Part shown: positions 1 through 36,772 of the stretch, piece after piece
Numbering within the stretch: the first letter of the stretch is position 1
How the letters are laid out: each line of letters starts with the position of its first letter
NCBI GenBank assembly: GCA_022775765.1
Contig: JALFKC010000070.1
Coordinates: 1 to 36,772 of the forward strand
DNA from: Campylobacter sp.
Lineage (GTDB): Bacteria; Campylobacterota; Campylobacteria; Campylobacterales; Campylobacteraceae
Length of the DNA stretch: 36,772 nucleotides
Direction: 5' to 3'
Translations under genes and position numbers: made by a program
The notes under the pieces: generated by a model
What the model was told of the DNA's origin: nothing
Database searches by the model: none
Seen by the model: only the letters and a program-made list of their open reading frames with translations

Positions 1-247
1 AAGAGCATTACAGAGTAAAACATTGTAAGAGTGAATTTGCTAATAAGTAAAAACCATATAAATGGAGTTGAGAATTTTTGGGAATATTGTAAATTAAGAT
101 TAAGTAAATTCAAAAGGTATAAAAAGAGATAATTTTATATTATATTTAAAAGAGTGTGAGTTTGGGTATTATATCAATAAAGATGACAAAGATTTATATC
201 ATATTCTATTAAAACTGATAAGAGAAAATACGCTTAAGTTGTCTTGA
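1..247 (+). pseudogene. IS1595-family transposase C-terminal remnant
   Basis: Decayed 3' end of an insertion-sequence transposase. Frame 1 reads NHINGVENFWEYCKLRLSKF (bases 52-111), which resembles the conserved HINGIENFW block near the end of IS1595/ISXO2-type DDE transposases. After a frameshift near base 115, another frame continues with GIKRDNFILYLKECEFGYY and ends LLKLIRENTLKLS before a TGA at 245-247; such a tail is typical of the family. Frame 1 also has a stop near base 16. The 5' part lies outside the window. The family call is from remembered motifs, not a search. The remnant cannot encode an active transposase. Confidence 0.65.
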
Positions 248-278
248 GGCTTAGAATTATTTGAAATAGGAGATAACA

Positions 279-479
279 ATGACAACTGCACTAAGTTTTA
301 AAAATGCAGATAGTAAATTTATTGAACTCATAAAAGAAATATCTAAAAGAGCAAATATAGAAGTTGTTATGGAAACAAAACCTTCAAGACTCGATAAAGC
401 TATAGAAGAGATTAAAAATGGTGAAATTAAGAAATTTAAAACATTTGAAGATTTTGAAAAAAACTTAGAAGAAAATTAA
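279..479 (+). CDS. RelB/DinJ-like antitoxin of a type II toxin-antitoxin pair
   Basis: A 66-residue acidic/basic protein with no membrane segment. It has an N-terminal part that could form a beta strand and helix, and a charged C-terminal tail (KNGEIKKFKTFEDFEKNLEE), the usual layout of small antitoxins that bind their operator through the N-terminus and the toxin through the tail. An AGGAGA Shine-Dalgarno (269-274 area) sits a few bases before the ATG. Its stop codon directly abuts the ATG of a broken RelE/YafQ-like toxin at 480, the normal antitoxin-toxin order. The antitoxin frame is open, so it may persist as an orphan. The exact antitoxin family is uncertain. Confidence 0.6.
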   Translation: MTTALSFKNADSKFIELIKEISKRANIEVVMETKPSRLDKAIEEIKNGEIKKFKTFEDFEKNLEEN

Positions 480-723
480 ATGTATGAGATTACATATTCT
501 AAAAGCTTTAAGGAAGCTTTCAAAAAACTAAATAAAAATGAACAAAATCTAACAAAAAAATATTATTAAAAAATTAGCAAATGGTGAAAAATTAGAAAGC
601 ATTATTTGACTGATAATTATAAAGGTTTTCATTAAACCCGATTTATTACTAGTGTATCAAAGGAGGGACACAGTCTTAATCCTTATTTGTGTTGAAATTG
701 GTAGTCATAGTGAATTATTATAA
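480..723 (+). pseudogene. RelE/YafQ-type toxin, frameshifted
   Basis: The first frame starts MYEITYSKSFKEAFKKLNKN and stops after 29 residues at the run of A near 551-557. One base out of frame the protein continues IIKKLANGEKLES, a third segment reads LTDNYKGFH, and a fourth reads IKPDLLLVYQ then DTVLILICVEIGSHSELL with a TAA at 721-723. Put together these cover a full RelE/ParE-superfamily mRNA interferase of about 85-90 residues (YafQ branch: HIKPDLLLVY and CVEIGSHSELL blocks). Small deletions appear to have removed residues before LTDN and around the H-IKPD junction. The toxin is almost certainly inactive, while the antitoxin upstream is intact. Confidence 0.7.
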
Positions 724-742
724 TTTTACCAAATCTCGCTAT

Positions 743-1684
743 TTACTTCCACAAATCATCGCTAAGTCTTAAATCATCAATTAACTCAATCACGCTAAGG
801 ATTTCATTTTTGTAAAACTCAATAGCTGAGTTTTTACCAACCAGCGGCAAATTTATATCGATTTCAAAGCTATCGCACCCTTTGGCGATATAAAAATATA
901 CACTATTTCCCATAAAACAGATATCAATAGGGCAGTCAAATTTTGCCCTTAATTTTAATATGTCCTCCATCAATCTAGGTGTTAAAATATATCTTGCATT
1001 GACCTGATCATAAGTGTAGGTGATAAAAGTTTTCTCAAATTTAGAGTTATCCATATATGCTCTTGATTTGCCAACAAATTTACTCCTTGAAGCTCTATCG
1101 ATGACATAGGTGGCATATTTGATATTTTTGTTAAATTTTGCTACAAAAAATATTCCTTGAAAGATCCTAATAGCTTGATTGTTGTTAGCTGCTTTTAAAA
1201 TACCCATCGCCGCACCCATTGAGCCAGATCTAAAAAAGCTCATATTATCATCTTTTTTAATCTCAACCAAAATGTCACTAAACCTTATCTTTACGCCATT
1301 TACTACGCCACTTATTAGGTCGTTGCCTTTGTAAATATCAAAGTAGTTTCCATAAATTCCACTCAAAACAAACTCAGTATATGGCATATAAGCGTCCCAA
1401 GTATAGCTAAGATTTACAGATGAGACTATATTGGATAAAACTTCATTTTTAAATCTATACACCAAATCCTTACTAACGCGGTTTTTAACAAAATCAGATA
1501 GCGTTATATAGCCTATTGCACACACTGCAAGGCTAAAAGCAGCGTATTCTACTCTACCTTTAAAAGCAACAGCCAAAAGCACGAAAAGCCCTATAAATCC
1601 AAGCTTTAATGGAAGCGAGTAGGAATTCAGCTTTTTTTGTACGCGTCTGCGTTCAACTTCAAGGCTTGTTAAATCTAATTTCAT
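743..1684 (-). CDS. DUF3137-family membrane protein
   Basis: A 313-residue protein with an N-terminal charged segment (residues 1-25), two close membrane segments (about 27-43 and 47-65), then a roughly 240-residue soluble domain. It starts two bases after the lemA stop codon on the same strand, so the two are one transcript. DUF3137 proteins are frequent lemA neighbours in bacteria, and the soluble part (YGNYFDIYKGNDLISGV, IRFSDILVEIKKDD) fits that family. Function is unknown; the context suggests a membrane-associated partner of LemA. No signal peptide cleavage site is apparent. Confidence 0.7.
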   Translation of the reverse strand: MKLDLTSLEVERRRVQKKLNSYSLPLKLGFIGLFVLLAVAFKGRVEYAAFSLAVCAIGYITLSDFVKNRVSKDLVYRFKNEVLSNIVSSVNLSYTWDAYMPYTEFVLSGIYGNYFDIYKGNDLISGVVNGVKIRFSDILVEIKKDDNMSFFRSGSMGAAMGILKAANNNQAIRIFQGIFFVAKFNKNIKYATYVIDRASRSKFVGKSRAYMDNSKFEKTFITYTYDQVNARYILTPRLMEDILKLRAKFDCPIDICFMGNSVYFYIAKGCDSFEIDINLPLVGKNSAIEFYKNEILSVIELIDDLRLSDDLWK

Positions 1685-1686
1685 TT

Positions 1687-2253
1687 TTAGTTGTTAAATA
1701 GATCTCTTACATTTGGGGCGACTTTTTCTTCTTCTAGCGCTTCAAAAAAGCTCTCTTTGCTAAATTTAAAGAGATTTGCGATGATATTTGTAGGAAACAT
1801 CTCAACGCTATTGTTATAATCCATCACACTAGCGTTATACGCCCTTCTTGTGGCACTAATTTGCGATTCTACTTCGTTTAGAGATTTTTGCAAATGCATA
1901 ACATTTTCGTTGGCTTTGAGATTTGGGTAGTTTTCAACTGCGACTTTTATGCCGCTTAGAAGCTTTGAGAGTTCGTTGTTTAGTTCAAAAGTTTTAGAGC
2001 TATCGTTTGAGTTTATCGCTAGCGATCTAAGCTCGGTGATACGAGTTAGAATCCCTTGTTCGTGTTTCATATACTCTTTAACTGAAGCGACTAAATTTGG
2101 GATGAGGTCGTAGCGTTTTTTGAGTTGGGTATCAACACTAGCACGGATGTTAGAGACTTGATTTTTCTTACCGATTAATGTATTATAGGTCATTACTACA
2201 AAAATCACAATGAGTGCAAACACAAAAAGCAAAGCGTAAAATGGAGTAAGCAT
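1687..2253 (-). CDS. lemA: LemA family protein
   Basis: 188 residues, the normal length for LemA. One N-terminal membrane anchor (about residues 4-23) is followed by the family signature, a YNTLIGKKNQVSN segment and then QLKKRYDLIPNLVASVKEYM, and by a long helical domain. LemA proteins are anchored in the inner membrane with a helical domain outside; their cellular role is not well defined. The gene starts an operon with the DUF3137 gene. Its promoter lies in the 62-bp gap shared with the divergent luxS gene, and an AAGGAT Shine-Dalgarno precedes the ATG. Confidence 0.9.
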   Translation of the reverse strand: MLTPFYALLFVFALIVIFVVMTYNTLIGKKNQVSNIRASVDTQLKKRYDLIPNLVASVKEYMKHEQGILTRITELRSLAINSNDSSKTFELNNELSKLLSGIKVAVENYPNLKANENVMHLQKSLNEVESQISATRRAYNASVMDYNNSVEMFPTNIIANLFKFSKESFFEALEEEKVAPNVRDLFNN

Positions 2254-2282
2254 TTTGTTATCCTTTAAAGAAATTTGATAGA

Positions 2283-2288
2283 ATTATA
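2283..2288 (-). promoter_or_regulatory. lemA promoter, extended -10
   Basis: On the minus strand the sequence reads TGCTATAAT, a perfect extended -10 box, about 30 bases before the lemA ATG, predicting a leader of about 23 bases. The region is shared with the divergent luxS promoter, whose own -10 is less clear (TAGAAT at 2279-2284 is a candidate). Confidence 0.6.
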
Positions 2289-2315
2289 GCAAAATTTTAA
2301 CAAAAGGATAATAAT

Positions 2316-2804
2316 ATGCCACTACTTGATAGTTTTAAAGTTGATCATACCATTATGCCAGCTCCAGCCGTGAGACTTGCTAAGACGATGAAAACCCCAA
2401 AAGGCGACATTATAAGCGTGTTTGATCTTAGATTTTGTAGGCCAAATTTAGAGATTTTGCCACCAAAAGGTATTCATACTTTGGAGCATCTATTCGCAGG
2501 ATTTATGAGAGATCACCTAAATAGTTATGAAGTTGAGATCATAGATATTTCGCCGATGGGCTGTAGAACGGGCTTTTATATGAGCGTTATCGGTACTCCT
2601 AACGATGAAAGCGTGCGTGAAGCTTGGCAAAAAAGCATGGAGGATATTTTGGAGGTTGATGAAATTCCTGAAGCGAACAAATTTCAGTGTGGATCTTGCG
2701 AAATGCACTCACTAACTGAAGCAAAAGAAATCGCTCAAAATACTCTAAAAAAGGGAATTGGTGTGATGAATACCAAAGATATTTTGCTTAAAAATATTGA
2801 ATGA
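2316..2804 (+). CDS. luxS: S-ribosylhomocysteine lyase LuxS
   Basis: 162 residues, close to the family norm. LuxS cleaves S-ribosylhomocysteine to homocysteine and DPD, the precursor of autoinducer-2, in the activated methyl cycle. Residues expected for the metal centre and catalysis are all present: H54, E57 and H58 in HTLEHLF, catalytic C83 in [10 protein letters not shown], and metal ligand C125 in FQCGSC. The AAAAGGATAATAAT leader gives a good Shine-Dalgarno. The gene is monocistronic, followed at once by a hairpin terminator, and convergent with dcuA. Confidence 0.97.
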
Positions 2805-2810
2805 ATTAGG

Positions 2811-2836
2811 GGGGAGAGCTTCTCCCCTTGTTTTAT
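2811..2836 (+). terminator. luxS terminator
   Basis: GGGGAGA (2811-2817), loop GCT, TCTCCCC (2821-2827), followed by TTGTTTTAT. This is a strong 7-bp GC-rich stem in an AT-rich genome, seven bases after the luxS stop. It lies between convergent luxS and dcuA and could also slow transcription from the dcuA side, although the U-tract is poorer in that direction. Confidence 0.8.
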
Positions 2837-4176
2837 AATAAAATAGGTGCAACCATAAATCCAAGCACAACTGAAAATGCGATAGCCAAAACGCCAGGAA
2901 TAAAAAATGGGTGGTTAAATATGTATTTTCCAATTCTTGTTGTTCCTGTGTCGTCCATTTGAACCGCTCCAAGAAGTGTTGGGTATGTTGGTAAAACAAA
3001 TAGAGCTGAAACAGCGGCAAATGAAGCTACTATGATATAGACATTGCTTGTATCAGTGGCTGATATTCCAAGAGCTACAATAACAGTTGGGATCAGTGCT
3101 TTAGCAGTGGCGGCTTGTGAGTAAAGCAAGCAGCTTGCGAAGAAAAGTGCAACTGATAGTAGTGCAGGGTATTGACTTACTAGATTGCCAGCAAAACCTT
3201 TAATCTCTTCTGTGTGATTTGATACGAAAGTATCACCAAGCCACGCAACGCCTAACACGCATATGCAAGCATTCATTCCGCTTTTGAATGTGCTAGTGGT
3301 AGTTAGTTTATCAACATCAATTTTACAACATATTACTATCAAAGAAGCTATAACCATCATAAAGCTCATTATCGCACCATCTCTTGGAAGTTTGACATTT
3401 TTTATAAGACCAAAACTAGGACTTATAACAGAAGCATATAATACAACAGCTACAACTCCCAAAATAAAAATAAGAACTGATAATTTAGCACCTTTTGGAA
3501 GCTCTTTGTATTCAGCTTCTTTTGGATCAGCAACCAAACCTTTTTTAAGTCTGTCTAAATAAACAGGGTCTTTATCAAGGTCTTGTTTCCAAAATAAGTT
3601 CATAATTAATGCTGTAATCATACAACCAACAAATGTAGTTGGTATCCAAATAGCAAGAAGTATAGGATAGCTTATTCCAAGACCGCCAAGAGCCATATCT
3701 CCAGCCATAAATACAACAGCTGCTGAAACAGGACTAGCAGTAATTGCTATTTGACTTGCAACAACTGCAATACTAAGTGGCACCGAAGGCTTTATATTTT
3801 GTCCTTTAGCGACTTCTGCGATAACTGGAATCATCGAAAATGCTGTATGTCCTGTTCCTGCTAGTATTGTTAGGAAGTATGTTACAGTTGGTGCTAAGAA
3901 ATTTATGTATTTTGGATTTTTACGCAAAATCTTCTCAGCGATCTGAACCATATAATCAAGCCCACCGGCAACTTGCATAGCTGTTATCGCTGCGATAACA
4001 GACATAATGATTAAAATAACATCCCACGGAATGCTTCCTGCTTTCATTCCAAGTCCAAGTGTTAGAATGACAACACCAAGACCTCCTGCATATCCGATCG
4101 CCATTCCACCAAGTTTAACACCTAGGAAAATAGCACCAAATAACACAATGATTTGTAAAATCAGCATGATATCCAT
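2833..4176 (-). CDS. dcuA: anaerobic C4-dicarboxylate transporter DcuA
   Basis: A 447-residue polytopic inner-membrane protein with about ten to twelve hydrophobic segments. Dcu carriers exchange fumarate, malate or aspartate for succinate. The sequence follows DcuA rather than DcuB: a GGLGVVILTL segment, IPWDVILIIMSVIAAITAMQ, AGTGHTAFSMIPVIAEVAKG, SQIAITASPVSAAVVFM, ACICVLGVAWLGDTFVSN, and QMDDTGTTRIGKYIFNHPFF. An AAGGAG Shine-Dalgarno precedes the ATG, and an extended -10 lies about 53 bases upstream. It is a single-gene unit. In Campylobacter such carriers support fumarate respiration and aspartate use; that role is from family knowledge. Confidence 0.93.
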   Translation of the reverse strand: MDIMLILQIIVLFGAIFLGVKLGGMAIGYAGGLGVVILTLGLGMKAGSIPWDVILIIMSVIAAITAMQVAGGLDYMVQIAEKILRKNPKYINFLAPTVTYFLTILAGTGHTAFSMIPVIAEVAKGQNIKPSVPLSIAVVASQIAITASPVSAAVVFMAGDMALGGLGISYPILLAIWIPTTFVGCMITALIMNLFWKQDLDKDPVYLDRLKKGLVADPKEAEYKELPKGAKLSVLIFILGVVAVVLYASVISPSFGLIKNVKLPRDGAIMSFMMVIASLIVICCKIDVDKLTTTSTFKSGMNACICVLGVAWLGDTFVSNHTEEIKGFAGNLVSQYPALLSVALFFASCLLYSQAATAKALIPTVIVALGISATDTSNVYIIVASFAAVSALFVLPTYPTLLGAVQMDDTGTTRIGKYIFNHPFFIPGVLAIAFSVVLGFMVAPILL

Positions 4177-4228
4177 TTGATACTCCTTAAATGGTTAAAT
4201 TAATTTAAATTCTTAAATTATTGTGGAT

Positions 4229-4234
4229 ATTATA
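4229..4234 (-). promoter_or_regulatory. dcuA promoter, extended -10
   Basis: The minus strand reads TGCTATAAT, the same extended -10 as upstream of lemA, predicting a start near 4222 and a leader of about 45 bases. No clear -35 is seen, which is usual for the main sigma factor of this group. Confidence 0.65.
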
Positions 4235-4270
4235 GCATTTTAATAGAAAAAAAATACTTAAAATTAGAGA

Positions 4271-4292
4271 AAATTTACTAAAAAGTAAATTT
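4271..4292. promoter_or_regulatory. inverted repeat upstream of dcuA promoter
   Basis: AAATTTACT, spacer AAAA, AGTAAATTT: a perfect 9-bp dyad roughly 50-70 bases upstream of the predicted dcuA start, a typical activator position. It could be a regulator site, but an AT-only arm makes chance occurrence possible. Confidence 0.3.
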
Positions 4293-4580
4293 ATATTAAC
4301 TAGATAATATTTTAAGAATTATTTTAAAAATTGTTTTATGCCAAATTTACGCTGTAATTTATTCCAAATTTATAGTTTTTTTGAAAAATTCACAAATTTT
4401 TAAAGCTATACATTAAAATTCAAGGAAATTTTATATAATTTTAGCCATTATGGATAAATTTATAAATAGCTAGTCATTTCATAATAAAAATATAATTAAA
4501 AAAATAAAATATAAAATTTAAATTTACCACTTAAGTTAGTGCTTGAGTTTTGTTTTTATAAAATTGCTAAAAATGCCAAA

Positions 4581-4612
4581 TCAAATATAGAGAATAAATT
4601 CTCTATATTTGA
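4581..4612 (-). terminator. recJ/pyrG terminator hairpin
   Basis: TCAAATATAGAGAAT (4581-4595), spacer AA, ATTCTCTATATTTGA (4598-4612): a perfect 15-bp inverted repeat beginning 13 bases after the recJ stop. On the minus strand it is followed by TTTGGCATTTTT. The stem is long but AT-rich. Confidence 0.65.
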
Positions 4613-4625
4613 TTCTTAGTTTAAC

Positions 4626-7840
<3,215 letters not shown>

Positions 7841-7857
7841 TTAAATTTTAATGTCTT

Positions 7858-7863
7858 ATTATA
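7858..7863 (-). promoter_or_regulatory. pyrG-recJ promoter -10
   Basis: The minus strand reads GGGTATAATAAG, a consensus -10, with an AAGGAAAA Shine-Dalgarno between it and the pyrG ATG. It lies in the 87-bp gap after the oxidoreductase gene, so pyrG need not depend on read-through. Confidence 0.6.
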
Positions 7864-7918
7864 CCCTTTTAAATTTTAGAGAGTATTAAAGAAATCAAAT
7901 ATAAGGAAAATTTAACTC

Positions 7919-8920
7919 TTATAACAAAATTTCAGCGAGTTTTTTATACGAATTTATCCGTTTATCGTGGTAAAAAATCGGCGAATATGCCATAACTTCA
8001 TCGAAATTATATTTTTGTATCTCATCTTCTAAAATGCTTGCGACATACTCTTTTGTTCCTTTGATAAAAAATCTCTTGTGATATTTGTAGTTAATCATCG
8101 CTTGTTGAGCCTGAGTAAATTTAAAATCTTTCAAATTCTCTGGATCTTTTATGTAGTAAGGTTGCTCTAAGCTTAGCGACCAAAACATAAGCTCAATCGG
8201 CTTTGCTAAAAAGTCCGCTTCTTCCTTGCTATCAGCGATAACTATCATATAACTTGACATCACTTCAGGCTTATCAAAAAACTCGCTTGGGATGAAATTT
8301 CGCCTATAATTTTCAAAGACAATCGGCGGTGTTTCTACACCAAAAAACTTAGCAAAACTATATCCTAATCCCATTTTTGCTGCTGCTAGGGCTGACTGAC
8401 CTGATGAACCTAACATCCAAGGGCTAGGAAGTGAGCTAGTGTGAGTTGGGATGGCATTTACGCCCTTATAGCGTCTATCCAAAACAGGTTCATCTTTAAA
8501 ATAGGCTAAAATTTGCTCTATTTTCTCATAAAGTTCATCCATCATCACTTCTCTGCCTTCGCTTAAGGCGATTATACTTTTTGCGTCGCCACCAGGGGCT
8601 CTGCCAAGGCCGATATCAACTCTATTTGGTGCTAATGAAATCAAAGTTTTGAAATTTTCAGCGATTTTAAGTGGCGAATAGTGCATTATCATCGTCCCAC
8701 CGCTTCCAAGCCTGATTTTATCAGTGATTGCACTAAAATACGCTATCAAAAGCTCGGGCGAAGTGCTAGTGTGGGGGTTTATGTTGTGGTGTTCTGAAAA
8801 CCAATACCTACAAAAGCCTAGATTTTCGGCCACTTTTACCATATCTTTTAGCCTTGCAAAGACGCTATCTGTGCTTTCGCCTTCGTTTCTTGTAACTAAA
8901 TCGTGTATGCTTACTCTCAT
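7919..8920 (-). CDS. LLM-class flavin-dependent oxidoreductase
   Basis: 333 residues, typical of the bacterial luciferase-like TIM-barrel family that uses reduced FMN. Family blocks seen are CRYWFSEHHN (about 37-46), the TSPELLIAYFSAITDKIRLG segment with GSGG following, HYSPLKIAENFK, and NRVDIGLGRAPGGD. This is the MsnO8/YhbW-like branch with unknown substrate. An AAAGGAGA Shine-Dalgarno precedes the ATG. It lies upstream of pyrG on the same strand and divergent from the cyd operon. The specific reaction cannot be inferred from the sequence. Confidence 0.88.
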   Translation of the reverse strand: MRVSIHDLVTRNEGESTDSVFARLKDMVKVAENLGFCRYWFSEHHNINPHTSTSPELLIAYFSAITDKIRLGSGGTMIMHYSPLKIAENFKTLISLAPNRVDIGLGRAPGGDAKSIIALSEGREVMMDELYEKIEQILAYFKDEPVLDRRYKGVNAIPTHTSSLPSPWMLGSSGQSALAAAKMGLGYSFAKFFGVETPPIVFENYRRNFIPSEFFDKPEVMSSYMIVIADSKEEADFLAKPIELMFWSLSLEQPYYIKDPENLKDFKFTQAQQAMINYKYHKRFFIKGTKEYVASILEDEIQKYNFDEVMAYSPIFYHDKRINSYKKLAEILL

Positions 8921-9036
8921 TTTTTCTCCTTTAAATTTGCAATTTTACTCGAAAATTTTAAATTATTAATTCGTAAATTTAAAATAATATTAGTTATAAA
9001 AATTAAATCAATAACTTTATATTTACACAAAAATAT

Positions 9037-9042
9037 TATAAT
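9037..9042 (+). promoter_or_regulatory. promoter -10 of the DUF4492-cydAB operon
   Basis: TATAAT in ATATTATAATTTTG lies only six bases before the ATG at 9049. A start seven bases downstream would coincide with the ATG, implying a leaderless transcript. No Shine-Dalgarno is visible before 9049. Confidence 0.5.
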
Positions 9043-9048
9043 TTTGTT

Positions 9049-9261
9049 ATGTGGTTTAGAAAAATTATCCGTTTTTACATTGATGGCTTTAAAAATATGA
9101 AACTCGGCAAAACTTTATGGCTCATTATTGCTATAAAACTCGCTATTATGGTATTTGTGCTTAAATTTTTCTTTTTTAGCGAAACCATCAATACTAAATT
9201 TGACAACGAAACTGATAGGATAAATTTCATCCATAACAATCTTACAAAGGATATTAAATGA
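9049..9261 (+). CDS. DUF4492-family small membrane protein
   Basis: 70 residues: a basic amphipathic start with FYIDGFKNMKLGKTLW (residues 9-24), one membrane segment (about 25-43, ending FFFF), and a polar tail. Small proteins with a DGFKNM...GK.LW segment directly before cydA are known in Campylobacterota as DUF4492; this recognition is from memory. The stop overlaps the cydA start as ATGA. The tight coupling suggests a role in assembly or stability of the bd-type oxidase, but none is demonstrated. The start has no Shine-Dalgarno. Confidence 0.75.
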   Translation: MWFRKIIRFYIDGFKNMKLGKTLWLIIAIKLAIMVFVLKFFFFSETINTKFDNETDRINFIHNNLTKDIK

Positions 9262-10775
9262 CAGAACTCGCTTCGGTTGATTGGTCTAGAGCACAGTTTG
9301 CTTTGACTGCTCTTTATCACTTTTTGTTCGTTCCTTTAACTCTAGGACTTTCATTTATGCTCGCATTTATGGAGACTTTGTATGTTAGCACGGGTAGCGT
9401 TGAGTGGAAAAGAATAACTAAATTTTGGCTTAGACTTTTTGCTGTAAATTTCGCTATTGGCGTAGCAACTGGGATTATAATGGAGTTTGAGTTTGGCACA
9501 AACTGGGCGAATTATAGCTGGTTTGTGGGCGATATATTTGGCGCGCCTCTTGCAATAGAGGGACTTTTTGCGTTCTTTTTGGAGGCTACATTTTTTGCGG
9601 TGATGTTTTTTGGCTGGGACAGAGTTAGCAAAAAATTTCACCTTATCTCAACTTGGTGCGTTGCGATTGGGTCAAATTTGAGTGCGTTTTGGATACTCGT
9701 GGCAAATGGCTGGATGCAAAACCCAGTAGGCACCGTGTTTAACCCTGACACCGCAAGAAATGAGATGGTAAATTTCTTAGATGTAGCCTTTTCGCCAACT
9801 GCGATTAGTAAGTTTTTGCACACAGTTGGGGGTGGATATATCACTTCAGCTCTTTTTGTGCTTGGAATTAGTGCTTATTTTATGCTTAAAAACAAGCACT
9901 TTATAATGGCTAAAAAAAGCTTCATAGTTGCAGCTAGCTTTGGGCTTTTAAGTTCGCTATTTGTTCTATTTAGTGGGGATGAGAGTGCGTATCAAGTCGC
10001 TCAAAAGCAACCGATGAAATTAGCTGCGATGGAGGGGCTTTATGATGGCGAAACAAATGCTGGAATCGTAGCTTTTGGGGTGTTAAATCCTAAAAAAGAG
10101 ATTGACAATGACGAAGAACCGTTTTTATTTCAAGTAGAAGCACCATATCTTTTGGGACTTATGGCAACTAGGGGGATTAATAACTTCACACCCGGAATAA
10201 ATGATCTGATTTATGGCAATGAAGCTCACGGTATAGTCTCTGTTCAAAGCAGAATTGATAGCGGCAAAATCGCAATTAAAGCCCTTGATGATTACAAAGT
10301 GGCAAAAGATAGTGGTGACGTGGCTGGGGCTGAGAAATTTAGGGCCTTGCTAGATGAAAATATAGCAAATTTTGGCTATGGCTACTTAAGCGAGCCAAAA
10401 GACGCAATCCCGCCTATTGGATTATCATTTTATAGCTTTAGGCTGATGGTTGGACTTGGAATGTATTTTATAGTTCTATTTTTTGTAACGCTATTTTTGA
10501 GTATGGCAAATAGAGTTGAAAACTTCCCTAAAATCCTTTGGGCTTGCGTTATTAGCATACCGCTTGGATATGTGGCGTGCGAAGCTGGGTGGATAGTGGC
10601 TGAAGTGGGGCGTCAGCCGTGGGCGATACAAGATCTAATGCCTGTTGGCATTGCGGCTACAAATTTAGCCAGTTCAAATATCAAGATTTCATTTTTCTTG
10701 TTTGCGGTGCTATTTACGACGCTATTTATAGCTGAGATTAAGATAATGTTAAAGCAGATTAAGTTAGGATTTTAA
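9258..10775 (+). CDS. cydA: cytochrome bd-type quinol oxidase subunit I (CydA/CioA)
   Basis: 505 residues with about nine membrane segments. It oxidises quinol and reduces oxygen to water. H21, the equivalent of the conserved N-terminal haem ligand, lies in FALTALYHFLF. The conserved GRQPW motif is at 451-455. The quinol-binding loop is short, as in cyanide-insensitive (Cio-type) oxidases of this group, so haem d may be absent; that is family knowledge. An AAAGGA Shine-Dalgarno lies inside the DUF4492 gene. Confidence 0.95.
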   Translation: MTELASVDWSRAQFALTALYHFLFVPLTLGLSFMLAFMETLYVSTGSVEWKRITKFWLRLFAVNFAIGVATGIIMEFEFGTNWANYSWFVGDIFGAPLAIEGLFAFFLEATFFAVMFFGWDRVSKKFHLISTWCVAIGSNLSAFWILVANGWMQNPVGTVFNPDTARNEMVNFLDVAFSPTAISKFLHTVGGGYITSALFVLGISAYFMLKNKHFIMAKKSFIVAASFGLLSSLFVLFSGDESAYQVAQKQPMKLAAMEGLYDGETNAGIVAFGVLNPKKEIDNDEEPFLFQVEAPYLLGLMATRGINNFTPGINDLIYGNEAHGIVSVQSRIDSGKIAIKALDDYKVAKDSGDVAGAEKFRALLDENIANFGYGYLSEPKDAIPPIGLSFYSFRLMVGLGMYFIVLFFVTLFLSMANRVENFPKILWACVISIPLGYVACEAGWIVAEVGRQPWAIQDLMPVGIAATNLASSNIKISFFLFAVLFTTLFIAEIKIMLKQIKLGF

Positions 10776-10776
10776 A

Positions 10777-11883
10777 ATGTTTGAGATTTTACAAATTTAT
10801 TGGTGGTTTATAATAAGCTTGTTAGCTGGAATTTTTGTCTTTATGACATTTGTGCAAGGTGGTCAGACTCTGCTTTTTTGCTTCAAAGATGAGCATGAAA
10901 AGGATATGATAGTAAATTCCATCGGCAAAAAGTGGGAGCTAACTTTTACTACTTTAGTTATGTTTGGCGGAGCGTGTTTTGCGGCGTTTCCATTGTTTTA
11001 TTCGACTAGCTTTGGCGGGGCGTATTGGGTGTGGATGGCGATACTATTTTGCTTTATCATTCAAGCGGTTTCATATGAATATAGAAAAAAGCCAAACAAT
11101 TTCCTAGGTCAAAAAACTTATGAGATTTTTATGTTTATAAATGGCTCTTTGGGGCTATTTTTAATCGGCGTTGCGTTAAGCACATTTTTTAGTGGAAGTG
11201 AGTTTAGCCTTAACTCAAGGAATTTTGTCTCGTGGCAAAATCCACTTCGTGGGCTTGAGGCTCTAGGAAATCCGCTAAATTATCTGTTAGGATTTGCCCT
11301 AATTTTTGCAGCTAGGGTTGGTGGATCGCTATATCTTATAAATCACATTGATGAAGAGAGCTTAAGGGTAAAATTTAGAAAACACCTTAAATTTGACACT
11401 CTATTTTTTGTGCTGTTTTTCGTGGCATTTTTATTTTGGATATCACTAAAAGATGGTTTTTACGTGGTTGATGGGGCTGTAATGATGAAAAAATATCACT
11501 ATTTTTTAAATTTTTTGGCTAATCCTTTTATATTTATAGCTTTGATAATTGGCGTGCTTTTGGCTCTTTTTGGAATTTATAAAGGAGCTTTTAGCAAAAG
11601 CACTCACGGGATTTGGTTTTGGGGCTTTGGCGTGGTTATAGCAGTGACAGCTCTATTTTTTAGCCTTGGAATGAGTGGAAATGTGTTTTATCCATCAAGC
11701 GTGGATCTAAATAGCTCTCTGGGCATACATAACGCTAGTTCAAGCCTTTATACACTAAAAACTATGGCTTATATCTCAGTGTTTATACCATTTGTATTAG
11801 CCTATATAAGCTATGTTTGGAAGAGTATGGATAGGGTTAAGATGACTAGAGATGAGATAGAAAAAAGTGAGCATATTTACTAG
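10777..11883 (+). CDS. cydB: cytochrome bd-type quinol oxidase subunit II (CydB/CioB)
   Basis: 368 residues with about eight to nine membrane segments, starting one base after the cydA stop. CydB pairs with CydA and completes the oxidase. Typical features are the WWFIISLLAGIFVFMTFVQGG start and the central YEYRKK and AARVGGSLYL segments. The length is usual for the family. The gene is followed at nine bases by a tiny membrane-peptide gene with its own Shine-Dalgarno. Confidence 0.95.
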   Translation: MFEILQIYWWFIISLLAGIFVFMTFVQGGQTLLFCFKDEHEKDMIVNSIGKKWELTFTTLVMFGGACFAAFPLFYSTSFGGAYWVWMAILFCFIIQAVSYEYRKKPNNFLGQKTYEIFMFINGSLGLFLIGVALSTFFSGSEFSLNSRNFVSWQNPLRGLEALGNPLNYLLGFALIFAARVGGSLYLINHIDEESLRVKFRKHLKFDTLFFVLFFVAFLFWISLKDGFYVVDGAVMMKKYHYFLNFLANPFIFIALIIGVLLALFGIYKGAFSKSTHGIWFWGFGVVIAVTALFFSLGMSGNVFYPSSVDLNSSLGIHNASSSLYTLKTMAYISVFIPFVLAYISYVWKSMDRVKMTRDEIEKSEHIY

Positions 11884-11892
11884 GAGCAAAAG

Positions 11893-12003
11893 ATGACAAA
11901 ATCAATAATTTTATTAATAGTGTGGGTTTGCCTGATATTTTTTAGCTATAAATTTATCAAGCTAAATATCCTTGAGATTGAGAGTAGGGAAAAAGGAAAA
12001 TGA
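11893..12003 (+). CDS. 36-residue single-span membrane peptide, CydX-like candidate
   Basis: ATG at 11893 follows cydB closely with TAGGAG six bases upstream, and the stop overlaps the next gene as ATGA. The peptide starts MTKSIILLIVWVCLIFFSYK, which is one membrane span with a tryptophan at position 11, and ends in a charged tail LEIESREKGK. CydX/CbdX subunits of bd oxidases are 30-50-residue single-span peptides encoded directly after cydB, usually with an N-terminal Trp and a Glu after the span. Size, position and topology agree, but I see no convincing sequence identity with E. coli CydX. Confidence 0.6.
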   Translation: MTKSIILLIVWVCLIFFSYKFIKLNILEIESREKGK

Positions 12004-13088
12004 TGAAAGTAGTGCAAATTTTACCTGAACTCAATGAAGGTGGCGTTGAAAGGGGCGTAGTCGAAATAAACCGCGAGTTTGTTAAAAGAGGCATTGTAAG
12101 TGTAGTTGTCTCTAATGGTGGCAAAATGTCGTCAAATATAGTTAAAGATGGTGGTGAATTTTATGAGTTTGATGTGGCTTCAAAAAATTTGCTAAACGCC
12201 CCTTTTAGAGCTAAAAAATTAAAAAATCTACTTAATAATCTAACCCCAGATATTGTCCATATAAGAAGCAGAGTTCCTGCATGGCTAGTTAATTTGGCAA
12301 AACCAAAAGCAAAAATTATAAGCACAATTCACGGGCTAAATTCAGTAAATTTCTATAGCAAAATTATGACAAAAGCTGACGCACTAATTGTTCCGAGCAA
12401 CTACTCAAAAGAGTATGTTATCACTAATTTTAGTGCCCCAAAAGATTTAATTACAGTCATCCCAAGAGGAGTGGATCTTGCTAGCTTTAATCCTATAAAT
12501 TTACCATCTAAAATAAAGCTACGAAACGATAGGAATTTACCCAATGACAGTTTTATAATCTCGTGTGTTGGCAGGATAACAAATCTTAAAAATATTGAAA
12601 TTTTGCTAAAAGCTACTCCTTTTTTAAAAAATGCATTGCAAAATGTCAAAATTTTGATAGTTGGTGGAGTGCATGAAAAAAGACAAGGATATTTTGAAAG
12701 TTTGAAAGAGCTAATCAAAGCCCAAAATATTCAAAATGAAGTAATTTTTACTGGAAGCGTGAAAAATGTTGCTGAGATTTACAAGCTAAGTGACGCAGTG
12801 GTAAGCCCTTCTCTAAAACCAGAAAGCTTTGGTAGAAGTGTAGCCGAAGCAATTGCTATGAATACACCTGTAGTAGCCAGCAATCACGGCGGTGTAAAAG
12901 ATATTATACTTGATGGTATTAACGGTTATTTTTTCAATCCTAGCAATGCAAAAGAGTTAGTAGACAAACTTTTGCTAGCACAACAGCTTAAATTTGATGG
13001 TTACGAATACATTAAAACAAATTTCAACCTAAATCAGATGGTAGAAAAGACTATAAAAGTCTATGAAAATGCACTAAATAAATCTTGA
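12000..13088 (+). CDS. family 4 glycosyltransferase
   Basis: 362 residues with the GT-B fold pattern. The N-terminal domain begins KVVQILPELNEGGVERG, and the C-terminal nucleotide-sugar domain has VGRITNLKN and the EX7E motif in KPESFGRSVAEAIAMNTPVV. Such enzymes transfer a sugar from an NDP donor, here probably onto lipo-oligosaccharide or another surface glycan; HIRSRVPAWL and STIHGLNSVNFYS are found in a Campylobacter/Helicobacter LPS-related subgroup as I recall it. It is coupled to the preceding peptide gene by a four-base overlap. It is the last host gene before the prophage and is intact. Confidence 0.88.
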   Translation: MMKVVQILPELNEGGVERGVVEINREFVKRGIVSVVVSNGGKMSSNIVKDGGEFYEFDVASKNLLNAPFRAKKLKNLLNNLTPDIVHIRSRVPAWLVNLAKPKAKIISTIHGLNSVNFYSKIMTKADALIVPSNYSKEYVITNFSAPKDLITVIPRGVDLASFNPINLPSKIKLRNDRNLPNDSFIISCVGRITNLKNIEILLKATPFLKNALQNVKILIVGGVHEKRQGYFESLKELIKAQNIQNEVIFTGSVKNVAEIYKLSDAVVSPSLKPESFGRSVAEAIAMNTPVVASNHGGVKDIILDGINGYFFNPSNAKELVDKLLLAQQLKFDGYEYIKTNFNLNQMVEKTIKVYENALNKS

Positions 13089-13215
13089 GTTTATAATTTT
13101 AAAAAATTAAAATTGCACTATTGACACTCTTTAAAATTCCAGATTTAAGATATTCTATAATAAATCAATGCGAATTGCCTATAGAAATTTGCATTAAAAT
13201 ATGACAATTCTCACG

Positions 13216-13246
13216 AAAAAGGTAAAAAATATTCTCATTTTTTACC
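13216..13246 (-). terminator. terminator of the phage late (tail) operon
   Basis: GGTAAAAAAT (13221-13230), loop ATTCTC, ATTTTTTACC (13237-13246): a perfect 10-bp stem followed on the minus strand by TTTTTCG. It lies about 80 bases after the last phage gene and is properly oriented to end the minus-strand operon. Confidence 0.65.
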
Positions 13247-13288
13247 TTAAAGTAAATATATAATTCTTAAAATGTAAAAAATGAGAAT
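13231..13288. repeat. inverted pair of the 15-bp prophage word at the phage end
   Basis: ATTCTCATTTTTTAC at 13231-13245 and its exact reverse complement GTAAAAAATGAGAAT at 13274-13288. A partial copy, ATTCTCAC, is at 13206-13213. The same word recurs exactly at 22137, 29115 and 33974. At a phage end these could be transposase or repressor binding sites. Confidence 0.5.
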
Positions 13289-13324
13289 TATTGTTTTGCA
13301 AAAAATTATAAAAATTTATATAAC

Positions 13325-13732
13325 TTATCTCATTATGCCTTTAAAAATTTCATCTTCTAAAGACTTGATATATCTATTTTTTGCTCTTGTGTAGTCTCTA
13401 CTTTTTAGATACTCATTGGCTGCATTTTTAAAGTAAGGGTTTGCTTTGATACCTGGATGATTAACCTTTTTGCCATAGATTTTACCTAGCTTTTTATTAG
13501 CTAATACCTTTTTATTCTTTACACTTATAGTATAAGGCTTTGTTCCATCATGCACAAACTTAGCATATGGGGCAGCTTTGGTATTGCCTATATATGCTAC
13601 ACCTTTTCCACCCCTGCTATTCCAAACTCTGATATCTCCTTTTAAATTGCCTGTATCAACTGGGGCTTTATCTCTTGCTTTGTTTGCTATGCCATCTGCT
13701 ACTTCGTTGATAAAAATATCTAAAATATCCAT
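13325..13732 (-). CDS. HK97 gp10-like tail/neck protein
   Basis: 135 residues, basic. The N-terminal KARDKAPVDTGNLKGDIRV, a central APYAKFVHDGTKPY, and HPGIKANPYFKNAANEY near the C-terminus are the hallmark blocks of the HK97 gp10 family, which completes the head-tail joint. Such genes normally lie between capsid and tail tube; here it is the last gene of the tail operon, with no gap from the preceding gene. The placement could mean a relocated gene or a related function at the tail tip. Confidence 0.75.
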   Translation of the reverse strand: MDILDIFINEVADGIANKARDKAPVDTGNLKGDIRVWNSRGGKGVAYIGNTKAAPYAKFVHDGTKPYTISVKNKKVLANKKLGKIYGKKVNHPGIKANPYFKNAANEYLKSRDYTRAKNRYIKSLEDEIFKGIMR

Positions 13733-14044
13733 CTATTCATCCCCATAATACGCTATCTTTACATTCTCACCATTAACTACTGCCTTTATGTAGCCTTTTG
13801 GCGCGTCTGGTAAAGGCATAGTAGGCAAGGTAGAGTTAAATTTCATTAGCCCTTTTATGTCTATATCCTTAACCGTGAAATTTAGAGTTTCACTCCCATC
13901 TTTTGGGGCATATCTTTCATCGCTCTCATTTTTTGTATAAAGCTCGTTTTTTGCATAAATTTTAGAAAAATTATCATTTATTATAATTCGCCACGCAGTT
14001 GCTCCAAGCTCCATCGTCTCAAGCCCGTTATTTAAAATCGCCAT
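13733..14044 (-). CDS. short tail-fibre-like protein
   Basis: 103 residues. The start (LGATAWRIIINDNFSKIY, about 13-30) resembles the WR...NxNF motif of phage fibre N-termini, and LYTKNESDERYAP (about 36-48) matches the LYTKxExDxRYA repeat often found in tail fibres. The C-terminal half is beta-rich with a KGYIKAVVNGENVKIAYYGD end. The protein is too short for a full fibre and may be a collar or fibre-base protein. It abuts the gp10-like gene directly. Confidence 0.55.
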   Translation of the reverse strand: MAILNNGLETMELGATAWRIIINDNFSKIYAKNELYTKNESDERYAPKDGSETLNFTVKDIDIKGLMKFNSTLPTMPLPDAPKGYIKAVVNGENVKIAYYGDE

Positions 14045-14053
14045 TATTAACTC

Positions 14054-14281
14054 CTATTTTTTAATCTCTTTACTTCTTAAATCACCAAACCAAATTATAT
14101 TTCCTTTTAATTCACAAGTCCCAAAAAGCTCAGGCACAACGCGGGAATTTGAATTAGTTGGCACATTAAACTCATCAAGCCCTTTAGCTTTTGCATTTTC
14201 CATTTCAGGTGGCACAGGCATAAGTAGATACACTGCTACCATCGCTATAGCTGTAACTGCTGCTATTATTGCATAAAACAT
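14054..14281 (-). CDS. small tail-tip-associated membrane-anchored protein
   Basis: 75 residues: a hydrophobic N-terminus (3-22), then LDEFNVPTNSNSRVVPELFG and NIIWFGDLRSKEI. The 'defxvPTaxegrxVPxxFGTxxxxxxNxxWxGD' pattern is one I recognise from short genes next to the tail tip gene in transposable siphoviruses of Pseudomonas and relatives. The role is probably in tail tip assembly; the function is not established. It lies directly after the tail tip gene. Confidence 0.55.
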   Translation of the reverse strand: MFYAIIAAVTAIAMVAVYLLMPVPPEMENAKAKGLDEFNVPTNSNSRVVPELFGTCELKGNIIWFGDLRSKEIKK

Positions 14282-14290
14282 TTTTTCTCC

Positions 14291-16342
14291 TTAAATAGTA
14301 ATCTTTACTTCTTTGCTTAAAATACCCGTTGTATAGGCAACATTATAAAAGCTGTAAGTTAGATGTTTATTTGTCTCATACTCAAAGTTATCAGCTTTTA
14401 TGTGAAACTCACTTCCATCTGAAATTTTAAGTAAAACTTCATTTTCCATTAGATTTTCATCAACTCCTGCAGATATCACATCAGAACTTCTAAAATTTGC
14501 TCCGTGAAGTCTAACACAATTTACCCATTTAAAATAGGTTTTAGAGTCCTTTTTCCAAGCTTTTAAATTGCTAATTGGATAGGGCATTTTAGCTTTACCA
14601 CTGTGATTAAACTCAAGTTTTTTAGTCTCGGCGCTATCTGCAAAGTTTCCTGCTTTAAAATAAATCGTTGTTTTTGGTGAGATTAGTTCTAATACATCCA
14701 AATCATTTGCGTCTTTTGGTGCAAACCATACTTTAGCGCCTTTTAAATGCTTTTTGATCTCTTTACCACTTAAGCCCCTTATCAAATAAGATACTTCCCA
14801 AAGTCCATCACCTAAGCTTTTACGCGTTTTAAAGTTAATATACTCATCATCTATCAAACAAGTCATCTTAAGTCTTTGCCATCCAGCATCAGTTGCATTT
14901 ACAGCCCAAAGTGGGGTTATCTCTCTTACAATAAATTTAGCTTCTCTTGCTACTTCGCCCGTGACTTCTAAAGGCTCATTAAGTTCAGCCAAAGCCCAAG
15001 TTTTGTCTAAATTTATGGTATCACCACTTAAACCATCACTTGCTGTAAAATACTGCACCATTCCAGTTGGCGTAATCGCCATAGGAATTACGCCTTGTTC
15101 GCTTCCGTTTTCAATAGTGGCTTCTACTAAATTGATATATTCTATAGCTCCAACTTTTAGATCTACTGGCTTATAAAGGCTATCTTGCACGGATGTTACA
15201 GTTAGATTTTTAAGTGCGAATACATCTTCTACAGCTTCCACGTCAATATAAGGTTCATCTTTTTCACCACCAAGATTTAAAATACGAAGTTTCATATCCT
15301 TAACTTTTAGCTTATCATTGCTAAATATCACCACATCTCCAACGCTTAAATCCTTAAAAAGCTCAGCACTTACTTGCATCTTTACACTTGCAAAGGGATA
15401 GCTCATCTTTCTCATTGTTCTATTTAAGACAATTTTTGCATTTCTTGCATTACTTATCGCCATAAATTCGCATTCGTAAGTTTTTTCATAGCCTATAGTA
15501 TTTTTTGTGGCTGTGTTAATAGCACTTACGCTTGATTCAATGTTTTGCGTATTATCGGTGTATTTTATAATGCATTTACTATAAGTATCATCCCAGCTCT
15601 TACGCGTAAATTTCACATTTGTGCTGTTGCTTTCGTTGATTTTAAAAAGCGTGTCTGGGTTATAGTCATCTCTTAAGATTTTTAAAGATAGTTTTGAGTT
15701 TGATTTATTTATGTATAAAACACCGTCAATAGTTCTTAAAATCTCTTTTATCCACTCTTTTGCTTCATTTGAACGGCTCATTACAAAGCTTACTCCAAAG
15801 CCCTCATTTTTAAGAGCTTTTGCTACATTTAAAAAGCTAGAACTATCTAAAAACTCCTCACTTAGTTTTATTTTTGAAGTTAATATATACCAAAGTGCAT
15901 GAGCGGGATTTATATCACCATTTATATCGCTAAGTGTGTCATTTATATCAAAGCTAACGCCAAGTTTTGTTCGTTTTGCGATAATGCTGTATTCAGGACA
16001 AGAACTAACATTATCACCTATAAAGCCATTTATTACAAAGTAACTTGTATTTTTATAGCACATACTTGAGCCTGTTTGTTTTGCTATATATGGGTCTGCT
16101 TGTGTTTGAGTGCCATCATAAAAATAGATTTTGCTATCTTTATTTCCACTTCCATTTCCACCACCCATTTGCTGTCCTGTTTTTGCTTCAAAGCTTCCAC
16201 TACTTTTTAAGTGTGGTTCTTTTACCACGTCGCCTTTAAATTTAAACTTTATAAGCTCATCAACCTTTGTGGCAACCGCTACAGCCATACCTAAAAAATA
16301 AGCAAAGCCAATAACTTGTGCGCTTTTACTTTTTTTTCCCAT
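14291..16342 (-). CDS. tail tip / host-specificity protein (gpJ-like)
   Basis: 683 residues, the largest gene after the tape measure and located at the tail-tip position after the BR0599-type hub. The N-terminus has a short hydrophobic stretch (10-26). The middle (about 180-390) has the hub-like pattern FGVSFVMSRSNEAKEWIKEI ... IDGVLYINKSNSKLSLKILR ... DLSVGDVVIFS, seen in gpJ/GTA megatron proteins. The C-terminal third is beta-rich. It probably forms the central tail tip and contacts the host receptor. It is shorter than lambda gpJ, and specificity may lie in this C-terminal part. Confidence 0.7.
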   Translation of the reverse strand: MGKKSKSAQVIGFAYFLGMAVAVATKVDELIKFKFKGDVVKEPHLKSSGSFEAKTGQQMGGGNGSGNKDSKIYFYDGTQTQADPYIAKQTGSSMCYKNTSYFVINGFIGDNVSSCPEYSIIAKRTKLGVSFDINDTLSDINGDINPAHALWYILTSKIKLSEEFLDSSSFLNVAKALKNEGFGVSFVMSRSNEAKEWIKEILRTIDGVLYINKSNSKLSLKILRDDYNPDTLFKINESNSTNVKFTRKSWDDTYSKCIIKYTDNTQNIESSVSAINTATKNTIGYEKTYECEFMAISNARNAKIVLNRTMRKMSYPFASVKMQVSAELFKDLSVGDVVIFSNDKLKVKDMKLRILNLGGEKDEPYIDVEAVEDVFALKNLTVTSVQDSLYKPVDLKVGAIEYINLVEATIENGSEQGVIPMAITPTGMVQYFTASDGLSGDTINLDKTWALAELNEPLEVTGEVAREAKFIVREITPLWAVNATDAGWQRLKMTCLIDDEYINFKTRKSLGDGLWEVSYLIRGLSGKEIKKHLKGAKVWFAPKDANDLDVLELISPKTTIYFKAGNFADSAETKKLEFNHSGKAKMPYPISNLKAWKKDSKTYFKWVNCVRLHGANFRSSDVISAGVDENLMENEVLLKISDGSEFHIKADNFEYETNKHLTYSFYNVAYTTGILSKEVKITI

Positions 16343-17095
16343 TTAGTATCCTTGAGTTACTGGGTTTTTAGATGGCACAAATGGAAATCCACCATAATTT
16401 ACTTCATTATTAAATTTATTTTTGCAAGTGTTAAGAAGTTTATCACACCCTGCATATAGATATAAAACTACATTTTTATTAAGTTTTTTTAGTGGAAACA
16501 TTAAAAATATGCTCTCACCAATGTGCTGCATAATAAAGCTGTGCTGATTGTTAAAGCTAACATATCCACCTAAGAAATAACCATCTTCTTTTTCACCAAT
16601 TTTTGGGCTTTTAATACGGGTAAAATTTTCCAAAAACTCACAATCTTTTCCTAAAAGCGTGAGTGAAAAGTCTTTTTTATTTAAAGCACAATTCTCATCA
16701 AATAGCTCAAACCCACACTCTTTGCTAAATGTGCGAGTTGGGATTTTACCTTTCATTAAAGCTCCAAGTGTGCTAAGCTTGATACTAGCTGTTCCATCTT
16801 TTGCATTAAACTCAACGCTACTAATCCTGCCATAAAATAGAAGTCTTTCATTTGCATCCATAACTTTTACATTTATATTTGTGCTAGGGTTAAACTCTTT
16901 GTATAAATTTATAGGCTCACACTCAAAAGAGCAGCTTATACTTGCGTCATCATTTAGGCTATCTTTTCCAAGTTCATTTAGATAGATAACTTCACTTTTA
17001 TAAACTCTATTTCCCTTTTTTATATCAATTTGAGCGCTTGTATAAAAATACTTATCAAGCATAGCACCAAACTCAAATAGATAGTAACTACTCAT
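16343..17095 (-). CDS. tail hub protein, phage BR0599 / gpL-like, with cysteine cluster
   Basis: 250 residues. The C-terminus carries the BR0599 signature YAGCDKLLNTCKNKFNN followed by GGFPFVPSKNP. Four cysteines are arranged as C127-X8-C136 and C217-X6-C224; in lambda gpL and GTA gp13 the equivalent cysteines bind an iron-sulfur cluster (family knowledge). The N-terminal half is the beta-rich hub domain (ASISCSFECEPINLYKEF region). The gene overlaps the Dit-like gene by eight bases and abuts the tail tip gene, matching GTA/lambda tail-tip order. Confidence 0.75.
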   Translation of the reverse strand: MSSYYLFEFGAMLDKYFYTSAQIDIKKGNRVYKSEVIYLNELGKDSLNDDASISCSFECEPINLYKEFNPSTNINVKVMDANERLLFYGRISSVEFNAKDGTASIKLSTLGALMKGKIPTRTFSKECGFELFDENCALNKKDFSLTLLGKDCEFLENFTRIKSPKIGEKEDGYFLGGYVSFNNQHSFIMQHIGESIFLMFPLKKLNKNVVLYLYAGCDKLLNTCKNKFNNEVNYGGFPFVPSKNPVTQGY

Positions 17096-17660
17096 AAAAT
17101 ATCTCCTTAAATTTAAGGCTTAAACTAAAGCCTACAGCACCATTTTTTGATAGCGTGAAAGTATCACTATCAAACCTAACATTTATTAACTCCATTATTA
17201 AAGTATCTTCATTGATATCTCTATTTAATTCATCTTTTAAAATCATCACTTCACAATTTTTTTTAGTATCTTTTCTAATGTCTAAAATTTGAGTTGCAAA
17301 GTTAAATTCTGGTATAAATATAAACCTGCTTTGATTATAAATAGCATATCCACCGTTTGTGTTTTTGATATTTATAGCACTCACGGGCGCACTAGCTTTT
17401 TCGTAAACTAAAAAATCCCTTTTATAGCTTGGTATATAAAAGCTTTTTAGCATTGCTTGTTTATCTAAAAAGAAGTTTTCAAGCCATCTTGCCTGACTTA
17501 AATTTCGTAAATAATATTTATGGCTTATACTTCTTGCATTTGGTTTAAAGTCATATTTAGCAAGTTTTTCTTTTCCATAAAAACTAAATCCTGCATCTAT
17601 ACTGATATCAGGACTTAAAAGTGGAAAAAAGTATAAAATATCTAGCTTATTATATTTCAT
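17088..17660 (-). CDS. distal tail protein (Dit-like)
   Basis: 190 residues. The central block SQARWLENFFLDKQAMLKSF followed by YIPSYKRDF fits the 'LxxFFxxRxGrxxxFWlPSwxxD' pattern of distal tail proteins in transposable and GTA-like siphoviruses; the rest is beta-rich. It lies between the larger tail proteins and the BR0599 hub, where Dit/DUF2460 genes occur. It overlaps both neighbours by a few bases, implying translational coupling. Confidence 0.6.
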   Translation of the reverse strand: MKYNKLDILYFFPLLSPDISIDAGFSFYGKEKLAKYDFKPNARSISHKYYLRNLSQARWLENFFLDKQAMLKSFYIPSYKRDFLVYEKASAPVSAINIKNTNGGYAIYNQSRFIFIPEFNFATQILDIRKDTKKNCEVMILKDELNRDINEDTLIMELINVRFDSDTFTLSKNGAVGFSLSLKFKEIFYE

Positions 17661-18676
17661 AACATCTCCTTAAACTCAAGCTCAAATTTTAAAGTCTTAG
17701 CGTCAAAAAAGTTATATCTAACACTTTCTTTTGGCGTTGTTTTTATTAAAGGTAGGATGAATTTTTTAGCACTTACTTTTTTACTTAGCGTAATTTCATT
17801 TTTATAAATGCCTGAGATTTTAGCTACTTCATAATCTTTGAAATTATTATAAATTAAAGCACTACCCTCACTTTTAAACTCTTTGTTTATAAGAGTGTCG
17901 GCTTTTATTTTATCAGTTAATTCGCCACTTTTATTTAAAACTTTCGCGCAGCTAAACCACAAAGGAAGCATAATAAATTTATGCATTCCAAAGCTAATTA
18001 ACCCCTCTACGCCGTTATCAATCTCTTTTGTGATAACATTAAAACTTATTATTCTAAGAGCTACGCTTCTTTTTGCTCTTCTAAACTCTTTGCCGTTTTG
18101 AGAGGTGAAGATATCAGTTTTTAGCTCTTTGCTTTCAGTGTATTCATAGTTTGGCAAATAAGAAAAAACAACTGCTCTTTCACCATTTAAGTAAATTGAG
18201 ATGACTTGTTTGTTGCTAAAGTTTAAATTTATTGCTCCATCAATTAATAAATCGCCCAGTTGTTCGGCTCTTATAGTTATTATCCTATACTCATTTGGTT
18301 TAAAAATATCGCCGTTATTTACGCCTAAAAGTAAAACCTCACTTATCTCTCCACTTAGGTTAATACCCTCAAATGTGATATTTTCTAAACCACTATTTCT
18401 TAAATAAAATTTGATCTCTTTTGCAGCTGTTATATTTTCAAAGTCATACTCTCTATTTAGACTTGTATTTTTACCACTATCATCAGTCCATAGATATAGC
18501 CACATAGCTTTATCGTGATAGATAGCTTTGCTTAAATGAGCTTTTTTTGTAGTAGTGGTAGATGGCGTTTTAATCAAAGGCGCAGGATTTATAACTTTAG
18601 CACTTTTTAAATAACTATTTGTTAGAGCGTTAGCATTTAAAAAAACCTTATGATTTCCAGCTAATCCTATTTTCAT
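17657..18676 (-). CDS. tail protein, minor
   Basis: 339 residues, mostly beta-rich. The segment GKEFRRAKRSVALRIISFNV (about 201-220) and the later MLPLWFSCAKV fit the 'GxEqRxAlRxxPRxxlxF ... fxvPLWxd' pattern seen in tail genes of D3112/B3-like phages. The protein overlaps its neighbours by four bases on each side. It probably belongs to the tail tip or fibre base. No catalytic motif is seen. Confidence 0.5.
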   Translation of the reverse strand: MKIGLAGNHKVFLNANALTNSYLKSAKVINPAPLIKTPSTTTTKKAHLSKAIYHDKAMWLYLWTDDSGKNTSLNREYDFENITAAKEIKFYLRNSGLENITFEGINLSGEISEVLLLGVNNGDIFKPNEYRIITIRAEQLGDLLIDGAINLNFSNKQVISIYLNGERAVVFSYLPNYEYTESKELKTDIFTSQNGKEFRRAKRSVALRIISFNVITKEIDNGVEGLISFGMHKFIMLPLWFSCAKVLNKSGELTDKIKADTLINKEFKSEGSALIYNNFKDYEVAKISGIYKNEITLSKKVSAKKFILPLIKTTPKESVRYNFFDAKTLKFELEFKEML

Positions 18677-19743
18677 AACTTAACCGCCAATCCAAATCTA
18701 TTTCTATTGTGATCTACTGGTTTATTAGCACTATATAAATCACCATGTGGTTCAAACACCATAAATTTCTCACTTCCCATATAAAGCTCCTGTTTGTTTT
18801 TAAGACCTAAAAAGCCAATAACCCTAATCTTGTCTAAAACTCCAGCGTGAGTCCATTTTTCTAAGTCATTTTTATAGTAAAACTCAGGGGCTACCATTAC
18901 ATTAAGTCCAGTGTTTTTATCTTTGATAATCTTAGCTATCTCATAAACGCTAACTGCACTTAGTTTTATATAGTCTTTATTGTTTATATAAAAAGCGTTT
19001 GTTTTTGATTGTCTATTTAAATTTGTTAAAAAGCTATTCCACTCTTGAAGATTTGTCATAACTCTACTTTTTGTTATTAGATTATACCAATCACTACTAC
19101 TAGATTCTGATTGATTTACATGCCAAAAACCACCTATTAGGATATTAAATAAAGAGTTATTATTATATTGAGGTAGCTCAAAAGGGGTAAAGTCTTTATA
19201 TATAGAACAATACCCACCCTTTGCCCACCTATTATAACTACCAAATGGACCCTCTCCAACATAGCAGTCACTAAATACTATATGACCGCCACTAAACTCA
19301 TGATTTTTGGTTAAATTTGAGCTAAAAAATGAGTAAGTAGCATTATCTCTTAAAAACATATTGCAAAACAAAGTATCACTATCTCCAACTAAAACATAGC
19401 TCTCCATATCATAACTAGCTCTATTTTTATAGTTAAAAAATATCCCTGTTGTGACTTGATTTCTACCACTATAAGCAGGGTGATAGTTAAGTCTTGCATA
19501 TCCTGGTTGACTCTCAAAATCCTTACTCTCATCAAAGCCTGTTGCTCCTGAAAAAATAGCTAAAGAAGCTGAGCTACTATCTGTATAATCAAGTTTTATT
19601 TGAAGATAGTTTCCTATACTGTTTTTTAAATAAAGCTCAGTAATACTTTGTTTATTTATACTCCAACCACACTTTAGGGCAAACGCACTAAATAAAAGTA
19701 AAAACTCATATCTATCATAGCACTTTCCACTCTCAACTATCAT
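18673..19743 (-). CDS. virion tail protein B (paralogous N-terminus)
   Basis: 356 residues. It begins MIVESGKCYDRYEFLLLFSA and then ALKCGW, matching the start of the preceding gene product (VSGKCNGMFELLEVIKTTAL, then EVGW). The body is rich in aromatic residues and Asn/Ser, with an IGGFWHVNQ segment similar to the 'iGGs' region of D3112-type virion proteins. It is likely a tail-tip or receptor-facing protein. One base separates it from its neighbour. Confidence 0.5.
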   Translation of the reverse strand: MIVESGKCYDRYEFLLLFSAFALKCGWSINKQSITELYLKNSIGNYLQIKLDYTDSSSASLAIFSGATGFDESKDFESQPGYARLNYHPAYSGRNQVTTGIFFNYKNRASYDMESYVLVGDSDTLFCNMFLRDNATYSFFSSNLTKNHEFSGGHIVFSDCYVGEGPFGSYNRWAKGGYCSIYKDFTPFELPQYNNNSLFNILIGGFWHVNQSESSSSDWYNLITKSRVMTNLQEWNSFLTNLNRQSKTNAFYINNKDYIKLSAVSVYEIAKIIKDKNTGLNVMVAPEFYYKNDLEKWTHAGVLDKIRVIGFLGLKNKQELYMGSEKFMVFEPHGDLYSANKPVDHNRNRFGLAVKL

Positions 19744-19744
19744 C

Positions 19745-20923
19745 TCAATCCTTTCTTATAGCAAACATATTGTAAGCGTCTTTATTTATTCCATCTTGAA
19801 TTACAATATAAGTTTTATCATCTATAACTATCTCATCTTCGCTTCTTATTCCACCAGTTGCTACTATCTTTACAAGGCCGTCAAGCTCACCATAAATCTC
19901 ACCATTAAAATGTGGTTCTATCCCTTGAGAAGTTATGTTTTGAGTGTTTTTCTTAAAATATATTATAGGAACAGAGTATAATTCCCCGTTTGGATATGGT
20001 GAGATATCTAAACTATCTAAACTCCAACCGCTTATATTAGATGATGGATCTATAACTTTAGCGTTTATTAGAAGTTTTGGGTTTTCTAAACAACATTTAT
20101 TGATATTTGAAAATCTAGTATATAAATCATAGCTTCCGCCAATACTGGCTAAATTTGTTGTAAAACTCCACTCCCCGCCATAAATTCTTAATTTTCCAAA
20201 ATATCCTATCTGATAGAGTGCATCTTTTAAATAAACATCATTTGGATCATAAATTTTTAAAGCCACTATAATTCTGTTTTTATCACAATTTATAAAATAC
20301 TCTATCTCTTTATCATATCCTGCTAGAGTGCTATTTAAAGCATTTGATTGATCATAAAAGCTAAGTTCTCTTGAGTAGCTAGAAGCTATTTGACATATTA
20401 GATTAGCGTGGTCATTTGGTAGGATTAGGACTTTAAAATTAACGCAAATTTGCTCCATCCCGCTACTGCCATCACTTTGCAGATAGATCTCTTTTTCTAA
20501 TGGTGTATTGTTTGCAAACTTTAAGTTTATTTCTGATGCGTTTTTAGTTGAAATTACCTTGTATCTATTGTATTTTTTAGTCTCATTAAAATCAGTTGAA
20601 GCTATAAGCCCATCTTTTAAAAGCTCTTCACTATTATCTTCTAAAACCCCATATAAACTAACCACGCCCCCATCTTCTAAATTTTTAATTACAACCCCAT
20701 TGATAGCTGATTTTCGTGGTAAATTGATAAAATTTAGAGTTCCTTTTGTATTTAAAGATTCATCACATAAATTAGGATTTGAGTTTATAAAGCTACTACT
20801 ATTATAAATTTTATCAAACATTAAAGCTTTTTCACCTAAAACTTCCCACCCAACTTCTAAAGCAGTAGTTTTTATAACTTCTAAAAGCTCAAACATCCCA
20901 TTGCATTTTCCACTTACATACAT
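19745..20923 (-). CDS. virion tail protein A (paralogous N-terminus)
   Basis: 392 residues, directly after the tape measure. The N-terminal 30 residues share the SGKC...E-L-L...A-L-x-x-G-W pattern with the next gene product. The central IEYFINCDKNRIIVALKIYD and LYQIGYFGKLRIYGGEW resemble the 'YWfvanxrriivvaK ... Y.GF...Y' region of transposable-phage virion proteins as I recall them. It probably forms part of the tail tip. No enzyme motif was found. Confidence 0.5.
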   Translation of the reverse strand: MYVSGKCNGMFELLEVIKTTALEVGWEVLGEKALMFDKIYNSSSFINSNPNLCDESLNTKGTLNFINLPRKSAINGVVIKNLEDGGVVSLYGVLEDNSEELLKDGLIASTDFNETKKYNRYKVISTKNASEINLKFANNTPLEKEIYLQSDGSSGMEQICVNFKVLILPNDHANLICQIASSYSRELSFYDQSNALNSTLAGYDKEIEYFINCDKNRIIVALKIYDPNDVYLKDALYQIGYFGKLRIYGGEWSFTTNLASIGGSYDLYTRFSNINKCCLENPKLLINAKVIDPSSNISGWSLDSLDISPYPNGELYSVPIIYFKKNTQNITSQGIEPHFNGEIYGELDGLVKIVATGGIRSEDEIVIDDKTYIVIQDGINKDAYNMFAIRKD

Positions 20924-20924
20924 T

Positions 20925-23309
20925 TTACGCTCCTACTATATTTTTTATAATTTTTCTTCCACTTCTACTTTCAGCCCAGGTTTCAAAAAGGTGTGGATCT
21001 ACTGTATTAACTATCGTTATACCCCCACTTTCTGAGTTTTGAGGCGTAGTTGTGGCACTATCTTTTAGCTGTTTAGTTTGTTCGCGGTTTAGGACATACT
21101 CACCCTTTAATAAAACTGCATTTACTTCATCACTTCTTAAGCCTCCACCGCCTACCATACCACCAGTATGAAACTTTTGAGCTTTGATTTGCGCAACTTG
21201 AGCCATACCTTGAGCGATAGCAACAGCTGCCAAAGCTGCACCAAGGATTGGATTTCCTGCACTTGCGTAAGCATTAGTTGCAGCTGTGTAGGTATTAACT
21301 ATGGCTTTACCAACCATCATCGCCTGATAAGCTCTCATAGCTTTTTTATTTTCTCCACCACTTGCATCATAAAACATCTTTGCAAGTCCGCCTAGTGCGT
21401 CAAACCCAGCTCCAGCTTCGCTCATTCTTGCTTGCATCTGAGTTCTTAATATCTCAGTTCTTTTTGCCTCCGCTGCACCTTCAACATTGCCGATTTGTTC
21501 ATAATACGCTTCAATCCTAGCCATTTCAGCATTATAATAATCATCAACCGCATTTAGTCTGTTTTGAAACTGACCTACGATGGTGTCATTGTAGCCCATA
21601 GCTGAGTTTAGGGTATCATAGTTTGCTTTTTGTTGCACTTTTCCAAAGTTTGCATTTGCGATCTCTTCGTTTGAGTAGTTGCCACTACCTTGCATATTTT
21701 CAGCATTTATCCTAGCTCTTATATTTGCCGCTTTTGCTTTTTCGCCAAGGAGTTCGTAATATCTCTCTTCATCCTGCAATCTTTTTAAGCGTTCTTCTTT
21801 TTCAAATTTCGTCTGCTCTTTTGCAAAATACTCCTGAATTTGAAGATTATTAAGCCCTAGTTCTTTTAAACGCAGGATCTCTTTTTCTTTTTCTTTTAAT
21901 CTTTGATTTGACAGATCCCCTATGGCTTTGTAATACTCTATCTCTTTATTAAGCCTGTCTAAATACTCTTTTTTAGGGTCTATTTTTACAGCGCTTTTAA
22001 GGGGTTTTAATTTAGATGCTTCTTTATTTACCGCATTAACTGTGTTTTTAACATCACTTACAGCGTCACTATTTGCTTCATAGCTAACTTTAGCGATATC
22101 TTGTATTTGAGCTTTTATGCTTTCAAAAATTTCATTATTCTCATTTTTTACCTTTTCATACTCGGCTTTTAATGAAGTAGTATCTATTAAATCCCCATCA
22201 ATTCTACCTAGGCTAATCTCCCCAAGTCCTGCAAACTCACTAACTGCATTCATAACGCTTTCAAGCTTTTCAAGCATAGTATTTATCTTATCGCTGAAAT
22301 ACTTTACAAAGCTATTTATTCCATTACTTACTGCTAAAGTTGCTGATAAGGTTCCCTCTCTTACTCCATTTACAACTAAAATCAACGCCGAACCTATAAG
22401 CTGAAAGCTTTTATAAACATCACTTCCAAACTCAACTATGTTTCCGCGGTTAGTATCTATCCACCGGCTTATTAAACTAAGCGAATTTGCTACACCGCTA
22501 CTTGCTCCACTTGTCTTATCAAGATCTCCAACTAAAGCTAAAATTGAGTTTGATATCCTAGTTCTAGCATTTTCTATGGTTGTAGGGATTGTCTCAAATT
22601 CGGCGTTTATAGTTTCACTTTGGCTTAAAAGTGCATTCATTAAAGTCTCACTTGTTATCTCTCCAGCTGCGCCCATTTCTCTTAAAGCCCCAGCACTTAC
22701 TCCCATGCCATCAGCGATTGCTCTAGCTAAGCGTGGGGCTTGTTCCAGCACCGAGTTAAGCTCTTCGCCCCTTAAAACTCCACTTGCAAAGGCTTGTCCT
22801 AGTTGCATTAAAGCGGCCGCTGAAGCCTGAGCTGAAGCACCACTAATTGTTAGAGTTTTATTTATAGTATCAGTTACATTTAAAACATCTCTTTGGCTTA
22901 CAGCTAAGCTCTCAGTTGCACTTCTTAGAGATATATATAAATTTGTGGTTTCGCTTAGAGAGGTTGAAGCAGTTTGACTTGAAGCAAATAAAGCGTTAAA
23001 GCTAGAATTTAGCTCAGAGTTACCCAAACTAACTAAATTTAATCTAGCTTCTAAGGTTTTGTAAGTATCAGCTAAGCTTAAAAAATTTGAACTTAATACT
23101 AAAACCCCTTCAGTTAGTTTTGGAAAAATATAGTTTCCAAGGTAGCTTAGCTTTGAGAAGTTAAATTGATTGATAGAGCCTTGCATACTGCTTAGGCTTT
23201 TACTGCTTTGATCTACATTTGCTTTTAGATTTTTGATTTGAGAATTTACTACATTTATGGCTCCAGTTTTTGCATCAACGCTGATTTTTATGGTTAAATC
23301 ATTTTTCAT
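20925..23309 (-). CDS. tail tape measure protein
   Basis: 794 residues, largely helical. Residues about 70-260 carry the conserved tape-measure domain: YKTLEARLNLVSLG, SASAQASAAALMQLGQAFAS-type repeats with LGQAFASGVLRGEELNSVLE, and GMGVSAGALREMGAAGEITS. A long coiled-coil (about 430-560) and a small hydrophobic Ala/Gly segment near 690-720 follow, typical of proteins that set tail length and later help DNA entry. At 0.15 nm per residue it would predict a tail of about 120 nm (inference). It follows the tail chaperones. Confidence 0.92.
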   Translation of the reverse strand: MKNDLTIKISVDAKTGAINVVNSQIKNLKANVDQSSKSLSSMQGSINQFNFSKLSYLGNYIFPKLTEGVLVLSSNFLSLADTYKTLEARLNLVSLGNSELNSSFNALFASSQTASTSLSETTNLYISLRSATESLAVSQRDVLNVTDTINKTLTISGASAQASAAALMQLGQAFASGVLRGEELNSVLEQAPRLARAIADGMGVSAGALREMGAAGEITSETLMNALLSQSETINAEFETIPTTIENARTRISNSILALVGDLDKTSGASSGVANSLSLISRWIDTNRGNIVEFGSDVYKSFQLIGSALILVVNGVREGTLSATLAVSNGINSFVKYFSDKINTMLEKLESVMNAVSEFAGLGEISLGRIDGDLIDTTSLKAEYEKVKNENNEIFESIKAQIQDIAKVSYEANSDAVSDVKNTVNAVNKEASKLKPLKSAVKIDPKKEYLDRLNKEIEYYKAIGDLSNQRLKEKEKEILRLKELGLNNLQIQEYFAKEQTKFEKEERLKRLQDEERYYELLGEKAKAANIRARINAENMQGSGNYSNEEIANANFGKVQQKANYDTLNSAMGYNDTIVGQFQNRLNAVDDYYNAEMARIEAYYEQIGNVEGAAEAKRTEILRTQMQARMSEAGAGFDALGGLAKMFYDASGGENKKAMRAYQAMMVGKAIVNTYTAATNAYASAGNPILGAALAAVAIAQGMAQVAQIKAQKFHTGGMVGGGGLRSDEVNAVLLKGEYVLNREQTKQLKDSATTTPQNSESGGITIVNTVDPHLFETWAESRSGRKIIKNIVGA
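22137..22151 (-). repeat. copy of the 15-bp prophage word
   Basis: Exact GTAAAAAATGAGAAT on the minus strand, inside the tape measure gene where it encodes VKNEN. Same orientation relative to transcription as the copies at 29115 and 33974. Confidence 0.45.
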
Positions 23310-23330
23310 CTTTTAACCCTTTTTTTATGA

Positions 23331-23336
23331 TATAAT
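23331..23336 (+). promoter_or_regulatory. promoter -10 of the plus-strand moron
   Basis: TATAAT in ATGATATAATTTCC, preceded by a T-rich run as is typical of this group. The predicted start is about 16 bases before the ATG at 23359. It fires against the late operon. Confidence 0.6.
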
Positions 23337-23358
23337 TTCCAAAAAATAGAGGTTTAAA

Positions 23359-23562
23359 ATGGCATTTTTTATAGTTATTTTTGCTTTGGCATTTTGGATT
23401 TGGCTTTTTGGTTTTAAGTGGTATAAACTTGCTTGCGACGATGAAAAAGAAAATGGCTACAGTTTTAGCCCATTTAATGCTATGATAAAAATTCTTTTTC
23501 TTGGCTATAGTGCCTTTTTGATTTTTATAGTAGCTTTTCATTTTACTTTAACCCCTTATTAA
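23359..23562 (+). CDS. two-span membrane protein, phage moron
   Basis: 67 residues with two hydrophobic spans (about 2-20 and 42-62) separated by a polar loop (CDDEKENGYSFS). It is encoded opposite to the tail operon in the 233-bp gap between tape measure and chaperone genes, with a consensus -10 and an AGAGG Shine-Dalgarno. The stop overlaps the chaperone gene end by 20 bases. An isolated, self-promoted small membrane gene in a late operon is the signature of a lysogenic-conversion 'moron'; superinfection exclusion is one possible role, inferred only from location and topology. Confidence 0.65.
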   Translation: MAFFIVIFALAFWIWLFGFKWYKLACDDEKENGYSFSPFNAMIKILFLGYSAFLIFIVAFHFTLTPY

Positions 23563-23809
23563 TCACTCCTAAAAGAGTGTTTAAAACGCTATAAATTTCA
23601 ACTATATCAAGGTCAAATTTTTCGCAATAGCATTTAGCAAACTCAAAGTTTAAGCCCATCCCATACTCCCTAATCTCTAAAGCGTTAAAAAACATCTCTA
23701 TAACTCTAATCTCAAACTCACTTTCTAAAAATACAACCCCACGGCTTTGTAAAAATGTTTTTTCATCTTCATCTTTTGGAGTTGGTGGAAACTCTTTGTT
23801 TTTAGCCAC
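23543..23809 (-). CDS. tail assembly chaperone T domain, reached by -1 frameshift
   Basis: 88 residues if started at the GTG, but there is no good Shine-Dalgarno and the open frame runs upstream without stops to the slippery heptamer at 23839-23845. Read through a -1 shift it adds ten residues (LIRLCKFVEL) and this domain to the upstream chaperone, giving a 255-residue fusion (24309 to 23543). This mirrors the lambda G/GT arrangement, in which the T part recruits the tail tube. The domain is acidic at its start and helical, with two aromatic-rich stretches. Separate initiation at the GTG cannot be excluded. Confidence 0.7.
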   Translation of the reverse strand: MAKNKEFPPTPKDEDEKTFLQSRGVVFLESEFEIRVIEMFFNALEIREYGMGLNFEFAKCYCEKFDLDIVEIYSVLNTLLGVINKGLK

Positions 23810-23835
23810 TAACTCTACAAATTTACAAAGCCTAA

Positions 23836-24309
23836 TTAGTTTTTTTCTTGCTCTTTTGCTATCTCTTTACTTATCTCACTCCATAGTTTTTCATGCTTTA
23901 TACCCTTTTCATTCATTAGCTTAAACAAAGCCTCTTTTTTATCTGATTCAATAAGCAGGTTTGACCTTAGGGTATAAATTTGTTCTAAATCACTGAAAAT
24001 CTCACTCATCAAAGAGCTATTTAATTCTTTAGTTATGGCGGAATTTCTTTTTATTAGTTCTTTGTTTTCAAGTAAAAGTTTAGCTTTATCAAAAAATCCG
24101 CTTTCTTTAATCAAGGCTTTGTTTGTCTCAATTATGCTCTCATTTAGTTTTAATTCATCATTTAAACTCTCACTCTCTTTTAGTTTCAAAGCGTTTTTAT
24201 CAGCTCTTTTTTTAAGCTCGTTTTGTTCGGTATCGTTTGGTTCTCTAACCTCAAGCTCAAAAATTTCACCATCGATATTTAAATTAATCTTATACTCTGT
24301 TTTTATCAT
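23836..24309 (-). CDS. tail assembly chaperone (gpG-like)
   Basis: 157 residues, mainly helical and charged, between tail tube and tape measure as expected for the chaperone that coats the tape measure. I chose the ATG at 24309 because AAGGAG lies six bases upstream; an in-frame ATG at 24351 inside the tail tube gene has no such signal. The last codons are GAA AAA AAC TAA, which places a perfect A AAA AAC slippery heptamer immediately before the stop. The residues after a beta-rich start (about 5-25) form an extended coiled-coil. Confidence 0.75.
   Translation of the reverse strand: MIKTEYKINLNIDGEIFELEVREPNDTEQNELKKRADKNALKLKESESLNDELKLNESIIETNKALIKESGFFDKAKLLLENKELIKRNSAITKELNSSLMSEIFSDLEQIYTLRSNLLIESDKKEALFKLMNEKGIKHEKLWSEISKEIAKEQEKN
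23839..23845 (-). promoter_or_regulatory. slippery heptamer A AAA AAC for -1 frameshifting
   Basis: Minus-strand A AAA AAC in the correct X XXY YYZ phase, ending one codon before the chaperone TAA (23836-23838). The -1 frame is open from here through the downstream domain to 23543. Confidence 0.75.
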
Positions 24310-24310
24310 T

Positions 24311-25231
24311 TTATTCTCCTTGTTTGAAATATGTAAGTTTAAAGTTATCATCTCCTTTGTCCGACAACGCCAAAAACTCCCTATCTATCACATAAATACC
24401 GTCTAAATCACTAAACTCAGGGGCTTTACTTACCTTTGCCCGTGGGATTTCAAGTTTAAATATGTCTTTTCCCTCACTATCTTTAAAAATCGCTTCAAAG
24501 CTCATCGTTGTTCCGTTTGCAAATTCATTAAATCCACTTTCAGCTCCACTTTCAAGTCTCATTTTTAAAGTAAGCTTCGGTTCATAGTCGCTTAGGTGAA
24601 ATTCGCCGATATTAGTAAATTTCTCATAATTTATTACATTTCCCATATCAAAGCTAAACTCGCTTAAGTTTATATCGGTGCCATTAATTGTCATACTTCC
24701 TAAACGCCTTATTAAAAGTGCTTCACCCGCTTTAATGTCTGTGATACTTTGTTCTTCTACAACTTCACCATCATATGCGGCTTTAATACTAAATGTCGCT
24801 TCAACCTTATCGCCAACTTTGCCTTCAAGTTTAAACGCGGCTTTTGCGCCTTTGCCTTTAAATTTCCTATCAGGCAGTATCAAATCCACGCTCCCGGTTG
24901 TAGCTGAGTGAGTATCGGGCGTGTAAGTGATAGTGTTTTCAGTTGTATCTTCAGTTTTTTTAAGATTACACATTGCAAAAAGATTGTCATAAAAAGCTAT
25001 ATCTTTATAAAGGCAAGTTGTAGCTTCTATCTCCATTTGCCCCCAGTCAGCTATTGTTACCACATCTTTAGCTCCACCATAAAAGCCAAAGTTTGGAATC
25101 TCAACTTCATCCATCGTAACTTTTGGTGTTATATTTGAAGTAATTTTTAAAACTTGCGTTGGCTCCTTGTAAGTCCCGCTTGTGTCTTCTAAACCTATTT
25201 TAAGTCCTGTTCTTGCTAAAACTCTTGCCAT
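24311..25231 (-). CDS. major tail tube protein
   Basis: 306 residues, beta-rich, with no cysteine cluster. It lies right before the chaperones and tape measure, the usual tail tube place in siphoviruses. Segments such as KITSNITPKVTMDEVEIPNF near the start and LEGKVGDKVEATFSIKAAYD in the middle are typical of lambda gpV-like tube proteins with extra Ig-like parts. An AAAGGAGT Shine-Dalgarno precedes the ATG. This is the first gene of the tail unit, preceded by a 227-bp leader region containing a structured element. Confidence 0.75.
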   Translation of the reverse strand: MARVLARTGLKIGLEDTSGTYKEPTQVLKITSNITPKVTMDEVEIPNFGFYGGAKDVVTIADWGQMEIEATTCLYKDIAFYDNLFAMCNLKKTEDTTENTITYTPDTHSATTGSVDLILPDRKFKGKGAKAAFKLEGKVGDKVEATFSIKAAYDGEVVEEQSITDIKAGEALLIRRLGSMTINGTDINLSEFSFDMGNVINYEKFTNIGEFHLSDYEPKLTLKMRLESGAESGFNEFANGTTMSFEAIFKDSEGKDIFKLEIPRAKVSKAPEFSDLDGIYVIDREFLALSDKGDDNFKLTYFKQGE

Positions 25232-25286
25232 ATTAACTCCTTTTTTTTATGTTCTTTTTAAAACTTCTAAATCTTGAGAAATTTAT

Positions 25287-25357
25287 CCTAAATCCTAGCG
25301 AATTTCCTGCGGTCACTACCAAAAGGTAGCTCCCTTGAAAATTCACCACGATTTAGG
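25287..25357 (-). promoter_or_regulatory. nested hairpin in the leader of the tail operon
   Basis: Nested inverted repeats: outer 8-bp CCTAAATC/GATTTAGG (25287-25294, 25350-25357), middle 8-bp with one wobble GCGAATTT/AAATTCAC (25298-25305, 25339-25346), and inner CTACC-AAAA-GGTAG (25316-25329). Read as minus-strand RNA this gives a three-tier stem-loop of 71 nt, starting a few bases after a candidate -10 (25369-25374). It could be a 5' stabilising structure, an antitermination element or the terminator-like end of the lysis transcript. Confidence 0.45.
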
Positions 25358-25368
25358 CAACTATCCCT

Positions 25369-25374
25369 ATTTTA
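25369..25374 (-). promoter_or_regulatory. candidate -10 of the tail operon
   Basis: Minus-strand AGATAAAAT; a start near 25362 would open the transcript with the nested hairpin. Two direct copies of AAAAAATAGCTTA (plus-strand 25377-25389 and 25416-25428, 39 bp apart) lie just upstream and could be regulator sites. Confidence 0.35.
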
Positions 25375-25458
25375 TCTAAGCTATTTTTTTCTAAACAGCT
25401 CGCTTAACTCTTTACTAAGCTATTTTTTGCTTACACTTTTTTAAAACCCTTAGCGTGG

Positions 25459-26058
25459 TTAAGCATTAGCCACCCATCCATCTACAAATTTCTTATACTC
25501 ATCATTTTGTGATAAAACAACTCTATTTAACCAGCCGTTTAGGAAGTGGCTGTAACGCTTTGATTTGGCTAAATTTTTATAATACTCACTAAATTTAGCT
25601 TTATACTCACTCTCAAATTTCACAGGGCTATAAGAGTTTAAAGCCCTAATTGTGTTTTTACCTACCACGCCATCAATTTTTACATTTACCACTTCTTGAG
25701 CGAATTTAACCGCTCTATTTATCCCAACATTAACTGCGAATTTAAAGATTAGATCAGCTGTTCTGTATGGTAAGACGCTATCAAGTTTCATTTTGTTCCA
25801 AAATACATTTTTATAAAAACACTCCACTAACTCTTGCAATTTCTTATCTTTGTAGCATATCTCACTAGCTTTTTCTAGGCTAGAGTGCATATTTAGATAC
25901 ATTTTTACTATATCCCAGCCACCAAAGTTTGGATGAGCCATCTCATATATCCCCATAAAGGTAAGTCCGTTTTCGCCCAGGTTTTTATGCAAAGCATTTT
26001 TGGGGCTGTTAAACTCAAGATCTAGCATATTTTTATAGCTTAATTCAAAATTTGCCAT
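25459..26058 (-). CDS. endolysin, GH108 N-acetylmuramidase with peptidoglycan-binding domain
   Basis: 199 residues. The N-terminal half fits glycoside hydrolase family 108: a helix followed by catalytic-position E15 (MLDLEF) and the GENGLTFMGIYEMAHP segment, where the family has a G.T..GI motif. The C-terminal half has a PG-binding_3 pattern (VNVKIDGVVGKNTIRALNS, about 123-141). It degrades peptidoglycan at lysis. No signal peptide is seen, so release probably depends on a holin. It overlaps the membrane-protein gene before it by 14 bases and is the last gene of the lysis cassette. Confidence 0.82.
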   Translation of the reverse strand: MANFELSYKNMLDLEFNSPKNALHKNLGENGLTFMGIYEMAHPNFGGWDIVKMYLNMHSSLEKASEICYKDKKLQELVECFYKNVFWNKMKLDSVLPYRTADLIFKFAVNVGINRAVKFAQEVVNVKIDGVVGKNTIRALNSYSPVKFESEYKAKFSEYYKNLAKSKRYSHFLNGWLNRVVLSQNDEYKKFVDGWVANA

Positions 26059-26395
26059 CTTTAGTTATCCTTAATATCTCTTTTACATCACTATGGATTT
26101 CATCTTGCTTGTTTGAGATTTTTCCTACTAATTCTCTATTTTTATTTGTGTTTTCGTTATTTTCATTTATACCCTTAACGATGTCTTTGTTTAGATCAGC
26201 GTTTTCTCTAGTGGCTTTGGTATTCTCATCAACGCTTCTTTTTATCTCACTAAGCAAAAACTTCATAAAATAGCAAAGTCCTGTAATCAAAATTAAAAAA
26301 ATAATTACAAAAAATACTGTCATACTATTTGTTCCCCAACCATCAGCTCCTGCTATGAAATTTCCACTTTTATCAATTACATCACTTTCTATCAT
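26045..26395 (-). CDS. phage membrane protein, possible holin
   Basis: 116 residues. A short hydrophilic start, one strong membrane span (about 25-46 of this reading, VFFVIIFLILITGLCYFMKF), then a roughly 70-residue charged coiled-coil rich in Asn, Glu and Lys. I place the start at the ATG at 26395, six bases after GGAG; a TTG at 26407 would add four residues. It lies between the o-spanin and endolysin genes, so a role in lysis is likely, but a single span with a long coiled coil is not a classical holin layout. Confidence 0.55.
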   Translation of the reverse strand: MIESDVIDKSGNFIAGADGWGTNSMTVFFVIIFLILITGLCYFMKFLLSEIKRSVDENTKATRENADLNKDIVKGINENNENTNKNRELVGKISNKQDEIHSDVKEILRITKDGKF

Positions 26396-26795
26396 CACTC
26401 TCTCCAATGCAGTATTTAAGTGCGTTTTCGCACTCTAAGTAGTAAATCATCCTAGCCTTATGGCTCTCAAAAGTGCCATCATTTTTTGGCTTTAAAGGCA
26501 TTTTAATATCGCACCTAATAGGGGTTAAAACCTCTTTATATACCACTTGTGCATTTTTTGCACCACAGCCGGTTAAAACTAGCAAACTCATAGCTAATGC
26601 TAAAATTCGCACGAATTTGGCGGATTTGTTTCGCCCTAAAACACCAAAAAACGACCTAATCATTCCAAACAGAATAGGCTTAATTTGTGCGAAATTTACT
26701 CTCTCAAGCGAGACGCCCTTTGTGGGCTTCGCAACGCAGAGAGAGTTAAATTTCGTGCAAAAGAAGTCATTTATGGGGAATTTAAAAAGTATCAT
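26382..26795 (-). CDS. o-spanin-like lipoprotein with in-frame palindromic insertion
   Basis: 137 residues. Residues 60-77 (KFVRILALAMSLLVLTGC) form a lipoprotein signal with lipobox LTGC and acylated C77; the mature part is about 60 residues with several cysteines. Its start at 26795 overlaps the upstream gene stop as ATGA with AAGGAG eight bases before, so it is coupled to the i-spanin. Residues about 13-62 are encoded by a 150-bp palindromic element (26609-26758) that lengthens the N-terminus without breaking the frame. Export may therefore use an internal start (M45 or M69) or be impaired. With the i-spanin it would fuse inner and outer membranes at lysis. Confidence 0.65.
   Translation of the reverse strand: MILFKFPINDFFCTKFNSLCVAKPTKGVSLERVNFAQIKPILFGMIRSFFGVLGRNKSAKFVRILALAMSLLVLTGCGAKNAQVVYKEVLTPIRCDIKMPLKPKNDGTFESHKARMIYYLECENALKYCIGESDDRK
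26609..26758. repeat. 150-bp palindromic element inside the o-spanin gene
   Basis: Outer ends GCACGAATTT (26609-26618) and AAATTTCGTGC (26748-26758) are inverted repeats. An inner pair, CGAAATTTACTCTCTC (26690-26705) and GAGAGAGTTAAATTTCG (26739-26755), pairs with a single-base gap, enclosing GCCC-TTTGT-GGGC. It is higher in GC than its surroundings. The length, a multiple of three, keeps the host frame open and encodes a stretch including VAKPTKGVSLERVNFAQIKP. It looks like a mobile or dispersed repeat; copy number cannot be judged here. Confidence 0.6.
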
Positions 26796-27115
26796 CTAAA
26801 AAGCTCCTTATAAGCTTTTAATTCACTCTCACAACTTTTATCCTTAACAAAGACTTTTTCAATCTTGCTTGTATTAGGGGGTTCAAAAGGTTTTTTGAGT
26901 TCTAAATTTTTTATTGCTGCATTTTGAGTTTGTAAAGTTTTATCACACTTCAAAAGCTCAAATTTGGAGTTTGCAATATCTAATTTAAGCGTTTGTATCT
27001 CACTATCTTTAGCATCTATTTTAGCAAAAAGATAGAGTAAATAAATAGCACTTATTACTAAAAGAGTAAAATTTAAAACACTTTTATATTTAAGTATGTA
27101 ATTTAAAAAACTCAT
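26792..27115 (-). CDS. i-spanin-like (Rz-like) protein
   Basis: 107 residues with an N-terminal membrane span (about 14-31), then a periplasmic coiled-coil with few aromatic residues (AKIDAKDSEIQTLKLDIANS), and Cys residues at the end of the coil and near the C-terminus. This type II topology with a following overlapping lipoprotein gene is the classic Rz/Rz1 pair. A GGAGT Shine-Dalgarno precedes the ATG. The overlap with the o-spanin start is four bases. Sequence similarity to known Rz is too low to use; the call rests on topology and place. Confidence 0.65.
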   Translation of the reverse strand: MSFLNYILKYKSVLNFTLLVISAIYLLYLFAKIDAKDSEIQTLKLDIANSKFELLKCDKTLQTQNAAIKNLELKKPFEPPNTSKIEKVFVKDKSCESELKAYKELFR

Positions 27116-27124
27116 TTTTTACTC

Positions 27125-27487
27125 CTACACAATATCTCTAAAAATTTTAAAACTAACACTTATCTCATAGCTATATAAAGCCCCATCAAAGCCAAGAGAG
27201 CTAACGCTAAAGCTTCCATTATCCAAAAGATGACTATCATATTTGATAAAATTTTCTCTAATGGTTTCAATTAGTGGTAAAACAGCTCTATTATCATCAT
27301 TTAGGCTTTTTGCCTGAACTAAGATTTTAAAGCTTACTAAATCAACTTGATAATTAATCTGTTCTAATGAGTCAAAGATAAGATAAACTCCACTTTGATT
27401 TGACTTTTTTGAGATCTCTATCATATTTGGAACTATCTTTTTAATCTCATTAAAAGCCTCTTTTAAATTCTTAATCCCGTTTTCCAT
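27125..27487 (-). CDS. tail terminator-like protein
   Basis: 120 residues, alpha/beta, with a pattern of helix (KNLKEAFNEIKKIVPN), strand (VYLIFDSLEQINYQVDLVSFKI), helix (VLPLIETIRENFI) and C-terminal strands (YSYEISVSFKIF). This order resembles gpU/Mu gp37-type tail terminator and completion proteins. The position after head-connector genes agrees. No specific motif is decisive. Confidence 0.45.
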   Translation of the reverse strand: MENGIKNLKEAFNEIKKIVPNMIEISKKSNQSGVYLIFDSLEQINYQVDLVSFKILVQAKSLNDDNRAVLPLIETIRENFIKYDSHLLDNGSFSVSSLGFDGALYSYEISVSFKIFRDIV

Positions 27488-27591
27488 CTCTACTCCGTTT
27501 ATATATATGCTTCAATCGGCTTCAAAACGCATTCAAAACCTTTCAAAGTTTTTAACTAATACCAAAACCTACCCAAAGTATAAAAAGCTTT

Positions 27592-27885
27592 TTAAACGCT
27601 TTCTATCTCATAGGTAGAAAATCCACCTAAATTTGAACTCTCATTTTTTACTAGCTGTTTAGTAGCTTCTTTTAAAAGTAGAGCGTCAGCTTCTGTTAGT
27701 GCTACTTTTAAAATAATCTTTAGCCTTATCAAAGCAAAGTCCATCACAGCCCATCTTGGACTTAAAGCTAAGTCTATAAAAGAAATTTGAGCCTTTACTT
27801 CAGCCAAAGCCTCTTTTGTAACTTCAGCTTCATTTAAAAGAGCCTCTTTTGCTACTATCTCAAAATCTTTTATAAACTTATCCAT
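27592..27885 (-). CDS. putative head-tail connector protein
   Basis: 97 residues, helical: acidic start, LSPRWAVMDFALIRLKIILK (42-61) and EADALLLKEATKQL (68-81). It lies two genes after the capsid, where adaptor or head-completion proteins are found. I do not recognise the family. It contains a near-copy of the 15-bp prophage word at 27637-27651 (14 of 15 identical). Confidence 0.4.
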   Translation of the reverse strand: MDKFIKDFEIVAKEALLNEAEVTKEALAEVKAQISFIDLALSPRWAVMDFALIRLKIILKVALTEADALLLKEATKQLVKNESSNLGGFSTYEIESV

Positions 27886-27896
27886 TTTTACTTCTC

Positions 27897-28031
27897 TTAT
27901 TTAACTGCTAGCTTAATCAGCCTTTTTGCTAGATAAATCTTAGCTATGACATCCTCAAGCTCAAAAATCTCACCCTCTTTTATAAAGTCGCCTTTTATAG
28001 CTAAATTAGTAAGTGCAATGTATCTTTTCAT
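27897..28031 (-). CDS. small capsid-linked protein, 44 residues
   Basis: MKRYIALTNLAIKGDFIKEG, then EIFELEDVIAKIYLAKRLIK and LAVK. The 'MKrYivl.pi...G...~~Gd~iel.~..A..Ll..g.I' layout is common in small phage proteins encoded right after the capsid gene (DUF7210-like as I recall). It starts one base after the capsid stop, with AAAAGG seven bases upstream inside the capsid gene. Function unknown; probably a head component or adaptor. Confidence 0.6.
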   Translation of the reverse strand: MKRYIALTNLAIKGDFIKEGEIFELEDVIAKIYLAKRLIKLAVK

Positions 28032-28032
28032 C

Positions 28033-28926
28033 TTAAGCCTTTTGCATCAAGCATACCCATTTTTTGATAGCTATCTCATAGTCGCAAAAGACATCAAAAA
28101 CATATTTTAAAGCTCTCTCTTCAGCGTCATACCATCTATTTCGCCTGATATCTAAAACAACGCCTAAAAGTAGATTTTTAAGTGGCGTTGCCATATAGCT
28201 TCCTTTTGGTATAAGGCTAGTCTCTTCCAAAGGAACTCCTAAGATTTTATTAGCCCCAGCTTCGATTAGATAAGATGGAGCATTTAGCTTACTTAACTCT
28301 TCGTTGTAATCGCTTACATCAGCAGGATTTATCAAAATCACAGTATCGCTTTTTGCATCCTCTGGCACAGCTTTAACTAAAGCTTTTAATCTATCACTTA
28401 TGGTTTCACTCTCTGCATAGGTTACTTTTGTAGTTTCACTGCTATCTTTTGCGATTTGTAGCCAACCTTTATGCAAGGTCTCAAATGTATTAGCATAGGT
28501 ATCACTGTTTCCAACAAAGCCTAAAAGTGCTAAGTCATTGCCAAAGGCTTTACTAAAAGTGTTAAATGTCTCTTCCTCAAATTTTGGATTGTGCTTATTT
28601 TCTTCTAGAGCGTCTTGTAAGATTCTAGCAAAGAGTTGCACGCTTTTAGCATCAAGTTTAGTTCCAACTAAACCTAGCTTCTTTCTTTGTTCTTCAGTTG
28701 GTTTATCGCCACTTGGAACTCTAACTAAAATTCCTTTTGCCACATCCCATGCATCTATTTCTTTGGTTAATCTTCCCATTTTTACAAGGTTTATCTTTTG
28801 TAAAAAAGAGCTATTATCTTTAACTACATCTATAAAGTTATGAGCCTGTTCTGGCGTTAGTGTGCCACTTAAGGTTGTATCAGTTGCACCCATACTTGCT
28901 TTTAAAATTTCACTTAATCCTGGCAT
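28033..28926 (-). CDS. major capsid protein, P2 gpN family
   Basis: 297 residues. The start LTPEQAHNFIDVVKDNSSFL ... INLVKMGRLTKEIDAWDVAKG and the end NLLLGVVLDIRRNRWYDAEE ... YEIAIKKWVCLMQKA fit the P2-family major capsid (HK97 fold); DIRRNRWYDAEERALKYV is typical of the C-terminal part. The start codon overlaps the end of the scaffold gene by one base. The protein forms the icosahedral shell. Confidence 0.82.
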   Translation of the reverse strand: MPGLSEILKASMGATDTTLSGTLTPEQAHNFIDVVKDNSSFLQKINLVKMGRLTKEIDAWDVAKGILVRVPSGDKPTEEQRKKLGLVGTKLDAKSVQLFARILQDALEENKHNPKFEEETFNTFSKAFGNDLALLGFVGNSDTYANTFETLHKGWLQIAKDSSETTKVTYAESETISDRLKALVKAVPEDAKSDTVILINPADVSDYNEELSKLNAPSYLIEAGANKILGVPLEETSLIPKGSYMATPLKNLLLGVVLDIRRNRWYDAEERALKYVFDVFCDYEIAIKKWVCLMQKA

Positions 28927-29663
28927 TATAAAACTCCTTTTGAAAATGTAATATCATCTTTCTTAACTTCTTTATCCTGTTTTGAAGAGTTTTTTAGCTC
29001 TTCAATGCTACTTTTAAGAGTTGCTATCTCATCTTTTAAAGCTTTAATCTCAGCTTTAAAATCTTCACTCTTATCCTCTTTTTTTACCTTATTTTCGCTC
29101 TCATCACTGCTTAAATTCTCATTTTTTACACTCTCACCCATCTTTGTCTCCTTTTTAAAATCTTTAAAAAAGCTAGTTAAACTCTCTTTAACTATCTCTG
29201 ATACACTCTTGATCTTAACAACTCCAGCCCCATACATAGAAAGTCCAGTTATCTCACCATTTTTTACCATCTCCTTTAAGTTTTCATCTTCAATCTTAAT
29301 GCCAACCGCCCACGCTCCAACTTCATCAAAAAACTCATCTTTGCTTTTTACTATCCAGCTTTCGCAAATAAAAGCGTCTGCTTCAAGCATATTGTGATTA
29401 ACATCAACTCTATACCCAGCCCCACCTTTCATAAACTCGAAAGCTGCTTTTTTTATCTCATCTTTATTAGCAAAATCTCCTTGAGCATCTACTTCGTCTG
29501 GAGCATAAACTATCCCATAAACAATGCCCTCTTCACTGCTTTTGGTGAAATTTACTCTTAAAAGCTCACTGAAATTTTCATTTTTATAGATGATAGTTTT
29601 ATTATTAGCCCCTTTGTGGACTAATGAGATGAGTTTTACTTGAAGATCTTTTATCTCAGCCAT
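28926..29663 (-). CDS. prohead protease/scaffold (XkdF-like)
   Basis: 245 residues. The N-terminal domain (about 45-145) fits the PBSX XkdF putative serine-protease family: EGIVYGIVYAPDEVDAQGDF, VDVNHN (87-92 area), ESWIVKSKD, GAWAVGIKIEDENLKE and NGEITGLSMYG. The C-terminal 80 residues are a charged coiled-coil (FKAEIKALKDEIATLKSSIE), as in scaffolds. It is likely to guide capsid assembly and be cleaved or lost. It contains an exact 15-bp prophage word at 29115-29129. It begins the minus-strand head unit, divergent from portal. Confidence 0.75.
   Translation of the reverse strand: MAEIKDLQVKLISLVHKGANNKTIIYKNENFSELLRVNFTKSSEEGIVYGIVYAPDEVDAQGDFANKDEIKKAAFEFMKGGAGYRVDVNHNMLEADAFICESWIVKSKDEFFDEVGAWAVGIKIEDENLKEMVKNGEITGLSMYGAGVVKIKSVSEIVKESLTSFFKDFKKETKMGESVKNENLSSDESENKVKKEDKSEDFKAEIKALKDEIATLKSSIEELKNSSKQDKEVKKDDITFSKGVL
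29115..29129 (-). repeat. copy of the 15-bp prophage word
   Basis: Exact GTAAAAAATGAGAAT on the minus strand within the scaffold gene, encoding VKNEN. Confidence 0.45.
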
Positions 29664-29721
29664 ATCACTCCTTTTTTAAAATCTTTTTAGACTAAAACTA
29701 AATCCTTTTAAACATTTCAAA

Positions 29722-29727
29722 AGTATA
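29722..29727 (-). promoter_or_regulatory. candidate -10 of the scaffold/capsid unit
   Basis: Minus-strand TATACT, predicting a start near 29715, about 50 bases from the centre of the dyad at 29748-29782. An AAGGAGT Shine-Dalgarno precedes the scaffold ATG. Confidence 0.45.
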
Positions 29728-29747
29728 TATATTTTTAAAAACAAAAG

Positions 29748-29782
29748 CTATCTAAATATCCATATATAGGCTATTTAGATAG
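29748..29782. promoter_or_regulatory. dyad operator between divergent packaging and head promoters
   Basis: CTATCTAAATA (29748-29758) and TATTTAGATAG (29772-29782): a perfect 11-bp inverted repeat with a 13-bp spacer that is itself nearly symmetric (TCCATATATAGGC). Its centre, near 29765, is about 48-50 bases upstream of both predicted starts, so one bound activator could serve both directions, as Ogr/Delta does near -55 in P2. Confidence 0.55.
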
Positions 29783-29800
29783 AAATTTTAAATTTTTTCG

Positions 29801-29806
29801 TATAAA
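29801..29806 (+). promoter_or_regulatory. candidate -10 of the portal/terminase unit
   Basis: TATAAA in TTCGTATAAAATG; predicted start near 29813, with a short leader holding AAAAAGGGG before the GTG at 29838. Confidence 0.45.
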
Positions 29807-29837
29807 ATGTTTTTAAAAATTAAAAAGGGGTTAAGAG

Positions 29838-30881
29838 GTGGAGTATATATTTTATAAATCATCTTCAAAACAAAAAATAGTAGAAAACGATTCAGTCATA
29901 AATAATATAATTGAGCCTTTTATTAGTTTTGATAGGCTATTAGATTTAAGCTATACAAATGTCTATCACAAAAGAGCCTTAAATCTAAAAGCTACTGTTT
30001 TATCAACTATAGATGAGACAAATTTAAATGAGTTTTTACCATCAAATATAAACGAAACTGAGTTTTTAAAAGGTTTTGTATATAATTTAGAGTTATTTGG
30101 AACTGCAGCTATTGAAAAAGCTGGAAAAATGCTATATCTTCTACCTACTCAAGAACTTAGGATTTCAAAAGATTATAAAATTTACCAAAAAACAAACTCT
30201 AAAATAACTCCACTAGATGGCTTTTATCTAAAATATCACAGCTCTAAGTCCCGCTATTATGGTGAGCCTGACTATTTAGATTGTATAAATGCTATCCTTT
30301 TAAACTCTAAAGCCGATACCTATAACAACACCTTTTTTGATAATGGTGCAAGACCTGATATAGCTATAATCTTTGAAAACTCAGAACCATCAAAAGAGCA
30401 AATTTCAGCTTTCAAAGAGTTTTTTAGCAAGGATTTTAAAGGGGTTAATAATGCTCATAAAGCCCTTCTTGTCTTTGGAAATAACGGCGTTAATGACTCT
30501 AATGCTAAAATAAGATTTGAAAAACTTGGTGGGGTAGATGATTTAAGTTTTAAAAAGCTTAAAAATGTAGTTAGAGATGAGATAGTTGCAGCTCATGGCG
30601 TGCCTCCGCGTTTAGTTGGAGTAGTGCAAGGAAATGGTCTTGGTGGAAGTGGTGAGCTAATGGGGCAACTTCATCAATTTAATGAGCTTGTCATAAAGCC
30701 TAAGATTGAGACAATTGAGTATTTTTTCAATGAAATTTTAGGCGTAAAACTAAGCTTAAAAGCTATTGATGTAACAAACTTTAAAGATGATAGCACAATT
30801 ATAACCTCTTTAGTTCAAAATGGCATAGTAAGCATTGATGAAGCAAGAGATTTGCTTGGTTGGCAAAAAAATATAGGCTAA
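29838..30881 (+). CDS. phage portal protein, PBSX/P2 gpQ family
   Basis: 347 residues, GTG start after AAAAAGGGG. Typical portal blocks are present: KRALNLKATVLSTI near the start, YYGEPDYLDCINAILLNSKA, TFFDNGARPDIAIIF, and HGVPPRLVGVVQGNGLGGSG followed by LHQFNELVIKPKIETIEYFF. The portal is the dodecameric ring through which DNA enters. It is on the plus strand with terminase, divergent from scaffold and capsid as in P2. Confidence 0.88.
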   Translation: MEYIFYKSSSKQKIVENDSVINNIIEPFISFDRLLDLSYTNVYHKRALNLKATVLSTIDETNLNEFLPSNINETEFLKGFVYNLELFGTAAIEKAGKMLYLLPTQELRISKDYKIYQKTNSKITPLDGFYLKYHSSKSRYYGEPDYLDCINAILLNSKADTYNNTFFDNGARPDIAIIFENSEPSKEQISAFKEFFSKDFKGVNNAHKALLVFGNNGVNDSNAKIRFEKLGGVDDLSFKKLKNVVRDEIVAAHGVPPRLVGVVQGNGLGGSGELMGQLHQFNELVIKPKIETIEYFFNEILGVKLSLKAIDVTNFKDDSTIITSLVQNGIVSIDEARDLLGWQKNIG

Positions 30882-30883
30882 AA

Positions 30884-32440
30884 ATGGCATACTCAAAAAA
30901 GACTAAAGATTTAATCTTAAATCTACTAAAATCAGGGCTAACTCAAAGCGAATTAGCTAAAGAGTATAAAATCAACCCTTCAACTATAAACCGCTGGGCT
31001 AAAGAGCTAAAAAATGAAGATGAAATTTTAACTATAGATAATATAAAATCTCAAATCAAAGAGCTAAGTAAAGGTAAGAGCTCTGATAGCAAAGCAAAGC
31101 AAATAGCAATGCTTAGTGCAAGTTTAGTTAGATTAGATGGTGAAAAAAAGAAAAAGGCTAAACCTAAACCAAAACCGCTTATTGCTATGAATGCTGACTA
31201 TGAGAGTTTAAAAGAAAAAGCATTAAAAGAGGGTGGGTTGTTTAACTATCAAAAAGAGTTTTTAAACGATAACTCTCAGTTTCGCATTGTTTTAAAAGCA
31301 AGGCAAATAGGCTTTTCTTATGTAAGTGGGCTAGATGCTCTTTTAGGAGCTGTTGCAGGTAGGGATCAGCTATTTTTAAGTGCTAGTGAAGAACAAGCTA
31401 GAATTTTAATGAACTATATGAGTGGTTGGGCTAAAAAACTGGGCATTTCTTTTATTAAAGATAGCGATTTTGAAAAGAGTTTAGAAAATGGTGCAGTCAT
31501 AAAAGTGATGGCTCATAACTTTAGAACCGTGCAAGGATTTAGCGGTGATATCTGGATGGATGAGTTTGCATGGTATCCAAACCAAAAGAGAATTTTTACC
31601 GTATTTGTTCCTACTATAGGTGCAATTAAAGGACGCTTAACTATCCTTTCAACCCCATTTGAAGAGCACTCTTTATTTCATGAGCTTTTTAGTGATGAGC
31701 TTAAATACTATGTCTTTAGCCGTCATAAAATCGATATCTATAAGGCGATGGAAGATGGACTAGAGTTTGACCTTGAGACGATGAAGTCTTTATTTGACGC
31801 TGATACTTGGGCTAGTTGCTATGAGTGCATTTTTATAGATGATGAGAGTGCATTAATGAGTATTGAGCTGATTAAGAGTTGCGTTGATTATAATTTCTCA
31901 TTTTTTACCCCAAAAAGCAAAGAGAGTTTATATCTTGGTTATGATATCGGTAGGATTAAGGATAGATCAGCCTTAGCTGGGATAATTACTAATAAAGATA
32001 AATTTGACCTTGCTATTTTAAACACTTACGCTAAGACTAAATTTAATGATCAGTATGATGAGATAAAAAATCATCTGTTAACTTATGAAAACTCGGTTTT
32101 AAATATAGATAAAACTGGAATTGGGCTAAATTTAGCTGAAAATTTATATGATGGCTTTGGCTCTCGCGTAAAGGGAGTATGGTTTAGTGCGGCTTCAAAA
32201 GAGCAGATGGCATTAAATCTAAAAAAACTCTTTGAAGATAAGAAAATTAGAATACCAAATGATCCTGTTTTAATCGCTGATATTCACTCAATCAAAAGAA
32301 GTGCTGGGGCTAAAAGCTTTAAGTATGATAGTCCTAGAAATGAAAACGGACACGCTGATAGGTTTTGGGCGCTAGCTTTGGCAGCTTTGCATATCCAAAG
32401 CGTAAAGGTGCTAAGAAGCGGTAAAGCAATTATTATTTAA
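30884..32440 (+). CDS. terminase large subunit (P2 gpP-like) with N-terminal HTH
   Basis: 518 residues from the ATG at 30884, two bases after the portal stop; an upstream TTG at 30860 would lie inside portal and is less likely. Residues about 16-40 (SGLTQSELAKEYKINPSTIN) form a helix-turn-helix for DNA recognition. The ATPase has a Walker A-like LKARQIGFS (137-145) and Walker B IWMDEF (223-228). The nuclease part begins LGYDIGRIKDRSALAG, with D354 as a probable metal ligand. The enzyme packages DNA into proheads. No separate small terminase gene is visible nearby. Confidence 0.87.
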   Translation: MAYSKKTKDLILNLLKSGLTQSELAKEYKINPSTINRWAKELKNEDEILTIDNIKSQIKELSKGKSSDSKAKQIAMLSASLVRLDGEKKKKAKPKPKPLIAMNADYESLKEKALKEGGLFNYQKEFLNDNSQFRIVLKARQIGFSYVSGLDALLGAVAGRDQLFLSASEEQARILMNYMSGWAKKLGISFIKDSDFEKSLENGAVIKVMAHNFRTVQGFSGDIWMDEFAWYPNQKRIFTVFVPTIGAIKGRLTILSTPFEEHSLFHELFSDELKYYVFSRHKIDIYKAMEDGLEFDLETMKSLFDADTWASCYECIFIDDESALMSIELIKSCVDYNFSFFTPKSKESLYLGYDIGRIKDRSALAGIITNKDKFDLAILNTYAKTKFNDQYDEIKNHLLTYENSVLNIDKTGIGLNLAENLYDGFGSRVKGVWFSAASKEQMALNLKKLFEDKKIRIPNDPVLIADIHSIKRSAGAKSFKYDSPRNENGHADRFWALALAALHIQSVKVLRSGKAIII

Positions 32441-32450
32441 AAAGCGAAAT

Positions 32451-32476
32451 TTTTACTCTTTTGTAAAATTCTTTTT
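32451..32476 (+). terminator. weak terminator after terminase
   Basis: TTTTAC (32451-32456), loop TCTTTT, GTAAAA (32463-32468), followed by TTCTTTTTT. It overlaps the 3' end of the convergent immunity-like gene. The stem is short and AT-rich. Confidence 0.35.
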
Positions 32477-32755
32477 TATGTAGTTTAAAGCGTCTATAAA
32501 AGAGCCTACGAATTTATGCTCTTTATGGTTAAACTCGCAAATTTCATTCATTAATGGGTCATTTTTAGCTAAGTTTAACACTTCATCTTTTACATCCATA
32601 TCAAACATTCCCATTATTTTATTTTTTTCTATGCAAAGGGTGGCAAATTTGTATTTTTCGTTTTCTTTTTTTGCATATTTGCCATTCCAAATATCATAAT
32701 TTTTAATGTTTATTTGCCACTCTATATCATTTCCACTAATTTCAAACTCTCTCAT
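32453..32755 (-). CDS. candidate immunity protein to the MuF-linked toxin
   Basis: 100 residues, acidic, single small alpha/beta domain (DIEWQINIKNYDIWNGKYAK start; FNHKEHKFVGSFIDALNYIK end). I place the start at the ATG at 32755, because it overlaps the preceding TGA as ATGA; an ATG 12 bases further upstream would have a poor Shine-Dalgarno. A small gene directly after and overlapping a MuF protein with an extra C-terminal nuclease-like domain is the position of immunity genes in polymorphic toxin systems. I recognise no named immunity family, so the role is inferred from context only. Confidence 0.55.
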   Translation of the reverse strand: MREFEISGNDIEWQINIKNYDIWNGKYAKKENEKYKFATLCIEKNKIMGMFDMDVKDEVLNLAKNDPLMNEICEFNHKEHKFVGSFIDALNYIKKNFTKE

Positions 32756-33918
32756 ATCTCCCACCATGCCTTTATAATTTCTTGTTCCAAGACAAAAGCG
32801 TTATCGCTAAAATAATCTTTTCTTTTTGGTTTAAAAACAGTTATAATTCTATTGCCGTCAAAAACAAAAAAATATCCGTTTTGACTGATTGCTACACTTC
32901 TGTTTTTCTCTCCCTTTTTAGGTGCTGTTTTGACAATTGAATTTAACCCTTTTATAATGCCTTGCTTTGTTATTTCTCCGCTTTTAAGTCTTTGCTTTAA
33001 ATTATGCTCTCCATCTACTGCCTTTAAGTCCAAAACTCTCTCAACTCCCATCTTATCGATATGTTTTATCACCTCTTTACTACCCAGCTCACTCGTCATA
33101 TTCATCTTTACGCCATCATATTCATATTCTTTGGCATAAACCGGAACTATCATAGTTCTGCAGTGGAAGTGGTATGGCGGTAAGCCAAAGTTTTTAGGTA
33201 GTTTATCGCTTCTTCCGTTGTATGCCTTGCTAGCCCAAATAGCGGCGTTTTTCTTTTCACTCATATTTTTTGCATTTAGTAGTTTTTTAGCCTGAGCGTC
33301 TAAATGCTCTACTGGTATAAGGCGTCCGTGCATACTTCTACAAATTTCACTGGTTCTACTATCCATTCTAGCTACAACTTTAAAGTATTTTACAGTCTGG
33401 CTTCTATCTAAAATGGCAGTTAAATTTCTATTTTGGTTAATGATATTATCAGCCACGCCTTCAAAGTAACTCTCACTTCCTTTTAGGGTAGAGTTTAATT
33501 CACTTTTTAATCTATCAGCTAAATCTTTTCTAGCTAGTTTTCCACTCATTACATCCTTAACTGCATTTTTTACTCTATCTTGCAGATTTGAGTTATACTC
33601 ATTTCTTAGCCAGTAAAAGCTATCATCGATTAGTTTTATAGCCTCTTCATCTAAATTATCAAAGCCAACTTTTACTCTGCTATCAAGTTTTTTGCGGTTT
33701 AGCTTAAAAGACACTGCAAGGCTTTCCTTATCTATTTTATGCTCTTTTATACCAAGAGTGGCTATTTTTGAGTTTAAAAGAGCTAAAAAACTCTTCTCAT
33801 CTAAACCAAAATTTTCATAAGCAAAAACTATCAGTTCGTTAAAGCTCTCTTTTATATCTTTAATGCAACTTATTGCAAATTTAGCCACTATCTCATCTAT
33901 AAACTCATCTAAACTCAT
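32752..33918 (-). CDS. MuF head morphogenesis protein with C-terminal BECR-like toxin domain
   Basis: 388 residues from the ATG at 33918, chosen because AAAAGG lies five bases before it; an ATG at 33981 would give 409 residues but lacks a Shine-Dalgarno and overlaps the previous gene. The MuF domain shows DSRTSEICRSMHGRLIPVEH (about 186-205) and GLPPYHFHCRTMIVPVY (about 245-261). After a linker, the last ~110 residues (GEHNLKQRLKSGEITKQGII with H305, then RSVAISQNGYFFVFDGNRII and TVFKP) fit the barnase/EndoU/colicin E5/RelE-like (BECR) nuclease pattern of MuF polymorphic toxins. The toxin would be injected or released with the virion; the downstream gene may protect the lysogen. Confidence 0.7.
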   Translation of the reverse strand: MSLDEFIDEIVAKFAISCIKDIKESFNELIVFAYENFGLDEKSFLALLNSKIATLGIKEHKIDKESLAVSFKLNRKKLDSRVKVGFDNLDEEAIKLIDDSFYWLRNEYNSNLQDRVKNAVKDVMSGKLARKDLADRLKSELNSTLKGSESYFEGVADNIINQNRNLTAILDRSQTVKYFKVVARMDSRTSEICRSMHGRLIPVEHLDAQAKKLLNAKNMSEKKNAAIWASKAYNGRSDKLPKNFGLPPYHFHCRTMIVPVYAKEYEYDGVKMNMTSELGSKEVIKHIDKMGVERVLDLKAVDGEHNLKQRLKSGEITKQGIIKGLNSIVKTAPKKGEKNRSVAISQNGYFFVFDGNRIITVFKPKRKDYFSDNAFVLEQEIIKAWWEI

Positions 33919-33958
33919 TTTAGCCTTTTTTTGCTTAATTAGACTTTTTAAGATACCA

Positions 33959-34126
33959 CTATTTGACTTTAAAATTCTCATTTTTTACATCTTTTTCAAA
34001 TTTTATTTTTTCAGTAGTGTGAAATATGCATCCACACCTCTCACACTTCCTAACTCTTATAACTTCAAAGCTTTTTATGGTTGCTACTACTTTGGTTTTT
34101 TCATTTAAGCATTTAGGGCAAATCAT
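33959..34126 (-). CDS. Ogr/Delta-like zinc-ribbon protein, candidate late activator
   Basis: 55 residues. It reads MICPKCLNEKTKVVATIKSF, then EVIRVRKCERCGCIFHTTEK and a basic tail. Two CxxC pairs (C3/C6 and C28/C31, with C33 nearby) can bind zinc; the CPxC ... R..KC..CGxxFxTxE order resembles the 72-residue P2 Ogr and P4 Delta late activators and also the N-terminus of NrdR. An AGGA Shine-Dalgarno precedes the ATG. It sits between gemA and MuF. The P2-like divergent head region with a dyad supports the Ogr reading; Mu Com-like function is an alternative. Confidence 0.6.
   Translation of the reverse strand: MICPKCLNEKTKVVATIKSFEVIRVRKCERCGCIFHTTEKIKFEKDVKNENFKVK
33974..33988 (-). repeat. copy of the 15-bp prophage word
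   Basis: Exact GTAAAAAATGAGAAT on the minus strand near the end of the zinc-ribbon gene, encoding VKNEN there. Confidence 0.45.
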
Positions 34127-34128
34127 TT

Positions 34129-34593
34129 TTATTTCCTATAAAATTTACACATTTTTTCTAAGCCTGTTATAGCTTTTTTAGCATCACTTGAAAGGATATT
34201 TTTAAGTTGGCTCTCTAGTCTTATAATTATACTGCACTGCTTAGCTACCCATCTTACAAGCCTTTCATCGCTAAAATTTAGTCTTTTTGCTAGGCTTTTT
34301 AAGTAGTTATATTGAGACAAAGTTATCTTTTTATCATCTTTTTTAACTAGCTTAGAGTTTTTAACTAAATTTCTACCTAAAATATCAGGCTCACTCTTTT
34401 TGAAATCTCCATTTATTAGCATATCAAGGGCTAGTTTTAACTCATTTATGCTTAAATTTGCAGATGAACTAACTCCAAATCTTATCTCAAGCCACATCTC
34501 CCAAGCATCGTTTTCCCTTAAGAGTTTATACTCACTATTTAGATGAATTCTCTTAAGTAAGTTGTTTCTTAAAACTCTTTGTTTCTCAGTCAT
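34129..34593 (-). CDS. gemA: GemA-like regulatory protein (Mu gp16 family)
   Basis: 154 residues from the ATG at 34593, which overlaps the previous stop as ATGA and has AAAGGGG just upstream. The C-terminal block KITLSQYNYLKSLAKRLNFS ... LVRWVAKQCSII, and WEMWLEIRFGVSSSANLS near the start, match the GemA/DUF1018 family of Mu-like phages. Mu GemA alters host gene expression and DNA topology; the exact activity here is unknown. It supports assignment of the early region to a transposable phage. Confidence 0.8.
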   Translation of the reverse strand: MTEKQRVLRNNLLKRIHLNSEYKLLRENDAWEMWLEIRFGVSSSANLSINELKLALDMLINGDFKKSEPDILGRNLVKNSKLVKKDDKKITLSQYNYLKSLAKRLNFSDERLVRWVAKQCSIIIRLESQLKNILSSDAKKAITGLEKMCKFYRK

Positions 34594-34811
34594 ATTAGCC
34601 CCTTTTTCCATAGCTCACTAGCTAAAATAGCTCTACTTATACCAGCACAACGACTCATCTTAGATATATTTATTCGCCCGTTTTTAAACCTGTAAAAGTC
34701 TAAGTCATAATTTAAAGCATTATCTAGCCTTGCTTTAAATTTAGCCTTTTTACGCTCATGTAATAGCTCAAGATGAATTCTTTGCTTAGTGCTCATTTTA
34801 CTTTTTATCAT
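34590..34811 (-). CDS. small basic phage protein, possible DNA-binding
   Basis: 73 residues, strongly basic. The N-terminal half is helical (TKQRIHLELLHERKKAKFKA), and the C-terminal RINISKMSRCAGISRAILAS has the spacing of a helix-turn-helix. AAGG lies seven bases before the ATG. It is translationally coupled to gemA by ATGA. It is not assigned to a family; a small regulator is plausible. Confidence 0.5.
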   Translation of the reverse strand: MIKSKMSTKQRIHLELLHERKKAKFKARLDNALNYDLDFYRFKNGRINISKMSRCAGISRAILASELWKKGLI

Positions 34812-34867
34812 TTTAAAACCTTAATCAAGGGCTTATAAAAGCCCTTTGTTAAAGCTTTACAAAAAAC

Positions 34868-35068
34868 TTACCTTACTTCACTCCCTTTTAACTCTTCTGC
34901 CCGTTCTTTAACAAGCTCCCAAAACTCATCTTTTTCAAAAGCTGTTTTTAATTTTTCTTCAACTCCTTCTATCTTTAAAATTAAAATTGCAAACAAGTCT
35001 GACATATCTATAAAAATATCCTTTAAACTTCCATTAATATCTACTTCTCCATTATCTATCTTTATCAT
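34868..35068 (-). CDS. small acidic phage protein
   Basis: 66 residues, acidic, with a start of MIKIDNGEVDINGSLKDIFI and a helical C-terminal part rich in Glu and Lys. An AAGGAT Shine-Dalgarno precedes the ATG. It lies in the early operon between DUF3164 and the small basic gene. Family not recognised; no membrane segment or cysteine motif. Confidence 0.5.
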   Translation of the reverse strand: MIKIDNGEVDINGSLKDIFIDMSDLFAILILKIEGVEEKLKTAFEKDEFWELVKERAEELKGSEVR

Positions 35069-35081
35069 TTTTTATCCTTTC

Positions 35082-35705
35082 TTAAAGTCCTGCTATATCT
35101 AAAACTAAGCTTTTAATCGCCCCATCAACCTTGCCACCATCACGCTCCTTAAAGCGTATATAGCTCTTTGTCCCTACTATCTCTACAGCTTCGTCTATCA
35201 TCTTCATAGCCTCAGTCCATTTTGGATTAGTTATAGGATATTGTTTTAGGCTAAGCACCATCTTTGCATCAACTTTGCCGTTTTTAACATCAAAAGCTCT
35301 AGTTATTAGAGTTCTTATCTCAGCGTCTGCGTTTTCAGTCTTTTCATCTAAATACTCATCGATCTTCTCTTTTGCAAGAGCAAGTTTTTGATCGAAACTG
35401 ATTTGCTTAGCGATTTGGATTTGCACCTCTTTTGAGCCATTAAAGCTCTTTAGAGTAACAGAGCCTGTTTTAGAGTTTTCAAGCTTATCCATATTGTAGT
35501 TTTGTCTTAAAAGATCTATAAAGTCATAGCACTCCTTATACGCCATCTCTTTAAATTCACGCATTACTTTTTGTAGCTCTTTAGCCTTTTCTAAAAGCTT
35601 CTCAACCACTTCATCTTCAAGCTGTTTGTCTATAGAGATCATATCCTTATGGATAAAATTTCCCTCTTTGTTTTGCCAAAAGCCTTTCTCATCTAGCTTT
35701 GCCAT
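35082..35705 (-). CDS. DUF3164-family phage protein
   Basis: 207 residues. The start DEKGFWQNKEGNFIHKDMIS and SIDKQLEDEVVEKLLEKAKE, central SVTLKSFNGSKEVQIQIAKQ, and end SYIRFKERDGGKVDGAIKSL match DUF3164, a protein of unknown function found in the early region of Mu-like phages. AAGGAT precedes the ATG. A possible short reading frame overlaps the start. Its presence with GemA is a good marker of a transposable-phage early block. Confidence 0.75.
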   Translation of the reverse strand: MAKLDEKGFWQNKEGNFIHKDMISIDKQLEDEVVEKLLEKAKELQKVMREFKEMAYKECYDFIDLLRQNYNMDKLENSKTGSVTLKSFNGSKEVQIQIAKQISFDQKLALAKEKIDEYLDEKTENADAEIRTLITRAFDVKNGKVDAKMVLSLKQYPITNPKWTEAMKMIDEAVEIVGTKSYIRFKERDGGKVDGAIKSLVLDIAGL

Positions 35706-35820
35706 CTTTATCCTTTCTAAAAATGTATTTTTTCATAAATTTTAGGCTATTTACATAGCCATACTTTAGGACTATGGGTAGATGCTCTTTGCTTTTTTTC
35801 TTTATCTTAAATCCACCCAC
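35689..35820 (-). CDS. possible small basic protein overlapping the DUF3164 start
   Basis: An open frame of 43 residues with a GTG start (GFKIKKKSKEHLPIVLKYGY and a basic tail) fills the 126-bp gap between the DUF4406-like and DUF3164 genes and overlaps the latter by 17 bases. An AAAGG lies 12 bases before the GTG, which is too far for a good start. It may be chance, since the region would otherwise be unusually empty for this phage. Confidence 0.25.
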   Translation of the reverse strand: MGGFKIKKKSKEHLPIVLKYGYVNSLKFMKKYIFRKDKDGKAR

Positions 35821-35831
35821 GCCAAACGCCT

Positions 35832-36179
35832 TTACTCTTCAAAAAAACCTATTTCGCTTATGCCTAGCTCCTTTGCATACTCCCTTTCAGCTCTCATCCC
35901 AGCACTATATGCACTACTTGGATGGCTAGAAAAGTATACATAAGAACAAACGCTAAGTAGTTCAAGTCCAGCTGTTAAAAGGGTCTTTCTATCACTATTT
36001 TCATCAAACAGCTCACCCCACATTAAAATGGGGCTAATAGGTATATACCCAGCTTCTTTTACCCTTTTGCACTCTTTTAATGCTACTTCTTTGGCTATCT
36101 TAGCTCTGTTTTCTTCGCTACATCTAAGCCCAGCGTAAGGGGTAGCAACATAAACTAGTCTTGCCGTTCTTTTACTCAT
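35832..36179 (-). CDS. DUF4406-like nucleoside 2-deoxyribosyltransferase-fold protein
   Basis: 115 residues. LVYVATPYAGLRCSEENRAK at the start, a middle AGYIPISPILMWGELFDENS, and YSAGMRAEREYAKELGI near the end fit the DUF4406/DUF1937-type branch of the nucleoside deoxyribosyltransferase superfamily. Such folds bind nucleotides, NAD or deoxyribonucleosides. The catalytic glutamate of classical enzymes corresponds to the E in RAEREYAK. An AAGGAG Shine-Dalgarno precedes the ATG. A role in nucleotide metabolism or in handling host NAD/nucleotide signals is possible but not shown. Confidence 0.65.
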   Translation of the reverse strand: MSKRTARLVYVATPYAGLRCSEENRAKIAKEVALKECKRVKEAGYIPISPILMWGELFDENSDRKTLLTAGLELLSVCSYVYFSSHPSSAYSAGMRAEREYAKELGISEIGFFEE

Positions 36180-36240
36180 CTCTCTCCTTTCTATCTTTAT
36201 GTTCTTTTAACGGGGTAGCAAAGCCATCCCTAATAGGTTT

Positions 36241-36254
36241 AAGTTTTAAAACTT
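36241..36254. promoter_or_regulatory. 14-bp palindrome in the early operon
   Basis: AAGTTTTAAAACTT, a perfect palindrome in the 77-bp gap between two early genes. It could be an operator or a weak processing site; AT-only content makes chance possible. Confidence 0.2.
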
Positions 36255-36256
36255 AT

Positions 36257-36586
36257 TCAAGCCCTAACTCTAGGGCTTTGATAAGCTTTAAGTACCTTTT
36301 TAAGCTCTTTTTCGTCAATCTTTTTAACTAGTTTTAAAAAGATAGAAAAGCTCTTATCCATTTTAGAATAGATACTTAAATCCACTAAAATTTCATCATC
36401 TCTAAAGCCTCTAATTAGTTCCATAACATCAAAAATATCATCAAAAGCTATAAGTCTAAATGAAAGAGTAAGGCTACTTTTTTGTAAATTTGGATATAAA
36501 CTCACCCCAAATTCATCATCTATCAACTTATCAAGGCTTTTTAACTCATCACTAAAATATTTAGTGGCTAACTCTTTATTTTCCAT
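36257..36586 (-). CDS. uncharacterised phage early protein
   Basis: 109 residues from the ATG at 36586, chosen because GGAG lies six bases upstream; a GTG at 36598 would add four residues and overlap the preceding gene further. Soluble, alpha/beta: ELKSLDKLIDDEFGVSLYPN, SSLTLSFRLIAFDDIFDVME, then a Lys/Glu-rich helix near the end. Family not recognised. It lies in the early operon before the DUF4406-like gene. Confidence 0.5.
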   Translation of the reverse strand: MENKELATKYFSDELKSLDKLIDDEFGVSLYPNLQKSSLTLSFRLIAFDDIFDVMELIRGFRDDEILVDLSIYSKMDKSFSIFLKLVKKIDEKELKKVLKAYQSPRVRA

Positions 36587-36588
36587 AT

Positions 36589-36772
36589 CTAGCTCCACAC
36601 TCTACCTAAGCCAAACACAAAATTTGGCTTTAAATTCTTAGCTTTATCATCACCAAATAACTTAGGATAAATTTGGCATTTAGAAGTTTGACTTTCGGTA
36701 TTTAAAAGCTTCTTTTTCTTAATGCTCTTTCCGATTAAATTCCCATCTTTTGTAAAACCCACTTCAAACCCA
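36589..36772 (-). CDS. early phage gene, 3' end only
   Basis: An open frame without stops covers the last 184 bases and ends at TAG 36589-36591. The visible 60 residues include GFEVGFTKDGNLIGKSIKKK and KLFGDDKAKNLKPNFVFGLG. The start lies outside the window. Its stop directly precedes the start of the next gene. Family not recognised from this fragment. Confidence 0.55.
   Translation of the reverse strand, partial: GFEVGFTKDGNLIGKSIKKKKLLNTESQTSKCQIYPKLFGDDKAKNLKPNFVFGLGRVWS

Follow-up and report, generated by a model that had tools for sequence, protein, structure and literature searches.

A divergent late-gene gap in a Mu-like prophage

How are two late operons that face away from each other switched on? 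The question is raised by a prophage in a 36,772-nucleotide Campylobacteraceae contig (the window, by which we mean the whole stretch of DNA analysed), with the prophage running from position ~13.3 kb to the right end of the contig. A 174-bp gap separates its leftward-transcribed protease and capsid genes from its rightward-transcribed portal and terminase genes. The initial annotation had read the left operon as scaffold and capsid, and its first gene is indeed of the Peptidase_S78_2 protease/scaffold type (PF14550), followed by the capsid gene; Mu-type early genes had also been proposed, and GemA and DUF3164 are both present. The genes relevant here are as follows.

28926..29663, − strand: protease/scaffold-type head protein, which opens the leftward late operon (Peptidase_S78_2, PF14550, 4e-28; phrog_3017)
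28033..28926, − strand: P2-type major capsid protein (phrog_1623, 6e-68; PF05125, 8e-6, just under the cut-off)
29838..30881, + strand: portal protein, which opens the rightward late operon; start codon GTG (PF04860, 3e-27)
30860..32440, + strand: terminase large subunit (PF03237, PF17289)
32752..33981, − strand: Mu F-like head protein, after the ribbon gene at the end of the early-side operon (PF04233, 5e-5, below the cut-off; phrog_115)
33959..34126, − strand: 55-aa zinc ribbon of the NrdR type, encoded immediately downstream of gemA; candidate late activator (PF22811, 3e-6)
34129..34611, − strand: GemA homologue, an early gene of the Mu type, next upstream of the ribbon gene (PF06252, 1e-6)

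Upstream of gemA, positions 34590-34811 (− strand) code for a small conserved HTH-like protein that is found in many ribbon prophages and in one prophage carrying Mor. The same genome holds a second ribbon-bearing Mu-like prophage (G000:C82, 14000-25891; L079), which has a Mu-type transposase, gemA (66% identity), and DUF3164 (86% identity).

Within the gap lies an 11-bp dyad, whose arms are exact inverse complements separated by a 13-base spacer and centred at 29765. Putative −10 boxes flank it, and the transcription starts predicted from these boxes each lie 50 bases from the dyad centre, in agreement with the ~48-50 bases from both starts first proposed for a perfect 11-bp dyad.

29748..29758, no strand: left arm of the dyad, CTATCTAAATA
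29772..29782, no strand: right arm of the dyad, TATTTAGATAG
29722..29727, − strand: predicted −10 box TATACT of the protease/capsid operon, predicted +1 at 29715
29803..29808, + strand: predicted −10 box TAAAAT of the portal/terminase operon, predicted +1 at 29815

Taken singly, the dyad is modestly unlikely (p ~0.03 against shuffles of the gap), and exact 11-bp inverted repeats occur at ~6 other places in the window, as might be expected of a chance palindrome in AT-rich intergenic DNA. However, its position, sequence and spacing are kept in many phages, including two from an independent scan, and this conservation rules chance out. The dyad stands above chance because it is conserved: with a matrix trained without the window, the best and the second-best sites of all 36,772 bases (copies 1 and 2 below, respectively) both fall within it. 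Elsewhere in the window, a perfect 17-bp inverted repeat with a 2-base loop (4579-4614), between two host genes, is probably a hairpin.

Two overlapping sites at −46

When ~17 distinct prophages are compared, the dyad proves to be a pair of overlapping copies of an 18/19-bp site, CTAWATA-N4/5-TATWTAG, the centres of which are 8.5 bases apart and which together build the larger dyad.

29752..29769, + strand: site copy 1, 18-mer CTAAATA-TCCA-TATATAG, centre 29760.5, 45.5 bases to the left-hand start
29760..29778, − strand: site copy 2, 19-mer CTAAATA-GCCTA-TATATGG, centre 29769, 46 bases to the right-hand start

The site is likewise doubled in G042, G019, G075, and G068, with copies 9 bases apart; most relatives have a single site copy common to both promoters, arranged −46/−46. 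In phage after phage, and on both sides, the predicted start is 46.0 bases from the centre of the 19-mer (45.5 for the 18-mer). With 17 gaps pooled to give 34 flanks, TATAAT matches of at least 5/6 peak at exactly 46 bases (20/34 flanks), the next best distance accounting for 4/34. The geometry is −46 per site copy, and not the −55 near which Ogr binds in P2.

This geometry also bears on the sign of the regulation. The element could be an operator through which a phage repressor or a host factor represses the late promoters, given that palindromes are common repressor operators and that NrdR, whose ribbon is the closest relative of the phage ribbon, is a repressor. We consider this quite improbable, since the site precedes each −10 box at a constant −46, in the region bound by activators like Mor (PMC4390567), overlaps neither −10 box nor start, and tracks an early-operon gene that replaces a known activator.

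Conservation of the element with two types of head genes

Of 153 host-family genomes, 19 contain the portal gene, and nearly all portal-bearing copies have the divergent protease/portal gap; G009 has none, and a flagellin-like host gene lies upstream of its portal gene. When 12 distinct gaps were aligned, a single conserved block emerged, CTAAATA...TATTTAG, along with a conserved portal-side −10 box. A search for the dyad at late promoters of related phages had been proposed as a check at the outset, and the element is kept in many related prophages.

A half-site matrix, which superseded a first loose motif scan (many spacings and thousands of matches), was trained on the sites of prophages with P2-type heads and then tried on ribbon prophages that have Mu-type heads and had been located via the ribbon gene alone. 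These test prophages have a Mu-type protease and head genes and, across the gap, a small terminase-like gene and a terminase gene. For zG056, zG049a, zG062, zG088, zG096, and zG108, no site in the entire 20 kb scores higher than the one in the divergent late gap, and the same holds for zG069; in zG066, despite the ribbon, the site is weak (p=0.04). Sites from prophages with Mu-type heads include CACTCTAAATAGCGGTTATTTAGAGTG and TTTCACTCTATATACCGCATATATAGAGTGAAA.

Scanning IMG/VR (2.9 million viral contigs) for the extended palindrome identified three matching contigs, two of them phages not previously seen. All three matches adjoin an I-type protease gene, with −10 boxes at exactly 46 bases on both sides (5 and 5, 6 and 4, and 5 and 5 of 6 positions matched on the two sides of each contig). 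In L149, one of the new phages, the terminase genes are located elsewhere, and what lies across the gap from the protease gene can therefore vary.

Several ribbon contigs stop short of the late gap, and these neither support nor contradict the pattern. G002 has the site, with no ribbon or gemA nearby; this prophage looks truncated, with a cut MuF gene next to a CRISPR-like array. The array (~8000-11430 of locus L039) has a repeat that translates as FANDNVCVET and apparently runs into the truncated MuF gene, and the prophage has lost its early operon. G017b and G070 were given little weight because both look decayed. In the G070 prophage (G070:C17, L054), one zinc-ligand cysteine of the ribbon gene (43232-43363 of the contig) is changed to tyrosine and the protease gene is frameshifted; the late dyad is intact.

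A zinc ribbon in the place of Mor

The ribbon gene lies directly after gemA in the window, as it does in most of the ribbon prophages for which a gemA was found. This slot is occupied by either the ribbon or Mor (PF08765), and both never occur in one prophage examined, although some genomes hold one ribbon prophage and one Mor prophage; no Mor was found in the genome of the window. Mor prophages with mappable late genes have their protease and terminase genes in one direction, with no divergent layout. Sites flanked by a −10 box on each side number seven in the ribbon set and none in the Mor set (392 kb including controls); mG100 and mG024 are GemA controls, with Mor recognised in mG024 by an iterated profile and none in mG100.

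The element might instead bind another phage regulator, such as GemA or an unrecognised early activator, for example the HTH-like protein encoded at 34590-34811, with the ribbon only a neighbour. Both g345 and gemA share that operon and occur widely in these prophages, but gemA is found equally in Mor prophages, which are without the element, and g345 is present in the Mor prophage mG024 and was not found in the element-bearing ribbon prophages G053, G139, zG056, and zG108. NDT, like g345, is shared with Mor prophages, and MuF goes with a single head type; the ribbon is the one screened family that fits both head types and is absent from Mor prophages, and it alone tracks the element across both. 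Another phage regulator is thus an unlikely binder, and the zinc-ribbon protein is, as first suggested, the best candidate activator.

The ribbon goes with the early module, and not with the P2-type heads. Ribbon distances correlate with site distances (Mantel r=0.34, p=0.003), including for pairs across head types (r=0.26, p=0.046); this correlation is weak and in part reflects shared ancestry. Host NrdR is disfavoured as the binder, since NrdR-type ribbons over the cut-off in 41 genomes are at phage loci only, except for one locus in G073 (a 72-aa frame).

An NrdR-type ribbon

The window protein has 55 aa and is a ribbon only, without an ATP-cone domain; it is the shortest of its family, lacking the C-terminal part of its relatives. 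It scores 27.3 bits against PF22811 (cut-off 27.2), a family matched by 27/27 ribbon relatives. Its best PDB matches by sequence are NrdR proteins, and so are all 13 best PDB matches to the fold of the predicted model (rmsd ~0.8-1.7), which has pLDDT >90 over the ribbon. The ribbon is of the NrdR type by Pfam, PDB sequence search, and fold. In alignments, its cysteines are spaced C3-X2-C6-X21-C28-X2-C31 (i.e., CX2C-X21-CX2C), and the NrdR specificity residues D15 and R17 are not kept.

The initial annotation had likened this protein to P2 Ogr. The 55-residue zinc-ribbon ORF exists (33959-34126, − strand), but it is not of the Ogr family. The protein has no match to Ogr_Delta (PF04606) at E<=1, 0/153 family genomes match PF04606, and 6/27 ribbon relatives match it weakly (best 0.048). 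The Ogr cysteine motif is CX2CX22CX4C (PMC3931495), a different spacing, and no TGT-N12-ACA sequence is present in the window gap; on these three grounds we rejected membership in Ogr/Delta. Profile comparison with 11 Ogr proteins shows a remote similarity (hhalign 95%), and Ogr is at most a distant relative of the ribbon.

Comparison with P2 and Mu

In P2, a single activator site is annotated (3057-3087), at 56 bases from the P start and 55 from the O start, and the layout of the window is P2-like because this one Ogr site (−55/−56) is shared between the same gene pair. In both, one site serves two divergent late promoters (PP and PO in P2), terminase/portal on one side and scaffold-protease/capsid on the other, and it is equidistant from them, at 50/50 from predicted starts in the window and 56/55 from annotated starts in P2. 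The activator is a small C4 zinc protein in P2, and so is the candidate activator in the window. The same sharing of one site by divergent late promoters has been reported for the P2-like phage Smp131 (PMC3931495). Unlike in P2, the element is a CTAWATA dyad and not TGT-N12-ACA, each copy is at −46 and not −55/−56, and the regulator gene is next to gemA, whereas that of P2 comes after D; the ribbon, with its CX2C-X21-CX2C cysteines, also differs from Ogr in lying outside Ogr_Delta.

A P2-type late switch with an Ogr-like activator had been proposed, and in this reading it would have been acquired together with the P2-type head genes. What stands of this is the divergent layout, with the same gene pair around one shared element as in P2, and the remote similarity of the ribbon to Ogr. 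There is, however, neither an Ogr member nor an Ogr-type site, the distance is not that of P2, and the tie to P2-type heads fails, with the same element serving Mu-type heads and the ribbon gene in the Mor slot. We regard an acquired Ogr switch as very improbable.

Mu offers a second comparison. As with Mu Mor/C (PF08765), the regulator gene directly follows gemA in the early operon, and the inverted-repeat site is just upstream of the −10 box; the Mor site is at −43.5 at the middle promoter Pm (PMC4390567), and that of the window phage at −46. Unlike Mor/C, the candidate regulator is a zinc ribbon and not a Mor fold, and one element serves two divergent operons. The NrdR zinc ribbon (PF22811) is closest in sequence and fold, but the phage protein differs from NrdR in the missing ATP-cone and in D15/R17, and in being a proposed activator and not a repressor of ribonucleotide reductase. 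The layout is thus that of P2, the gene slot and distance are those of Mu Mor, and the protein is an NrdR ribbon without the ATP-cone; we file the switch under none of the Ogr, Mor, and NrdR families. By analogy, it would work like P2 Ogr at the shared O/P site and Mu Mor/C near −43. Phage late activators that act at one site shared by divergent promoters are already known, and the system proposed for the window differs from these in regulator and site.

A proposed late-gene switch

The element, its spacing, and its link to the ribbon are established at the level of sequence, and the element is most likely the binding site of the small zinc protein of the phage. We think it likely that the dyad controls a late-gene switch in which the ribbon, in the place of Mor, activates both late operons. 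The 55-aa ribbon would be a product of the early operon, its gene placed like that of Mu Mor, and a ribbon dimer would bind the element, one ribbon per half-site. A dimer on inverted half-sites is suggested by likeness to NrdR, the ribbons of which bind palindromic NrdR boxes in pairs (PMC9110341). The bound ribbon may contact or recruit the host sigma-70 polymerase from −46 to both promoters, and the protease/capsid/tail genes and the portal/terminase genes would then switch on together, after the early genes.

More broadly, we somewhat favour the idea that a stand-alone NrdR-type ribbon has replaced Mor as activator in a large group of transposable phages in the Campylobacter family, switching on two divergent late operons from a −46/−46 dyad that is doubled in some, the window phage among them, to give each promoter an overlapping copy of its own. 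The NrdR ribbon domain is known from a repressor, and in the literature that we searched, nothing turned up on NrdR-like activators in phages or on the late promoters of this group.

For the Mu-like prophages of the Campylobacter family, whose late promoters are described in none of the papers found, the proposal provides a concrete late-gene switch. It would place three small regulators, Ogr, Mor, and the NrdR ribbon, in one role, and it suggests that a 55-residue zinc ribbon may suffice as a complete activator. The extended motif, together with the 46-base spacing, locates late promoters in unannotated phages.

What the first reader, a model, noticed from the sequence alone, without database searches (positions are those of the whole stretch)
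32453..33918. MuF head protein carrying a nuclease-type toxin domain, followed by an overlapping candidate immunity gene
The MuF domain is followed by about 110 extra residues with the order H-x-x-K..RGEI-like, strand, NGYFFV.D..RIITVF, matching the BECR nuclease pattern known from MuF polymorphic toxins of temperate phages. The next gene overlaps by ATGA, is small and acidic, and has no recognisable phage structural role. Together they look like a phage-borne toxin-immunity module, possibly a new pair in Campylobacter.
Basis: partly seen in the sequence, partly recalled or inferred. Interest (0 to 1): 0.75.

Follow-up and report, generated by a model that had tools for sequence, protein, structure and literature searches.

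The report
Swappable phage-head RNase toxin with immunity
A Campylobacter prophage carries a head protein ending in a predicted RNA-cutting toxin, followed by a small gene that very probably protects the host from it; relatives of this phage exchange the toxin and its protector as one cassette, like rival weapons with matching shields.

Summary
The MuF gene is 32752..33981 (-), 409 aa, and the next gene overlaps it. No Pfam model recognises residues 299-409. AlphaFold2 models them well (pLDDT 88.5), and the 14 best VIA-align entries (eight proteins) are toxin-type ribonucleases of the BECR kind, though at modest Z (6.4-3.7). The expected active-site pair is conserved: His326 in 40 of 42 relatives, Thr381 as T/S in 37 and N in 5. 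Of 57 distinct MuF-toxin ORFs, 55 are followed by one small, mostly acidic protein family. Toxin and small-protein distances track each other beyond what the MuF core explains (partial r 0.64). Some phages with near-identical flanks differ in a block of about 500 bp, from just after a conserved HIDKxGVER motif into the small gene. Small genes also occur alone or in tandem without toxin. This is a MuF polymorphic-toxin/immunity module, a known kind; I found no paper on this toxin family, immunity family or cassette swapping in the open-licence papers searched. Toxicity, RNase activity and virion delivery are untested. A link between orphan modules and CRISPR arrays is only suggestive.

The parts
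32752..33981 (-). MuF minor head protein with C-terminal BECR-type toxin domain, 409 aa
   Evidence: ORF; MuF matches; relatives
33088..33981 (-). MuF portion, residues 1-298
   Evidence: PHROG 115 / TIGR01641 / PF04233 stretches; alignment
33037..33063 (-). Conserved HIDKMGVER motif (residues 307-315) at the junction between constant and variable parts
   Evidence: A4 column counts; identity drops just after it in phage pairs L102/L106 and L106/L108
32752..33087 (-). Toxin domain, residues 299-409; candidate catalytic pair His326 (33004-33006) and Thr381 (32839-32841)
   Evidence: model; structure comparison; conservation
32453..32767 (-). Candidate immunity protein, 104 aa (or 100 aa from ATG 32755), overlapping the toxin gene
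   Evidence: ORF; family; linkage 55 of 57; model
32512..33036 (-). Approximate extent of the swappable cassette: toxin after the motif plus most of the immunity gene, up to its conserved F-x-G-S-F-I-D-A-L end
   Evidence: mapped by alignment from other phages; no exchange seen in the window itself
29838..30881 (+). Portal protein (context)
   Evidence: PF04860
30860..32440 (+). Terminase large subunit, convergent with the module (context)
   Evidence: PF03237 / PF17289
33959..34126 (-). Small NrdR-like zinc ribbon protein upstream of MuF (context)
   Evidence: PF22811
34129..34611 (-). GemA of Mu-like phages (context)
   Evidence: PF06252

Best explanation
It is a MuF polymorphic toxin with its cognate immunity gene. 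The MuF part builds the toxin into the phage head, as proposed for other MuF toxins (inferred). The last ~110 residues are a metal-independent BECR-fold ribonuclease that would cut RNA, most likely tRNA or ribosome-associated RNA, in a cell that receives the protein (fold shown by model; activity and target inferred). The overlapping small gene encodes a protein that binds and blocks that one toxin allele, so lysogens and producing cells survive and cells with a different allele do not (inferred from linkage and co-divergence). Phages trade the two as a cassette by homologous recombination between constant flanks: the MuF core/HIDKxGVER side and the conserved 3' end of the immunity gene plus downstream DNA (pattern shown by sequence comparison; recombination is its reading). 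Cells or elements can keep immunity genes alone (shown as gene content; benefit inferred).
For: Model pLDDT 88.5, pTM 0.80, helices then four strands. VIA-align's first 14 entries, eight distinct proteins, are toxin-type RNases, Z 6.4 down to 3.7 (5i4r CdiA-CT NC101 Z 6.4, 2.8 A, 76 aligned; 7m5f CdiA Serratia 5.8; 1tfo colicin D 5.6; 3u97 BrnT 5.0; 7vd7 4.7; 2otr HP0892 4.5; 3ao9 4.2; 2kc8 RelE 3.9); unrelated rows start at 3.6. The two best viral-library matches are named 'Colicin D' (E 0.007) and 'Phage MuF C-terminal domain' (E 0.02). His326 in 40 of 42 and Thr381 as T35/N5/S2. Immunity-family gene after 55 of 57 distinct MuF-toxin ORFs. Toxin and immunity distances: r 0.78, partial on MuF core 0.64, 0 of 2000 permutations, 47 loci. 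L016/L043, two places in one genome: core 100%, toxin 37%, immunity 35%; reverse case L016/L100: core 57%, toxin 85%. L106/L108: DNA 95-100% over the ~460 bp up to the motif, 48-70% from about +20 to +500, then 98-100% for some 700 bp; L102/L106 shows the same block, with a 75-85% dip upstream and a second divergent stretch from about +860. Three tandem immunity genes with no toxin in G061. Immunity ORFs intact behind broken toxin frames in L118, L121 and L096.
Against: No toxicity, RNase activity or toxin-immunity contact is tested. Z of 6.4 is modest: the tool notes that models without a clear match had typical best Z of 7 to 8 against a larger set, and that Z under 8 may mean only a common arrangement. 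Foldseek gave no E <= 0.001 in PDB, where the top rows were mainly WD40-type, nor in the viral library. No Pfam family matched more than one of 17 toxin members, none convincingly, and there is no profile match to phage Mu gp30. Five of 42 relatives have Asn at position 381. Toxin net charge is positive in only 40 of 47 and immunity net charge negative in 44 of 47. The immunity model has no match above Z 2.8. Close homologues keep the same toxin superfamily, so swapping is between alleles rather than unrelated toxins. Not every pair has clean seams: in L106/L112 identity falls already 160 bp before the motif and stays low for over a kilobase downstream.
Confidence: 0.8

Rival explanations
1. 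Toxin and immunity are real, but the toxin acts inside the lysogen or at infection as a superinfection-exclusion or abortive-infection device and is not delivered to competitors by virions.
For: MuF lies in the same-strand run with GemA, the zinc ribbon and DUF3164 genes, convergent with terminase and portal, unlike phage Mu where gp30 follows the portal gene; this could mean early expression. Some orphan small genes lie near genes that look like defence genes by eye.
Against: The toxin is fused to a head protein; in published MuF toxins the MuF part is hypothesised to target the capsid (PMC11699363, passages; PMC5512222, passages).
Confidence: 0.2
2. The C-terminal domain is a catalytically dead BECR fold with a structural or RNA-binding role in the head, as proposed for the phage Mu MuF-C domain, and the small protein is an assembly chaperone.
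For: Iyer et al. call the Mu gp30 C-terminal domain an inactive PBECR domain (PMC5512222, passages). The domain is present in 18 of 18 full-length family homologues aligned. A chaperone could also co-diverge.
Against: The candidate catalytic residues are kept in nearly all relatives. A structural part would not be expected to swap as a cassette between near-identical phages, nor would a chaperone be expected in tandem arrays without phage genes.
Confidence: 0.1
3. A type II toxin-antitoxin pair (RelE/BrnT-like) that has been fused to a head gene and maintains the prophage.
For: BrnT, RelE and a Salmonella toxin-antitoxin entry are among the structural matches; small overlapping gene.
Against: The small protein follows the toxin, shows no DNA-binding family match and its model matched no antitoxin in the listed rows (which excludes nothing); allele-by-allele co-divergence and swapping is typical of immunity proteins.
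Confidence: 0.07

Closest known systems
MuF polymorphic toxins (Jamet et al. 2017, PMC5576092, abstract and passages seen; Zhang et al. 2012, PMC3482391, passages seen)
   Same: N-terminal MuF domain in a prophage packaging region, C-terminal toxin domain, small ORF below 150 aa directly downstream. The 2012 tables already list MuF as carrier of BECR toxins (Tox-Barnase, Tox-Colicin D, Ntox50).
   Different: The 2017 study found MuF toxins mostly in Firmicutes and left C-terminal extensions in phages of Proteobacteria (incl. Ct_MAD) undecided; whether this domain is among them was not tested. This toxin and immunity family match no Pfam model. Cassette exchange of the kind shown here did not appear in the passages seen.
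PBECR / MuF-C domains (Iyer et al. 2017, PMC5512222, passages seen)
   Same: BECR fold fused to MuF, with His in the N-terminal helix region and Thr/Ser in strand 4.
   Different: No Pfam MuF_C or PBECR match, and no profile match to Mu gp30; here a small immunity-like gene follows.
CdiA-CT of E. coli NC101 / CdiI, and colicin D
   Same: Among the best structural matches; toxin-immunity pairs. That CdiA-CT NC101 is a BECR-type tRNase is recalled; colicin D is listed as BECR in PMC3482391.
   Different: Different carrier (CdiA or colicin); 12-14% sequence identity over the aligned part; their immunity proteins were not compared with this one.
Bxa (Bacteroides, PMC11699363, passages seen) and Apk2 (PMC12226406, abstract seen)
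   Same: Experimentally tested MuF-fused toxins with adjacent immunity genes.
   Different: Those are an ADP-ribosyltransferase and a (p)ppApp synthetase; this one is a predicted RNase.

Membership tests
MuF polymorphic toxins | N-terminal MuF domain | tested here: met
   PHROG 115 E 2e-16, TIGR01641 E 9e-9 (35.7 bits, cut-off 39.65), PF04233 E 5e-5 (24.3 bits, cut-off 29.6): below both curated cut-offs; the G(L/M)PPYH core is conserved
MuF polymorphic toxins | Encoded in a temperate phage near packaging genes | tested here: met
   Portal, terminase, protease, GemA, tape measure and a sub-threshold capsid match in the window; host genes up to about 13.1 kb
MuF polymorphic toxins | Variable C-terminal domain behind a conserved N-terminal part | tested here: met
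   Core identity 86-100% with toxin identity 24-65% in 18 of the 1081 pairs of 47 loci
MuF polymorphic toxins | Small immunity ORF directly downstream | tested here: met
   55 of 57
MuF polymorphic toxins | C-terminal domain is toxic and neutralised by the downstream protein | not testable with these tools
   needs expression assays
[quoted passage not shown]
   Helices 21-26, 30-36, 41-48 then strands 51-57, 64-68, 73-77, 80-85; the 14 best VIA-align entries are toxin-type RNases, at Z 6.4 to 3.7
BECR-fold ribonucleases | His in the N-terminal helix region and Ser/Thr in strand 4 | tested here: met
   H28 lies two residues before helix 30-36; T83 in strand 80-85; H 40/42, T/S 37/42, N 5/42; spatial proximity not measured
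BECR-fold ribonucleases | Ribonuclease activity | not testable with these tools
   needs an in vitro assay
Pfam MuF_C (PF18819) and PBECR families | Match to the curated profile | tested here: not met
   No PBECR or MuF_C hit for 17 members at E <= 1, with HMMER's filters dropping most matches above 0.1; MuF_C gives no match in the window's genome; hhalign to Mu gp30 probability 0.1. The claim is therefore BECR-like fold, not membership in these families
Type II toxin-antitoxin | Antitoxin with DNA-binding domain, autoregulation | tested here: inconclusive
   No DNA-binding family match for the small protein; regulation not testable

The most novel reading that the evidence does not exclude
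Mu-like phages of Campylobacterales carry an allelic set of head-borne RNase toxins that is reshuffled by homologous recombination at two fixed seams, one of them inside the immunity gene, so that one crossover pair changes weapon and shield together. Bacterial hosts capture and stack the immunity genes, often beside CRISPR loci, as a shield against incoming phages armed with those toxins: a protein-based defence matched to virion-delivered toxins.
Probability: 0.25. Interest if true: 0.75.

Novelty: new member of a known kind. Interest (0 to 1): 0.52.

Why it matters
MuF toxins were proposed as phage-borne polymorphic toxins, but who is inhibited, and whether alleles are exchanged as in CDI and Rhs systems, is open as far as the papers seen go. 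Here some pairs of near-identical phages differ mainly in one cassette of about 500 bp, a natural experiment that makes allele-specific immunity directly testable. It also suggests functions for two proteins annotated as 'hypothetical' in the two C. fetus records read (WP_010403312.1 and WP_010403314.1), adds an immunity family without a structural match so far, and raises the question why orphan modules lie next to CRISPR loci.

Tried and rejected
Pfam, NCBIfam, PADLOC and PDB sequence searches gave no convincing family for the toxin domain or the small protein; PHROGs placed the MuF protein among head proteins and gave only a weak unknown-function match for the small one. Foldseek against PDB was uninformative for the toxin and for the immunity protein; VIA-align found no match above Z 2.8 for the immunity protein, which does not show a new fold. 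The single-sequence scan of viral contigs found no relative; the alignment query did. Phage records gave 18 matches of 20.6-33.3% identity, none covering 80% of the query. MuF_C (PF18819): 1 of 150 genomes in the phylum, below cut-off, none in G000. Membership in Pfam PBECR/MuF_C was rejected; the BECR-like fold was kept.

CRISPR link, followed and left as a lead. First set: arrays in 8 of 21 regions around orphan or truncated modules, 1 of 21 around full modules, 0 of 28 arbitrarily chosen regions. Adding seven later regions (five classed orphan/truncated, two full) gives 9 of 26, 1 of 23 and 0 of 28 (Fisher 0.0006 against control, 0.012 against full modules). Six of the nine regions had been seen before the test and prompted it. 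Without them it is 3 of 20, too few to claim; I computed no test for that. Of these three, G131 has a 4-copy repeat about 9.6 kb away. Classing was mine: L061 (G009), with a complete MuF start but an early-ending toxin frame, was put with the full modules; L251 (G196), cut by a contig end, too; G548 was classed as truncated after its 235-aa ORF was read, when its array was already known. The lineage grouping (6 of 21) was a rough count.

Dropped rows: one search left out L096, L118, L121 (toxin frame broken), L098, L099 (other C-terminus), L097, L133, L135 (core incomplete) and exact duplicates, and added nine genome-search loci (window included). Alignments A4 and A5 left out L096, L098, L099, L118, L121 and duplicates. 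One search counted toxin ORFs as distinct if their last 60 residues differ, so close relatives count separately; ORF starts are mechanical.

Full report
What is there. On the minus strand, 33981→32752 encodes a 409-aa protein with a MuF minor head domain at about residues 140-285: PHROG 115 E 2e-16, TIGR01641 E 9e-9 and PF04233 E 5e-5, the last two below their curated cut-offs. The rest of the window shows host genes up to about 13.1 kb and then tail, tape measure, capsid (sub-threshold match), protease, portal, terminase, GemA and DUF3164 genes, so the pair lies in a Mu-like prophage. A genome of the same genus (G070) has contigs of the same lengths (76514 and 43959) as Campylobacter portucalensis FMV-PI01. 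The pair occurs once in the window's own genome.

The domain. Residues 299-409 match no Pfam family convincingly. With 42 aligned sequences (the window and relatives from named or IMG/VR contigs), AlphaFold2 gives pLDDT 88.5 and pTM 0.80: a beta-hairpin (the HIDKMGVER stretch), three helices, then four strands. VIA-align 2 ranks 14 entries of toxin-type ribonucleases first, eight distinct proteins: CdiA-CT NC101 5i4r (Z 6.4, rmsd 2.8, 76 aligned) and 5i4q, CdiA Serratia 7m5f (5.8), colicin D 1tfo (5.6) and 5znm (5.4), BrnT 3u97 (5.0), a Salmonella toxin-antitoxin entry 7vd7 (4.7), HP0892 2otr (4.5), RelE 2kc8 (3.9), and five colicin E5-type entries (4.2-3.7). Unrelated rows follow at 3.6 and below. 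PMC3482391 (passages) lists colicin D, colicin E5 and RelE as BECR fold; that the others are too is recalled. These Z-scores are modest, and the tool warns that a best Z of 7 to 8 is common for models without a clear match; the weight lies in the consistency of the list and its coverage of the domain. In the viral library nothing reached E 0.001, but the two best matches are named 'Colicin D' (E 0.007) and 'Phage MuF C-terminal domain-containing protein' (E 0.02). [quoted passage not shown] The distance between the two in the model was not measured.

The partner gene. In 153 genomes of the family, 29 hold a MuF relative and 18 a relative of the small protein by single-sequence search. With profiles, the toxin is found in 16 of 298 genomes of the order, and the small protein in 29 of 298 of the class and 24 of 398 of the order; these sets overlap. 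Among 75 distinct toxin ORFs in the loci examined, 57 are 240 aa or longer, and 55 of these are followed by a small-protein family member; 54 overlap by 8-88 nt and one lies 175 nt beyond a toxin ORF that ends early. The two exceptions, L006 and L007, are near-identical phages with an 81-aa gene in the same place. In the two C. fetus plasmid records read, both proteins are annotated 'hypothetical'.

Swapping. Over 47 loci, toxin and immunity distances correlate at r 0.78, and at 0.64 after removing the MuF core, against 0.29 for core-immunity after removing toxin; 0 of 2000 permutations reach the observed partial value. Eighteen of 1081 pairs have cores at least 85% identical and toxins at most 65% identical. 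In genome G002, two places share a 100% identical core while toxins are 37% and immunity proteins 35% identical (L016, L043); L106 and L112 share a 100% core with toxin 43% and immunity 21%. The reverse also occurs: L016 and L100 have cores 57% but toxins 85% identical. DNA comparison of seven pairs shows the seams in two of them clearly. L106 against L108 is 95-100% identical over the ~460 bp up to the motif, 48-70% from about +20 to +500, and 98-100% for the next ~700 bp. L102 against L106 has the same block, with a 75-85% dip upstream and a second divergent stretch from about +860. The 5' seam falls at HIDKxGVER and the 3' seam inside the immunity gene, at its conserved F-x-G-T-F-I-D-A-L-x-Y-I end. 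The other five pairs also diverge at or near the motif but lack the clean return: in L106/L112 identity falls from 160 bp before the motif and stays low for over a kilobase, and in L107/L112 it returns (about 80-90%) only some 860 bp downstream.

Orphans. In G061 three different immunity genes lie in tandem beside a RadA-like gene (by eye) with no toxin. G221 has two in tandem, and G310, G494 and G510 have single orphan genes. In G009 (L017, L034) and G061 (L022, L058) two immunity genes follow a broken toxin. The toxin frame is broken but the immunity ORF intact in L118, L121 and L096. Immunity genes without a toxin (polyimmunity loci) are published for polymorphic toxin systems (PMC3482391 and PMC11699363, passages).

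Comparison with the known. MuF polymorphic toxins are established (PMC5576092, abstract and passages seen): that study found most in Firmicutes, found small downstream ORFs after 89.4% of 191 MuF toxin genes, and left C-terminal extensions of MuF proteins in phages of Proteobacteria undecided. Zhang et al. 2012 (PMC3482391, passages) already list BECR toxins carried by MuF. PBECR-MuF fusions, including an inactive one in phage Mu, are described in PMC5512222 (passages). Bxa (PMC11699363, passages) and Apk2 (PMC12226406, abstract) are tested MuF toxins with immunity proteins. My searches for MuF with Campylobacter, toxin and immunity, for 'MuF toxin' and for related CRISPR terms showed no title or abstract on this pair; most hits were seen only as listings, and only open-licence papers were searched. 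The verdict is a new member of a known kind, with clear natural evidence of cassette exchange.

What is shown and what is inferred. Shown: the genes, the linkage, the co-divergence, the seams in two pairs, the orphans, and a confident model with a BECR-like order of elements. Inferred: RNase activity, target, toxicity, inhibition by the small protein, packaging in the virion, and the benefit to phage or host.

Noticed in passing
L059, L060, L063, L064, L176, L177, L180, L181, L249: Orphan or truncated toxin/immunity modules lie near CRISPR arrays or cas genes in several genomes: in G002 the MuF fragment begins exactly at a CRISPR repeat in two places; a G158 remnant and the array are essentially adjacent; a G310 orphan lies about 280 bp from an array of 144 repeat copies; a G446 fragment lies beside a Cas9-like gene (by eye). 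Arrays in 9 of 26 such regions (some up to 9.6 kb away), 1 of 23 full modules, 0 of 28 arbitrarily chosen regions; six of the nine were known before the test.
   Followed up: partly
L060 spacer at 8273-8307: A CRISPR spacer of G002 matches 35 of 35 bases in L108, a phage contig of this MuF-toxin group, upstream of its MuF gene.
   Followed up: no
window 32453-36762 and 29838-32440: MuF and immunity lie in the same-strand run with GemA, a zinc ribbon and DUF3164, convergent with terminase and portal; in phage Mu gp30 directly follows the portal gene. MuF may be expressed with early or middle genes in this group.
   Followed up: no
L098 5437-6837, L099 642-1886: MuF cores related to this one (41% and 28% identity) in Tibeticola and a Spirochaetes MAG carry different C-termini, each followed by a different small ORF.
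   Followed up: no
L246 9667-9996 and L248 9751-10080 (reverse complement coordinates): Orphan immunity genes in G510 and G494 without MuF; in G510 the next gene encodes a 676-aa protein that looks like an ATP-binding protein of the kind seen in defence systems (by eye).
   Followed up: no
L179 9589-10242: A 217-aa protein with a weak immunity-family match (E about 1e-7) near a DNA cytosine methyltransferase-like gene in G290, possibly a restriction-modification island (by eye).
   Followed up: no
window 35832-36179: Small nucleoside 2-deoxyribosyltransferase-like protein (DUF7768, PHROG 355) upstream of GemA.
   Followed up: no
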